Positions 1 through 64,000 of a stretch of 64,000 bases of DNA are shown here, one piece after another. The DNA comes from Escallonia rubra (lineage: Eukaryota; Streptophyta; Magnoliopsida; Escalloniales; Escalloniaceae). How positions within the stretch are numbered: the stretch's first letter is position 1; every line of letters begins with the position of its first letter. The DNA lies in assembly GCA_033065855.1 (NCBI GenBank), contig JAVXUO010000173.1:124001-188000 (forward strand). Direction: 5' to 3'. Below the pieces are notes generated by a model. That model saw only the letters and a program-made list of their open reading frames with translations. It had not been told where the DNA came from and did not search any database. Made by a program: the position numbers and the translations under genes.

Positions 1-435
1 GCTTCATGCAAAGCTATATATATGCTTTTGATGACAGACTCATGCAAGGATAAGACATTCATTATCGTCAATGGTCATGCAAGAAGAAGACAAGCATCAT
101 TGTGTGAATACGAACAATTCAGACTCCACAGCCACAACCCAACCCAACCCAAATGAGATATTTTGTGGAAAATAGTAATACTTCGGCTAAAGAAGAGCAA
201 GGAGATACACATCATCTAGAAGGACATTTCGAAAATTGGAGTTTTATTTTTTTGGCATTGATATAATCTTATTACACTTTTATCTACCTCTTATTTAAAA
301 ATTTGAAGTACAAAGCAAAACATTTTTTATTTTTTTTTCTAACTTAAGTAATGAAATTCAAGTACAGTTTATCTAAAGTACGCTTAATCTTAGTGTTACC
401 TTCTTTTACTCATGTACATATAATATAGATACTCT
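1..435. repeat. Copy of the locus duplicon, left of CACTA-1
   Basis: This stretch is non-coding. It aligns by eye with 6318-6510 and with 19698-19815: all three share the GCTTCATGCAAAGC start (lost in the third copy), the phrase AATAGTAATACTT and the phrase CATCTAGAAGGA. It is one copy of a segment repeated through the window around the receptor-kinase relics. The TCT at 433-435 is the left target-site duplicate of CACTA-1. I see no gene here. Confidence 0.7.
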
Positions 436-740
436 CACTACAAGAAAAATGCCCTATAGCAGCGGTCTATAACAGCGGCCAGAAAAACCGCTGGCATATA
501 CTATATATAGCAGCGGTTTATAACAGCGGCCATAAAAGCCGCTGGTATAGAGGCTATACCGCAGCGGCTACACTATACCGCTGCCATAGGTCATGAAAAA
601 ATAACTCGCACCTTGGGCGCGGCTGAAAACTTTACGCTCCAAAAGCCCGCGAAATGTCAGCGCCAAATAAAACCCAATACCAGCGGCTAAGTATGTTTTA
701 GGCAGCGGATATACCGCTGCCGTAGACCCCCCATTTTTTC
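436..740. repeat. Left subterminal repeats of CACTA-1
   Basis: AGCAGCGG and its complement CCGCTGC recur about ten times in both orientations, spaced roughly 15-60 bp. The mirror cluster is at the other end of the element. By analogy with En/Spm these would be accessory-protein binding sites; the binding itself is inferred. Confidence 0.8.
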
Positions 741-3004
741 TTATATCCCACGATCTCACATAATCAGTTGGTTACTTTCCCCAATTCGACTCTCGGCTCA
801 ATTCTCCTTCTCTCTCAAACACACAAACACTCACAGATTGGAAGGCAAACCCAACGGCTGCTTACCGTCGGAAAAGGGTCGACTACCTAGCGGGAGAATT
901 TTACGGGCGAAAATTTGCATTAATTCACGATTGGAAGGCAAACCCATGATTCTCTGGTTCGTCTCTCACACGACTCTCTGGTTCTTCATCAGGTTCGACC
1001 CATTGGCTATGACCGTTAGATCGACCCATTGGCTATGACCGTTATCTTCTCAAGGGAAGAGAACGAAGCAGACGACCCACCCAAACTGGTCGCCGGAGGA
1101 TCTCGCCTTTGTAAATCGCCGCTGTCGCCGGATTCCAGCAGCAGGTACCTTCGTCTTTATCTCTCATCTATTTCTTTTTTCCTTCTTTACTGAGGTCTCC
1201 TTCTTTCTCTCTCGTTTCTCTACATTCGAAGACGACACTATTGATGTAGATTGAGCCCTTGGTCGAAGGAAAGAGATAATAGTTGTGTGACTTTCTAAGA
1301 GTTAAGTAATTTCTTATGACTTTGCAAGAGTTCCCTGTTTTTGTTTCCTGTTTCTGTTTCTGTTTGGGCGGTGAAGAAGAGGGCCTTGCCCTGTTTCTGT
1401 TACCTGTTTGCATGACTTAGTAAGAGTTGAGTAATGAAGTACTTTGTTATGTTATGTACCATGTTTTTTGTACTATATTGCATTTAAATTTGAAGTATGA
1501 CTTTTATTTGAGTGGCTTGTTTTGTGGTTATTGATTATTGTTTACTATTTTAGATGTAGAATGTATTTGATATTTAATGACTATATATATACATAATAAA
1601 AATATATATAAAAAAATTCAGCAGTGTTCAAAATCTGGTTTTTTTGGAAATTTCGGTGTCGGACGCAGCGTCTGTGTCCGTGCTACTTAGTTTTACAGGC
1701 TCACGTATAACTTGAAGCTACTTAGAATGTGGTCAAAACACAAGTTGTGACCTAGACCTTGATGCTTCTGCAATTGGGAGGAGGCTAATGTGTTATTGGC
1801 GATCTGAAATACTCTTATTACATTGCAAGAGGCTATGGATACTTGAAATGGATTTAGTGGGTATCGACTATGGTACTGAGTGAGTACAGTCGAATGACTA
1901 AGAATGCTGTTTTCTTACTAGCTTCAGCGAGTTAAGTTTAAGCCAACCCTTTCTGTGCTGTCTATTTGAAAGCTGAAAATCAGATTTCTAGTGTTATATG
2001 CTAAAGCTGAAATTGAAGATTGCATATTCATGCAGTCATGACACCAGTTGAGCTCAACTCTAAAAACTTTGTGCATGACGAACTGATGTTTTTGGTACTA
2101 ACATAGGGCAAGAGTGAAGATGTCAACTGCTGTATTTAGCTCCTTTATGTAGTTAATATCAATATCTTTGGATGATCTGGGAGTTTTACGGCTAAGTTTC
2201 TTATTAAACTTAATCATCACTAATATAAGAGGAACTTTTGCTGAATAAGTTTTGCATATGATTTTTATGCGAGAAAGTGAGTAATGGCAATCGTAAATAA
2301 CAGGTTGGTGAAACACTTACCATGCAGTACTCGCTTGCTTCATTTTTAGCTCCATTGGCTTATAGTGGTAAGAGTTGAACAGAACTTCGATGGTTTTTGT
2401 GAGCAAAAGTCCAACGTTCATTCAATTTTCCTCTGTCGGACTAATGCAGGTCTGTATTGCTTTTTCAGTCCCTTACATGCCCACTGTCCTTGAATGCCAT
2501 CTTGTTGTACAGTTTTATCTAATACTGACTTTCTTCATGAGTTTCTAGATAGGGGCCTGGGAAGTGGATCCGCTGTTACGATTGGGGTTCTTGAAGTGCC
2601 GATTATCTTCTCAATGGAAGGCTACACACCTCGCTATCTTTGCGGCAAAGGCAAACATGGACAACTATTACAGTGTTTTGATTTATTTCTTTGATCTTAT
2701 AAAGATTTATAGTTCACGTGCTCTTTAAATTTCCTTTTCACTTTTCTGCAATACCTGTCTATGCGTATAGGGAAATGGCATATCCTTAGTCAAGCTCTCT
2801 CATGGTCAAAGTAGACAGCCTCTAAACGATTCCATTACTAATGAGAAGTAGGTGACCCCTCTTTCTCAGAATATGATGGACACCTGCCCTATCAATATGC
2901 CTATTAGAACAACTTAGCTGAAGCTTTCTGGTATAATTATCGCTATAATCAAGTTCCTGTTTGGTTAATGTTGCTGCACTAAGGTTTTCTTACCACTGAA
3001 CAAA

Positions 3005-3374
3005 GGAAAATGGTCAAGAAGGCAGGAAAGGAAGAGCACCACTTGTGGAAGAAAAGAGATTCAGCTGGTTCTGGGCAAAAAGCACTCAATCTTGTTCGAA
3101 TTGTGAGCAAACTCAGTCAAAAGTCAATTCATTTTTGCATAGGTTGATTTGTTCTTTACCAAAGTTAAACGCTTAAAGCGAATACTCACTATGAGGCATG
3201 GATTTTTATAATCTACCTTCAAACTGGCAGGTTTCTGGACTCCCAAATGAGAAAGAGGCAGTTTATGGAGCATTAGATAAATGGGCAGCTTGGGAAGCAG
3301 AATTTCCACTGATCGCCACATCGAAGGCTCTACGGATCCTAGGGAAGAGGAAACATTGGATACGAGTGATTCAA
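3005..3374 (+). pseudogene. Captured exons of an At4g18975-like PPR protein gene
   Basis: Two consecutive exons can be read. The first (about 3005-3102) encodes a stretch containing HHLWKKRDSAGSGQKALNL and ends at a GTGAGC donor. The second (3231-3374, 48 codons) begins after a CAG acceptor, encodes VSGLPNEKEAVYGALDKW and later FPLI and KALRIL, and ends at a GTATGT donor. The phases join without a shift. From memory these match the conserved core of the chloroplast PPR-like protein At4g18975 of Arabidopsis. The following exon of that family (KGQGA...) is at most hinted at near 3465. No start or complete frame exists, so this is a transposon-captured gene fragment. The exons are free of stops, which suggests recent capture or selection. 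Confidence 0.8.
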
Positions 3375-5275
3375 GTATGTCGCCTTCTTTTTTCTTCTTG
3401 TTGAGCAGTGTGGCCCTTGCAATGACATGCTATAGCTTCTGCAATTCTCGCCATTGATACATAAATGGGTCAGGGTGCCCGGGAGGATGAATCAATTCTA
3501 CCTGCACTTAATTTTGTAATCTACTGGCTGTGTGACTGGGGGGGCAAGCCTTGGTGGCACAATCATACGGCAAGAATTCGAAACATGGAAGTAGCCTCGT
3601 GTGCTGGTCTAGCCTTTACTGGTTATGTGACTTGCTTCGATCCAACCTACACCTTAAATAACCTTAATCTTTGCTTGTGGTGCGGACTGAAGTTGTCCAA
3701 GACCTTGGTGCAATGGCAGCGGCGGCTGTTGTTTCTTTTAAGGAGTGGGGCAGGGGGTAATTTATTTTAGCTCAGGCGTAGGGTGGCTTTTGGCCTAAGA
3801 AAGCATGACAGGAGATAATTGAAGAGACCAAAATTTACGTGAAATGGTGCTCTGTTGCGTAAAAGGAATGAGACTACGTGGGAACCAACCATCTGTTCTC
3901 CTGTGTTGCAGGACTTTATTCTGCATGCTTCTGTGTTTTTTTGTATCAATTAGGTGATGCCCGAGTTGTTGGATGGGCTGTTATATTGTTGGTCATTTAC
4001 AGAGGAGGAAAAAGTGTCCCTGGGATTTGGTCTATTATCTTTCAAGGTATCTCGCAGAGAGGAGTGTCAGATGTATAGATACTGTGTCTTGGACTTAAGA
4101 TACCAGGATCCTTTGAGCTCTCTTGACTATTTGAACTTCTTTTGCTGCATGTAGATAGGTGAGTGTGACTTACCAGAGCTAATAGCCTAATACAGAATAG
4201 AACCAGGCATCACAACAAAATGAATCAAACGAAACGACAACAAAAGCAACTATTTAAAGGAGAATTCTACAGTTGTTCCCCTATGAGCCCCTTATTCCAA
4301 ACATCATTAGGTGGTGATATTGTCTAGGATAGCTACTGTAGAACAATATCTTCATTTCCATGGATTTTGCATCAACCTGAGCTGTTTTGCTCGGGGATAG
4401 TATAGCTAGGGTTTCACGTCAATTTCAATTTAGCTTGGTTATCAACTGTACTAGTTGTTGCATCTGCCGTACTGAAGAAGAATTTTTATCTTCTCACCCT
4501 CCAGGAAACCTCGCTCCTGATATAAACATGGTTAATATAGGTAATTGATTAGGGGAGCATAGTCATAGGGTCTTTTAGTTTTCCATTGCATATGTTCTTT
4601 ATTATTCGGCATCCGGCATCCATCAATGGTTGTTCAAGTTATGCATTTATGTACTATAAGTCTCCTTGATATTCTTTTTATCATCAATTCACCTTGGTTA
4701 GGCTGTTTTATGCCTGAATATAGAGGTATTGCCCAGGGATTAGTGTTTTATGCCTGAACAAAACATGCTTTGCTCTAGCTACTAAAGCAAAGCGTGTAAA
4801 ACTAGTGACTTAGGTTGGTCCTTGGCCTTGTTTTATCATCAAAAGTGTCATTAAAGGTTGCTATAAAAATGTTAATTCTTTGTTACTTATTTGTTTGTTC
4901 CCAGCACAAATCTTATGGAAAGATTATTTCCTTTGTTCTATTTGTATAAACTGGTTACTATACTATTCCTTTCCCAGCACAATTCTCTCTGGACTTCGCA
5001 CTAGTGATTTGAATCATCCTATTCCTTTCCACCGACGCTTTATTTATTTATTTTTGCAAAATAGACTAATTGCAAAATAGAACTGCAAAATAGAATAGGA
5101 ACGAGCTTGAATTATTGTACTCTTAACGAAAAGTGTATGGGCTAAGATGCTCTTGAATCAGGTTGCTATATTATGTTTGATTAGTGTTGAGAGTTGTTAA
5201 TTCCAGAATTCAAAAACGAAAGGATTGAGTTAGTTGAGTGATGGTTTTACATAGTTTGTTTTATTTGACCCTCTT

Positions 5276-5345
5276 GCTTGTAAAGTTGATGAGCGCCAAC
5301 TATATAAGTCGCTTGTAAAGTTGATGAGCGCCAACTATATAAGTC
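5276..5345. repeat. 35-bp direct duplication inside CACTA-1
   Basis: The unit running from GCTTGTAAAGTTGATG to ATATAAGTC is present twice in tandem and is practically identical. It is a recent local duplication in non-coding interior DNA. Confidence 0.85.
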
Positions 5346-5904
5346 CTACCGTACTAGCTAAACTCAGCATATCAACTTGTGCATTTCTTGGTTTCTTGGT
5401 CAGACTTGTTCTCTTGGTATCTTTTCTTCTAGGTGTTTTTATGGTCATTCACTTTGAGAAACTTGGCGTTTTTATTTCTATTAACTTAATCTGAATCGCA
5501 CAGTAATGGTTGCTTGATTATATCCCAGGATAATGTGGAGGCAAATGCAAATAGATCGAGCAATGGGAGTAACTGATGTGTGAGTGATTGATGTTGCAAA
5601 TTGCGTTGCGTTTCATCTTTTGAACCACTATATATGTAGGCCTTTTGCCCCCTAGAAGGTGTTTCTAGTGAAATTGTTTATAGTTAACATGAACTGTAGA
5701 GCAACTTGACCTTCCTTTTGTTTGTAACTATACAATGTCTTATGTAATGAAATTTCAGTGCATGGCTTTGATATTCTTATGGCTTGTTAATAAAGCTGAG
5801 TAAGTACGTTACTTTTGTTAATAGGTCGGATGATTTGGTTACAGGTCTTTAATTGAGTTGATTTGTATTCAATAATTATAAAAAAAAAAAAATTGCATCT
5901 ATTT

Positions 5905-6281
5905 AGCAGCGGTCAATGGGCGCTACCATAAGTTTTGCATTATGTAAATAAAACAATAAATGAATCATACAAAAAATGCTACCGCAGCGGGGCGATCCGC
6001 TTCCATAATTTCAAATTTGAATTCAGGTGGCTACCTATAGCAGCGGTCACAGACCGCTGCCATATCTTTGCCGCTGCTATAAGAGGGCTTTAAAGCGCGA
6101 ATTTTGGAAACAATATAGCAGCGGTTGACCGCTGCGGTAAAGGTGTATGACCGCTGTTGTATGTCTATCGCAGCGAAGCCTATAGCAGCGGTCGGGGGCC
6201 GCTGGGAAAGCCTTTGGCAGCGGTTGTTCAATCTATAGCAGCGGTTTTTAACCGCTGCTATAGCCACTTTTTCTTGTAGTG
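5905..6281. repeat. Right subterminal repeats of CACTA-1
   Basis: This is a dense set of AGCAGCGG and CCGCTGC motifs in both orientations, matching the cluster at the left end. It ends with the inverted terminus TTCTTGTAGTG. Confidence 0.8.
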
Positions 6282-6284
6282 TCT

Positions 6285-7271
6285 GAAGCTCTCTTTTATT
6301 CCATCTGTTTTTCTTTTATTGAGCTTCATGCAAAGCTATATGCTTTTGATGACAGACTCATGCAAGAATAAGTCATTCCTTATTGTATAAATAATAGAAA
6401 CCATGATTGATCTTTTCATATCATTGAGGAAAATAGTAATACTTCTGCTTAAGAACTGTAGGGAGATATGTCATCTAGAAGGATATTTCGAAAATTTGGA
6501 GTTTTATTTTTAATGTGCATTTAAACAAATATCTTACACATTTGGTGACGAGGTTGATTATTCAAAAATGGGGACGACGCTTGTTAGATCCCACATTTTT
6601 TAATCTGTCAAGGTCAATTTTAAATATTTTGTAGCCTTTTTTGTTATGAGCTTTTTTTTCCTCGTAATTTTGCCTTTTAGAGTTTAACTTAAGAAATAAT
6701 ATAAAATTTCCCGCAAAGTAGGCTAAACTTGAGATTAGATGACCAGATATACATTTGGGCTTTTGCTCAACCCATTCACAAGAATTAGAAAATTTTGGAG
6801 CATTACGGGCAAATAGCAATTTTGACACCTTAGGAATATAAAAATACTTCTAGCCTAGAAGTACTTTTATACATCTTGGATTTGATCATCTAGTTAAGGT
6901 AAGAGAGCATATCACATAAATTATAATGATTTGCTAGAGCGCAATTCAAACTTTGGGAACTTTTACATTTGGCCTTTGATATAAATAATAAGAACCATGT
7001 ATTTTTCACACAAAGCAGTGATTTAAAATAAACCTTAGTGAAAAATACAGTACTTAATTAGTATGATTATTTTGATAAAGCCTTAATAAGTAAATTAGTT
7101 ACGCACTGCTAATCAAAGACTCGAAGCATGAAAAGTTAATTGAAGAAAACATAGTCTCACTTTCAAAAGCAATTGTTAATTTCAATTATCACCAATATTG
7201 TCACTATTTATCATACTAGTTTCTTTTGGCAGATCAAGTTACATTCAAATAGGATCCTGACTATCTCATGT
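6285..7271. repeat. Duplicon copy right of CACTA-1
   Basis: This is AT-rich and non-coding. It is alignable over most of its length with 19600-20404; for example both contain TTTTGCCTTTTAGAGTTTAAC and ACATTTGGGCTTTTGCT. The first 200 bp also match 1-260. I see no gene. The short minus-strand frame at 6562-6828 has no counterpart kept open in the other copy. Confidence 0.7.
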
Positions 7272-7280
7272 TATACCATA

Positions 7281-8503
7281 AGGATAATTACAGCAGCGTC
7301 TCTGAGGTTAGGGTGAAATTACAGTTAAGAACAACAAATTTTAAAAAATGACAATATTGCCCTTGTACAGTATATACTGAATAATTTTTAAAATCTAATT
7401 TTTCAAATTGAGATTACAAACCCTAATTTCTAGTTCTAGTTCTATCTCTCTCCAAACCTTTTAATTTCAAAACACTATCTTTTGTTAATATAGTTTTTCA
7501 GTTAAAATACTTTTCTTTTCAAAAAAGAAAAATGGAAAACCCTAATTCTCATTAACCCACCCACCCCACAACCCAGCCCCGCCATCGCCATCCCCCGGCC
7601 CCACAACCCAACCCTGCCGTCGCCCTCCCCCCACCCCAAAACCCAACCCCGTCATCGCCCTCCCCCCACCCCACAACCCAACCCCGCCATCGCCCTCCCC
7701 ACCCTACAGCATCCCCTTCCCTAATTCTCCAAATCTTCGACCACAACCCCTTCACAAGGCCGGAGTAGCTCGTTGTGTAGATCAGATGCTCCCGTCGTGA
7801 CGCTCTCCGGCCAGAGCCTCTTCGGTTTCCATGCCCAGACCCTAACCACTTAGATCAGATGGCCATAAATCATGGAGAGGAAGTGCTGAAGCGCCACAAC
7901 GGCGTTGTTCTGGAGGATGAGGGATGAGTAATCATCGGCGCCGAACTTGGTCGGGCTGAAGGGAAATGGGAGTAAGTAGGCCGTCAGATCTTCACGAAAT
8001 GCAGTCCACCAAAGGGATGTGGACCTTCGGATTGAGGTGATTTCTTTCTATGATCATCATAGTTTTGCCATCGAAAATGGCTGAAGCTGCCTCTGGAAGG
8101 GCTATTTGGGGCAACTTACGGGCGGAGAAGCCGAGGGAGATGAGTGAAGATGATGAAATTGGTGATGGCGAAATGGGATTATTCTAATTGTGGTTGAGGT
8201 TGATGATGGCGGCCACCGTTGCGGCGGCGATGTTGTTGCAACGGCAAGGCGAAGGTGGTGCTACGGTGATGATGGCGGCACAGTGGAGGTGGTGCTACGT
8301 TGACATCGGCATGAGGATAAAAGGGGAGAGAGGGATGGTATTTCAAAATTTTACTTTTAAAGTCAGGGGCAATCAGGTCTTTTTGTTAAAACCGTCATAT
8401 TTCTGTATTCCGCTTAGTCAACGGATAAACATGTAATTTGTCTAAACTAATGGACGTCCATGTAATTTCACCTTAACCTTAGGGATATTACTGTAACTAT
8501 CCA
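7281..8503. mobile_element. MULE-1, non-autonomous Mutator-like element
   Basis: The ends are inverted repeats of about 42 bp: GGATAATTACAG...GGTGAAATTACA on the left, and on the right the complement of GGATAGTTACAG...GGTGAAATTACA. The flanks TATACCATA (7272-7280) and TATACCTTA (8504-8512) match at eight of nine positions, as for a decayed 9-bp MULE duplication. The interior has a C-rich tandem stretch (7556-7710, units near CCCCACAACCCAACCCCGCC) and a GC-richer stretch at 7750-8330. I recognise no gene, so capture cannot be shown. Confidence 0.72.
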
Positions 8504-8949
8504 TATACCTTATTACCCAAGATATAGTGACATTATAATCGGTTTCAAACATCTTTAAAAAATATTTAATCCTCACCAAACACTACAAGTATGACATTAT
8601 ACTAACAAAAGTAAATAAGTTGCTCTAGAGACAATTCGACGCACATAAAAATTTAATGTGAAGTGTATACAGGGGAGCTGTCCAATTTATTATAATATAT
8701 TTCTATGGCACATAAATAAGTATAGGAAGTGAAACCGATAAAAAACTTTGAATTGTAACAAATTTATAGTAACACAAGTTCAAAATTTATACTCCAAAAG
8801 CACTGTAAAAAGTATAATGTCTTATGAGAAGGTGTTGTGACAATAGATATATAACAAACTATACAAAATGGAAGGAATTCGGAACTTAAACGCTGAATAT
8901 TTGAAACCAAGAATAAAACGAACTCAAGAGATCTGACATGATATGTATA
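8504..8949. other. AT-rich spacer, no gene seen
   Basis: This is duplicon-like non-coding DNA between MULE-1 and solo LTR-A. It includes the right MULE-1 target repeat. No repeat of note and no supported reading frame. Confidence 0.6.
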
Positions 8950-8954
8950 AAAGC

Positions 8955-10199
8955 TGTTGCTGAGGAAAGACGGTTCGCATCCCACGTGAGATGCCACAAA
9001 GGATGCAGTCTGCGTTGGCTTCCAAGTAGACAAAGTGGGAGACAGCACGGATGGCGTAAGGGCTGAGGGCAAGGCTCCTCAGGCAGGTCGCGAGGGCTGG
9101 CAGCGCCGTGCAGGCAGGGTGACGACGAACAGGGCCAGCGGTCGGCAGTCCGTGTCAAGGGTGCAGCGTCAAGAGTCCGAGGTCAGGAGTCCAAATGTCT
9201 CTCTCTCACTAGAACTTCAGAGAGAATAAGTACTAGAGCGAGAAAGTGAAATGTTGAAAATGAGAGCGGAGTCCTTGAATAAGCTCCAGAATCCACTATA
9301 TATAGGCACAAATATGCGCGTGTCATCAGCTGACACGTGTCATCCTCCGGGAGTGACACGTCGCCGTAGGGGGTACCACAGTATTGATTGTCCGTCGGAT
9401 ATGCCGGTCCCCGAGTTCATGCCGCCCTGCCCTTGCAGCGTCCCTCTGCCTGTCTGAGGAGACTGACCACACCGCGGTAGCATGGTCAGAGCAGCCCGTT
9501 GCCCCAGCCTCCAGTCCAAGCCCTTACTGAATCCCACGAGATGCGTCATGAGACGCGCAGAGATCCTGGCAGCGGTGAAGGTTGCCCCTGCAGCCAACTG
9601 CCAGGCGTGCCGGACGCGATGCCCTCCGAGGACCTGCTCCCGTCCCGGAGTGACCCGCGGTTCATTGCCCTGGCAGTTACGATGGGCAATGCTAGCATCA
9701 GCGTACTTGCTCACAGCTCGATACTCAGAGTCAGTGGCGGTGGGTCCTCGTGCCGGGGCACTACGAGCGGAGCCCCCGGTTGATTGTGCTGGCGAAGGCC
9801 GGAGCCTCCGGTTGATTGTGCCCGCGAAGGCCGGAGCCCGTTGGTTGATTGAGTCGGCGAGGGCTTAAGGGTTGCGAGCCCGTCCCGCCGCGAGTTTGAT
9901 TGACCCGGCAACAATGAGCGTCGCACTACTGAAGATAGCGGGGGTGTGTTGTTGGAGCGAGAAGCTAGTGCCGTGCAGCAGGTTCCCCCCTTCGCGGGGC
10001 AATGGAGGCCGACCCCCTTGGGGTGGCCGACCCTATTTGAGGGGGAGCACACTTTTGATCGCTGTCCGGATGCTCGAGGCGCGGAGTACTTTGACCGAGC
10101 AATCTTGTTGAGCGATGTTGACCGCCAAATGGGTGACGTGTCGCGCCACTAGGATCTCTTAGCGGGCCCCAGGGTACGGTCCATAATAGGTTGTGAACA
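8955..10199 (-). mobile_element. Solo LTR-A of a gypsy-like retrotransposon
   Basis: On the minus strand the segment begins TGTTCACAACC and ends CTCAGCAACA, so it has TG...CA ends with short TGTT/AACA inverted termini. It is flanked by the perfect 5-bp duplication AAAGC (8950-8954 and 10200-10204). No internal region is attached, so it is a solo LTR left by LTR-LTR recombination. It is strongly GC-rich compared with its surroundings. It is homologous to LTR-B (20410-27241): the two share the promoter, the downstream region and segments such as GGAGGGCATCGCG. A roughly 30-bp unit (GCGAAGGCCGGAGCC...GTTGATTG) is repeated about three times at 9774-9863. The open frames in this GC-rich DNA are not protein genes. 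Confidence 0.9.
9297..9339 (-). promoter_or_regulatory. LTR-A promoter: TATA box with upstream G-box
   Basis: On the minus strand TATATATA (9297-9304) follows a perfect CACGTG G-box (9334-9339) in the context TGACACGTGTCA, about 30 bp upstream. The same pairing and spacing occurs in LTR-B, so this is probably the U3 core promoter. Activity is inferred. Confidence 0.6.
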
Positions 10200-10204
10200 A
10201 AAGC

Positions 10205-11327
10205 TCACCAGCTTAGGCAACAAATTTAGTAGCTAAAGTTTTCAAGAACCTTCCTAAATTTTCTAATCGTTCACTTTTATTGAAGTTTCCACAAATTTTT
10301 CTATAAGCATCATCTTTACTAAAGTTGAATTAAATGTCATTATTTAGAACTTTTGTCATCATTCATCTTTTTTTTTTCTTTTCTGGTAGAGTAATGACCA
10401 TTTCTTGTATTGATGGATAGTTGGTTGTCAAATTACAGGCAACAGTGAAACATGCAAAGATAATAAAACATAAAAATATGTCATCATGCTCATAAGGGTA
10501 TTCCAATAACTTTAATACAAACTTAGGATTATTTATTCGCCATGATCCCAAATTATAATAAGGAGCATAATGGTATAATCTAGCGATTCTTAAAAGTCAT
10601 GATTACATACACACGATAGAAGTCTGAAGTAAAATAGTGCTTTTTGCTTGAAAGGATACAAAAATCTATGTTATATGTAAGTTTTAAAATTTAACCTAAT
10701 TTGATGTAGAAGATATAATAGCTCTAGGATAGTTTAGTTTTAATGTGAATGGAGGTAGGTTTCGATAGAGTTTTTCTTTCAGTAATTAGAGAGTATGCAC
10801 GAGTTCAAGTGTTATTTTATAGGGTTTTAATTGATTTGTTTTTCATTTTTCCTCTTTGAAAACGTCAAAACACCCCTTAACTCTAATAAGAATATATGTA
10901 ATATAAGGATAGCTTAATGAAAGAGTCTTGATATCCTATGATAGGTCAAAAATACCCTTATTTTTTTAATAACACTCTAATTCAAAACTAGTATTTTATA
11001 GGAAAGAAAGGGTTAAGAGAAAAAAACCCCTAGTACCCCACAACGTTTTATGAAGACTTTAATTAAAAATGAGAATTTTAAGAAAAAATATTAGTTATTT
11101 AACCTCATCCGCGCTTTTATATATGCTTAATTTATTTGAGAATATCAAAACTAAGGATTTGAATTGTACAATTCAAGGTAAGAGTAAGACTATATTGTTT
11201 TTCAAAATTTAGTCAACGCGTTGGCCGATCAATCCTATTTGTGTCAAATTTTAGTTTTGAAGGATTTGTGTTGCTCTAAATCCTTATATCATTGCACGCG
11301 ATAAAATTATTATTATTATTAATTGAG
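10205..11327. repeat. AT-rich duplicon spacer, no gene
   Basis: The part 10690-11290 is alignable in the same orientation with 27350-27960, and inverted with about 63690-63790. Shared phrases include TAGCTCTAGGATA, GAATGTGAATGGAG and GCGTTGGCCGAT. No reading frame is supported. Confidence 0.65.
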
Positions 11328-12158
11328 GAACTGAAGTTCCATGAAGAGCAGGTGACTCGCAATAGCTCAGATATAAAGATGTGTCAGCGTCTTGATGCTT
11401 TAGATGTGCTTCATCTTATTGGTATGTGAATGCGCATTCATGCGTAAAATGGTTGGATCTTGGATCATAGTCCCTTAGATGTTTCCTTGTGTATTTGATT
11501 GACAGTTATCAGATTGCATCGCATCCCGGATATTACATTGGTCCTTTAGCTAGTGGTTCTCTTAAGCATTTTTTCTGTTAAAGAGTACGAACCTTTTCTC
11601 ATGCCACTCCTGAGTGTGCCATGTTTAAGGAGTTCGAGGGGAGGCGACTAAATCTTTCTGCTCCCAAAGGGTGGAACGTACCTCACCAAAGATGACCAAG
11701 AGTGCAAGGTCACTTAGCAAATAAAGCAGATGGATACCTTTTATAGCCCAATGATGAGAGTGTCTACCTCTTAGTTTTGGAAAGTCTAAGTCAATTTCAC
11801 CCAACGAAGATTATATGTTTTTGAAATACAAGGCAAGTGTCTCTAATGCATTATTTGCAATTTTCTTTTGAGATTTCCAATCTTGCATTCCTGCATGATT
11901 TAGGGGTAATCTTTATGCAACAAGAAATATTTGACTGTATTGTCAGAAACTTTCCAGAAAATATACATATCATACGATGTTTCTTAGCTTGAATGAAGCG
12001 TTGCCTAAGTAGGCATTTTAGGTGACGAGTTTCTTTCATCTTGAGGATAACTGTTACTATGCAACATACAAAGAACAACCAACACATAATTGCAAAATTA
12101 TGTGTCGGTTCAACATGTGTCGAGGAATTGCAAGCTTTGACTTACCTTAGTCGACTAC
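11328..12158. repeat. Inverted-duplication arm: 3' flank of receptor-kinase copy A
   Basis: Read on the minus strand, this is a close copy of the flank downstream of copy C (about 42000-42835, plus strand). The similarity is continuous from the kinase stop codon outward, ending near the phrase CATGAAGAGC. The copies therefore arose by duplication of gene plus flank. It is non-coding. Confidence 0.85.
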
Positions 12159-14171
12159 TCACCAACAGTAAAATTCCTCCGTTGCCAACGGACAGCTATA
12201 ATCACTCTTTTGCCATGGAAAACGAACATCGACTTCGTACAACTCAGAGGAACGAGCAAGGCCTTCAGTTTCATTGCGTGCTGCATCAGATTTGGAGGAA
12301 GAGTCATTGCATGTTACATCAGATGAATGAGCAAGCGCTTCAGTTTCACTTGCATTGTTTGGTCGCATCTCATTATATGTGTCGCTCAGGGATTGAAATA
12401 TCAAGTCATCACCATAGATACTTGGATCCATGTTTAGTTCCTGAACGCCGATATGACCTTGAAGCATGCCCACTACTGCAGACATTATGGGCCTAAGCGC
12501 GGGAGATGGATTAGCGCATCATTCTTATTGCCTCCTTTTTGTCAAAATTTGAACCCAATCTTGGATCCATTAGCTCCATCCAACTTCCTTCTCGTTGTAG
12601 AACAAAAGCCTGAAATGAAATAAACCATGAGACATGCTAACCTCCACAACATTATCAGATGCTGACCACCATGATGGTAATGGATAGTACCAAACTAACA
12701 ACTTCATACGCTCACTTTCCCAGTCGAGAAGACAAACATAGTCCTCACCGGGACGATATTTCACATTGTTCTTTCCAGCAACTATCTCCAGTGCAACCAC
12801 CCCAAAACTGTAGACGTCTGCTTTGTAGGTTAAGTGACCATGTAGTGCATATTCTGGTGCCATGTAACCTCTGTAGCAATGGTTTCACAAAGCCGAAGTA
12901 ACCCCGTATTAGTTTTATTTTTCTTTTGAATCTACTTGGAAAAGGAAAAAAATGACATCTTACATTGTTCCAGCAACTCTAGTGCTAATGTGAGTATTTT
13001 CCTCTTCATCAAGCTTGGCCAAACCAAAGTCGGATATCTTTGCTTTAAGGTCACTATCAAGCAGTACATTGGTAGCTTTGATGTCTCTATGAACAATTTT
13101 TAGAGGGGATTCCTCATGCAGATACACCAAACCTTTTGCTATGCCAATACATATTCTTTGTCTGGTAGGCCAATCCAAATAGGAAGGCGATCCCTCTTGA
13201 CCTGATATTTTCAAAAATAGCACAACCAAATATTGTTAAATGTAACAAGAAATGTATAGATTAATAGTTTGTTCGGAAATTGTCATTTTGTTTTGCACAT
13301 TCTTACTAAATTTGATTAAGACATTCGCTTACCGAATAGAGCATGGGCGAGGCTGTTATTCTCCATATACTCATACACCAAAAGTAACTCCTTGCCTTCT
13401 ATACAGCATCCATACAACTTTACAAGATTTGGGTGTTGTAAACCAGAAAGCATGCCTATTTCATTCACAAATTCGCGACTCCCTTGCTTTGATTTGGAAG
13501 AAAGTTGCTTAACGGCAATTATTGTTCCATCTAACAATAGACCCTGTCATTGAAACAGAAGTGGCGGATTTAAGTAAACCTTTTACTACTGAAGTCTGAT
13601 CTTCAAATTTCATAATCACATGAACACCAATTAAGTGCAAAAACTCGAGCAAAAGAAAAAAAAAATGAAAGTAGTTGCTAAATACCTTGTAGACGGAACC
13701 AAAACCACCTTCTCCGAGTTTATTTGCAATGTCGAAGTTGTTTGTAGCAGCTTTAATCTGCCTATATGTGAATAAGCCAGTCTGCAAATCTAATCCTTTT
13801 AGATCTGTAGAAGAAGAATCTAAGCTTATGAAGTGCTTCTTTATCTGTCCTATGTGTTGCCCTTTCTCTAAAGTAATTTTATCATGAGTTATGAGAACTA
13901 GGAAATTGTGTGAAGTCCCTAAGACAGCGGTTGTATTTACTTGACAATGTAAGAATTGAATCGCTATCGTACTATAAAATGAGTTTACTAAGATACGGTA
14001 AAGTTACAAAACCTTGTTCCCTTGATCTTCTGCCTCCTAAATATCCATTCCACCAAGCAATGCCAATAAGTGAGAGAATGAGGCAAAACCCTGAAGCCGA
14101 AACTCCAACAACAACGATTATCTTCTTTTTTCTATTGTCATGAGGCTTGAAATGAAGAGGCGGCTTGAAAT
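12159..14171 (-). pseudogene. Copy A: transmembrane and kinase exons
   Basis: Exon 14171-14013 encodes a basic stop-transfer flank and the helix IIVVVGVSASGFCLILSL. Kinase exons follow: GEGGFGSVYK (Gly loop, 13804-13686), IIAVKQLSS with the ATP-binding Lys (13543-13333), [11 protein letters not shown] and ISDFGLAKL (13201-12964), GYMAPEYAL (12870-12720), and the C-lobe with ALRPMMS and an acidic tail ending EEFYCW (12609-12159). The donor after LLDW is GA instead of the GT seen in copies B and C, and translation would run into the intron. In the last exon 17 bp missing at 12517/12518 shift the frame. Catalytic residues are all present, so these two changes are the inactivating ones here. Confidence 0.9.
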
Positions 14172-14382
14172 CTAGACAACAGCAAAATAGATGCACTACG
14201 ATGTCAAATGATCTTAGTACATGCAGTTCTTTTTTTCATGATCCGAGCAATGAAATCTATGGCATCCCATAAGATTATATTGAACAATTCAAGTTGGATC
14301 AAAAGGACAGAAACCAGAAATGATCAGAGACTAATGTCAGGAAGGACACATGTAGCTAGAGTTAAAAAAGAGAAGGACTTAC

Positions 14383-15742
14383 CAGACTCTATTGAAATCG
14401 CAGATACCAGAGGGCCATAATTTCCTCTAACCGAGACACTGGTGTCAGGGGTGGAGCCAAAAAGTCTAATCGGAGGGTGCCAAAAAATTATAAGAAAAAT
14501 TAATGGCTACCGTAAAAGAATTCGCGTCACTATTTAATGCGTTAAATACAAAATAAATTACTTAATTTGACTACTAATCATACAAGTTCACTATTCATAC
14601 TGATTTACTTAAATTGGTAAGGTTAGTCAACAACAAATTATTAATCTTTCATAGAAAAATTATCTCTTATTGTCGATCTATTCTGTATTACTATTATTTG
14701 TGCGAGAAAAATAATCACGCATAAGTTAAAATACTGCAAGAATTTAAAAGAACTACTTTGATATTTTCTTTTTAACTGAAGACTTGAAGTTTGAAAGAAT
14801 GAAGATGAACAAGTGAACGAGAAAAACAAAAAATATGACAGCCGGTGAAAAGTCAAAGACACAACAAAATAAAATAATGCATTAATGTTACAATATAATG
14901 ACAAGTTTCCTAAATATTTTAAACTTGATTAATCATTACTTAAAATAGTTAAACACAAATTTCCAAATTGGGGGGGGGGGGGGGGGCGCCATGCCCCCCC
15001 TGGTCATGCTTTGCATCCGCCCATGCCGGTTGTCCCCTTCCCAGTGTACTGAAAGCGGATTTCTAAGATTGTATCATTCACAACTACTTTATATATTTTT
15101 TTCACGGCCTTATCAACCCCTTGTGCTTCATTTTCGATATCAAAGTCCTTCAGTTTCCGTTCAGCCTGTCAAAACCTATTGCATTACAATCATAGAGATT
15201 TCTATTTCTTCCTCCCCCTCCCCCCACCCCCCCCCCCCAAAAAAATATTTAAAAATTAAAACGTTATCAATTCTAAACACTATAGATGTCAAAAGCATCT
15301 CTTTTATGTAGGGACGGATGTAATATTACGTACTGAAAGATGTACTCGATAATGTTTTAAGCTACCTGTATATAAACATCAAAGACTCGTCTTCCAAGGC
15401 TCTGATAAGATCGATTGCCTCTGAAAATTATCTCCGCAAAGTGAAGCGTGACATTATAGTCTCCATTTGCTAAGCAACGGGCATAATAAGTGAGAGATAA
15501 AGGAGAGAGCCGAGCTATTGTGTACAATTCAGAGTCGTTTATCCTTAGAACAGAAACGTTTTTTGCTGTGTAGTCATTTGATGTTTCATCACGGTCCCAA
15601 AATTGTCCGGTGCTGCTAGTACCCCATTTTTTGGCGAAAGGAACAAATTTTGTTGAACCTGCTGAGTATTGATCAGCTTCATACGTTGTATTTCCAATGG
15701 TAGTCGTGCTTCCACCGCAATTAATGTGCAATGCATACATAT
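14383..15742 (-). pseudogene. Copy A: malectin-like domain exons, interrupted
   Basis: Exon 15742-15366 starts MYALHINCGG, the hallmark start of the malectin (di-glucose-binding) domain, and ends GRRVFDVYIQ before a GTAGC donor. The next exon begins at 15165 with AERKLKDFDIENEAQG and continues to YTGKGTTG, where a hAT element (14446-15025) interrupts it. It resumes with SVRGNYGPLVSAISIES before a GTAAGT donor at 14382. Removing the element and one target copy restores GTTGVSVRGNYGP in frame. Confidence 0.88.
14446..15025. mobile_element. Small hAT-type element in the malectin exon of copy A
   Basis: The 580-bp insertion starts CAGGGGTGGAGCC and ends near GCATCCGCCCATG, consistent with hAT-type CAGGGGCGGAGCC termini. 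The right target copy is CCGGTTGT (15026-15033). The left copy is CTGGTGT (14439-14445), the same octamer with one substitution and one lost base. The exon reads through when element and left copy are removed. The interior is AT-rich with a poly-G run at 14970-14986 and has no transposase. Confidence 0.75.
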
Positions 15743-16088
15743 CTATGGAAGAAGGAACACATGAATTGTTGATTAACATTTAACAATAGAAGTGATAGAA
15801 GAAGAGAACGGGAAGCCCTTTGTTGTGCAATATTGTTTAATCCAAAACAGCCATCAAACTTTATACTCGTTACACTCTGACAAAAGAGTCCATTTCACAT
15901 CTTTGGGAAGTAGGATTCTAAATTAGATGCTTAAATGCTCGCCAGCATATTTGTTTTCCCCTTCATTTGATATGGCAATTAATCCTTTTTTAATTATATA
16001 GTTTTCACCATTGGAGAAAAAAATATTCCTAATTCTCCTTTGTGTGTGTGTGTGTTGGGGGGGGGGGGAGAATTCTTGTCCATTGTCA

Positions 16089-16440
16089 ATAATATATGAA
16101 GGCGAAGCTCGATGAGTCTGCGCTGCGAGTAGAGGAAATTTTATAAGTAAACGGCTAGACAACTTTATTACAAGTTTGTGCCGAATTTTAAAAGTTATTT
16201 GCTTACCCGTTGAACAAGGACTCACGCACCTACCAAGTACTCTGGATTAAATTACACAATAATATATGAAGGCGAAGCTCGATGAGTCTGCGCTGCGAGT
16301 AGAGGAAATTTTATAAGTAAACGGCTAGACAACTTTATTATATAAAATCAACAAGTTTTTGCCGAATTTTTAAAGTTATTTGCTTACCCGTTGAACAAGG
16401 ACTCAGGCACCTACCAAGTACTCTGGATTAAATCACACAA
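16089..16440. repeat. 170-bp tandem duplication carrying a 23-nt micro-exon
   Basis: Two nearly identical copies start at 16091 and 16261. Each contains, on the minus strand, an AG acceptor, a 23-nt exon (16229-16207; second copy 16410-16388) and a GTAAGC donor. The exon supplies a Cys-x3-Cys motif (SCVSPCST in one copy, SCLSPCST in the other) that joins the LRR cap to the malectin domain. Including one copy keeps the frame; including both would shift it, because 23 is not a multiple of three. Confidence 0.75.
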
Positions 16441-16530
16441 AAAAAGGATAATTATGCAAAGTACCTATCTAGTAAATTAAACCAAGCTTTAATAAACTAA
16501 TTGCTACTAAAAGATGATTTTATCTTACGA

Positions 16531-17319
16531 GTTGTTCCCTCCAGAAAATCTTCTGTACAAATTTCTGATGAAACCACGGAAGGAAACTTTTAGTTGAACA
16601 TCTACTCAATTCAAACATAGAAGAGTACATGATGCACAAGGGGCTTACAACGTTTCTCGACAATCCAATGGCACAGAGCTTTCCGAAAAATTGTTGTAAG
16701 AAAGATCTATTGCACTACACGCAAGCATACAAGTTTAATCATACTTGGTAGAATATATATGTGAAGAGCATCATGTGATTTATGTCAAACTAGAAATGCA
16801 AATAGATGAGTGTGGAAGATTTAAGTCAAAGAGATGTTTGAGACATTTGCACGCACTAAAAATAAAATAAAATAAAGGTTTAGGAAGAGTGATCCACTGC
16901 TAGAGAGAGAAGCATTTGACTTGAGGGCTCAGGGTCAAGATAGGTAGGACAAAAAATACTGCTTCGTTCGGGATGGAAAAGCAATAGAAACAACAAGAAC
17001 CAAGCAGAGCCACACAAGATGGTATAATCAATATCATCGTTTCTTAGGTCCTGAACCAATCCTGCCAAAGGGCAATGCCTCCTGAAAAAGAGGTAGCCAG
17101 GTTGGTACTCTTGAGGTCCTCTTCAGGGTCATGGAAGAATACTTCCAAACTCAACACAACATATGTGTTTGCGGTAGATTTGTTGGCATGCATGTACGAC
17201 CATAATCTCTTATATTAGAAGCATGAGCACCAACTTATACAAGATAAACATACCATATAGTATCTTTGCCCTTGACCCAATCCGGAATAGGCCCTGTTAG
17301 GGTGTTGCCAGTCAGATAC
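16531..17319 (-). pseudogene. Copy A: last LRR and juxta-malectin exons
   Basis: Exon 17319-17254 encodes YLTGNTLTGPIPDWVKGK, a plant-type LRR (LxGNxLTGPIPxW). Exon 16714-16649 encodes IDLSYNNFSESS, the cap motif that closes the LRR domain in this family. A third exon (about 16576-16531) encodes NLYRRFSGGNNS. Donors GTATG, GTAAG and GTAAG and AG acceptors are present and the phases fit. No further LRR exon or signal peptide was found upstream to 18646, so the ectodomain is truncated at its N-terminal side. Confidence 0.8.
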
Positions 17320-17330
17320 CTAAACTATGA

Positions 17331-18646
17331 AACATGAAATTCACATCATGTTTTTAATACTCCAAACACGATGCAGACTGAAACAAGGTAAAGAAGATGA
17401 TCTTAGGTTTGAAATCAAGAAGAATCTGGTAAATTACGAAGAAGTGGAAGCTATCAAATGTACAACCTTTTTGCATGGCCCTCATCTATCTATCTATCTA
17501 TATCGATACATATATAAAAGCATGTATGAGCTTAAATGACTAATTTTTTTTCCTTTAAGTATTTTTTTCATAAAAGGTTAAGGGTGAGTAAGGGTGTTTT
17601 TTACTTATAATATTTTTTTTCATTAAATACCCTTTTTAAATTAGAGTGTCATTTAAAAATGAGGGTGTTGTTGGCTTCTCATACTAACTTTAACATGTGG
17701 TTGCAAATTGAAATTTACGGTCATAAGGACAAGTCAGAATATCTACAAGTTCGACTAGGCCTCTTTTTTTCAACTTTTATGATAAATTTATGTATTAATT
17801 TATGTTTGGTGAAATAATAGGTTGTTAAAGATTTCTTTACTCTCAAAACCTTATGCCACATGCATCGTTAATATTTTTCTTCATTTTTGTTTTGGTGATA
17901 CAAGTCTTATTATCCAATGAATGATCTGCGTTAGAAAGTATTCTTGATGAAATTTTTTGAGTTTGTATTTATATTATAAATGTAATGCTATATATAAAGA
18001 GTGAAAAGCATAGATTTGTGAATATTATTAAAATTATTTAGTTTGTTACCATTATCTCATATCAAGTTTACACATTCATTTAAAATTATATATTTCAAAA
18101 GGACACACACACACATACACATTGACTTTTTAGACAAGTAGGTGGGTATTACCATATAAATTTGCATTAGTAATAAGAGCCGTATGCCAAATATATGTTA
18201 AATTACATGCACAATAAAATTAATAGCCCTATTGCACTACTGAGATAAATAAGACCATGCTAAGTAAAATTAAAAGAGAGCTTTAGTATACATTATCAGG
18301 ATAAATTTAAAGTACACTATATATTTTTTTACTGGAAAGTAAGAAAAAGAAGTTAACATTAAGATTAATCGTAGTTTTAGACGAATTGTAATTGAAATTT
18401 GAAATTTAAGCTAGAAAAAATTGAAAAACGGATTTAATCTTCAAGTTATAGATACATGAAATTTATAATACACTAGAACATTAGCAAAATAAAATAAACT
18501 GCAGGCACTATTCTAAATTGTAATCACTTTTTCAGTTTTTGGACTTCTTCTTATTTCTTGGCCCAAACATAACATTTGTTCATTGACAATCAAAATTTAG
18601 CTGCAAACAAATGTCCTCGTGAAATTGGGCATTTTAAATTTGTAAA
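17331..18646. other. AT-rich stretch upstream of copy A, no gene
   Basis: It contains a CTAT microsatellite (17484-17502) and, at about 17530-17700, one unit of a sequence that recurs as a tandem array at 32.05-32.87 kb and singly near 27.5 kb (TTTTTTACTTA, GAATTAGAG, AATGAGGGTG). A short CA repeat lies at 18102-18122. No LRR exon or other coding signal was found. Confidence 0.6.
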
Positions 18647-19030
18647 GGGTAAATTACACACGGTACTCCTGAAGTTTAACCTAAACTACACACGGTGTTT
18701 GCTAAGTATTTTTATTACTTCATGCCCCTTGTGGTTTGTCATTATTTTACATAAAACCCACTTCCGTTAGGAACGTTCTGGAAAAAAAATTAGGCGACTT
18801 AAATTTAGTACAATATACCTTAAATACCCTTTTGCCCTATTTTCCAGCAACACAACATACTGCCCTATTTTCTTGCTTTTTTTGCCGAAGGAGAGAATGA
18901 CTGCGGTGGTGAGGCTGAGTGGCGGTTGGCGGTTGGTGTTGGACGACTGGTTAGCAGAACTGGTGGGTTATCACGACTGGTGGTGTGGCCCTGGTGGTGG
19001 TTGTCGACGAGTCTACATCGGTGGGTCAGG
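18647..19030. mobile_element. MULE-2, one-ended fragment
   Basis: It starts GGGTAAATTACACACGGTACTCC, the same GGGTAAATTACAC terminus as the Pack-MULE at 61886. No inverted partner end is found before a gypsy-LTR terminus begins at 19031, so the right part is missing. The GC-rich interior (18880-19030) resembles other MULE interiors, without a recognisable gene. Confidence 0.5.
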
Positions 19031-19450
19031 TGTAACATCCTGGAATACTGGAACTTTAGTCACTCGCTCGATTACTCACTCTAAGACAATGATAACCTCA
19101 TAACCAATTGGACAGTCATCATCAGAGCAGCTAAGCTTAATCAAACCAATAATCACACTCTCAGTAAACAATCGTACATGATACATCAATCTAAGTTAAA
19201 ATTTTCCCCCCTATAATAATAATAATAATCACCCACGTAGGGGTTCTATAGAGCAATACTGAAAAACTTAATATCTCTTTCTTTCACTTAGCTCAGATCT
19301 AGTCCACACCCAATGCAATTTCTTGTTGGTTATCACCTGCGGAAAGGAAGTCAAGCGGGAGTGAGTTTTTGAGACCTCAGTAAGCTCGCTCAAATGAAGG
19401 AATTACGAAATGATTCACAGATGTAATTCAATGATGGTTTTTCAAGAATT
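19031..19450 (-). mobile_element. Terminal fragment of a Ty3/gypsy LTR
   Basis: It begins TGTAACATCC and matches, in the same orientation, the left part of the complete LTR at 35632-36030. Shared phrases are CCCACG(T/C)AGGGGT, TTATCACCTGC and GAG(A/C)(C/G)CTCAGTAAG. No primer-binding site lies beside it. The other end dissolves into duplicon sequence near 19450. Confidence 0.65.
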
Positions 19451-20404
19451 TCAAAAGAGTGAAGAACGTGAAAGAGGCCTTGCCTTCCTCCTCAGGAAGC
19501 TTGCCGGTCTGTGCAGCAATGCCACTTGCTTCAAAGCATAGCAAAACGGACTAGATGAGCATGAGAGTTGAGAAGATTCTTGTCATATCCAGTACTGTTT
19601 CCATCTGTTTTTCTTTTCTTGAGCTTCATGCTCAAGAAAAGAAATAATAAATAATTGAAATCATGATTGATTTCTTCATATCAAACGCTAATTGGTCATG
19701 CAAGAATAAGACAAGCATCATTGTGTAAATTCTCCTATCGTATTTTGAGGAGAATAGTAATACTTGAGCTAAAGAAGTGTAGGAAGATACGTCATCTAGA
19801 AGGACATTTCAACAAATTTCCGCGTTACACACTCGGTGACGAGGTTGATTATTTGAAAAAGGGACGAGGTTTGTTAGATCCCCAAATTTTTTAATACGTT
19901 AACGTCAATTTCAAGTATTTTTAGCCTTTTTTTGTAATTTTGCCTTTTAGAGTTTAACTTAAGAAATAATATAAAATTTCCCGCAAAGTAGGCTTAATTG
20001 CGTTCAGATGACCTGATATACATTTGGGCTTTTGCTTAACCCATTTACAAAAACTAGTAACTTTTGAGCATTATGGGTATATTGCAATCTTAATACTTCT
20101 AGGTAAATATACTTATTGGATTTTGATCATCGAATTAAGGTAAGAGCATTTCTTTTGATCTTGAATTAAGGCTTGCAGGAAGAGCCACATAAATTATTTT
20201 GATTTGCTAGAGTGCAAATGAGACTTTGGGTACTTTTACATTAGGGCTTTTATATAAACAATAAGAATCCCGGTTTTTTTTCACACAAAGTTGTGGTTCG
20301 AAATAAACCTTAGTGAAATATATATTTAAACTTAATTAATACAATTATTTTGATAAAGCCTTAATAAGTATATTAATTACGATCTGCTAATCAATGTCAT
20401 GATT
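19451..20404. repeat. Duplicon copy between LTR fragment and LTR-B
   Basis: This is a non-coding paralogue of 6318-7100, and in its first 200 bp of 28090-28200 (GTGAAAGAGGCCTTGCCTTCC versus a near-identical string there). It is interrupted at 20405-20409 by the ACGTA target of LTR-B. The duplicon sequence continues after the element at 27247. Confidence 0.7.
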
Positions 20405-20920
20405 ACGTATGTTCTCAATCTATTCTGGTCGCACCCAAAGGCTCACTGGAGGTCCCATTTTGCACAACATGTCAACACAATCAACAGTATATTCAACGCT
20501 TCCAACCGGTCAAAACGTGCAAGTGCAAATCGCATGAACTTCCTACTGTCGTTGCGATCCCCGTCGCCCGTCCTCCCGACGTCCTCTCCGCGACCCCTAT
20601 CGCCCGAACATCATCTCAGTGACCCCTGTCGCTCGTCATCTGGACGTCATCTCTGCAACCCCCGTCGTCCGGACATCATCTCCGCGACTCCCGTCGCTCG
20701 CGCCCGCGCGCCGTCTCCGCGACCCCCGTCGCCTGCGCCCGCACACCATGCTCCCACACTCCGCCGCACCCATGCGCCACGCCACTAACACAGTCGTGCT
20801 CCCTGGCTCTCTATCACACTACCATGCTCCTTGCATTGGTCCATCCTTTCACCACACCATGCGCACATTGCCTTGGTCGTAGAACATGCTTTGACCCACT
20901 CTCCGGAGTGTAATCATTCG

Positions 20921-21230
20921 CGGGGATAGGCGACTCCTCCGGGACACTATCTCCGCCAGGGAGCTCTAAGTGCTCCGGCATGAAGACTCCCCTTCTGCCA
21001 GGTAGACGGCTCCTCCGGGATGCTACCTTGACGCGCTCCGAGTGCTCCGGCACAAGGACTCACCCACGGGGATAGGCGACTCCTCCGGGACACTATCTCC
21101 TCCAGGGAGCTCTAAGTGCTCTAGCACGAAGACTCCCCTTCCGCCAGGTAGACGGCTCCTCCGGGATGCTACCTCGGCCCGCGAAATAGGCGACTCCTCC
21201 AAGACACTATCTCCGCCAGGGTGCCTGCAT
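20921..21230. repeat. Tandem units in LTR-B
   Basis: The unit TAGGCGACTCCTCC...CTATCTCC(G/T)CCAGGG...CCGGGATGCTACC recurs at 20927, 21073 and 21187 (spacing 146 and then 114 bp). Open frames across it are by-products of the GC-rich repeat. Confidence 0.8.
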
Positions 21231-21584
21231 GACTGGCCTACGTGCTCCGGCACTGGGGGCTTGCGTGGGCACCCCTAGGGACTATGACCCCGGGGACACT
21301 CCGAGACGGGAACAGGACTTCGGAGGGCATCGCGCCTAGTTCGCCTGGCAGTTGGGCATCAGGTCTTCCCCACCGTTGCCAGGCCTGTGGGACTCTCTGC
21401 AAAGGCTTGGATTGGAGGCTAGATCAAATGGGGTTCTCTGGCCACACCAGCACTGTGGGAGCCAGTCTTTCCAGACAGACAGAGCGACGCTATGCGGGGC
21501 AGGTCGAGTGAATATACGATTCAACAGTCCGTGGAGTATCGATAGCTGTGGACCCCTCGATGATGTGTTACTCCCGGAGAGCGC

Positions 21585-21628
21585 CACGTGATGGTTGATG
21601 ACATCATCATCTCAACCTCTATAAATAG
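21585..21628 (+). promoter_or_regulatory. LTR-B promoter: G-box and TATA box
   Basis: CACGTG (21585-21590) lies about 30 bp before TATAAATA (21620-21627), the same pairing as in LTR-A. It is the likely U3 core promoter. Confidence 0.6.
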
Positions 21629-21860
21629 GGTTCTTGAGAATTCATTCGGGACGTTTTGACATTTTTAGAACATATTTCATTTTCTCACTCTGGAATCCGG
21701 GCAAAGAGAAACACACATGACCCTGACTCTGTACCTAAGCATCGGACTGTGACTGTCGTCGTGTATTCACCCTATGCTATCGCCCTCGCAGCACTGCCAC
21801 CCTTAGACTCTGTATGGAAAGCCCTTGGTCTTTGCCCTTGCACTACAAGAAAACAGGCTT

Positions 21861-22230
21861 TTAGCGACGGGGAAATCCGTCGCTAAAAGCCCAAAATCCG
21901 TCGCTAAAAGAATTAGCGACGGATTCACCGTCGCTAAAAATCCCTCGTATAAAAGCCCGTCACTAATAGTTTAGCGACGGAATTTTTAAATCCGTCGCTA
22001 AATATGTGATTTTTACCGACGGATTTATTTTTCATTAGCGACGGATATTCCGTCGCTAATTATATTTTTAGAATTTTAATTTATTTTCTTTTTGTCCAAT
22101 TAACGACGGATTAAATATTTAGCGACGGAATATTCCGTCGCTAAAAAGCTTATTTAGCGACGGAATATTCCGTCGCTAAATAACTGATTGAAAGGAATAC
22201 TTTAGCGACGGAATAAATCCGTCGCCAAAA
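21861..22230. repeat. Left subterminal repeats of CACTA-2
   Basis: The motif TTAGCGACGGA and its complement TCCGTCGCTAA occur more than ten times, often as back-to-back inverted pairs such as AGCGACGGAATATTCCGTCGCT. The same motif marks CACTA-3, so the two are one family; CACTA-1 uses a different motif. Confidence 0.85.
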
Positions 22231-22484
22231 GTCAATTTTTTTTTTGAATTTTTTTTTTATTTTTCAATTACCTAAACCTGTACAGAAATACAATTTTCAA
22301 TTCTCAACAACAACGCGCAATAAGCGAAATACAGAAAGAAATATATATAATCAATTATAAAAAATATTTATTATAAAAGAAACTAATACATGTACAAGCC
22401 GGGAACCGGAGATAGCCGGTTAGGAGAGGGGAGAAGAGTACAAGCCGGGGGAAGAAGCTAGGAACGGGCACGGGAAGGGGCTCA

Positions 22485-23405
22485 TCAGGGGTTCCCGAGT
22501 CCCGGATCTGGATCCTGCTGAACCGGGGCCGGGGCGGCTGGTCCAGCAGTGCCCTGCTCCCTCATCATCTGGCACACCACTGTAGCAATGCGCTGGATGT
22601 CCTCCTCGTTCAACTGAGGCCGAGGAGCCGGTGTCTGTGGAGGGGCAGCAGGGGGTGAGGACGCTCCTATCACGGCACGAGGAGTCGTGCTAGGCAGGCC
22701 GCGTATGCGGCCTTTCGGCCGATTCACGACCCCCGGCGTATCCAGCCATCGCTTCAACCCCCCAGTACTCGCAGCCGTACTAGCGGACGCTGATGGCTGT
22801 CCGGACTGCTGCTCGGACCCCCTTAGCTGTTCATACGAGGCCTGCAAAAATAGTGGTTTAACGATATGTTAGGGCATTAATTAACGAAACAGACATTGAG
22901 GATAGAAAGAAAAAACATTAACTTAAATAAATTGACTCACAACGATCCGCCGGGCAATAACAGAAATATAGTTGCCCGCCTGGTACGTCTCGTCCTTGTC
23001 CGTCTGCCGCACGTGCGTGTGGGTATAGGTCAGCGCTATGACCTCATCCTCCTCTAGATCCGGGTGCTCGACCGCGTTCATGTGTCGGACGATGTCGTGT
23101 GGCACCGACCCCCCCGTGTGCGTCGGATCTCTGTTCTGTCTGTTCTCAGCCCCGCTCTTACTCTTGGCGTCCCAACCTGGATCCGCAGCCCACCGATCTA
23201 TCATCTCCCCCCATACACCGTGAGATATCCAATGTGGGGGATATTTCGTCATGTCCGTCATCGGGGCACCCGCGGGCAGCGCCTTCTTCGCCCGGTCCCG
23301 TGCATCGTGGAGCCATCGGCGGTAATTCTTACCGATGTAGGCAAAGAAAGCCTGCTGCCCCAGTCCCTGCTGCTCAGGCGTATCAAACGTGAACCCCTCC
23401 TGTAA
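22485..23405 (-). CDS. Plant transposase (Ptta/En/Spm type) accessory protein, partial
   Basis: Exon one runs from an AG acceptor at about 23400 to 22941, followed by a GTGAGT donor. Exon two runs from 22841 (after TTTTTGCAG) to the stop at 22485, and the phase-0 junction gives ARRIV-ASYEQLRG. The protein shows HWISHGVWGEMIDRW, then a KSKSGAENRQ..DPTHTGG stretch. That (K/N-rich, HTGGS) pattern is typical of the Transposase_24 family found with En/Spm elements. A Pro/Ala-rich linker and an acidic tail follow. About 270 residues are visible. The true 5' exon is not located, since an ATG at 23414 lies in what looks like intron. The role would be DNA-binding accessory factor; the function is inferred from the family. 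Confidence 0.75.
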
Positions 23406-23429
23406 GGCATTCAATAACGATTATTAATT

Positions 23430-24250
23430 ATAGCTGATTAGAGTTGATTAGGGCTAACTGGGTTATTAGGGTTAATTACGATTATTAATTATAGCTGATT
23501 AGAGTTGATTAGGACTAATTAGGGTTATTTAGTCCTAATTAGGGTTTAATTGTGCCGAGTAGTGATGATTAGTCCTAATTAGGGCTAATTGGGCTTAATT
23601 GGGTTATGTTAGGGCTAATTAATGTTAATGAGGGATAGTTTCGGATGATTATAGCTGACTAGGGTTGATTAGGACTAATTAGAGTTATGTAGTCCTAATT
23701 AGGGTTTAATTGTGCCGAGTAGTGCTGATTAGTCCTAATTAGGGCTAATTAGGCTTAATTGGGTTATGTTATGGCTAATTAATGTTAATGAGGGCTAGTT
23801 TCGGATAATTATAGCTAATTAGGGTTGATTATGACTAATTAGGGTTTAATTGTGCCGAGTAGTGATGATTAGTCCTAATTAGGGCTAATTAGGCTTAATT
23901 GGGTTATGTTAGAGCTAATTAATGTTAATGAAGGCTAGTTTCGAATAATTATAGCTAATTAGGGTTGATTAGGACTAATTAGGGTTATTTAGTCCTAATT
24001 AGGGTTTTGATGGTGCCGAGTAGTGTTGATTAGTCCTAACTAGCGCTAATTAGGCGTAATTGGGTTATGTTAGTGCAAATTATGACTAATTAGGCTAACT
24101 ACAATCAATATGCGCATAATTGGGTTGATTTGGGCTAATTTGAGGTAATTACAGCTAATTTGAATTTCATCAGGTTCTTAGGGTTAATTAAAACTAATTA
24201 GGCTCGTTAGAGCTAATTAGGGTTAATTGATTTACTAAAATATTGTTAAT
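23430..24250. repeat. About 160-bp tandem repeats beside the transposase gene
   Basis: The landmark GTGCCGAGTAGTG recurs at 23554, 23714, 23854 and about 24015 (spacing 160, 140, 161). Each unit is itself built from TAATTAGG(G/C) monomers (CTAATTAGGGCTAATTAGG). It likely lies within the upstream intron of the transposase gene. Confidence 0.85.
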
Positions 24251-24379
24251 GAGGGCTAATTATAGCCAGCGCTGGAGCCACGATTAGATTCCAGGGGGTG
24301 CATGCTAAAAATGTCGCATTAACCTAACTAACCTAAATTTAATGCACATTCAACAACCTCAATTCCGACACCTCATATA

Positions 24380-24510
24380 GGGTGTCGATATGGTGTCCGA
24401 TACGTGTCTGACACCTCCGGACACGTGTCCGACACATACCGACACGTGTCCGACACATACCGACACGTGTCCGACGCCTCCGGACAGGTGTCCGTCGCCC
24501 ACCGACACGC
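24380..24510. repeat. 21-bp tandem repeat with perfect G-box palindromes
   Basis: Units of 21 bp contain the palindrome GGACACGTGTCC or a close variant. CACGTG cores stand at 24422, 24443 and 24464 exactly 21 bp apart, and diverged units lie on both sides. Translated frames give a 7-residue repeat (DTCPTHT) that I regard as incidental. Confidence 0.85.
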
Positions 24511-24949
24511 ACCTCCAGACACATCGGCATACGTTAATTTGTTTTTTAAACGTCGGACACCGTCGATCAGACGTGGTGTTCGTGTCTGTGCTAACTAACA
24601 GGTATCTCAATCCAATTGCATACCAACATCCGTTAACAATCTCAATTCTCAATTCTCAAATGCTCAATGCAATAAAAATTAACAAAAATCACACATTCAA
24701 TCCAATTGGGTCCCATCCTCCGTCAATAATCTCAATATCTCAAATGCTCAATGCACAATTAACAATCTAAAATCATTAATTAACAACCTAAAATCATCAA
24801 TTCATAATCGCAATTACTTCAAATACACAGCTAATAACCAAAAATCATCAATCAATAATCACAATTCTAAAACGCACAATTAACAACCTAAAATTATCAA
24901 ACAAATGATCAATGTTCAAATGGGAAAAAAATGTTCAAAATTCACATAT

Positions 24950-25590
24950 CCGATGCGCTTGAATTATTTCAATTTAGGGTTCGATTGTATTAGGGCATTC
25001 AATTTAGGGTTCAATTAGTTTTATTTAGGGTTCGGTTCGATTAGGGCATTCAATTTAGGGTTCAATTACTTCAATTTAGGGTTCAATTAGGGGGTTCTAT
25101 TGATTCAATTTAGGGTTCAGTTGATTTGAGGCATTAAATTTAGGATTCAATTAGTTCAATTTAGGGTTCGGTTCAATTAGGGGATTCTATTGATTCAATT
25201 TAGGGTTCAGTTGATTTGAGGCATTAAATTTAGGGTTCAATTAGTTCAATTTAGGGTTCGGTTGGATTAGGGCATTCAATTTGGGGTTCAATTAGGGTTC
25301 GGTTAGATTGGGGCAATCAATTTAGGGTTTAATTAGGGGTTCAATTAGTTTAATTTAGGATTCGATTCAATTAGGGCATTCAATTTAGGGTTCAATTACT
25401 TCAATTTAGGGTTCAATTAGGGGGTTCTATTGATTCAATTTAGGGTTCGGTTGATTTGAGGCATTCAATTTAGGGTTCAATTAGTTCGATTTAGGGTTCG
25501 GTTGGATTAGGGCATTCAATTTGGAGTTCAATTAGGGTTCGGTTGGATTGGGGCTTTCGGTTTAGGGTTTAGGGAGTAGGGCTTAGGGTT
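24950..25590. repeat. Telomere-like TTTAGGGTTCAATTA tandem repeats
   Basis: It is built from AATTTAGGGTTCAATTAG and AATTTAGGGTTCGGTT monomers, with a higher-order unit that includes GGGGGTTCTATTGATTC (seen near 25090, 25175 and 25418). The TTTAGGG core equals the plant telomere heptamer but is never in uninterrupted tandem. The complement of the same repeat lies in the Pack-MULE at 62875-63055. Confidence 0.8.
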
Positions 25591-26490
25591 CGCATCTATG
25601 ATAACCTACCCGAAACAATCCTTGTTTTAACCTAAATGGAATAGTTCAAAGATTAGAATGTAGCGTACAATATTGTATTATAACTCACGCACAGTCCCAG
25701 AACGACCCCCTCACTAGATGCGTAAAATTACCAAATTGTCCTTGGGGTTTTCGGCACCAGAAAAATCCCAAAATATCTGAAAATACTATTTTAAGTATCC
25801 TGAAGTCATTTTTGGGCTAAAAAGTATTTTAAAAAAAAATTGCCCGTAAATCTTGAACTAGTGTCCAGACCGAGCGCTAAAAGGCCAGTTTCGAAAAAAC
25901 TACCTATTGGCCTCAGAATGGCACGAAATTTTAGAATATGAATCATATCAGTAAAATAAGATTTTCAGATTAAAATAACTTAGTTTACTAGGTTAAATAA
26001 TTTGTTAACTTTGATTAATCGATGCCATAATTTAGCACCCCTTACGGACACCGAAAATTCTCAAAACATTCCGGAGCCTACATCTCGTAAAACTATTGGG
26101 GGTTATAGTTTTGCACTTTGTCCAATTCTGATCCTAGATATTTATAAAAAATCATTGAAAACTGCCTAATTTAATTTTAACCTTTAGTGACCATTACCTT
26201 TACTATTCAGATTAAGCACACCTAGTATTTCACCTAAATGCACACACATCTCCTTCTGCCTTCAGCCGAGATGTTCATCCCACACCCACTTCACAACCAC
26301 ACATTACCTCACTTCCAACCCACTTTAAATCATAGAAACCTCATTACACCATTCTAACTCACTACAACATACACTTAAACACTCAATTTAACACATTTAC
26401 ACACCTATAATACACACACCATCAAGAACACACACACACAGTCACGAACACACACTACACCTACAAAACACGCACTTAACTCCTCGAAAG
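25591..26490 (-). mobile_element. Gypsy LTR fragment within CACTA-2
   Basis: It is alignable in the same orientation with 36890-37960 of the complete gypsy LTR. Shared phrases include TTTTCGGCACCAGAAAAATC / TTTCCGGCACCAGAAAAATC, GGCCTCAGAATGGCACGAAAT and CATCAAGAACACACAC. Neither LTR terminus is present, so it is an internal fragment caught within the CACTA. Confidence 0.75.
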
Positions 26491-26559
26491 CCACTTACAT
26501 GTTAATAAAAACCAAAGAGAAATTAATGACAGGACACGGGAAGCAAACCAGAAGACCTT

Positions 26560-26819
26560 CACAGGCAGTGGTGGCGGCGCGACAGTGGTGGCAGCGCGGC
26601 AGTGGTGGCGGAAGGGCAGTGGTGGCGGCGCGACAGTGGTGGCGACGCGATAGTGGTGGCAGCGAGGCAGTGGTGGCGGCGCGACAGTAGTGGCAGATCG
26701 GCAGTGGTGGCGGCGCGACAGTGGTGGCAGCGCGGCAGTGGTGGCGGCTGTCCTTCGGTTTTGAAGATGGGCAACAGTGGTGGTGGCTGGCTCTATCGCC
26801 GGTGAGAGAGAGAGGGAGG

Positions 26820-26850
<31 letters not shown>

Positions 26851-26895
26851 CAACGGGAGAAAGAAAGAGAGAGAGAGAGCAACGGGAGAAAGAAA
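26560..26895. repeat. GTGGTGGCGGCGCGACA repeats and GA microsatellite
   Basis: 15-18-bp units of CAGTGGTGGC(G/A)GCG fill 26562-26760. A GAGAGA stretch follows at 26803-26880. All six frames are open over long distances only because of the repeat. No gene is supported. Confidence 0.8.
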
Positions 26896-26924
26896 AGAAA
26901 GGGGGATCTGATATTTTTAAGTCC

Positions 26925-27120
26925 TTTACCGACGGAACACACCCGTCGGTTAAAGTCCGTCGGGAAAACCCTACTTTCACCGACGGGTGTTTTTACCGAC
27001 GGAATTATTCCGTCGTTAAATAGTTTTACCGACGGACTTTTACCGACGGTTATTTCCGTCTCTGAAACGACTTTTAGTGACGGAATCTCGTCCGTCGGTA
27101 AACGTCCGTCGTTGATTCCC
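26925..27120. repeat. Right subterminal repeats of CACTA-2
   Basis: TTTACCGACGG and CCGTCGGTAAA motifs in both orientations occupy the last 200 bp before the terminus, a variant of the left-end motif. Confidence 0.8.
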
Positions 27121-28194
27121 CCGGTTCTTGTAGTGTTGCTCCACCCTTTTTGTGTCCCACATCAACATACTTGGCATCTGATCGGACTGCATACCTTGTG
27201 GCACCTCCACGTCGACTGCGAACCCATTTTCCTTGGCATCAACGTATATATTGTGGAAGTTAATTAGTTTAACGTAAAATTTTGCTTCTCGATTGAAATG
27301 TTACAAAAAAACTCTGTTATCTGCAAGTTGTTTTCTGTGATCGAATTTGATGTTCAAGATGTAGTAGCTCTAGGATAATTTAGTTTGAATGTGAATGGAG
27401 TTTGGTTTTGATAGGTTTTTCTCAATTTTTTTAGAGAGCATGTAGGAGTTCAAGGGTGATTTTTATAGGATTTTCATTGATTTTTTTTCCTGTTTCTTTT
27501 TTGAAAATGTCAAAACAATCCTTTAACTCTAACAAGGATATATGTTAAATAAAGATAGGTTAAGGAAAGAGGTTTTATATCATGTGAGAAGTCGAAAATA
27601 TATATTTTTCTAATAACACTCCAATCTTGGCTTTAACGGGAATCAAATTTTTAAGGGAAAAACCCCCTAGTAACAAATAACCTTTTATGAAGACTTTAAT
27701 TAAAAAAAAGAAAAATTTTAAGAAGAAAAATTAGCCATTTAACTTTATCCGTGCTTCCATATATGTATAGTTTATTTGAGAATATCAAGGCTATGGAGTT
27801 GAATTTCACAATTAAGGGTAAGGCTATACTGTTATCCAAATATGAAATCAGTGCGTTGGCCGATAAATCTCATTTATAGTTGAATTTTAATTTCGAAGGA
27901 TATGTGTTTCTTTAGAATTTTATCATCATTGCACACACAATCTATTTTGCCTTTGTAAGGATTTCGCTGCTTGTACGTCTAGTATTTTTTGACCCATCAA
28001 CTACTTTGATAGGTCTAGTATTTTTTGACTCTCTGAAGTCGTTCGGTCCACTTGCAAATTCACATAAGACAAACAAATGAATGTTGAATGTGAAAGAAGC
28101 CTTGTCTTCCTTCTCCGGAAGATTCCCGGCTGCGCTTCAGAGCATATTAAAATAGACTTGACTCATGGTAGATTTTCCTTTTCTTGAGCTCATA

Positions 28195-28320
28195 GATTCT
28201 CATCCAAGCTGTATGTTTCTGATGCAAAGATAAGTCGACGTCCATCATTTCTCATTCAAACAAAGCTGTATGCTACTGATGCAAAGATAAGTCGCCGTCC
28301 ACCATTGTGTGAATAAGAAA
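28195..28320. repeat. About 60-bp local tandem duplication
   Basis: AAGCTGTATG(T/C)...CTGATGCAAAGATAAGTCG...CGTCCA(T/C)CATT occurs twice in a row. It belongs to the duplicon sequence. Confidence 0.75.
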
Positions 28321-29569
28321 AATCATGGTTGATGTTTTCATGTCATATATGCCGAAGAGCAATTGAAACTTGATTGGACAATCATAACTCCCCGATCCAA
28401 CCCAACCCAATAGTCCAAATTAGATATTTTGGCCTCTCCTCTCCCATCTCGAGGAGAATAGTAATACTTCAAGACTTTAGAGTTGAATTGTGCAATTAGA
28501 GATAACGATTTACTGTTTTTCAAATCTGAATCAGAGCGTTGGCCGATCAATCTTTTTTGTGTTAGGGATTAATTCTTCAAATCTTCATTGCCGTTGAAAT
28601 TGTCTGATTTTAATTTCATATCGTCATTGCACACGATCTAATTTCCCTTTGTAAAGATTTCGTTCCTTGTATCCTCTCGCCATTCTTTCTAAATATCCAT
28701 GTTTTCGACGTAGACTCGATAATTATTGCCTACTAAAGATCATTTTGTTGTTATTAGTCCTAGGCTAGAAGTTTGGTGAGTCAATCTGAAGCCCACATTC
28801 ATGACCGAGGATGCTTGGGTAATTTGACGTTTTTGGTTTCAAAGCATCAATGTGGGCCTTGTTACTTCCAAGCATTCCGCTCTAAGTTTTCCATCATCCC
28901 ATCAGTACTACAGTGGCATTTTTGCCTCCACGATTTATGTGGCAATACCTTTTTGTCTTCATTTCTCATTATTGATCCTATTTTACCCTTCACAAAACGT
29001 CCTTTTGGGTTTGAGACGTATTGCGATCACATCAAAATTTTGTATCTATTACTTCGTAAATTCTTTTATCTTACTTTTTAAGATAACTTGTGATTACCTG
29101 TACACATTTTGTTTGATTCTGTACTTTGTTTTTGGTATCCATCGGATGATACCGTTTAACTTTTGTACAATTCTTTTGCATATATCAAATTGATTATGTA
29201 TTTTGGTAAGTCATGTCACGTGTACTTGACTTACCCATGTGAATTGGAGTGACTTACTCATGCAAATTAAAACGTGAGCTAGTTTAGTTGGACGAAGAAG
29301 AGATCGCAATCTAAGTTACATTCAATAAAAAAATTCAAAAAAGTCATATAACCCAAATCCAAGATACAAACTGAGAGCACCACCACTGTCGCCATCAACC
29401 ACACAACCACCACATACCATCACAACCACCACCATGGCATCACCCACCACATCAATAACTCAGATCTACAACATATCTGAGATAGATGATCTCAAATATC
29501 TTTCTCAAGCATTTATGTTTTCTTTCTTTATCCCGTTCTTGCAATCCTGCAGTAATTTAGGGATAATTT

Positions 29570-30020
29570 TTATGCAACAGGAAATAAAAGGTTTAGCTGC
29601 TTGATTAACTTGCGAGAAAGTTCCCCAGGATAATGTACATATCGTACAATGTTTCTAAGCTTGAGTGGAGGGTTGCCTACGCAGGCATTCGAGCTCATGA
29701 GTTTCTTCTGCATTTTGTGAATAACTGTCACTATGCAACATACAAAGAAGAACCAACTCATAATTTTGCTTCAAACAAGCGGGACCAACGTGTTGAAGAA
29801 TTCTAAGTTCGACTTACCTTAATCAACGGCTAATGAACATTAAAGTACCTCGGTTGGCAGGGAAAGCTATCCATATGGCTTTTCGTTAACTTCCACAACA
29901 GCATCGGCAGTGACCCACATAATGGTAGTGGATAGCTCTAAGCTAACATGTTCAAAGGCTTGATATGGACTAGATCTACTTAACAATATCAGACACTGAC
30001 CAACATAATGGTAATGGACT
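29570..30020 (-). pseudogene. Receptor-kinase 3'-end relic (copy D)
   Basis: Only the tail of the last exon and its downstream flank remain. AAAGTACCTCGGTTGGCAGG at about 29846-29866 corresponds to the C-terminal codons of copy A near 12160-12195. The piece before it matches the 3' flank of A. The sequence at 29890-30010 resembles the last introns (CATAATGGTAATGG). The kinase exons themselves are gone. Nothing translatable remains. Confidence 0.5.
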
Positions 30021-30902
30021 TGATATAAAATAGATGTACATCATTTTTCTGCAAAATCCACACTTTTTTGTCACTAAAAGAGGCAGCATACCAGGCATGT
30101 CATTATGATACGAAAATGCAATCATTCTTCACTAGATTTTGGTGAAAAAACATACCGGTTAAAGTTATGAGACATCTTCCTTGTTGGTAGTTCTCATTGT
30201 CTTGAGTTGTAGGCTAGTTTGAAATTTTTAAAAGTTTTGAACTCATTCTCCTTTTTTCTTTTCTGAAAAGTAAACCTATTACACTTTGCTAAAGTATTTG
30301 ATAGAGAGTTATCATATCGCATTGCATCCCGTGTATTGCATGGTCCATTAGATAGCAATTCAATTGAGCTTTTATTTTTGGCAATGAATACAAACCTTTC
30401 GTCTGCAACTCCTGAGGGTGCCATGCGAGGTCATTTAGCAAATAAAGCAGATGGGTACCTCTTATAGGCCCAATGATGAGAGCGTCTACCTCTTAGTTTT
30501 GGCAAGTCCAAGTCAATTTCACTCTACGCAGATTACATGTTTTTGAAATACAAGGCAAGTGTCACTAGTGCATTATTTGAAATTTTCCAATCTTGCAATC
30601 CTGCCATCGTTTAGGGGTATCTCAATGCAACAAGAAATATTTGATTAAAGTTTCCCAAGAAAATATACATATCATACAATGTTTCTTAGCTTGGGTTGCC
30701 TACGTAGGCATTAGAGGTCACGAGTTTCTTGATCACCATCTTGAGAATAACTGTTACAGTGCTACATAGAAAGAAGAACCAACATGTAATTTTGTTTCAG
30801 ACAAGCACGGGTTCAATGTGTCGAACAATTCTGAGCTTTAACTTACCTTAATCGACTACTCACCAACAGTAAAGTCCCTTAGTTGGCGGAGGATAGCTAC
30901 TA

Positions 30903-31950
30903 TCACTCTTTTGCTATGGAAAATGAAGATCGACTATGTAGAGATCCTTCAAATGTGGAGGAAGTAAACTGGGCAGACGTAGAGGAACAATCATTGGGTG
31001 CTGCATCAGATGACTGAACAAAGGCTTCAATTTCAATTGAGTTATCGGGTCGCATCACATTATGTTTGTCTCTCAGGGATTGAAACATCAAGTCATCACC
31101 ATAGATACGAGGATCCATGTTTAATTCCTGAACGCTGATATGACCTTGAAGCATGCCCCACTACTACAGACATTATGGGCCTAAGCGTGGGAGACGGATT
31201 AGTGCATAGCAGAGCAACCTTAATCATTCTTACTGCCTCTTCTTGGTTGAAACTTGAACCCAGTCTTGGATCTATTAGTTCCATCAAACTTCCTTTTCGT
31301 TGTAGAACAAAAGCCTGAAACAAAATAGACCATGAGACAAGCTAAGCTCCACAACAGTATCAGACACTCACCACCATAATGGTAATGGATATCACTAAAA
31401 AAGGCTAAAATGCTAAAAGGCAGGCGTTCTTACCCAATCGAGAAGACAAACATACTCCTCTCCGGGACGATATTTCACGTTGTTCATCCCAGCAACTATC
31501 TCCAGTGCAACCACCCCAAAACTGTAGACGTCTGCTTTGTAGGTTAAGTAACCCCACAGTGCATATTCTGGTGCCATGTAACCTCTGCAGAAATGGTTCC
31601 ACAAAGCCGAAGTAACCATGTGTTAGCCTTATTTTTCTTCTGAATGAGCAACTTTTAACTACGCAACAAGATTTAAGAATCTACTGGGAGAAGGAAGAAA
31701 ATGACATCTTACACTGTTCCAGCAACTCTAGTGCTAATGTGGGTATTTTCCTCTTCATCAAGCTTGGCCAAACCGAAATCCGATATCTTTGCGTTAAGAT
31801 CACTATCAAGCAGTACATTGGTGGCTTTGATGTCTCTATGAACAATTTTTAGAGGAGATTCCTCATGCAGATACACCAACCCTTTTGCTATGCACATACA
31901 AATTCTTTGTCTGGTAGGCCAATCCAAATATGAAGGCGATCCCTCTTGAC
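30903..31950 (-). pseudogene. LRR-malectin receptor-like kinase, copy B (kinase C-terminal part)
   Basis: Three exons remain. 31950-31713 holds [11 protein letters not shown] and ISDFGLAKL, 31584-31434 holds [13 protein letters not shown] and ends LLDW with a good GTAAG donor, and 31314-30903 holds the C-lobe (PTLRPIMS) and tail. Exon lengths of the first two (238 and 151 bp) equal those of copy A. In the last exon a run of four C at 31156-31159 replaces three, a one-base insertion that shifts the frame at VVVG. All exons upstream are missing: beyond 31978 the sequence jumps to DNA that in copy A lies upstream of the LRR exons (17490). A deletion of about 4 kb explains this. It is not functional. 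Confidence 0.88.
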
Positions 31951-31977
31951 CTGATATTTTCAAAATTAGCACAACCA

Positions 31978-32870
31978 AATCTATAATCTATAATCTATAA
32001 ATATACAAAAGCATGTATGGCCTTAAATGGTTAATCTTTTCTTTCCTTAAGATGCACTTTTCAAGTTAAAATCTTTTTACAAGATTAGGAGTGATTAGGT
32101 GTGTTTTTTTACTTAAAACATTTTATTCCATTAAATACCAATTTTGAATTAGAGAGTTATTAAAAAACGAGAGTGGTTTTGACGTCTCATAGGATATCAA
32201 GCCTCTTTCCTTAAAATACCCTTATTCGATTATATGTTTTTTTTAGAGTTAAGAGTTGTTTTGACTTTTGACTTAAAACTTTTTTTTAATTAAATACACA
32301 AGATTAGGGGTGTTTTTTACTTAATTGTTTTTTCCAGTAAATACCTTTTTGAATTAGAGAGTCACTAAAAAATGAGGGTGTTTTTTACTTCTCATAGGAT
32401 ATCAAGTCTCTTTCCTTAAAATAACCTTATTGGAATATATGTTTTTTTTAAAGAGTTAAGGGTTGTTTTGAGTTTTGACTTAAAAATTCTTTTTAATTAA
32501 ATTCACAAGATTAGGAGTGATTAGGTGTTTTTTTACTTAAAACATTTTATTCTTTTAAATACCCTTTTTGAATTAGAGAGTTATTAAAAAATGAGGGGGA
32601 TTTTGACGTCTCATAGGATATCAAGTCTCTTTCCTTAAAATACCATTATTGGAATATATATTTTTTTTAGAGTTAAGGGGACTTAAAAGTTTTTTGTCGA
32701 CTAAATACCCTTTTTGAAAAAAGTGTTCTACTAAAAAATAAGGGTGCTTTTAGTTTCTCTAGAAAATGAAGCCACTTTTATTAAAAATACCCTTATTGGA
32801 ATATATATGTTTTTATTAGAGATAAATGTTTATTTTGACTTTTATGAAGAAAAAAAAAGAAAAAACCCTT
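31978..32870. repeat. About 210-bp AT-rich tandem array
   Basis: The landmark AAGATTAGG stands at 32081, 32300 and 32507, with a more diverged fourth unit after 32640. Units contain TAGAGAGTTATTAAAAAA and CTCATAGGATATCAAG. A single unit occurs upstream of copy A at 17530-17700 and another near 27490-27660. It is non-coding. Confidence 0.8.
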
Positions 32871-33785
32871 AAATCAAAGAATGACAGAAAACTATAGCTA
32901 CTATGATTTCATTGCACACTTCGGTGCCTTAAATCAAATAGGTCCAAACCGTTACTGGAGTCATTACAGAGAGATGTGTTATCTTAACACAACGCGAATA
33001 TGGTTTTGTACTTCCACTCACTTCTGATTCACAGTCACATTATTTTCAAAAATCTTATAATCTTATCCTTCAATCGTCTGTTTGGGCTAAACCATTAAAA
33101 TCTTCCGGTTCCAGAAAGCAAATAATCTACTGTCTATTATTATGTTTTCAGCCGAGGTTCCAATCATACTCCAAGTCATCGAATAGCTTATCCAAACCTT
33201 ATCCACATTCTCAAAATCTATCTTTCTCACAGATTATCTGAGGCTTAGGAATCTACCAAACCTCATATCCAGGTAGGGGAAACTATGCAAATAATGATAA
33301 TATTAATCGCAATCAGAGAGTCAAAATACAGAATTTTTAACAAAATCATGCATATTGATTCTTGGGGTTCACAACAAAAGTTCTGTGACATTTCAGAAGA
33401 AACGACGGAAACAGAAATAATGACACAGGTCTGACGAAGCAAAGTCAACCCAACGACTCGAAACAATCAAAATCGGAAGGAGTTATTGGTCCTTAATAAG
33501 ATTTGTAGCTTTCCCATGGCCATGGGTTAGATACTACCTCATCAAGTCCAAATAGATTCAAAAGGACAGATAAATATCTCGGAAAGGAATAAGACGAACC
33601 AGAATGAATGACATCTTCTCTGACGTCTCAGTGTAAGCTGACATTCAATTAAGTCATCCTTGAATTCAATATGTAAAAGAACGAATCAGATGACAGAGCA
33701 AATGTCAAAATCCCTTCTCGTACCTTATAAACTTTCCAAATACGACTAGGGTTTCCCTAACAATACCGGATACGTGATTAGCAAA

Positions 33786-33968
33786 TCACCAATTCATACC
33801 TAATATGATATCAAAATCCTGAGCAACAAATAGGGTGAGGTCCATAGAAAGATCTCTATCCCTAAACATAAACTGTATATTCACAGAGAACCACAAAACA
33901 GTCGAAGACTCTCCCAACGGAGTACTTATCACAATATCAGTTCTTAAAGGACGGATCTTCATCCTCAA
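33786..33968 (-). pseudogene. Gypsy aspartic protease fragment
   Basis: The frame reads through VISTPLGESS and ends DFDIILGMNW. That matches the C-terminal half of the retropepsin of Ty3/gypsy elements, whose typical ending is DF-D-VILGMDWL. The active-site DTG part and everything downstream are not readable. It is a degenerate remnant. Confidence 0.7.
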
Positions 33969-35610
33969 TCTCTATGCCAAAGTAACAAATGTAAAGAAAT
34001 ATGATGTTCCAAACTTAAATAGTAGATACACATCTAATAGGTTAACCTATGGTGTACATGGCACCACGTCACCGGATGTCACTACATCCTGAGCAGACAT
34101 TAAATAAACTTTAACTGATATTCTGGGCCTCAGCCCCTACTGATCTTGTCCTCTTCCAGCTCGCTGTTACACTAGCAACAGGTACACAACTTATTATTTC
34201 TCAGAAACAGACAGTTTCAAACTTAATGCTTCACACTGCCATGCCTAACACATCATCCGGTCACTTTATTGCATAACTACCACTTTCACTTCTCCCATAC
34301 CGAACTCAACTCCGGTACTCTGAACTGATCAAACGCATATACCATGCGCTCTCCTAAATCTCGTATCATGCCTCAATCGAATTTCAAAATTCTGTCCAGA
34401 TCATAATATCACAAACAGAAGTGGGCGTGAATCCCTGATTTTGCCCCAACCTTTAACCTTAGGCACTGCACGGTGCCGACTGTAAAAAATGTTTTGCTCA
34501 CAACTGTCAGCTCTTACAATCCGTTCGGGAAAAATTCTTACTTATCTATTTTCTATCCGCCCTGTGTTTACTCATGCCTTCCTCCATTGTCAAACTTGGA
34601 CTGTTCCAAAACACATGCCGAATAAACTCCATATAGCTCATCAATCGAGATGGGATCACTATATCTCTCAGTTCAGGCCTGAGCCACCACCAGACTTATG
34701 ACATCTATTTGCCTCTATCAATAACATCCTTACGTCAAATCTAGCGAAACAGGAAATTTCGTCCCAACCTTGTCTATGGACTCTTAATCCACTGGCGTCA
34801 CATTAACAAACTCCCTTCATATTGGTTCATGAACTCTCGTAAAATACCAGTCAAAAATAATTCTCTAAAAGGTTCTCAAATGACATGAATCAATTTCTGA
34901 TAAGTCAGATTCTTCAATACTTTTTCCACCCCTGATCGATCTCGTCTCTCAGTTTATGTCCAACAATTTCAATATTTCTTCACTTCACTCACAGTTGCTC
35001 AAAATTTCTTCAATTTGGCTAATCCAGTTCGCAGTCTCTATAGGGTTCAACAACTCCATGTAGCTAGTCATTTCATCTGTTAAGGTCACCAAGATACTCT
35101 CATTTCAGGTTATAGTTGTGGTTGGGCCAGATTCTATGTTATCAAAGTTGGATTGGGTTATAGTGTTTAGAATCGCAACCATCAGTTCTAGGGTTATGAT
35201 GTTTCCCCTATTGGGTATGGTTGCCTCCCTACAATCATAAAACTCATATAGTACATTTTCCAATCAAAATATCATCTAGTCAAGTTTTTCTAATAACGAG
35301 AATTTCCCTGCTCCATCTTATACAATCCTCTTGGAATCTCATCTATCGGGGACCTCAGGCCCTCCATACTATCTCCACTGCCAGAGCTTCAAATGCGAAC
35401 CATACAGATACACTAAACAATTATCAGAGATATACCAACACGGATATAAAGATAGAACAACACAATGACTAGTCATGGCTAACTTCTTAACTCTACCATC
35501 ATCCTACCCCGCTCTCATTAACCATAATACCATTCCACAGAATCATGTTACCTACACCCTGTGGTTCCATACCTACAGATTCATATGCCTATACTTCTAA
35601 TACCACAAGA

Positions 35611-35631
35611 TCGAACTGCTCTGATACTAAC
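35611..35631 (-). other. Primer-binding site of the gypsy element
   Basis: Just inside the LTR, the minus strand reads TTAGTATCAGAGCAGTTCG. This is close to the TGGTATCAGAGC sequence complementary to initiator tRNA-Met used by many plant LTR elements. Confidence 0.75.
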
Positions 35632-38597
35632 TGTAACGCCCCGAAAATCTGGAGCTCCACCGCCCCGAACTCCCAGGTCGTTAACCTACCGGATCACATC
35701 AAACCTGTCAGATTTGTTCACTAACACATACTTCAAATCATCTAATTCCGCATCAACTCAGATTTCTCAAAATACTAGATCACAATTGCTTAGCTTAAAC
35801 TATTACAGCTTAGGTTCTTCGCAATTCAAATTCTCTAAGATCAAATAATAGTACCGACCCACGCAGGGGTCTTACTATACCGTAGTGATGGGCTCATCGG
35901 AATCTCACTCAGACTCTAACCCATTCCCGAACCTGCTACAGCTTATCATCACCTGCAGAAGGGAGCCAAACGAAGGGTGAGCTTTTGAGAGCTCAGTAAG
36001 GTCGCACAAGGACTAACAACAGGATTACAAGCGATTCCGAAGAATCTAACTGATGAAACTTCCCAGAATACTTCAGATGGTAAAAAAACTCAATGATTTC
36101 CAAAAGGATCAGAAATAGATACCAAAATAAATCAGAACAAACACGACGGATTCCAAATCAATCAATAACAGATCATTTTCAGAAAACAATGAAGATTTTC
36201 CAAAGGATTTCAACAGAAGTACAAATCATTTCAGATAATACTTTCCAGAGCAGAGAAAATAAAAAATCAACGTTGATCCTGGGCAATAGCAATGCCATTC
36301 CGGCAAGCTAACAGAATGTACACATACATGATGTACCAGAATAATTACTAGTCCACTTGGGTACTAGCCTGCTTTTCCTGCAGGATTCAGACCAGCCTTA
36401 TTACGCCCTCCCATATAACGGAAACCCAAGTCAACACAGAAAATCAACAATATCAATGAGCTTTAATCTAAGCTCAATCACCGAAATCAATTCGGATTCC
36501 AATAACAATAATCATATTGACATAAGTCAACATTCAGAATTTTCAGAAGAAATCAGAATTTTTCAGAAGAAAAAACCACAGATAAACAACAAAAACGATT
36601 ACGAATAATTATCAAGTTTTAAGCACAACAATCCGAAAGAACGGATACAGACAATTGTCAAATCTGCTCAGCACACAATAACAGGCGAGCATCAAAAGAT
36701 TTTCAAATAATCGATCCAGGTTCAATATTAGGGTTTTCTGGACAAGAACATACTGATATCAATGCATACTTCAGAGTTCGACATTAATCGTAAGTAATTC
36801 AAAGGAGTACTTACAAATACGAGTTATCAAATAAGGGTTCGGACAAAAGTCCTTACCCAGGGTTCAGATAGAATCCCTTACCTGGATCCGCAGCTAAAAT
36901 ATCCTAACCGGAAAGTCTTTAACGTTAACCTAAACGGAATAATCGAACCATTAGAACACAGACTATAGCAAAATATTATAACTTAATACAGACTCACGCA
37001 TACTCCCAAAATGAACCTCCCCTCACCGGGTATGTAAAATTATCAAAATGCCCTTGAGGTGTAAAATTATCAAAAAGCCCCTCTCAGACTTAAATCACCC
37101 AAACGGCCTTCCCATAAGTCGAATCACTAAAATAAGCTTCCCATAGGTGAATTTATGCAAAAATACCTTTCTTAGGTCAAATTACCAAAATGCCCCTGGG
37201 GTTTCCGGCACCAGAAAAATCTCAAAATATCTTAAAACGCTATTTTAAGCATCCTGATATCATTTCTGGCCTAAAAAATATTTTAAAGAATTTTCGTCCA
37301 AAAATCCGGAACCGGTGTCCGTACCGAGCCCTAAAAGGCCAGTTTCGCGAAAAATACCTATCGGCCTCAGAATGGCACGAAATTCTATAATGTGAAACAT
37401 ATCAGTAGAATACGGTTTCAATAAATTTTTAGATTAAAAAAGTTTTGTTTGCTATGCTAAATAATTCAATAATTGTCTTTAATTGATACCCCAATTTAGC
37501 ACCCTTTGTGGACTCCAAAAATTCTCAAAACATTTCAGAGCATAGATCCTGTAAAACTATTGGGTGTTACAGTTTTGAACTTTGTCCAAATAGGTCTCTA
37601 GATATTTTTTAAAAATTCATAAAGAACTGCTGGGATAAATTTATCTTTAGCGACACTTTTGACTTGCAAGAATTTAAACCCAGCCCACTACTGTTCATCA
37701 TCCCTGTCCTTCGCAGCTCATTCTTCCCAGATAATCAGCCACAAACCCACTTCACAACCACACACCACTTCACTCCCCACCCATTTTCAATCATAGGAAC
37801 CTCATTAAATTAATCTAATTCACTACAATACACACTTAAACACCCACTTTAATACATTTACCCATCTAAAATACACACACCATCAAGAACACACACTCAC
37901 AGTCACGGACACTCACCACACCAACAAACACACACTAAATTCTCGGAATTTCCTTGAAACTTCACAATTTAATTCACTAATTTCATAAACCCACACATCA
38001 ACCTAAGATATTACACCTATATACACGACTATATATTTATACGCACCCTCGGTACACACTCACAGTTATACGCACACACACTAAGCACCCGAAACACTCA
38101 CCATAAATACATACGAAGGTAGAAGAATTACTTTTGCGAACTTTTTCCCAAATGTCTTCTCCTTTCTTCTTTCCTTTCTTTTCTTCTCCCTGAGTTCCTT
38201 CTTCTCCCAGAGCCCCTTCTTCCCCCTGTTTTCTTCGTCTTCTCTGTTTCTTTCTTTCCTGTTTCTGTTTTGTTCTTTTTTTTTTTCCTTCTTTCTTTAC
38301 CCGAGACTTCAATTATTCACATTCAATATATTAAGTCTTTAATGTAGCTGAGTCATTAACCAAGGAGGAGGTGGCACCATTTTGTGACCAATTTTCAATA
38401 TTTGCGAAATAGTCCCTCTAATTTTTTTCAAAATTATGAAAATACCCCCAAAATTTCAAAAATTATAATTTTACCCCAAAAATTTTTTAAGCTTCCACAA
38501 GCTTCTAATACCCGAGTATTGCTCAAAATTATAGCCCGTTTATTTTTCGAAGCACAGATAATTATTTTAATTCGCTTCCAAAGCTCGGGATATTACA
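35632..38597 (-). repeat. Complete gypsy 5' LTR (2.97 kb)
   Basis: On the minus strand it begins TGTAATATCCCGAGC and ends GGGGCGTTACA, with TG...CA ends. Fragments of the same LTR family occur at 19031-19450 and 25591-26490. The minus-strand region 38037-38312 has a purine-rich frame without recognisable content. No gene inside. Confidence 0.85.
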
Positions 38598-41500
38598 GTT
38601 ATGCCTCATTCTCTCACTTATTGGTATTGCTTGGTGGAAAGGATATTTAGGAGGCAGAAGATCAATGGAACAAGGTATTGTAACTTTACAGTCTCAATAC
38701 AGTTCGGTTCGCAAGGAAGTACCAAAATTTTATTATCGCTCTGGGAACATGAATTGTAGTATGATGTACAATGACCGAATTTGGTAAACTTGATTTATAG
38801 TACGATAGCAATTCAATTCTCACATTGTCAAGAAAATACAACCACCGTCTTAGGGACTTCACAATTTCCTAGTTCTCATTACTCAATAAGAAATTACTTT
38901 AGATAAAGAGCAAGACGTAGAACAGATGAAGATGCAGTTACTGCTTCATAAACTTTAAGAAGCACTTCATAAAGCTTAATTGTTCTTCTACAGATCTGAG
39001 ACGATTAAATTTGCAGACTGGCTTATTCACATATAGGCAGATTAAAGCTGCTACAAACAACTTCGACGCTGCAAATAAGCTCGGAGAAGGTGGTTTTGGT
39101 TCTGTCTACAAGGTATCTAGCAACTAATTTCATTTTGCTTTTCTTTGTTTTTCTATTGCTGTATTTTTTGCACTTAATTGGTATTCATGTGATTATGAAA
39201 TTTGAAGATAAGACTTCGGCAATAAGAGGTTTATTTAAATCCGCCACTTCTGTTTCAATGACAGGGTCTATTGTTAGATGGCACAGTAATTGTTGTTAAG
39301 CCACTCTCTTCGAAATCAAAGCAAGGAAGTCGTGAATTTGTCAATGAAATAGCCATGATTTCTGGTTCACAACACCCAAATCTTGTAAGGTTGTACGGAT
39401 GCATTATAGAAGGCAAGCACTTACTATTGGTGTACGAGTACATGGAGAATAACAGCCTTGCCCATGCTCTATTCGGTAAGTCAATGTTTTAAATGATTTA
39501 AGTACATTAGCTTAATCAAATTTAGGAAGAAACAAAATGATAATTTTCCACAAACTGTTAATCTGTACATTTCTTGTTACATTTAGTAATATTTGGTTGT
39601 GCTACTTTTGAAAATATCAGGTCAAGAGGGATCGCCTTCATATCTGGATTGGCCTACCAGACAAAGAATTTGTATTGGCATAGCAAAAGGGTTGGTGTAT
39701 CTGCATGAGGAATCTCCTCTAAAAATTGTTCATAGAGACATCAAAGCCACCAATGTACTGCTTGATAGTGATCTTAACGCAAAGATATCCGACTTTGGTT
39801 TGGCCAAGCTTGATGAAGAGGAAAATACCCACATTAGAAGTAGAGTTTCTGGAACAGTGTAAGATGTCATTTCTTCCTTCTCCCTTTAGATTCTTAAAAA
39901 TCTTGTTTCTTAATCATAAGTGACTCATTCAAAAGAAAAATAAGGCTAACATGTGGTTACTTCGGCTTTGTGAAACCATTGTTGCAGAGGTTACATGGCA
40001 CCAGAATATGGACCGTGGGGATACTTAACCTACAAAGCAGACGTCTATAGTTTGGGCTTAATTTTACGCTACACCCCATACTTAGGGGTCAGTTGCACCC
40101 AGCACCCGATAGTTTTAATTTTGGCACCCAGCACCAAAATGTTTAAAATCTTGGTATCCAATACCAAATGACGGTCAAACTGGCGTTTGACCATACGTCT
40201 GTTACTTTTTAAAGGCCAAAATGGTCTTTTTACCTGTTAAATCCATCTTTTGTCCACATCAGCTCCAAATGGCACCAATAATTAACACGAGGCCCTCCAC
40301 ATCATTTCCTCACCCTTTCTTTCTCCCTGACTAATCATCTTCCTAATCCCACGACCCACCCCTCCCCGCCTTGCCCCCGCCCCCATCCCCGCACCACGCC
40401 AAACCTCTGTCACTACTACCAACATACACTAAGCCCCACTCCCCGCTATGTTACCACCTCTGCCCCGTCCACAACCCCTTCCTCAGTCCCTCCTACAGCC
40501 CCGTCCCTCCCATAGCCCCTTCCTTAGCCCCACCGACAGTCCCGCAACCACCAGTACTATTTCGGACCATTACTGTTAACCCACAACCACCGAACCATCA
40601 GCACTACCAAATCACAACCCACGGGTTCACCCCAATCACCGTCAATCTCAACCCCATTCACTTCTAGCGCCAAGATCCATGACCCAAGACCAAACACCAT
40701 TGGTTCAAAATATAGTCGAATGACTGAATCACGCTAGGATCTGGGATGCAGATCTGGGGCTTGCTGGTGGCACCACAATGATGAAGGGCGTTGGTTGGTT
40801 GGTGGAGTAATTGGAAAGGGCGGTGGCTGGTTGGTGGAGTAATTGGAAAGGGCTCGGTGGTGGATGGGTGGGGTGGTCAGATATGGTGGGTAGGTGTGAT
40901 TGTGGGTTACTAGGGTCAGCGGTTGGCGGTGGCGGGTTTTCAGGTCGTGATGGAGGTGGGGATTCATAGGTTGGTGGCCGTGGGGGGTTTGGTTGCAGGT
41001 AAGTTGTGGCGACATGGCTTTGTAGGTTGGTGGTGGTAGTGTGCTCAGGAAGGGTGGTGGGGGAGGAAGATAATGAAGTGGGTCTAATGGGATAGATTGA
41101 GTGAAGAATTGATCACGTGGAAATGACATGGACACCATGTCATTTGTAAAGGACAAAGAGACTATTTTGCCCCTAAAAATTTAACGGACGTGTGGTCAAA
41201 GGCCATTTTAACCGTTATTTGGTGTTGGAAACCAAAATTTTCAAAATTTTGGTGTTGGGAGCCAATATTTAAACACTGGGGTGCTGGTTGCAACTGACCC
41301 CTAGTATGGGATGTAGCGTAAAATTAACCCATAGTTTTGGGGTGGTTGCACTGGAGATAGTTGCTGGAAAGAACAACGTGAAATATCGTCCCGGCGAGGA
41401 CTATGTTTGTCTTCTCGATTGGGTAAGAGTGCCTGCCTTTTAGCATTTCAGCTTTTGTTTGGTTATATCCATTGCCATTGTGGTGGTGTGGAGGTTAGCA

Positions 41501-41775
41501 TGTCTCATGGTTTATTTCATTTCAGGCTTTTGTTCTACAATGAAAGGGAAGTTTGATGGAGCTAATGGATCCAAGATTGGGTTCAAATTTCGACAAAAAG
41601 GAGGCAATAAGAATGATCAAGGTTGCTCTGCTATGCTCTAATCCATCTCCGGCGCTTAGGCCCATGATGTCTGCAGTAGTGGGCATGCTTCAAGGTCATA
41701 TCAGCGTTCAGGAACTAAACATGGATCCAAGTATCTATGGTGATGACTTGATGTTTCAATCCCTGAGCGACACAT
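38598..41775 (+). pseudogene. LRR-malectin receptor-like kinase, copy C (broken)
   Basis: Exons are: the transmembrane remnant 38598-38674 (CLILSLIGIAWWKGYLGG), 38994-39112 (KLGEGGFGSVYK), 39265-39475 (VIVVKPLSS with the ATP Lys), 39621-39858 ([20 protein letters not shown]), 39988-41422 (GYMAPEYGPWGYL to LLDW, split by MULE-3) and 41526-41775. Lengths of the intact exons equal those of copy A. The gypsy LTR ends inside the transmembrane exon, so the whole ectodomain is missing. In the last exon CGA has become TGA (41541-41543), a premature stop. A two-base loss near 41775 ends the frame at SLSDT. It is not functional, although the catalytic motifs are preserved. Confidence 0.92.
40055..41330. 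mobile_element. MULE-3 inside a kinase exon of copy C
   Basis: The inverted ends are GGCTTAATTTTACGCTACA on the left and the complement of GGGTTAATTTTACGCTACA on the right. Similarity continues for about 70 bp (GGGGTCAGTTGCA...CAGCACCC). The target is ATAGTTTTG on the right (41331-41339) and ATAGTTTG with one base lost on the left (40047-40054). The exon reads [12 protein letters not shown] across the site once the element is removed. The interior is GC-rich with Pro-rich frames of no known family. Confidence 0.85.
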
Positions 41776-42835
41776 AATGAGATGCGACCAGATAATGCAA
41801 GTGAAACTGAAGCGCTTGCTCATTCATCTGATGTAACACGCAATGACTCTTCCTCCACATCTGATGCAGCACGCAATGAAACTGAAGCCCTTGCTCGTTC
41901 CTCTGATTTGTACGAAGTCGATCTTCATTTTCCATAGCAAAAGAGTGATTATAGCTGTCCTTTGCCAACCGAGGAATTTTACTGTTGGTGAGTAGTCGAC
42001 TAAGGTAAGTCAAAGCTTGCAATTCCTCGACACATGTTGAACCGACACATAATTTTGCAATTATGTGTTGGTTCTTCTTTGTATGTTGCATAGTAACAGT
42101 TATCCTCAAGATGGTGAAAGAAACTCGTCACCTAAAATGCCTACTTAGGCAACGCTTCATTCAAGCTAAGAAACATTGTATGATATGTATATTTTCCTGG
42201 AAAGTTTCTGACAATTCAGTCAAATATTTCTTGTTGCATAAAGATTACCCCTAAATCATGCAGGAATGCAAGATTGGAAATCTCAAAAGAAAATTGCAAA
42301 TAATGCATTAGAGACACTTGCCTTGTATTTCAAAAACATATAATCTTCGTTGGGTGAAATTGACTTAGACTTTCCAAAACTAAGAGGTAGACACTCTCAT
42401 CATTGGGCTATAAAAGGTATCCATCTGCTTTATTTGCTAAGTGACCTCGCACTCTTGGTCATCTTTGGTGAGGTACGTTCCACCCTTTGGGAGCAGAAAG
42501 ATTTAGTCGCCTCCCCTCGAACTCCTTAAACATGGCACACTCAGGAGTGGCATGAGAAAAGGTTCGTACTCTTTAACAGAAAAAATGCTTAAGAGAACCA
42601 CTAGCTAAAGGACCAATGTAATATCCGGGATGCGATGCAATCTGATAACTGTCAATCAAATACACAAGGAAAAATCTATGGGACTATGATCCAAGATGCA
42701 ACCATTTTACGCATGCATGCGCATTCACATACCAATAAGATGAAGCACATCTAAAGCGTCAAAACGCTGACACATCTTTGTATCTGAGCTATTGCGAGTC
42801 ACCCGCTCTTCATGGAACTTTAGTTCCTCAAATCA
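41776..42835. repeat. Inverted-duplication arm: 3' flank of copy C
   Basis: It is the reverse-complement counterpart of 11328-12158. The antisense frame at 41756-42109 is mirrored almost residue for residue by one at 12041-12496, only because the DNA is duplicated. No gene of its own. Confidence 0.85.
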
Positions 42836-44518
42836 ATCAATATACTCAGTGATGGGTAGTCAAAGTCTCGAAGATACACAAGATAGCATTCAAATAGGAA
42901 ATAGACGTGTCAAATGATAACTACACTTCTACCTCTACCTCAAAGTTCTCAATATCTTAGACATAGTAATTCAATGAGAGTATAATATCTTGGACAGTCT
43001 CTCAAAGAGCGCCAACGGCGCAATGTGTATGGCAAGCTGGAGATCCATTGTTTTTGCGAAAAGAATAAAAGGGCAAGTTCTTTATCTAGACAATGTAATC
43101 TAGTTGAGTGCCCATTCGAAAATCAACTCTTAATAAGTCCTTATATTGGCACAAAACGAAGACACCCAATCTTTTGAAGAAACACATAACAATAAGGAAA
43201 CAAAATGTTACTTACCTCGGTCATATTGATTTGTCATGACATTCTCCACAAAAATGATGCATGGACTCCATTGTTTTTCGAGTTTTCTTAATGATTCCTC
43301 TTCATGTGGAAGGCATAGCCAAAGTTAATTAATACATTCATCAGTAACATTGAGCAAAAGATCAATTGCACATAAGTATATATCTTTCCTTTAAGGCGCA
43401 GTACATTTGGGCAGCTGAAGGCATTGAGCAAAAGATCAAGTGCACTTGTGTATTGTTCATTTGTTCCTTTAAGGCGCAGTACATTTGGGCAGCTGAAGAA
43501 GATAAAACCTATAAAGAAGATGAAGCAAACACCCAGAATCTGGTGACCAGCCCTCAGAGAATGTGAACATCCCATAATTCAAATTAGACCTGAACATGAG
43601 ATATGATTAGGCGAGGACGTATTCAAATTAGACCTGAACATAAGATATGAACATCCCATAACCCGTAAACTGTATAATACCCATAAAAAATTATGGTGGG
43701 GTAACCCGTCAAATCTTTTTGGTTTCAAAGTTAAATTGTTGTACCTATTCACACTTTTTGTGAGAAACGTAAATGGAGGGATGTGTAAGTAGTAAAAAAG
43801 GGTGTGTAAATAGCATCAATCTTGTTGTATTCTAACATTTCGTTTTTTTTTTTGTACGTATGTGAAGAAACAAGATGGAGCGAAAGAAATGGAGTTATAA
43901 CAGTGAAGAGATTCCAGCATATTTAACTTATGCTCAACGTCACCACACACACTGTCATGTAACTCTACCACCGGATCTTAGAATAGTGCATCTCAGTTTG
44001 TTGATATTATAAGAGTCTTGCATGTAATTTATGCAAGAAGACGATAAATATCGCTTAAGGAGTAGTTATGTTGTTAAAATAAGTGCCAACATAGGTATCT
44101 TTACACTGTGTTTGGAATGAATTTTTTTTGGAATTGGAATTCAAACGGATTTTGGAAAGTTATTAGAATTTGAAATGAATTCCAATTTTTCTGTTTGGAA
44201 CAAATTGGAATTCAATTCCCCGGAATTCTTATCTTTTGTTTGGAAGATATAAAGATTGGAAAAGGGATTGTGCTTTTGACGATTATATCCTTTTAAGAAT
44301 TCTGAGTTTAAAAACAAACATTAGTTAAAATTAATGTAAAGGGTAAAAACAATTTCTAAAACAAATTTAATACGAAAAAACTGCAACTACCTAAACAATA
44401 CTGATATTAAAGAAAATCTTATAAAACACAATAAAATATCACGAGATTAAACTCATGTCCTTATTTAAACATCCTAAATGGAATTAAAAAAGAGAATTTT
44501 AAAACAACGGCTTCAATT
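42836..44518. other. Non-coding stretch with a 74-bp tandem duplication
   Basis: At about 43351-43500 a unit with TGAGCAAAAGATCAA...TTTAAGGCGCAGTACATTTGGGCAGCTGAA occurs twice (starts 43351 and 43425). The part 44110-44240 is rich in TTTGGAATTGGAATTC, reminiscent of a MITE, but I could not define its ends. No gene is supported. Confidence 0.55.
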
Positions 44519-44642
44519 CTATTTGGAAGGATTATTCATCTTCCAAGATAACCAAGAGACATGCATCTCAGGCGGACATCCAAAAAACCCTTCCGCAACT
44601 GTTTGATCATAGATGAGAAAATCATAAGCAGCAAAGAGAAAA

Positions 44643-47613
44643 CACTACAAGAAAAAGTGGTTTTACCGACGGACTTTTAGCGACAGACCAAAATCCGTCG
44701 CTAAAATTTACATTTACCGACGGATTTATCCGTAGGTAAAGGTCCGTCACTAAAAGTGATCTTTAGCGACGGATTATTCCGTCGCTAAAAGTCCATCGCT
44801 AAATATCTTTACCGACGGAATTTTTCGTCATTAGCGACTGACTTTTATCGACGAATTATTACTGACGGAATTATCCGTCGCTAAACGTGGTTTTCATAAT
44901 TTTTCATTTTTCCTTAAAAAAAGTTTCTTTTTTAGGGACGGACTTTTAGCGACGGCCAAAAATCCGTCGCTAAAAGGTGTTAATGAAAAATAAAACCCTA
45001 ACACTTCTTATTCTCCATCCGCCGCACATCTTCCCCGTCTTCTCTTTTTATTCCCCCTCTCTTTCTCTCTCTTTTCTCTAATCTATGCTGCCCACCTCTC
45101 ACACCACCTACCCTTGATGTCTGCCTTCCCCCCCTCCCCCACCCACACCTCTCTCTCTTCTCACCTCTGTCGCTACCTCCGAAAGCCACCCACGCCATCC
45201 ACCTCAACGAGACCCACCCCCCCCCCAACCCCTGTTGGCGCCGCCCCTGCCTATTATAACCACCGCCATAAAACTAGCTTAGTGGCTTATTTGATTTGTA
45301 TTAGTGAAAGTTTGATTGGATTTTCAGGCACAAATAAGAAAATGGCGCTGAGAGAGAGACGTGTAAGTGCTGTAACTGTAAGAAATCAAAGTGCCTGAAA
45401 CTGTAAGTTTCTCTAGTTCCTTTATTTGACCCTTTAGAACATCCTATAATGTATGCAGCGCGTTTAATTTGGTTGGTAATTTCTTGGTCAGTCTCTTGTA
45501 CATAAAACCTCTTTTGAACATTACTTATCCACCCACATCGTGAATCTGAGCAACCTCATATATTTGTCTGCAATGGGTTACATCATTAAGAATGTGCAGA
45601 GGAGAGGTATTGACTATCTTTAGTTTTGGAATTCTTAACAACATATTAGAGATAAAGAAAAGGAGTGAAAGGGAAATGAGGAGTTACTGACGAGGAAATG
45701 ATAGAGAATTGAGTAGGAAGTTGTTGGCTCTGATACTAATACTGGTAAAAACATACTAAAAGATTTCAGCACTTCTAAAGGATTTGGTTAGTGTTAGGCT
45801 TTTGGCTGAAACCAATTAGAGATGCTTGGTTTTCTGTATTAGAGGGAAAAATAGCCCTACAAGTTCACTTCCAGTGTCATGAATAAAATAAGGTATATGA
45901 CTTATCGTACGAGGATCTGATTAAAATGATTTAGAAGGAAAACGACAGCAAAAATTAGGAGAAGGCTGGGAGAAGGGGGTAGGGTGCTACCTTTGAGGTT
46001 ATATGAGTGATGGTTGCTGAATATGGCATAACAGATGCTTACAGGGATTAGGAAGCAAGTTACTGAGGATGAAGCAAAACTATGATGGCTTGTAATTTCA
46101 TCCTCGGCAAATGCAGCACAACCTGAGCCCCTGTTTCAAACTTGCTTAGTTTCATCTTGAAGCTCCTTACCTTCTGTAAAGAGAAAAAAAAACTTCAAAA
46201 CAAAACATCTAAAATATATGCAGAAAATTTAGCATGGCCTTCAATATTTGAAGACAATTGGCTAAGCTAGACTATTAATCAGACTTGTAGATGTTCAAAA
46301 AGAAGACTACTATTTCTTACCCTAATATTCTTTTCAAACTACATCTTTGGAGCTTTATCATATGAAGCGTGAATGCTTTGTCGCTGGTGTCTACTTTGTG
46401 GAACCTTGTTCATGTCAAGAATGCTTTAACAAGCCTATTCATGAATCTCGCAATCTGCTTGCGTTTGCTCCCAAAGTTATTAGGACCTCTGATTATGTGC
46501 TTGAAATTAGGATAAGGAAGTAAATAAAAAAAAGTAATATCTTGGGTTCTTTAGTTTACTTGCATAGTGAGGTTAAATACCATGTACAATTAAATCCTTA
46601 ATTTTGCACACAAGACGATGCAATTGTAAGAGTTCTGGCGCCTAAAGAAATAATGTGAATGCTTGTTCAATTTTTTTTGTTTTCTTCAAATGATGTTTAT
46701 TACTACCTAGAAGTAATGGTTTTCTTTTGAAGGGCGGTGTTAGATGCTTGATCAACTGCAGAGGTGAAGGTGTAAGAATGCACTTGGTAGAAAAGAAGGT
46801 AAATGTCCTTTTAAGAGACTTTGGTCTTCGAGTTTTCTCCTTATGGGTAATTGGGATTAGTGATTAACAATATTTGGTTTCATTTCCATTGCCTTTGCAA
46901 ATTTAATTTGAGTCGAAGTGCAAGATAGAAAGTGTTTCCATTGCCTTCGCAATATTTTGTTTCATTTCCATTTCCATTGCCTTCGCAAGCTGGACAAAGA
47001 TGATCAAAGTGCAAGATAGAGTTTTTAATTCATTAGATTGAGCTCTTTGTTGATTGAAGTGTGGTTTTTCTGGACTGATATCTACCCAAGTATTTTATGG
47101 ATTTTGTTAACTCTTTGCATAGAGAAATGATGTTGCAGAGATAAATAAGGAATTTAAGTTAAAATTTTGTTGCCTTATAATTACCTTGTTAATTACCTTT
47201 TGACCACTATATTGTAATGAAAGGTTTGGATTTTAAACAATAATGAAAATGATAAAAAAAAAGAAGATTTTTTAACCTTTTAGCCACGAAATTCATCATG
47301 CAAAAATATCAGTCAGGTTTTTAGCGACGGAGATTCCGTCGCTAAAAGTATTTTTTGAAAATTAATTTCGAAAAATAAAAGATAAGGAAATTACTTTTAG
47401 CGACGGAAAATTCCGTCGCTAAAGATAATTAAGTCCGTCGGCAAAAGTCAAACTTTTACCGACGGATTCTAAAATTTCGTCGCTAATCTTTTAGTAACGG
47501 CCTTTTCTGCAACGGACTTTTAGCGACGAACAGTCCGTCGCTAAAAGTCATCACGGAATATGGACTTTTAGCGACGGAAAAGTCCGTCGCTAAAAGTCCT
47601 ATTTCTTGTAGTG
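44643..47613. mobile_element. CACTA-3, non-autonomous, with captured CPP/TSO1 exons
   Basis: The ends are CACTACAAGAAA and its complement, with the duplication AAA at 44640-44642 and 47614-47616. Subterminal TTAGCGACGGA / TCCGTCGCTAA motifs (44660-44980 and 47310-47605) place it in the same family as CACTA-2. It has no transposase. Three exon remnants of a CXC-domain (CPP/TSO1-like) gene lie inside, on the plus strand. It is inserted in the coding sequence of a Myb/SANT-like gene. Confidence 0.93.
45328..46805 (+). pseudogene. Captured CPP/TSO1-like CXC-domain gene fragments
   Basis: Exon remnant one (45328-45402) follows a TTTTCAG acceptor, encodes ETCKCCNCKKSKCLKL and ends at a GTAAGT donor; it has an in-frame TAA at 45335-45337. 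Remnant two (about 46365-46515) encodes [19 protein letters not shown], then NKPIHE and [13 protein letters not shown]; about eleven residues usual between those last two blocks are missing. Remnant three (about 46735-46800) encodes GGVRCLINCRGEG, the start of the second CXC half, with two expected Cys changed (to Gly and Val). The order and introns match genes for TSO1/CPP transcription factors, which bind DNA through paired Cys-rich CXC repeats. The fragment cannot make a working protein. Confidence 0.82.
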
Positions 47614-48010
47614 AAATTATTGTCGGCTCCCTCAATCTTATTCAATTTTGCATAAACTTCTTGCCCGAATAAATTCGCCGTCTGCCTTGTTGAGCCATAG
47701 TGGTAACTCTATCAAGTGCACTTGCAATTTTTGTCATCGATGTTGTAATCATAGATATATTTTGATTCAGTTCATCGAACTTTGAACTTTTTTTCTTCCC
47801 ACTCTTTGACGAAGGGCCAGGTGCAGCTGGCACTTGCGAGATATTTGATCGGCGAATACCTCCTCCTGTTCCCTCGAAATTTTCAAGCATGATGTCATCT
47901 TGTTCTACCATAACTTCTATATCATCCTGCCTCGTGCATTTTCTTTCTTTTAAGGAATAGCCAAATGAATTGATAAGGAGAAAGATGGATTTATTTAATG
48001 TCAAACACAT

Positions 48011-48251
48011 TGAGCTAATTTTCTAACTTGACCAGAATAATCTTAAGTTGACATGCACACTTGAAGACCTTGGCATCCACACTGAAGATTGAAGATGCCA
48101 ACGTGCCAAAAGACTGGCAAAAAAATAATTTGCAATTCAAGAGAATAAAATTTGAAAGACTAACCTCTGGCATCTTTCTTTGTTTGATGGTTAAGGAAGC
48201 AGCGTGATGCAACGATATGAGAAAATCAGATTGAGTTTGTAAAATTAGATT
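48011..48251. other. Possible 5' intron of the Myb/SANT-like gene
   Basis: This is AT-rich and non-coding as far as I can see. A minus-strand frame at 48015-48308 has no recognisable content. Confidence 0.3.
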
Positions 48252-48589
48252 TTGAATTTCCCACCCACGATTTTCATTTGTAGGTTTAAAATTTTCAGTC
48301 CATTTCATTTATTTCTTCTCCCTCTTTCACCTCTCCGGGGCTATACGGTAGGCAGACGAAGCAAACCGAAGAATCCAACGTTTCTGTCAAGATCGCACTT
48401 TACAAGAGCCTGGGATGATCATTTGAATGGTGGCCGTAGCAGGACTGAACACTTCTATCCAGATCATTTTCAGCCGCACCGGCCGATTTTGGAAGAGGAC
48501 TCGTCAAGCGACCGTTCTTCTTCTTTCTTTTCAGGGGCTGCTTCTTGCAATATCAGAGAGCACCTATAGGGATTCTACGGATGACATGT

Positions 48590-48831
48590 TTGATCACATA
48601 TTTGGTGATCTGGGACCGACCTGCAACAGCCCATTGAGGAATTCGTCAGATTCCAGCTCCTCCTCGTCCTCTTCGTCCTATTCTCCGTTGTACAATAGGC
48701 ATTCACCCCTTGCCGACTCCGACCGATTGCCTTCAACTTCTACTGGGACCATCAGTGATGGATCCATCTCTCAGCAACACCCACCTCCTTCAGCCAAGAA
48801 GAGAAGAAATCAACCACCAGGGAATCCAGGT
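48590..48831 (+). CDS. Ser-rich exon-like fragment, possibly IDD zinc-finger exon 1
   Basis: The frame contains a run of Ser residues, then LPSTSTGTISDGSIS and ends PPPSAKKRRNQPPGNPG at a GTAAAG donor (48831/48832). INDETERMINATE-domain C2H2 proteins begin with a Ser/Gln-rich leader followed by KKKRNQPGNP just before an intron, so an IDD first exon is possible. The zinc-finger exon expected next was not found downstream to 51 kb, and there is one extra Pro. The longer frames around it (48252-48909) are otherwise unassigned. Treat this as an unidentified exon-like fragment. Confidence 0.25.
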
Positions 48832-48909
48832 AAAGCCCACTTCATTTCAACTTCTCTACTTGAATGCTTCTACTTGAAAATATCGGATCAATCCATAATT
48901 TCAGTTTGA

Positions 48910-49276
48910 AGTAGCCTTTATGCTTTAATAACTTCAGTAATGACGCGCTCAAGTGAAACTTTGTTTGCTGAATTAAGTGGAATTTGGAACATTTGAAGAT
49001 TTCAGCTAATTATGAGTACTAACAATTTTTTGTTAATTGATAGTTTACTAGTCTTGTTTCTGTAGTGAAATGGTATGACTATTTCCACATGACTAATCTC
49101 GTAGGATTCGATTTGATATAAAGATAAATTCTAGAAGTGGAACATATGGCTCTCTAAATTTGAACATAAAACCAAGAAAAAGGAGAGAGAAAGGATGCTG
49201 ATATGTTTCTTCAGATATTAAGTATAAAAAGTGGGCTTTATAGTTTATAGATGAATTATTGGGGTGTAGGTTGTTG
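48910..49276. other. AT-rich spacer, nothing recognised
   Basis: No open frame, repeat or element boundary is seen before the direct repeat at 49277. Confidence 0.5.
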
Positions 49277-49675
49277 AACTTGAACGAATCAATTGGGTCA
49301 GTGGACCCATTATCCGCCCACTAACAGATAATGTGTATTTGTTAGTCTAAATAATTATAGTTAATTAGAGAATATTTATCTCCTAAGTGTTTGAGGTAAA
49401 TACATCTTTATCCCCTAAGTGTTTGAGGTAAAGTTAGTCTCTATATAAAGTTTGGAGATATCCCAATTAAAATATAAGTCATAGATTACAAGTCACGGAC
49501 AATAAGTCTCTCTCTCTATAGCACTCTCTCTAGAGCAATATCAAGCGTGTTGGAGGCTCGTAACAACAAGGATCCTACATCGGAATTTTCAGAGATTTCG
49601 TACGGTATGTTTCCGAATCCATTACGTTATGTGGTAAGCGCATTAAATAGTTTCAACAAACTTGAACGAATCAAT
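49277..49675 (+). mobile_element. LTR-like insert flanked by 17-bp direct repeats
   Basis: AACTTGAACGAATCAAT occurs at 49277-49293 and 49659-49675. The 365 bp between begins TGGGTCAG and ends TTTCAACA. It contains a TATA-like TATATAAAG (49443-49451) and a CT-rich stretch at 49508-49535, as LTRs often do. The duplication is much longer than the 4-6 bp of an LTR insertion. An alternative reading is an LTR from TGTTGAAC (49272) to TTCAACA (49658) without a matching target site. The type is undecided. Confidence 0.45.
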
Positions 49676-51251
49676 AATTGCTTGGGGTTTACAATAAGAT
49701 CAGTAGATTGTTAGCTTCCTTTATGGCACTGCCCTTTTTTTTCCTTTGTTTCTGTTTTAAGCTGCTTCAGGTAAGAAAATCATGCATTCCTCTCATGCCA
49801 TATCTCCTCTCCCCGCACCCCCACAACCCACTCTCAAAACACACGCTCAACACTTCCATTGTGAGTTACACTTTGGTCAATTTGCTTAAATGGTATTCAT
49901 GCAATACGTTTTTCCGTATTCAGGATTCTGATCAGTACAACACTGACTAGATAATCATTATAACTCATGTAATCCAAGAAGAAAAGTAACTATGATGAAT
50001 GTAAGAATTTTGGAAGCAACATTGATCATTCTGAAAAAAGCAATTTCAGAAGCTTTTATCTTTCTTTGATGAGGTAGGCCAAGAAACATAACATAAATGT
50101 TAGAAGGCGGATGATTTACCGTAAAAACAGGGCGATGGGATGGCCTTGAGACTTCTAGTGATAAAGTTTCTTTCTAACTATTTTGCTTTCGGGCTAATAC
50201 TATTGCTGTGGATGCTCTAATCACTTGTTCGTGAAAGTGCTCAACAGGTTATAATCTCGTTTGCTTAAATTGTGTCATAATGTTGAGTAATTTATACGAT
50301 GACTGACTTTTAGGATTGGATATTGACCATGAGTTGTCATTTTGTTATTGCAGAATGATTTGCTTCTGACTTAGATGCTATCAAGCAAGTTCGTTGTAGG
50401 ATGAAAGGCTGAAATATACTGGCAACCTGTGGGGAGGATTTTTTGATTTACTCTGTGTGTAAATTGTTTTTGGGGTATTTAGGGGATGGATCAGTAGCTT
50501 CTTGTACTTTGTATGCTTTTTACCTGCCTCTTTTTTTTCCTTGTGAAGGATTTCACACTAAACATTTCACCCAAAATTTCAGATGCTACGCACATGTTTG
50601 AGTTTCTCCATTGTCGCACGTCTTACATTTCTTTCTTTTTTTCCATGTTTTTTGTTCGATTATTGGTGTTGGAAGCAACAACAGAAATTAGTCTGTGGTT
50701 TTTTTTTTATGAAGAAATTAGTGTATGACTAGAACCATGATAAGAAAGCCATTGTTGCTTAGCTGGTTACAATGGTATGTAGGTCACCATCAAGGTTTGT
50801 GAGGTTGGCAATAGTATGGCTGTTTGTGAAAATGTTGTCTAAACTAGCTAAAGGGTTTCTAAGGAGTATGATTGATATTATAATTGCATATGCATATTTT
50901 ACCACATAAAGGAATTAGGTACTAAGAAAAACAAATAATGCGGTGATATTAGTTGATTTTTACGTTAGAGAACTGCAAATATCAAATACTGCACTCTTTG
51001 AAGTCCTGTGCAATAACAATTAATTTGTTGTAAAATTCTTGTTATCAACCTCGTAACAGAAGTTGAACAACTAGCCACCAGTACATTGAGTAAAATAACA
51101 GAAGTTGTTCATGTCATTAACGAGTGCCACCTTCACCATTATTCATTATCTGCAACTTGTCTTGTTTACAAGTGAAAAGGAAATCCTGTAAGAAAAGAAA
51201 TTAGACATCTCCTTTGTTTCTATAAACAGTTATTCATAAAATAAAGTATAC
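49676..51251. other. Non-coding stretch, nothing recognised
   Basis: Short frames at 49678-49950 and 50513-50728 are hydrophobic and T-rich, with no family resemblance. The text looks intron-like. No repeat structure was found. Confidence 0.45.
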
Positions 51252-51529
51252 TACACATGCACTTCCACTATCATCACTTAACCAATTAAGTACACATGCA
51301 GACTCCCAACGATCAACAACAGATGCCTACTCATAAAGGAGTTTTTTGATTTAGTTTATCCTCCACACAGCAATTAGGGTAGTTAGGTTTACACATGCAC
51401 TTCCACTATCATCACTTAACCAATTAACTACACATGCAGACAACCAACGACCAACAACAAATGCCTATTCATATAGGATTTTTCTGATTTAGTTTATATT
51501 CCACACAGCAATTAGGGTAGTTAGGTTTT
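51252..51529. repeat. 139-bp tandem duplication
   Basis: The unit from CACATGCACTTCCACTATC to AATTAGGGTAGTTAGGTTT is present twice (starts about 51254 and 51392), with a few differences. It is non-coding. A smaller repeat AACCATGATTAAGAA occurs three times at 51672-51735. Confidence 0.85.
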
Positions 51530-52059
51530 GTGTCTATTAGAATCTATTAAATACAAACGCAATCTGATGTTAGTCAAAGATGGAGAAGGAACAATTAAAG
51601 TGCAAATGAAATACCTTGTTTGATCGGCAATGAGATGAGGTAGTGGCGGCGCAGCGTGGCAGCACAATATTAACCATGATTAAGAATTAACCATGATTAA
51701 GAATTTAGATCTATAATTAACCATGATTAAGAATTTAGATCTAGCTAGACATTGAGCCCACGACTTACCAACCTCGCTTAATTGGCACAATATTAGTGGT
51801 AGTCTAACACCACGTATACTAATGACGTGGCGTTAGACAACTACTGAATATCTTCTCGAAGGGTATATAGAGTAAAGAAAGTTGATAGATTGACATTTTA
51901 GTAGGAGTGTAAACTTCTACAGTCTCGTACACACGTAGGAGTGTAAACTTTTACAATCCCATACACTCGTATCAAATACAGATTGAGTTGTTAATGGTTG
52001 TTCTTGAAGAGTCCGAAGTGAGTAACTCTCACGATGGAAGTTGTAAGTGCGACAATCAT

Positions 52060-52460
52060 TAGTGTCCAAAGTTTTTACAATAATAATTGGATTAGAAGTC
52101 CAGGTGTGACAACATAGTTCTAAGTCTAGATTACATGTCCAAATTCAAGATAAAATAATTGGATAAGAAGTTCGTATCGATTGTAACAATAGTAGGAAGT
52201 TCACATTAGAAGTCCAAATTCAAAGTATAATGAGTGGATAAGAAGTCCAGATTAACTGTAACAATAATAAGAAATTAAGATTATAAGTCAAAATTCAAGA
52301 TAAATAAGTGGATTAGAAGTTTGTATTAGTTGTAACAATTGTAGGAAGTTCACATTAAAAGTCCAAATTCAAGGTATAATAAGTGGGTTAATATTCCAGA
52401 TTAATTGTAACAATAATTTCAAGTTAAGATTGGAAGTCCAAATTAAAGATAAGCTCAGAT
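52060..52460. repeat. About 74-bp tandem array, five units
   Basis: GGAT(T/A)AGAAGT lies at 52089, 52161, 52235 and 52310, and a diverged form at 52385 (spacing 72-75). Each unit also has TTGTAACAAT and AAGTCCAAATTCAA. It is non-coding. Confidence 0.8.
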
Positions 52461-52611
52461 TGCTCCAGAAAGTTGAGAATTAAAAAATGGCACGTGGCGA
52501 CATTCTAAAGAGGAACCTGTCTTCTATTAAATTATTATTATATATTTTGAATTGATTGATTTTCCATGTACTTGTACACAAAGAAGATTCGGTCTTCGAG
52601 TTTTTTTTTTC

Positions 52612-52926
52612 TTAAATAGTATCGTTTTAATACTTAATTATCTATTTACTCCATTTTAGAACTTATTTACCCGTATACCACTCTTTTGAAAATCGTGTTT
52701 AGAACCACGACTTTAAAGAAGAACACGTGATCTAAAATCACGTTTTAAACTCAAGAAAAGAGAAACGGTAGAAAAAAATAGCGCTTAAAAAATGGGATTT
52801 GGAACCACGTTTTCTTGTTTAAAGTCGTGATTCTAAGCTGCGATTTCCAAAATTATGATATGCGGGTAAATAAGTTTTAAAATGAAATAGATAGGTAATT
52901 AAGTATTAAAATGGTATTATTTAGAA
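52612..52926. mobile_element. Fold-back MITE
   Basis: The left arm (AAATAGTATCGTTTTAATACTTAATTATCTATTTACT...) pairs with the right arm over about 100 bp at roughly four of five positions. In the middle it has CGTG-rich segments such as AACCACGACTTTAAA. It is a non-coding hairpin-forming element. The target site is not clear because the flanks are T/A runs. Confidence 0.7.
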
Positions 52927-53131
52927 AGAAAAAAAACTCTTAATTTTCTTCTGCACTAAAATTATGTTCATATATTACAACAATTGCACCTAAAGCAGCC
53001 AGATAACCAAAGCGTGATACATGATAAACACGAGATTTTCGTCATTGGGTCCTCAACCCAGGGACCTAGCCACCTTTAGATAGAAACTCCTCCACCCCTA
53101 TAAAAAAGGAATTGTCAAATCTTTGAGTTCT

Positions 53132-54299
53132 TTTTTTTATTTAAATAATAAAAATATATACATCTGAAAAGGACTGTATTATGATAGTTAAAGTACACGC
53201 TACATATAAAGATAACAATAATGATAAATACTTACACAAAAATCAATCCTATCCGATAAATATCACAATAGAAACTACCGTCAAATAAGACAACACAACA
53301 AAGAAACAAACATAACAATACAATAGAAAGTAAAGCCAACATGGCCTCCAATGAGACGCTCGTTTTTTTTTCCCGTAACAGTATAACACATACTAAAATT
53401 AAAAAAATCTGCCACTTGTCACACAAAGGCAACAAGGGCAATCTCTACGGGACACATGCGCACTTGCTTCTGCTAGCCCATTAGCACGTGTCCAACAACA
53501 TGACATGTGTCCCTAGGCATGCCACAGCATGCAACAGCACTATCGCATAGAGCATGACAACCGGCAGGAATTCGACAACCCTCAACGTCGCCTCCACCGG
53601 CACTGACAGGCCACGTCTCAACACCCCGTCAGAACCACACATCACCAGTCCCCACCGTTGGCTGCTGCCAGAATTTTTCCACTGTTAATTAACCTCACAA
53701 ACTACCATCACCACAAGCAGCTCCGAACGGCACCAACAATCCACCTTACAACCCATACCATCCAGAATCTAACACATTACACCGTACCATCACAGCAACA
53801 CCATCCACCACGAATCATCCGCAACCTTTTTGACACAAGGGGGAGGGGGAGGGGAAACAACCCTAGAAGTGAAGCCCTTATACCAGACTCCCCAACCAAA
53901 ACATCAACAACCGACATCACCACGCCCGATACAATCGAGAAACAAACTACCAACCCCTAATCCACCACCATATCAGCTAACTTACGACCGTTCCCACACT
54001 AAAGCCGATTCTATCCAAGACCCATCGATTCCATCCAAGACCCATTGATAACCACCAATAAGATCCACTGCCACCCGTAAGACGCGATCCACCCTTCCCG
54101 GTGACCAAGATCACCGCCACATCCTGGATAAAAGAGAAAAACACACAAAACAAGGCCACACACTACGGCTAACACGCCACCACACACCGAAGGTACCCGG
54201 TGGTGGTGGCGGCGGAGATCGGAAGAGAATAAGGGGTGTGGGAAGGGAATTAGGGTTTTTTCGCACTTTTCTCTCAATGGCTGTGTCTCACACCAAGGC
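53132..54299 (-). mobile_element. Poly(A)-ended retroposon with 16-bp target repeats
   Basis: CAAATCTTTGAGTTCT occurs at 53116-53131 and 54300-54315. The intervening 1.17 kb, read on the minus strand, starts GCCTTGGTGTGAGACAC, passes a CCGCC/GGTGG-rich leader, and ends with AATATAAATAAAAAAAA-like A-rich sequence at the left repeat. Long variable target repeats plus a 3' A tail indicate target-primed retrotransposition (LINE machinery). No endonuclease or reverse transcriptase frame is present, so it is an internally deleted LINE or a retroposed transcript. The frames at 53658-54277 have no family match. Confidence 0.7.
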
Positions 54300-54334
54300 C
54301 AAATCTTTGAGTTCTGTATTGTGGGAAGAATTTA

Positions 54335-54638
54335 GGCCCCGTACGCTTACCATATTCGTTTTCTGTTTTTAGCAATGATGATGAAAAATATTCTTTTTTT
54401 GCATACTTTTACCATTTTCTGTTTTTGTTTTGAATAAAATTACTCAAATATAACAAAAAACTGAAAACACCTAAAAGGTGTTTTCAGCTTTTTTCACTCA
54501 AACTTAACCCAATATAAGAAAAAATAGCTAAATTTTTTTTTTTGTGAAAATGATAAAAGTACAGGAACGGATTTTCAAACTGAATATGAAAATCATGAAA
54601 ATGAAAACAGAAAACAAATATGGTAAGCGTACGGGGCC
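54335..54638. mobile_element. PIF/Harbinger-like MITE
   Basis: The inverted ends GGCCCCGTACGCTTACCATAT...TTTTCTGTTTT match the complement of the right end over about 35 bp. The flanks are TTA (54332-54334 and 54639-54641), the TWA target typical of PIF/Harbinger. Length is 304 bp, with no coding capacity. Confidence 0.82.
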
Positions 54639-54641
54639 TTA

Positions 54642-56518
54642 GTTTCGCCCCTCACACGCTACCAGCCCAAAAACTCAGTGTTAAGCATGGGACAGTCTCA
54701 TTAATAAGCTATCTACTTTAGAATATTGAATTGCTTTAGACTATTGATCCAGTGCGTTGCACACGGAAGCAACAAATGCTAAAAGTTTATACTTATAAGG
54801 CCAATTGTAGTTAAAAAATAAGTAGTAATAATAATAAGAATGTTACTTCCACCTTTTATGAGTTTTCTACCACTTTTAGTAACAATTATAGTCTCGTATT
54901 GCTAAACGAGTTGAGCGAGTCGAGCTCGAGTTTCACCGTCACGAACTCGAGCCGAGTTCGAACATCAATGTTGTGGCTGTTAACGAACTCGAGCGAAGCT
55001 CGAACATGTCAAAATTTAAACGAATCAAGTTCGAACACACCTACTCGGTTCGTATACACCCTATGTAGTATGGAGACAATAAACACAAAAGATGTATATT
55101 TAGTTGTAATCTTGAAACTGCACCAGTTTGAGCATCTGTCGAGAATCTTTGAAATTGTAAAAGTGAGCTTATTGATGCCAGTAGTGGCAGCAGCATCACG
55201 ACTGATCTCTTGTTCCATAATTTGATCAAAAATTCAACGGCAGTAGCCAAGAAATGATTCTTTCTGCAGAAGCATCACAACTCGACTTGTCCCAAGATTT
55301 GACTAGAAATTCATTGGCAGTGGCCAAGAAATGATTCCTTCTTATATCTAACCGAGCTTCCTCTTTTCCATTCCACAATGTATGATTCTCCATTGCTGGT
55401 TTCACTGGAAAAAAAAAAACCTACCATGTAATCAGTGGCAAGTGAGCCATTTGATTTCCCTTGACCATTCAAAAGTTTCCCCCGTAGTTTGCAAGCAGTT
55501 ATCCGCTTCTAGTTCAATTCCTTCACCGCTACTGAGAAGATCAAAATCTTTTTATAACCATTGTCTTTGAGAGATTGATACATTACAAATCTTCAATAAT
55601 TATAGTAAAGAAATAGTCTTCATGAGGACGAAGGTTCCCAATAGCTTGCAATTCAACTTGTTTAGTGGGTATAAAGGGTTCTTTTGTTTCATAAGAAGAG
55701 GTTGCAGAATCATCCAACTGGTGAGGTAGAACTGGGTAATCTCACGGCACAGTAAGTCGTGACATTAGACCAATTGCCTGTATGACGCATTTAAGCTACG
55801 AATAATATATGGTTGTCTACAAAAATAAAGTTGATTTTGAGCAGAAAAATGCCTATCAAGAATTAGCTTAGATTACTATTCAGAAATTTGAATACGATCA
55901 CCAGTGAAGTGAAAGAAACACGTCTAAGAAATTGAACATCGCTCTTTAACAATCGATCTCACTTTTTCACGTGTATATGAACTGCTTGGGTAGAGTTAAT
56001 TGTAAATGTAAATATTAACTTGCTTGATTCTATTTTTTGCAATTAAAAAAAAAACAAGAAATCAAACTAAGGTAAAAACAACAAGCAAAGTCAATTTTAT
56101 ACAAAACTCTCAGAGAAGCCAAAATTATAGTGCAGCAGAAAATAAAACAACCACCTGCTCAGATACTGCTTATCTTGTTAATCAGGTAATAAAAAGGTGA
56201 CCTCCTTTTAAGAAATAAAAGCATAATGTAATCTACAACTCTGTTACCAAAGCAGAATGTGACCTCCTTTCTTTCAAATCCATATTCATTCTGTATGTGC
56301 ACATCTAAATAATATTACGGATTGGCCTTAAATAGCAGAACAATACAGTGGCACTTCACTACGATATATGTTTTTGCATCATCGAAATAAAACTTTTGGT
56401 AACTCATGGCTTTCTTCGATTCTGGTGAGTTCAAATCCTATTGTTCTTATGTTTATACTATTATAAAATTTTAATGGTCTTGATTATAGGGTCAAGATGA
56501 ATGAAATAAACTAACATG
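54642..56518. other. Non-coding stretch before the copia element
   Basis: It contains a GAGCTCGAG/GAACTCGAGC-rich patch at 54905-55035 (a common dispersed plant repeat) and two similar GGCAGT(A/G)GCCAAGAAATGATTC blocks at 55240 and 55317. A minus-strand frame at 55041-55250 repeats HFLATA-like words but matches no family I know. A copia LTR may lie in its right part, but I could not define the ends. Confidence 0.45.
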
Positions 56519-57929
56519 TGGTATCAAAGGCGTTCATCAATTGCATGAACAAAGAACTTTCCTTCTAAGATTCTTGGAATATTTAATCAATTATATTTAA
56601 TGTTGACGTTAAAAAAAAAGTTCGGCTGTGTGGTTTGTTGGCCGGTTTCGGCCGAGTGGCGGTTTGTTTGTTGGCCTTGAAGATTGGCAAAATTGGGGTG
56701 TAAAAGGTTTGTTAAATTGGGCCATAAAAGTTGGCCCATATACATATATATTGGGCCTTCTGTCTAGTTAGGCTGTTAAATGGCTTGTTAAATTGGGCCA
56801 TAAAAGTTGGCCCATATACATATATATTGGGCCTGTTTTGTGGCCTGCGCCATTGGCCCCTGAGGCTAGCAGTTAGTTAAGTAGGCCTAAACTGTTGGGC
56901 CGTAAAGGCCTACTAAATGGCTTGCTGTCTAGGCCTTTAGGCTAGCAAATTGGGTTTTTATTGGCCATTTAAATTTGGTTCTGTAGCTCCATAATTGAGC
57001 CTGTTTGGCTACTTGAAGGGGAAAAACAAAAGGCCTTGTAGCTGCTGATTTAGACCTGTTTTGGCCATTTAAAAAATGGGGTTTTTTTTTTTTTGTTGAG
57101 AACTTCTGTATTTTAATTGGGTCTTACAAAATAAAATTTGTAAAGCCACTTATGTTTTAATACTGGTTTATTTTGGGATACTGATGAATATAACGTGTCA
57201 ATATTATTATAATTTCAAGAATTAGTCTAAAATTACGAGATCATTCTAAAACCTTATACTTCGTTTAGCATGTTTAGACTACGATAATGAACGTAAATTA
57301 ATTATTGATACTTTTTTATTTTGGCAGCAAGGGGCCCAACGGAAGTTTATTTTCTTTTATAAGTTGAGATAATGATAAAACCACATCACTTTATGCTTAT
57401 TAATTAAAAATATTAATCTGCCTAATGGAAGATTATATTTTAATTTTTAAGCGAAAAGAAAGGAAATAATAAATTGCATGGGTCAAATTATTTTTTGTCC
57501 AACAGTGATATAATTCGTGCTCATGTTACTTGTAATGATTTTCAAATTTTAAGGGTGCAAAAACAACTGTATGTTAATCCTACAGAAGATTATAAGTGAT
57601 ATGTTAATTTTTTTTCTTTTGGGAAAGCTTTTGTGTATTTACCATTCATACAAATAAATTGTGTATCCCTTAATTTATTTTATTATGTTAAATGACGAAC
57701 TAACTATTTTCATTATGTAAATTTTTGGTACTAACGTGCATGATTATTATTATTATTTAGCGTATAGTCCTGTTGCAATTACCGGTTATCTTTCATCTAT
57801 TGAATCATTGAGCGACACCAATTTTAGAAAATAAAAAGAGCATATTAGCATAATTTTTTGGAGTTATGAATTGAGATTATGCTTTACGGGTTGACGCGCC
57901 TACTGCCCTTACGTCTAAAAGCTCTACTA

Positions 57930-58590
57930 AGCAAAAGGTGGCTTATAAAAGTGGAAGCGTTCCAACCGCATGATTATGAAAGGCTCTATTACGACTGCAA
58001 TTCATGGAGCTATTCCTGACTCAGATAATGCTAATATGTACCCTGCTAATATTGAAGAGCAATTTCAGGGCTCTTTCAAGGCACATGCTACTACTCTCGT
58101 CACTAAAATGGTTACGCTCAAGTATAGTAGATCCAACGGTGTTCCTGAGCATATTTAATTTACGGATGAATGATATGGCTTCTCAACTAAAAGGCTTGGA
58201 CATGAAAAACTCTAAAGGTTTGCTCGTGCACTTATGACTTCCCTTCCTACGCAGTTTGGTCCTTTTAAGATCAACTATAATACACAGAAAGAGAAGTGGA
58301 AGATAAGCGAGTTGATTTTCATGTGTGTGCAAGAAGAAAAGAGGCTAAATCTGAACAACCTGATGGTGCTCACGTTGCCATAATTGGTCCATCTAAAGAA
58401 AAAGAGAAAGGAAAAGGAGAGAAATTTGTCAAAGGTAGCGTGCAAGGGAATAAGAGTGCTTTTATAACCAAGACTGACATGGCAAGCTCTTCTAATAGCA
58501 AGGGTTCTGCTGGTCCAAGTGTCATCATTTTTGTAAAGATAAAGGACATATGAAGAAAGAATATCATAAATTCAAAGAGTGGTTGAAATA
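57930..58590 (+). pseudogene. Copia gag with zinc knuckle (degenerate)
   Basis: Frames together show MIMKGSITTAIHGAIP, then LTSLPTQFGPFKINYNTQKEKW-like sequence (the UBN2-type gag signature), and a knuckle CHHFCKDKGHMKKEYH at about 58515-58565. In it the spacing is altered and the last Cys is Tyr. In-frame stops occur at 58156 and beyond. Family: Ty1/copia gag. It is non-functional. Confidence 0.75.
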
Positions 58591-58659
58591 GAAAGGTAAT
58601 TTATCTATTTGCGTTTGTTACGAGTCTTATACAATTGATGCTTCTTTAAATACATGCTG

Positions 58660-58905
58660 GGTTGACACAGGTACAACTATGCACATAACTAATTCATTGC
58701 AGGGATTCCTTTCGTTAAAGGAGTTAAACAAAGGGGATGGTAATGTGCTAGTAGGAAATGGAGAGAAAGCTCAAGTTGAAGCTATAGGAAATCTCTGTTT
58801 AATTTTGGAGAGTGGCTTCAATTTGAATTTAGTTGATATTGTTTATGTTCCATATATAACTAGAAACCTTGTTTTTCTATTTCTAGACTTGACGCTTATG
58901 GATAT
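58660..58905 (+). pseudogene. Copia aspartic protease (degenerate)
   Basis: WVDTGTTMHITN carries the DTG active-site motif, and LNLVDIVYVPYITRNL matches the later part of copia proteases. The frame ends soon after 58905, and the link to gag is broken by shifts. Confidence 0.72.
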
Positions 58906-59104
58906 TTGATTAAGTTTGAGAATAAAGGCTTCTCTCTTTTCTTTTTACTCTAGAGTTATTGGTACTGGTTTGTTAATGGAAACCTCTACAAATTACATTG
59001 GAATGCTTCTTTTACTGAATCTTTGAAAACAATGGACATGAATGATGTAGTTGTTAAAACTTGTGATAAAAGAAAATGAGAGAATGAAAATTCCGCTAAA
59101 TTGT

Positions 59105-59770
59105 GACATGAACGTCTAGGTCACATATCACGAGGAAGAATGGAACGCCTCATTAAGGATAGAATTCTTAATTTTTTATTTTTCTCAGATTTTAATACAT
59201 GTATTGAATTTATTAAAGACAAATTTGTGAAAAGCAAAAAGCAATAAGCGTGGTGCCACTCAAAGTACGGGGCTTTTAAAGGTTATCCATACTAACATTT
59301 GTGGACCTTTCCCAATATCTAGTGTTGGTGGTCATAGGTTTTTTATCACCTTCATTGATGACTATTCTCATTATGGACATGCTTACCTCATTCATGAGAA
59401 ATCCGACTCACTTGTCATGTTTAAGACTTACAAGTCGAAGTTGATACTCTACCTAGGGGTTAAAGTTGTAAGATCTTGCAGAGGAGGAGAATATTATGAA
59501 TTTTTTTCTGAAACAGGTTGTAATCTTAGTCTGCCTTGTATTTGGAAGAATATGGCATCGTTACTCAATATACAATGCCGGATACACCCTAGCAGAATGG
59601 TGTAGCTGAACAGCGAAATCGTACCCTCATGGATATGGTACGGAGTATGATATGTCGAAACACTCTACCAAAATTTTTGTGGGTTGAAGCACTTAAAACA
59701 ACTATGCATAATCTTAACAGAGTTCCCAGTAAGTCTGTGCTTAAAATACCTTTTGAACTATGGACACAAA
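59105..59770 (+). pseudogene. Copia integrase core (degenerate, catalytic residues lost)
   Basis: HERLGHISRGRMERLI is the N-terminal zinc-binding region. The core shows VIHTNICGPFP where copia has HTDICGPF (first catalytic Asp to Asn), RSCRGGEYY where RSDRGGEY is usual (second Asp to Cys), and NGVAEQRNRTLMDMVRS with the Glu kept. It ends at FELWTQRK, where the duplicon begins. Enzymatically dead on sequence. Confidence 0.78.
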
Positions 59771-60399
59771 GGAAACTTTCAAAAGAAAATTGCAAATAAT
59801 GCACCAGTGACACTTGCCTTGTATTTGAAAAACATATAGTCTGCGTAGGGTGAAAGTGACTTGGACTTGCCAAAACATGGCACCCTAAGGACTTGACGAA
59901 AAGTTCGTATTCGTTGCCGAAATTAAAAGCTCAATTGAACTACTATCTAATGGACCATGCAATACACGGGATGCAATGCGATCTGATAACTCTCTATCAA
60001 ATATGATAACTCTCTATCAAATACTTTAGCAAAGTGTAACAGGTTATATACTTTTCAGAAAATAAAAAAGGAGAATGAGTTGAAAACTTTTGAAATTTTC
60101 AAACTAGCCTACAACTCAAGACAATGGGAATTGTATTGATAAGTAACTGAAAACATAGAACACAATTTAAATATTCAACTTTTAGTGATATCAATCTAGC
60201 ATCTAAAACTATTATCAAGGAAGAAGATGTCTCGTAACTTTAACTGGTATGTTATTTTACCAAAATCTAGTGAAGAATGATTACATTTTCGTATCATAAT
60301 GACATGCCTAGTATGCTGCCTCTTTTAGTGACCAAAAAGTGTGGATTTTACAGAAAAATGATGTACGTCAATTCCATATTAAGCCCATTACCATTATGT

Positions 60400-60660
60400 T
60401 GGTCAGTGTCTGATACTGTTTTGTAGCCTAGTCCATATCTAGTCCGTATCAAGCCTTGGAAGATTTTAGCTTAGAGCTATCCACTACCATTATGTTGGTC
60501 AGTGCATGATGCTATTGTGGAGGTTAACGAAAAGCCATATTGATAGCTTTCCCTGCCAACCGAGGTACTTTAATGTTCATTAGTCGTTGATTAAGGTAAG
60601 TCGAAGCTTAGAATTCTTCAACACGTTGGTCCCACTTGTTTGAAGCAAAATTATGAGCCG
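60400..60660 (+). pseudogene. Receptor-kinase 3'-end relic (copy E)
   Basis: CCTGCCAACCGAGGTACTTTA at about 60551-60571 corresponds to the last codons of the kinase gene, and downstream lies the same 3' flank as in copies A and C. Upstream are intron pieces (CATTACCATTATG). It is the inverted partner of relic D. No kinase exon is left. Confidence 0.5.
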
Positions 60661-62083
60661 GTTCTTCTTTGTATGTTTCAGAGTGACAGGTTCACAAAAT
60701 GCTAAAGAAACTCATGAGCTCAAATGCCTACGTAGGCAACCCTCCGTTCAAGCTCAAAAACGTTGTACGATATGTACATTATCCTGAAAAACTTTCTCGC
60801 AAGTCAATCAAGCAGCTAAACCTTTTATTTCTTGTTGCTTAAAAATTACCCCTAAATTATTGCAGGATTGCAAGATTAGGATAAAGAAAGAAAACATAAA
60901 TGCATGAGAAAGAATATTGAGATCATATATCGCAGATATGTTGTAGATCTGAGTTGTTGATGTGGTGGGTGATGCCATGGTGGTGGTTGTGATGGTATGT
61001 GGTGGTTGTGTGGTTGATGGTGGCAGTGGTGGTGCTCTTTGTTTGTATCTTGGACTTGGGTTACATGACTTTTTTGGATTATTTTATTGAATGTAGCTTA
61101 GATTGCGATCTCTTCTTCATCCAACTAAAGTAGCTCGCGTTTCAATTTGCATGAGTAAGTCACCCGAATTCTCATGGCTAAGTCAAGTGCACGTGATACC
61201 AAAAACAGAGTATGAAATCAAATAAAGTGAGTACCGTTAATCGCAAATTAGCTTGAAAAGTAAAATAAAAGAACCTACAAGTTAATAGATACAAATTTTT
61301 GATGTGATCGCAATACGTCTCAAACCCAAAAGGATGGCTTTGTGAAGGATAAAATAGGATCAATAATGAGAAATGGAGACAAAGATATTGCCACATTAAT
61401 CGTGGAGGCAAAAGTGCCACTGTAGTACTGATTATATGATGGCATGCTTAGAAAGCAATGCTTGGAAGTAGCAAGGCCCGCATTGGAAGCATCATCGCTC
61501 CTGAATGTGGAATTCAGGTTCACTCACCAAACTTCTAGTCTAGGACTAATAAAAACAACATGGTCTTTGGTAGGCAATAATAATCGAGTCGACGTCGAAA
61601 CATGGATATTTAGAAAGAATGGCGAGAAAATACAAACAACGAAATTCTTATAAAGTGAGAAAATAAATCGTGTGCAATGACGATAAGAATTAAAGAAACA
61701 CAAATCCTTCGGAATTAAAATCAAACAATTTCAACTACAATGCATATTTGAAGGATTAATCCGCAACAGGATTGATCGGCCAATGCTCTGATTCAGATAT
61801 GGGAAACAAGAAAGCGTTATCTCTAATTGCGCAATTCAACTCTAAAGTCTTGATATTCTCCAAAGTCTTGAAGCATTACTATCTAGGGTAAATTACACTA
61901 AACACCCCTAAGGTTTTACGTAATTACACTCCACTACCACCATCTTTAAAAATTACACTCAGCTCAAAAATTAACTTTTTTCTTTTACGGTGTTAATGGT
62001 GCAATGCAAAAAGACATGAATGCCCCCCAGACTGTTTTCTTGGAAAGCAGAAGCTCAACCTTGCATCTAGCCATGGAAAACCA

Positions 62084-62845
62084 ATGAGAACAAGAACCAA
62101 TCTCCTGCAACTAAATATGTCTCCATTTGCGTTGCTCACCATCTTCATGCTCACTCTGCCACCACTCCCTGCTCTCACTTTCTCCCTCTGCCGTACCTCC
62201 TGCAATAACATTCCCATAAACTACCCGTTCGGCTTCGACGACGGCTGTGGCGCCCCGCAGTACCGCAGAATGCTGAACTGCTCCACAAACCTACTCTTTA
62301 TAACTCCATCCAGCACCTACAAAGTCCAAAGCATCAACTACAACAAGAAGACCCTCACGATCTACGACCCGTCCATGTCCACCTACTCCATTCTGCAGCC
62401 TCACCACGACTTTGTCATGTCGGAAATAAAGTCCGTAGTTATCCCTCCGGCACCCGACACTGTTTTCGCCCTCCTAAACTGCTCCATAGACTCGCCGGTT
62501 TTGAACCATTACAGGTCTCTGTGTTTCAACTTCTCCGATCACTCCTGTGACGAGCTCTACGGTTCGTGCATTTGGTTTAGGCTGTTTCACCTCCTGTCGA
62601 ATAACACGTCGCCGTGTTGCTTCACTGGGTATGACACCGTGAAGTATATGAGCATGAACATACTGGATTGCACACATTATATGACGGTGTACGACACCGA
62701 TGGTCTGCACGGCGTTGCGCCGTTGGACTGGATTTATGGGATTAAGCTGTCGTACAGTGTACCGGATACTGGGTGCGACCGGTGTGGACGGTCCGGCGGG
62801 ACGTGCGGGTTTGATGTTGAAACTGAAGGGATTATCTGCATTTGA
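62084..62845 (+). CDS. Secreted GUB_WAK galacturonan-binding-like protein (captured)
   Basis: The frame has 253 codons. A hydrophobic leader (SPFALLTIFMLTLPPLPAL) looks like a signal peptide; an alternative ATG at 62117 would start just before it. Then comes the GUB_WAK_bind signature C-x3-C-N..INYPFGFDDGCG, with Cys spaced as in the ectodomains of LRK10-like and wall-associated kinases, and later SPCCFTGYD. Near the end is GCDRCGRSGGTCGFD, the WAK-associated C-terminal motif. No membrane segment or kinase follows: a TGA stops it after GIICI, in a small tandem duplication (GAAGGGAT...TCTGCATTTG twice). Related proteins bind pectin in the cell wall. The frame is uninterrupted and GC-richer than its surroundings. 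Whether it is expressed is unknown. Confidence 0.82.
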   Translation: MRTRTNLLQLNMSPFALLTIFMLTLPPLPALTFSLCRTSCNNIPINYPFGFDDGCGAPQYRRMLNCSTNLLFITPSSTYKVQSINYNKKTLTIYDPSMSTYSILQPHHDFVMSEIKSVVIPPAPDTVFALLNCSIDSPVLNHYRSLCFNFSDHSCDELYGSCIWFRLFHLLSNNTSPCCFTGYDTVKYMSMNILDCTHYMTVYDTDGLHGVAPLDWIYGIKLSYSVPDTGCDRCGRSGGTCGFDVETEGIICI

Positions 62846-62874
62846 AGGGATGGTCTGCATTTGAAGTAATTGAA

Positions 62875-63055
62875 CTCTAATTAAACCTTAAATTAAATGC
62901 CCTAATCGAATTGAATCCTAAATTAAATTAATTGAACTCCTAATTGAACCCTAAATTGAATGCCTTAATCTAACTGAACCCTAAATTAAACTAATTGAAC
63001 CCTAAAATGAGCTAATTGAACCATAAATTGGCTAAATTGAACCCTTTAATTCACT
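62875..63055. repeat. TAATTGAACCCTAAATT array in the Pack-MULE
   Basis: AATTGAACCCTAAATT monomers and a TGCC(C/T)TAATC variant occur here. It is the reverse complement of the telomere-like array in CACTA-2 (24950-25590). It lies directly downstream of the GUB_WAK stop codon. Confidence 0.8.
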
Positions 63056-63792
63056 TAGAGTTTGCGAAGTTGACTGGAATTTTGAAAAATCCATTACTAC
63101 AGGAAGACCACACAGGTGAGTAAATGACAAATGGTGGGTATTTTAGGTATGAAAATTGCATAAAGTAATGTGTTAGGGAATCTTTTCACGGAGTTGGGCC
63201 TGCCGTTAAATGTGTGTAGTTGTGTGTAATGCGGGTACAAACCTCGGGGGGTCGGAGTGTAATTTTTAAAGATAACGGTAGTCGAGTGTAATTACGTAAA
63301 ACCTCATGAGTGTTTAGTGTAATTTACCCTACTATCTATTCTCCTCAAGATAGGAGAGGAGAGGCCAAAATATCTAATTTGGACTTTTGGGTTGGGTTGG
63401 ATCGGGGAGTTATGATTGTCCAATCAAGTTTCAATTGCTCTTCGGCAAGTCTACCATGAGTCAAGTCTATGCAAGTCAAGCCAATATGCTCTGAAGCGCG
63501 GACTGGGAATCTTCCAGAGAAGGAAGACAAGGCTTCTTTCACATTCATCGTTCATTTGTTTGTCTCATGTGAATTTGCAAGTAGACCAAACCACTTCAGA
63601 GAGTCAAAAAATACTAGACCTATCAAAGTAGTTGATGGGTCAAAAATTACTAGACGTACTTGCAACGAAATCCTTACAAAGGCAAAATAGATTGCGTGTG
63701 CAATAAAAAAATCACCCTTGAACTCATGCATGCTCTCTAATTACTGAAAAAAATCATATTAAATTTTACCTCCATTCATATTAAGACTAAAC

Positions 63793-64000
63793 TGTCACAC
63801 CCCGACCCGAAGGCGGACCTACATATACTATTTCAAAATACGAGAAAAATGATACTCAAAGCATCTTACAAAAAATGTGACATCAAAGAGATAATCAGAG
63901 CTCTAAATCATATCTGAAATAAAAGGCATTCAAGTTCCTCATCAACGTCTAAGAATTACAGCGCAAGTTTGATAACAATAATTATTTCACAACCATTGGG
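63793..64000. mobile_element. Start of an LTR retrotransposon, cut by the window edge
   Basis: The duplicon (compare 27385-27400) stops at ACTAAAC and TGTCACACCCCGACCCG follows, a start typical of plant gypsy LTRs. The remaining 200 bp are non-coding. The other end is outside the window. Confidence 0.55.

Follow-up and report, generated by a model that had tools for sequence, protein, structure and literature searches.

Pack-MULEs of rice, maize, tomato and Arabidopsis are non-autonomous elements with inverted ends and a 9-bp target site duplication, and for the tomato PM-ZIBP family PMC3310237 describes a captured gene fragment that is present in several copies, with the parent gene residing elsewhere; the locus described here is like them in all of these traits. 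Captured fragments are usually non-functional and numerous ones are expressed or carry signs of selection, according to a review (PMC13317346), and elements with several captured loci are known as well (PMC8903248 and PMC4858842). GUB_WAK_bind, the domain captured in the present case, is carried by a grapevine ATL protein (PMC5133618), and a paper on legume RLKs and RLPs (PMC7333395) marks it in each of the ten columns that make up two domain tables. The literature searched contained no paper combining GUB_WAK_bind with a Pack-MULE, and the best 25 of 183 papers included none with the end sequence GGGTAAATTACA.

The element under study lies in the window, by which we mean the whole stretch of DNA analysed (64 kb, C3222:124001-188000); genome searches covered 566 Mb in 3222 contigs. 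We consider it very probable that a non-autonomous Mutator-like element (MULE) captured exon 1 of a kinase-less gene at C2642, and that the copy in the window is young and neutral, with a frame that is open by youth and not by retention. The element and its borders comprise the following features.

61877..61885, no strand: left 9-bp target site duplication, TACTATCTA
61886..63329, plus strand: Pack-MULE, 1444 bp, with no transposase in six frames
61886..61960, plus strand: left terminal inverted repeat, 75 bp
62877..63051, plus strand: degenerate A/T-rich repeats spaced at 21 and 63 bp, seen in the 3' part of this MULE family
63255..63329, minus strand: right terminal inverted repeat, 75 bp
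63330..63338, no strand: right 9-bp target site duplication, TACTATCTA

The coordinates are exact: the element begins with GGGTAAATTACACT and ends with AGTGTAATTTACCC, its terminal 75 bases form inverted repeats matching at 68 of 75 positions (a second computation of the inverted arms returned 77 nt with 91% complementarity), and the target duplication is identical at all nine positions on either side. A sequence-only reading of this DNA had proposed a Mutator-like element with a perfect 9-bp duplication and inverted ends, and had offered as grounds for its own dismissal that the 9-bp repeats might not flank inverted termini; they do flank them, and the proposal holds. The end motif GGGTAAATTACACTAAACACCC, allowing at most one mismatch, occurs 287 times in forward and 291 times in reverse orientation genome-wide, and the same pattern read backwards occurs 0 times in either, so that the end sequence of the element is not due to chance. 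Many family members have the first 160 and the last ~470 bases of the element in common and differ in the middle. When all six frames of the 1444 bp were compared with Pfam with stop codons masked, no transposase was found and only GUB_WAK_bind and WAK_assoc matched. The stretch 61886-63329 is a non-autonomous Mutator-like element and a genuine Pack-MULE.

A MULE transposase was found at 150 places among the matches listed, out of 3309 candidates, none of them linked to the ends of this element. The nearest pair of terminal repeat and transposase, judged by eye from about 100 of 578 terminal-repeat places and the 150 transposase places listed, is ~21 kb apart; one transposase match, C1209:242553, lies ~3.4 kb from a family member and outside the ends of that member. 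The longest relative with paired ends that we noticed, a 3.9-kb member at C1125, matched no Pfam family in six frames. As a side observation, many of the transposase frames listed measure 777-783 codons and score almost alike, which points to recent amplification of a MULE family that is not linked to the ends studied here. The C1125 member (C1125:70450-74330, 3.9 kb) and one of 1.7 kb at C2188 have similar flanks (TTAATCAAA and TTTATCAAA) and may represent the same insertion site occurring in two lengths.

Inside the element, the captured DNA and the frame it carries are laid out as follows.

62064..62863, plus strand: captured segment, leader plus most of parent exon 1, including a 19-bp tandem duplication (borders set by visual inspection of the copies aligned with the parent)
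62073..62087, plus strand: upstream frame of 4 codons (MENQ-stop) that overlaps the main start codon, also found in the parent
62084..62845, plus strand: 253-codon GUB_WAK_bind frame, its stop TGA created at the capture junction
62384..62386, plus strand: codon 101, Tyr replacing Cys; Cys in the parent, in the sister copy at C2551 and in all four paralogues
62824..62861, plus strand: 19-bp tandem duplication at the 3' junction, present in C2551 and absent from the copy at C966

The ATG frame at 62084-62845 encodes 253 amino acids, is the longest ATG frame of the 64-kb window and matches Pfam GUB_WAK_bind over residues 36-95 with 49.4 bits (cut-off 29.4); WAK_assoc reaches 24.2 bits on it, under the cut-off of 27. 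An uninterrupted 253-codon GUB_WAK frame without the kinase, as put forward from the letters alone, is what the element holds, with no Pfam family besides these two. A search of solved structures gave nothing (best E 0.74). G+C content amounts to 50.6% in the captured DNA, 35.4% in the rest of the element and 38.4% in the window. The TGA of the 4-codon upstream frame overlaps the main ATG (as ATGA) in element and parent, an arrangement in which translational control is possible. Elsewhere in the window, a frame at 15360-15779 on the minus strand carries a malectin domain (87.4 bits) and probably represents part of a malectin receptor-like gene.

A genome-wide protein search, in which all 91 candidates were scored, passed 15 matches: identical ones in the window and at C2444, one of 94% identity at C2551 and one of 92% at C2642, partly deleted relatives at C966 (in two pieces) and C1182, and eight others of 29-35% identity. 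The locus C2642:57493-58251, whose DNA is 93.8% identical over 785 bp, is the parent: it has no MULE ends, and its similarity to the element ceases at both capture borders. The search for a parent gene proposed with the sequence-only reading has thus yielded one, starting at C2642:57493 and 92% identical in protein; a parent with the same flanks outside MULE ends, which would have told against that reading, is not what was found, since the parent stands outside MULE ends in other flanks. Joining the ATG exon, a 92-nt GT-AG intron and a second exon gives a parent model of 299 residues with a hydrophobic tail at its end (the exons being joined by script in the present analysis, not taken from annotation), in which GUB_WAK_bind and WAK_assoc both score over cut-off; the unspliced frame stops after 267 residues. 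From its sequence, the hydrophobic tail may confer GPI or membrane anchoring. The upstream neighbour of the parent at C2642 is a 1-Cys peroxiredoxin.

The same reading had the domain cut from a receptor kinase, and this part finds no support. Pfam found no kinase in the spliced 299-aa or the unspliced 267-aa model of the single close parent gene and no RING domain in the parent, and the 4.5 kb downstream of it, scanned in three forward frames with stops masked, matched no Pfam family; as far as that DNA shows, the captured domain therefore does not derive from a receptor kinase, and we reject that origin. For the four nearest paralogues (loci C942, C967, C1152 and C1543), three forward-strand frames of each match, extended by ~1.5 kb to either side, gave GUB_WAK_bind over cut-off in four of four, WAK_assoc over cut-off in one of four, and no other family. 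The copied stretch extends from the parent leader and breaks off a few codons short of the exon 1 end; there parental ATT TGC becomes ATT TGA, so that the stop codon arose through the fusion itself. The copy at C966, without the 19-bp duplication, displays the simple capture junction.

The fragment is now found at four insertion sites, with its frame intact in two copies and broken in two (C966 and C1182). Each site has its own 9-bp duplication, TACTATCTA, TACTACTAA, AAAATTATA and AAAACAGAA, all different and all exact (9/9 at the window copy and likewise at three of three other fragment-bearing sites). The independent sister copy at C2551:388296-389733 is full-length, with its frame at 388778-389536. 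Differences from the parent are common to the four copies in the parts that they retain, which argues for one capture followed by amplification. The tree of the copies is nearly star-shaped, with low support; a grouping of the window copy and C2551 comes from the 19-bp duplication alone, in a part of the element that C1182 no longer has. At C2444:4524-5967 the same element stands in the same flanks with one mismatch over 1443 bases, and window 56895-64000 matches C2444:10959-3853 over 7.1 kb at 99.7% identity, so that this is an allele or a recent duplicate and not a fifth insertion: the two are haplotypes, or the complex cluster was recently duplicated. Beyond the 7.1-kb match the window contig and C2444 diverge into rearranged duplicon arrays. 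The C1182 copy has a feature of its own: at C1182:560417-560915 it contains another captured fragment, which matches the PB1 domain in part and under cut-off (22.1 bits, cut-off 23.6, the query being inexact in its first residues) and which over positions 7-437 recurs at 91-93% in at least seven other places (40 of 117 candidates scored), further places matching as two separate pieces, as an intervening intron would produce; this copy has the look of a chimera made from two or more genes.

The timing of the insertion was read from copies of the surrounding duplicon, one of which lies in the window itself.

28330..28720, minus strand: duplicon partner with element-free site (near 28458-28466)

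When the flanks of the element are joined, they align with this partner near 28.46 kb across the insertion point at 90.3% ungapped identity, with several indels, one of which is a 4-bp gap inside the target. The unoccupied site that the sequence-only reading placed there is real and carries this 4-bp difference. The partner has at least 43 matches in the genome including itself (40 of 92 candidates scored); the four best-scoring other copies are all empty, so that five of the five copies examined, that at 28.46 kb included, are free of the element, which bears out an insertion after the inverted duplication. The 4-bp gap led us to consider an excision scar at the 28.46-kb partner, and we rejected it: three of the four other copies examined have the gap in common, and the closest, C3222:44519-44957 (97.1%), has a full-length, ungapped target with one base different and no element. 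The simplest reading is that the insertion happened after the C3222:44519-44957 copy had split off. That 61886-63329 might be no transposon at all, and instead a segmental or gene duplicate bounded by coincidental repeats, has next to no probability: we found no point in its support, and against it stand the separate 9-bp duplication at each of four insertion sites, the hundreds of matching termini across the genome together with a parent that lacks them, and the ungapped element-free target in the closest duplicon copy. This empty site refutes the duplicate reading, and we rejected it.

Pairwise dN/dS is low throughout, at 0.21 for window and parent, 0.09 for C2551 and parent, and 0.29 for window and C2551, the last not involving the parent and using unweighted site counts, which lower it. 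Assigning changes to branches gives 14 replacement and 10 silent changes for the window copy, 0 and 3 for C2551, and 7 and 15 for the parent and stem, with one further site differing in all three. Since 7 replacements compare with 15.8 expected, the parent/stem branch looks constrained and not decaying, and this constrained branch, included in the ratio, shapes the low window/parent value; with changes assigned to branches, we rejected pairwise dN/dS as a sign of selection on the element. On the window branch a uniform mutation model expects 18.3 replacements against the 14 seen, a marginal deficit (P = 0.038). Matching the transition/transversion ratio lowers the expectation to 16.3 (P = 0.20), matching the full mutation spectrum to 15.0 (P = 0.42) and matching CpG/CHG context to 14.8 (P = 0.43). 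The matched models, which condition on the changes actually seen, are the fairer ones because 17 of the 24 window-branch changes are C-to-T or G-to-A, and with them the 14 replacement and 10 silent changes give no sign of purifying selection on the window frame. Rates on this branch are equal in coding and noncoding DNA (24/758 versus 13/415, Fisher P = 1.0), the noncoding count being taken from 178 bases on the left and 275 on the right, wherever C966 and C1182 have the same base, and not from the repeat part. At nine window-specific changes in the first 330 coding bases, C966 has the parental state at nine and C1182 at eight. Four neutral models put the probability of acquiring no stop codon by chance at 0.46-0.72, so that the open frame is no evidence of use. 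The window copy looks like a young neutral passenger, although the marginal deficit under uniform mutation, the window/C2551 ratio of 0.29 and the nearly star-shaped tree of the copies count against this reading.

The window protein also departs from the conserved cysteine framework of a functional GUB_WAK protein, with 15 cysteines where the parent model has 18: Cys101 has become Tyr, and C254 and C264 of the parent are cut off by the truncation. An odd cysteine count would lower the chance of correct folding for a secreted protein rich in disulphides. The signal peptide that the sequence-only reading gave to the frame is putative: it is in the parent protein that the computation showed a hydrophobic run at the N-terminus, and in this region the window copy carries N5T, V22M and L26P. 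A functional secreted wall-binding protein, acting as decoy or as a new ligand-binding protein, is a reading that could draw on the intact frame with its domain match, on the largely preserved signal-peptide-like region of the parent, on the nearly identical allele or recent duplicate at C2444 and on the uniform-model P value; we hold it to be highly improbable, given a branch that is neutral under matched models and evolves at the rate of the noncoding parts, the loss of Cys101 and the truncation of a terminal C-x-C...C segment kept in four of four paralogues. That the secreted decoy conjectured from the sequence alone would be under selection is for the same reasons not borne out.

If any copy were kept as a gene it might be the sister at C2551:388778-389536 and not that in the window, which we regard as quite unlikely. 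Its branch shows no replacement and three silent changes, Cys101 and the full frame are retained, and coding sites changed less than noncoding ones (3/758 versus 7/415, Fisher P = 0.04), which weakly suggests constraint. These are three changes only, however; 0 replacements among 3 has P = 0.15 under neutrality, and the noncoding comparison is one of several tests and uses outgroups that differ from those of the coding one. Distinctly improbable, too, is a scenario in which the Pack-MULE lineage released a new secreted GUB_WAK protein, the junction stop removing the tail and turning a probably anchored protein into a soluble one, with C2551 rather than the window copy as the selected form.

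An effect on the parent gene was weighed separately. The element family might give rise to small RNAs by which the parent is silenced or tuned in trans: across the captured stretch, element and parent have 170 of 765 21-mers and 126 of 762 24-mers in common, with a longest exact match of 56 bp, and captured sequences in maize are described as siRNA reservoirs acting on donor genes in the review (PMC13317346). The constraint apparent on the parent/stem branch speaks against it, and we judge it unlikely.

Our preferred account, the capture of a kinase-less gene's exon 1 by a MULE, starts from direct observations (the ends, the target duplications, the parent, the shared capture, the empty sites and a pattern of changes in the window copy that fits neutrality) and would run as follows. 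A non-autonomous MULE would have taken up the leader, together with the greater part of exon 1, from the GUB_WAK/WAK_assoc gene at C2642, the capture junction supplying the TGA stop that closes the 253-codon frame. The composite element would then have moved to at least four sites, presumably by a MULE transposase made elsewhere and acting in trans, and one copy would have inserted into a member of the local duplicon family when its members were already divergent. This window copy would since have gathered changes at the neutral rate, mostly C-to-T and G-to-A, as would fit a methylated transposon, and its frame would be open since it is young and not since it was kept, a function being improbable.

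By itself the locus is ordinary genome traffic, an ordinary plant Pack-MULE with a decaying gene fragment. It illustrates plainly how one can be misled by a frame that is intact and a pairwise dN/dS that is low, and with its parent, sister copies and empty sites it is well suited to testing how fast captured genes decay and whether the parent is affected by them. Among known proteins, the parent is like the kinase-less GUB_WAK/WAK_assoc type (receptor-like-protein type), with both domains over cut-off and no kinase, whereas the element frame has neither the parent's C-terminal Cys pair nor its hydrophobic tail. With WAK/WAKL kinases and GUB_WAK-bearing ATL ubiquitin ligases, the parent has GUB_WAK_bind in common, and it differs from them in having no detected kinase or RING. 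Among Pack-MULEs, and set against the values in PMC3310237, the terminal homology of ~75 bp is shorter than the typical 100-500 bp, and the length of 1.44 kb exceeds the 1.0-1.2 kb commonest in tomato; a further difference is that the frame in the present element runs from the parental ATG for 253 codons.
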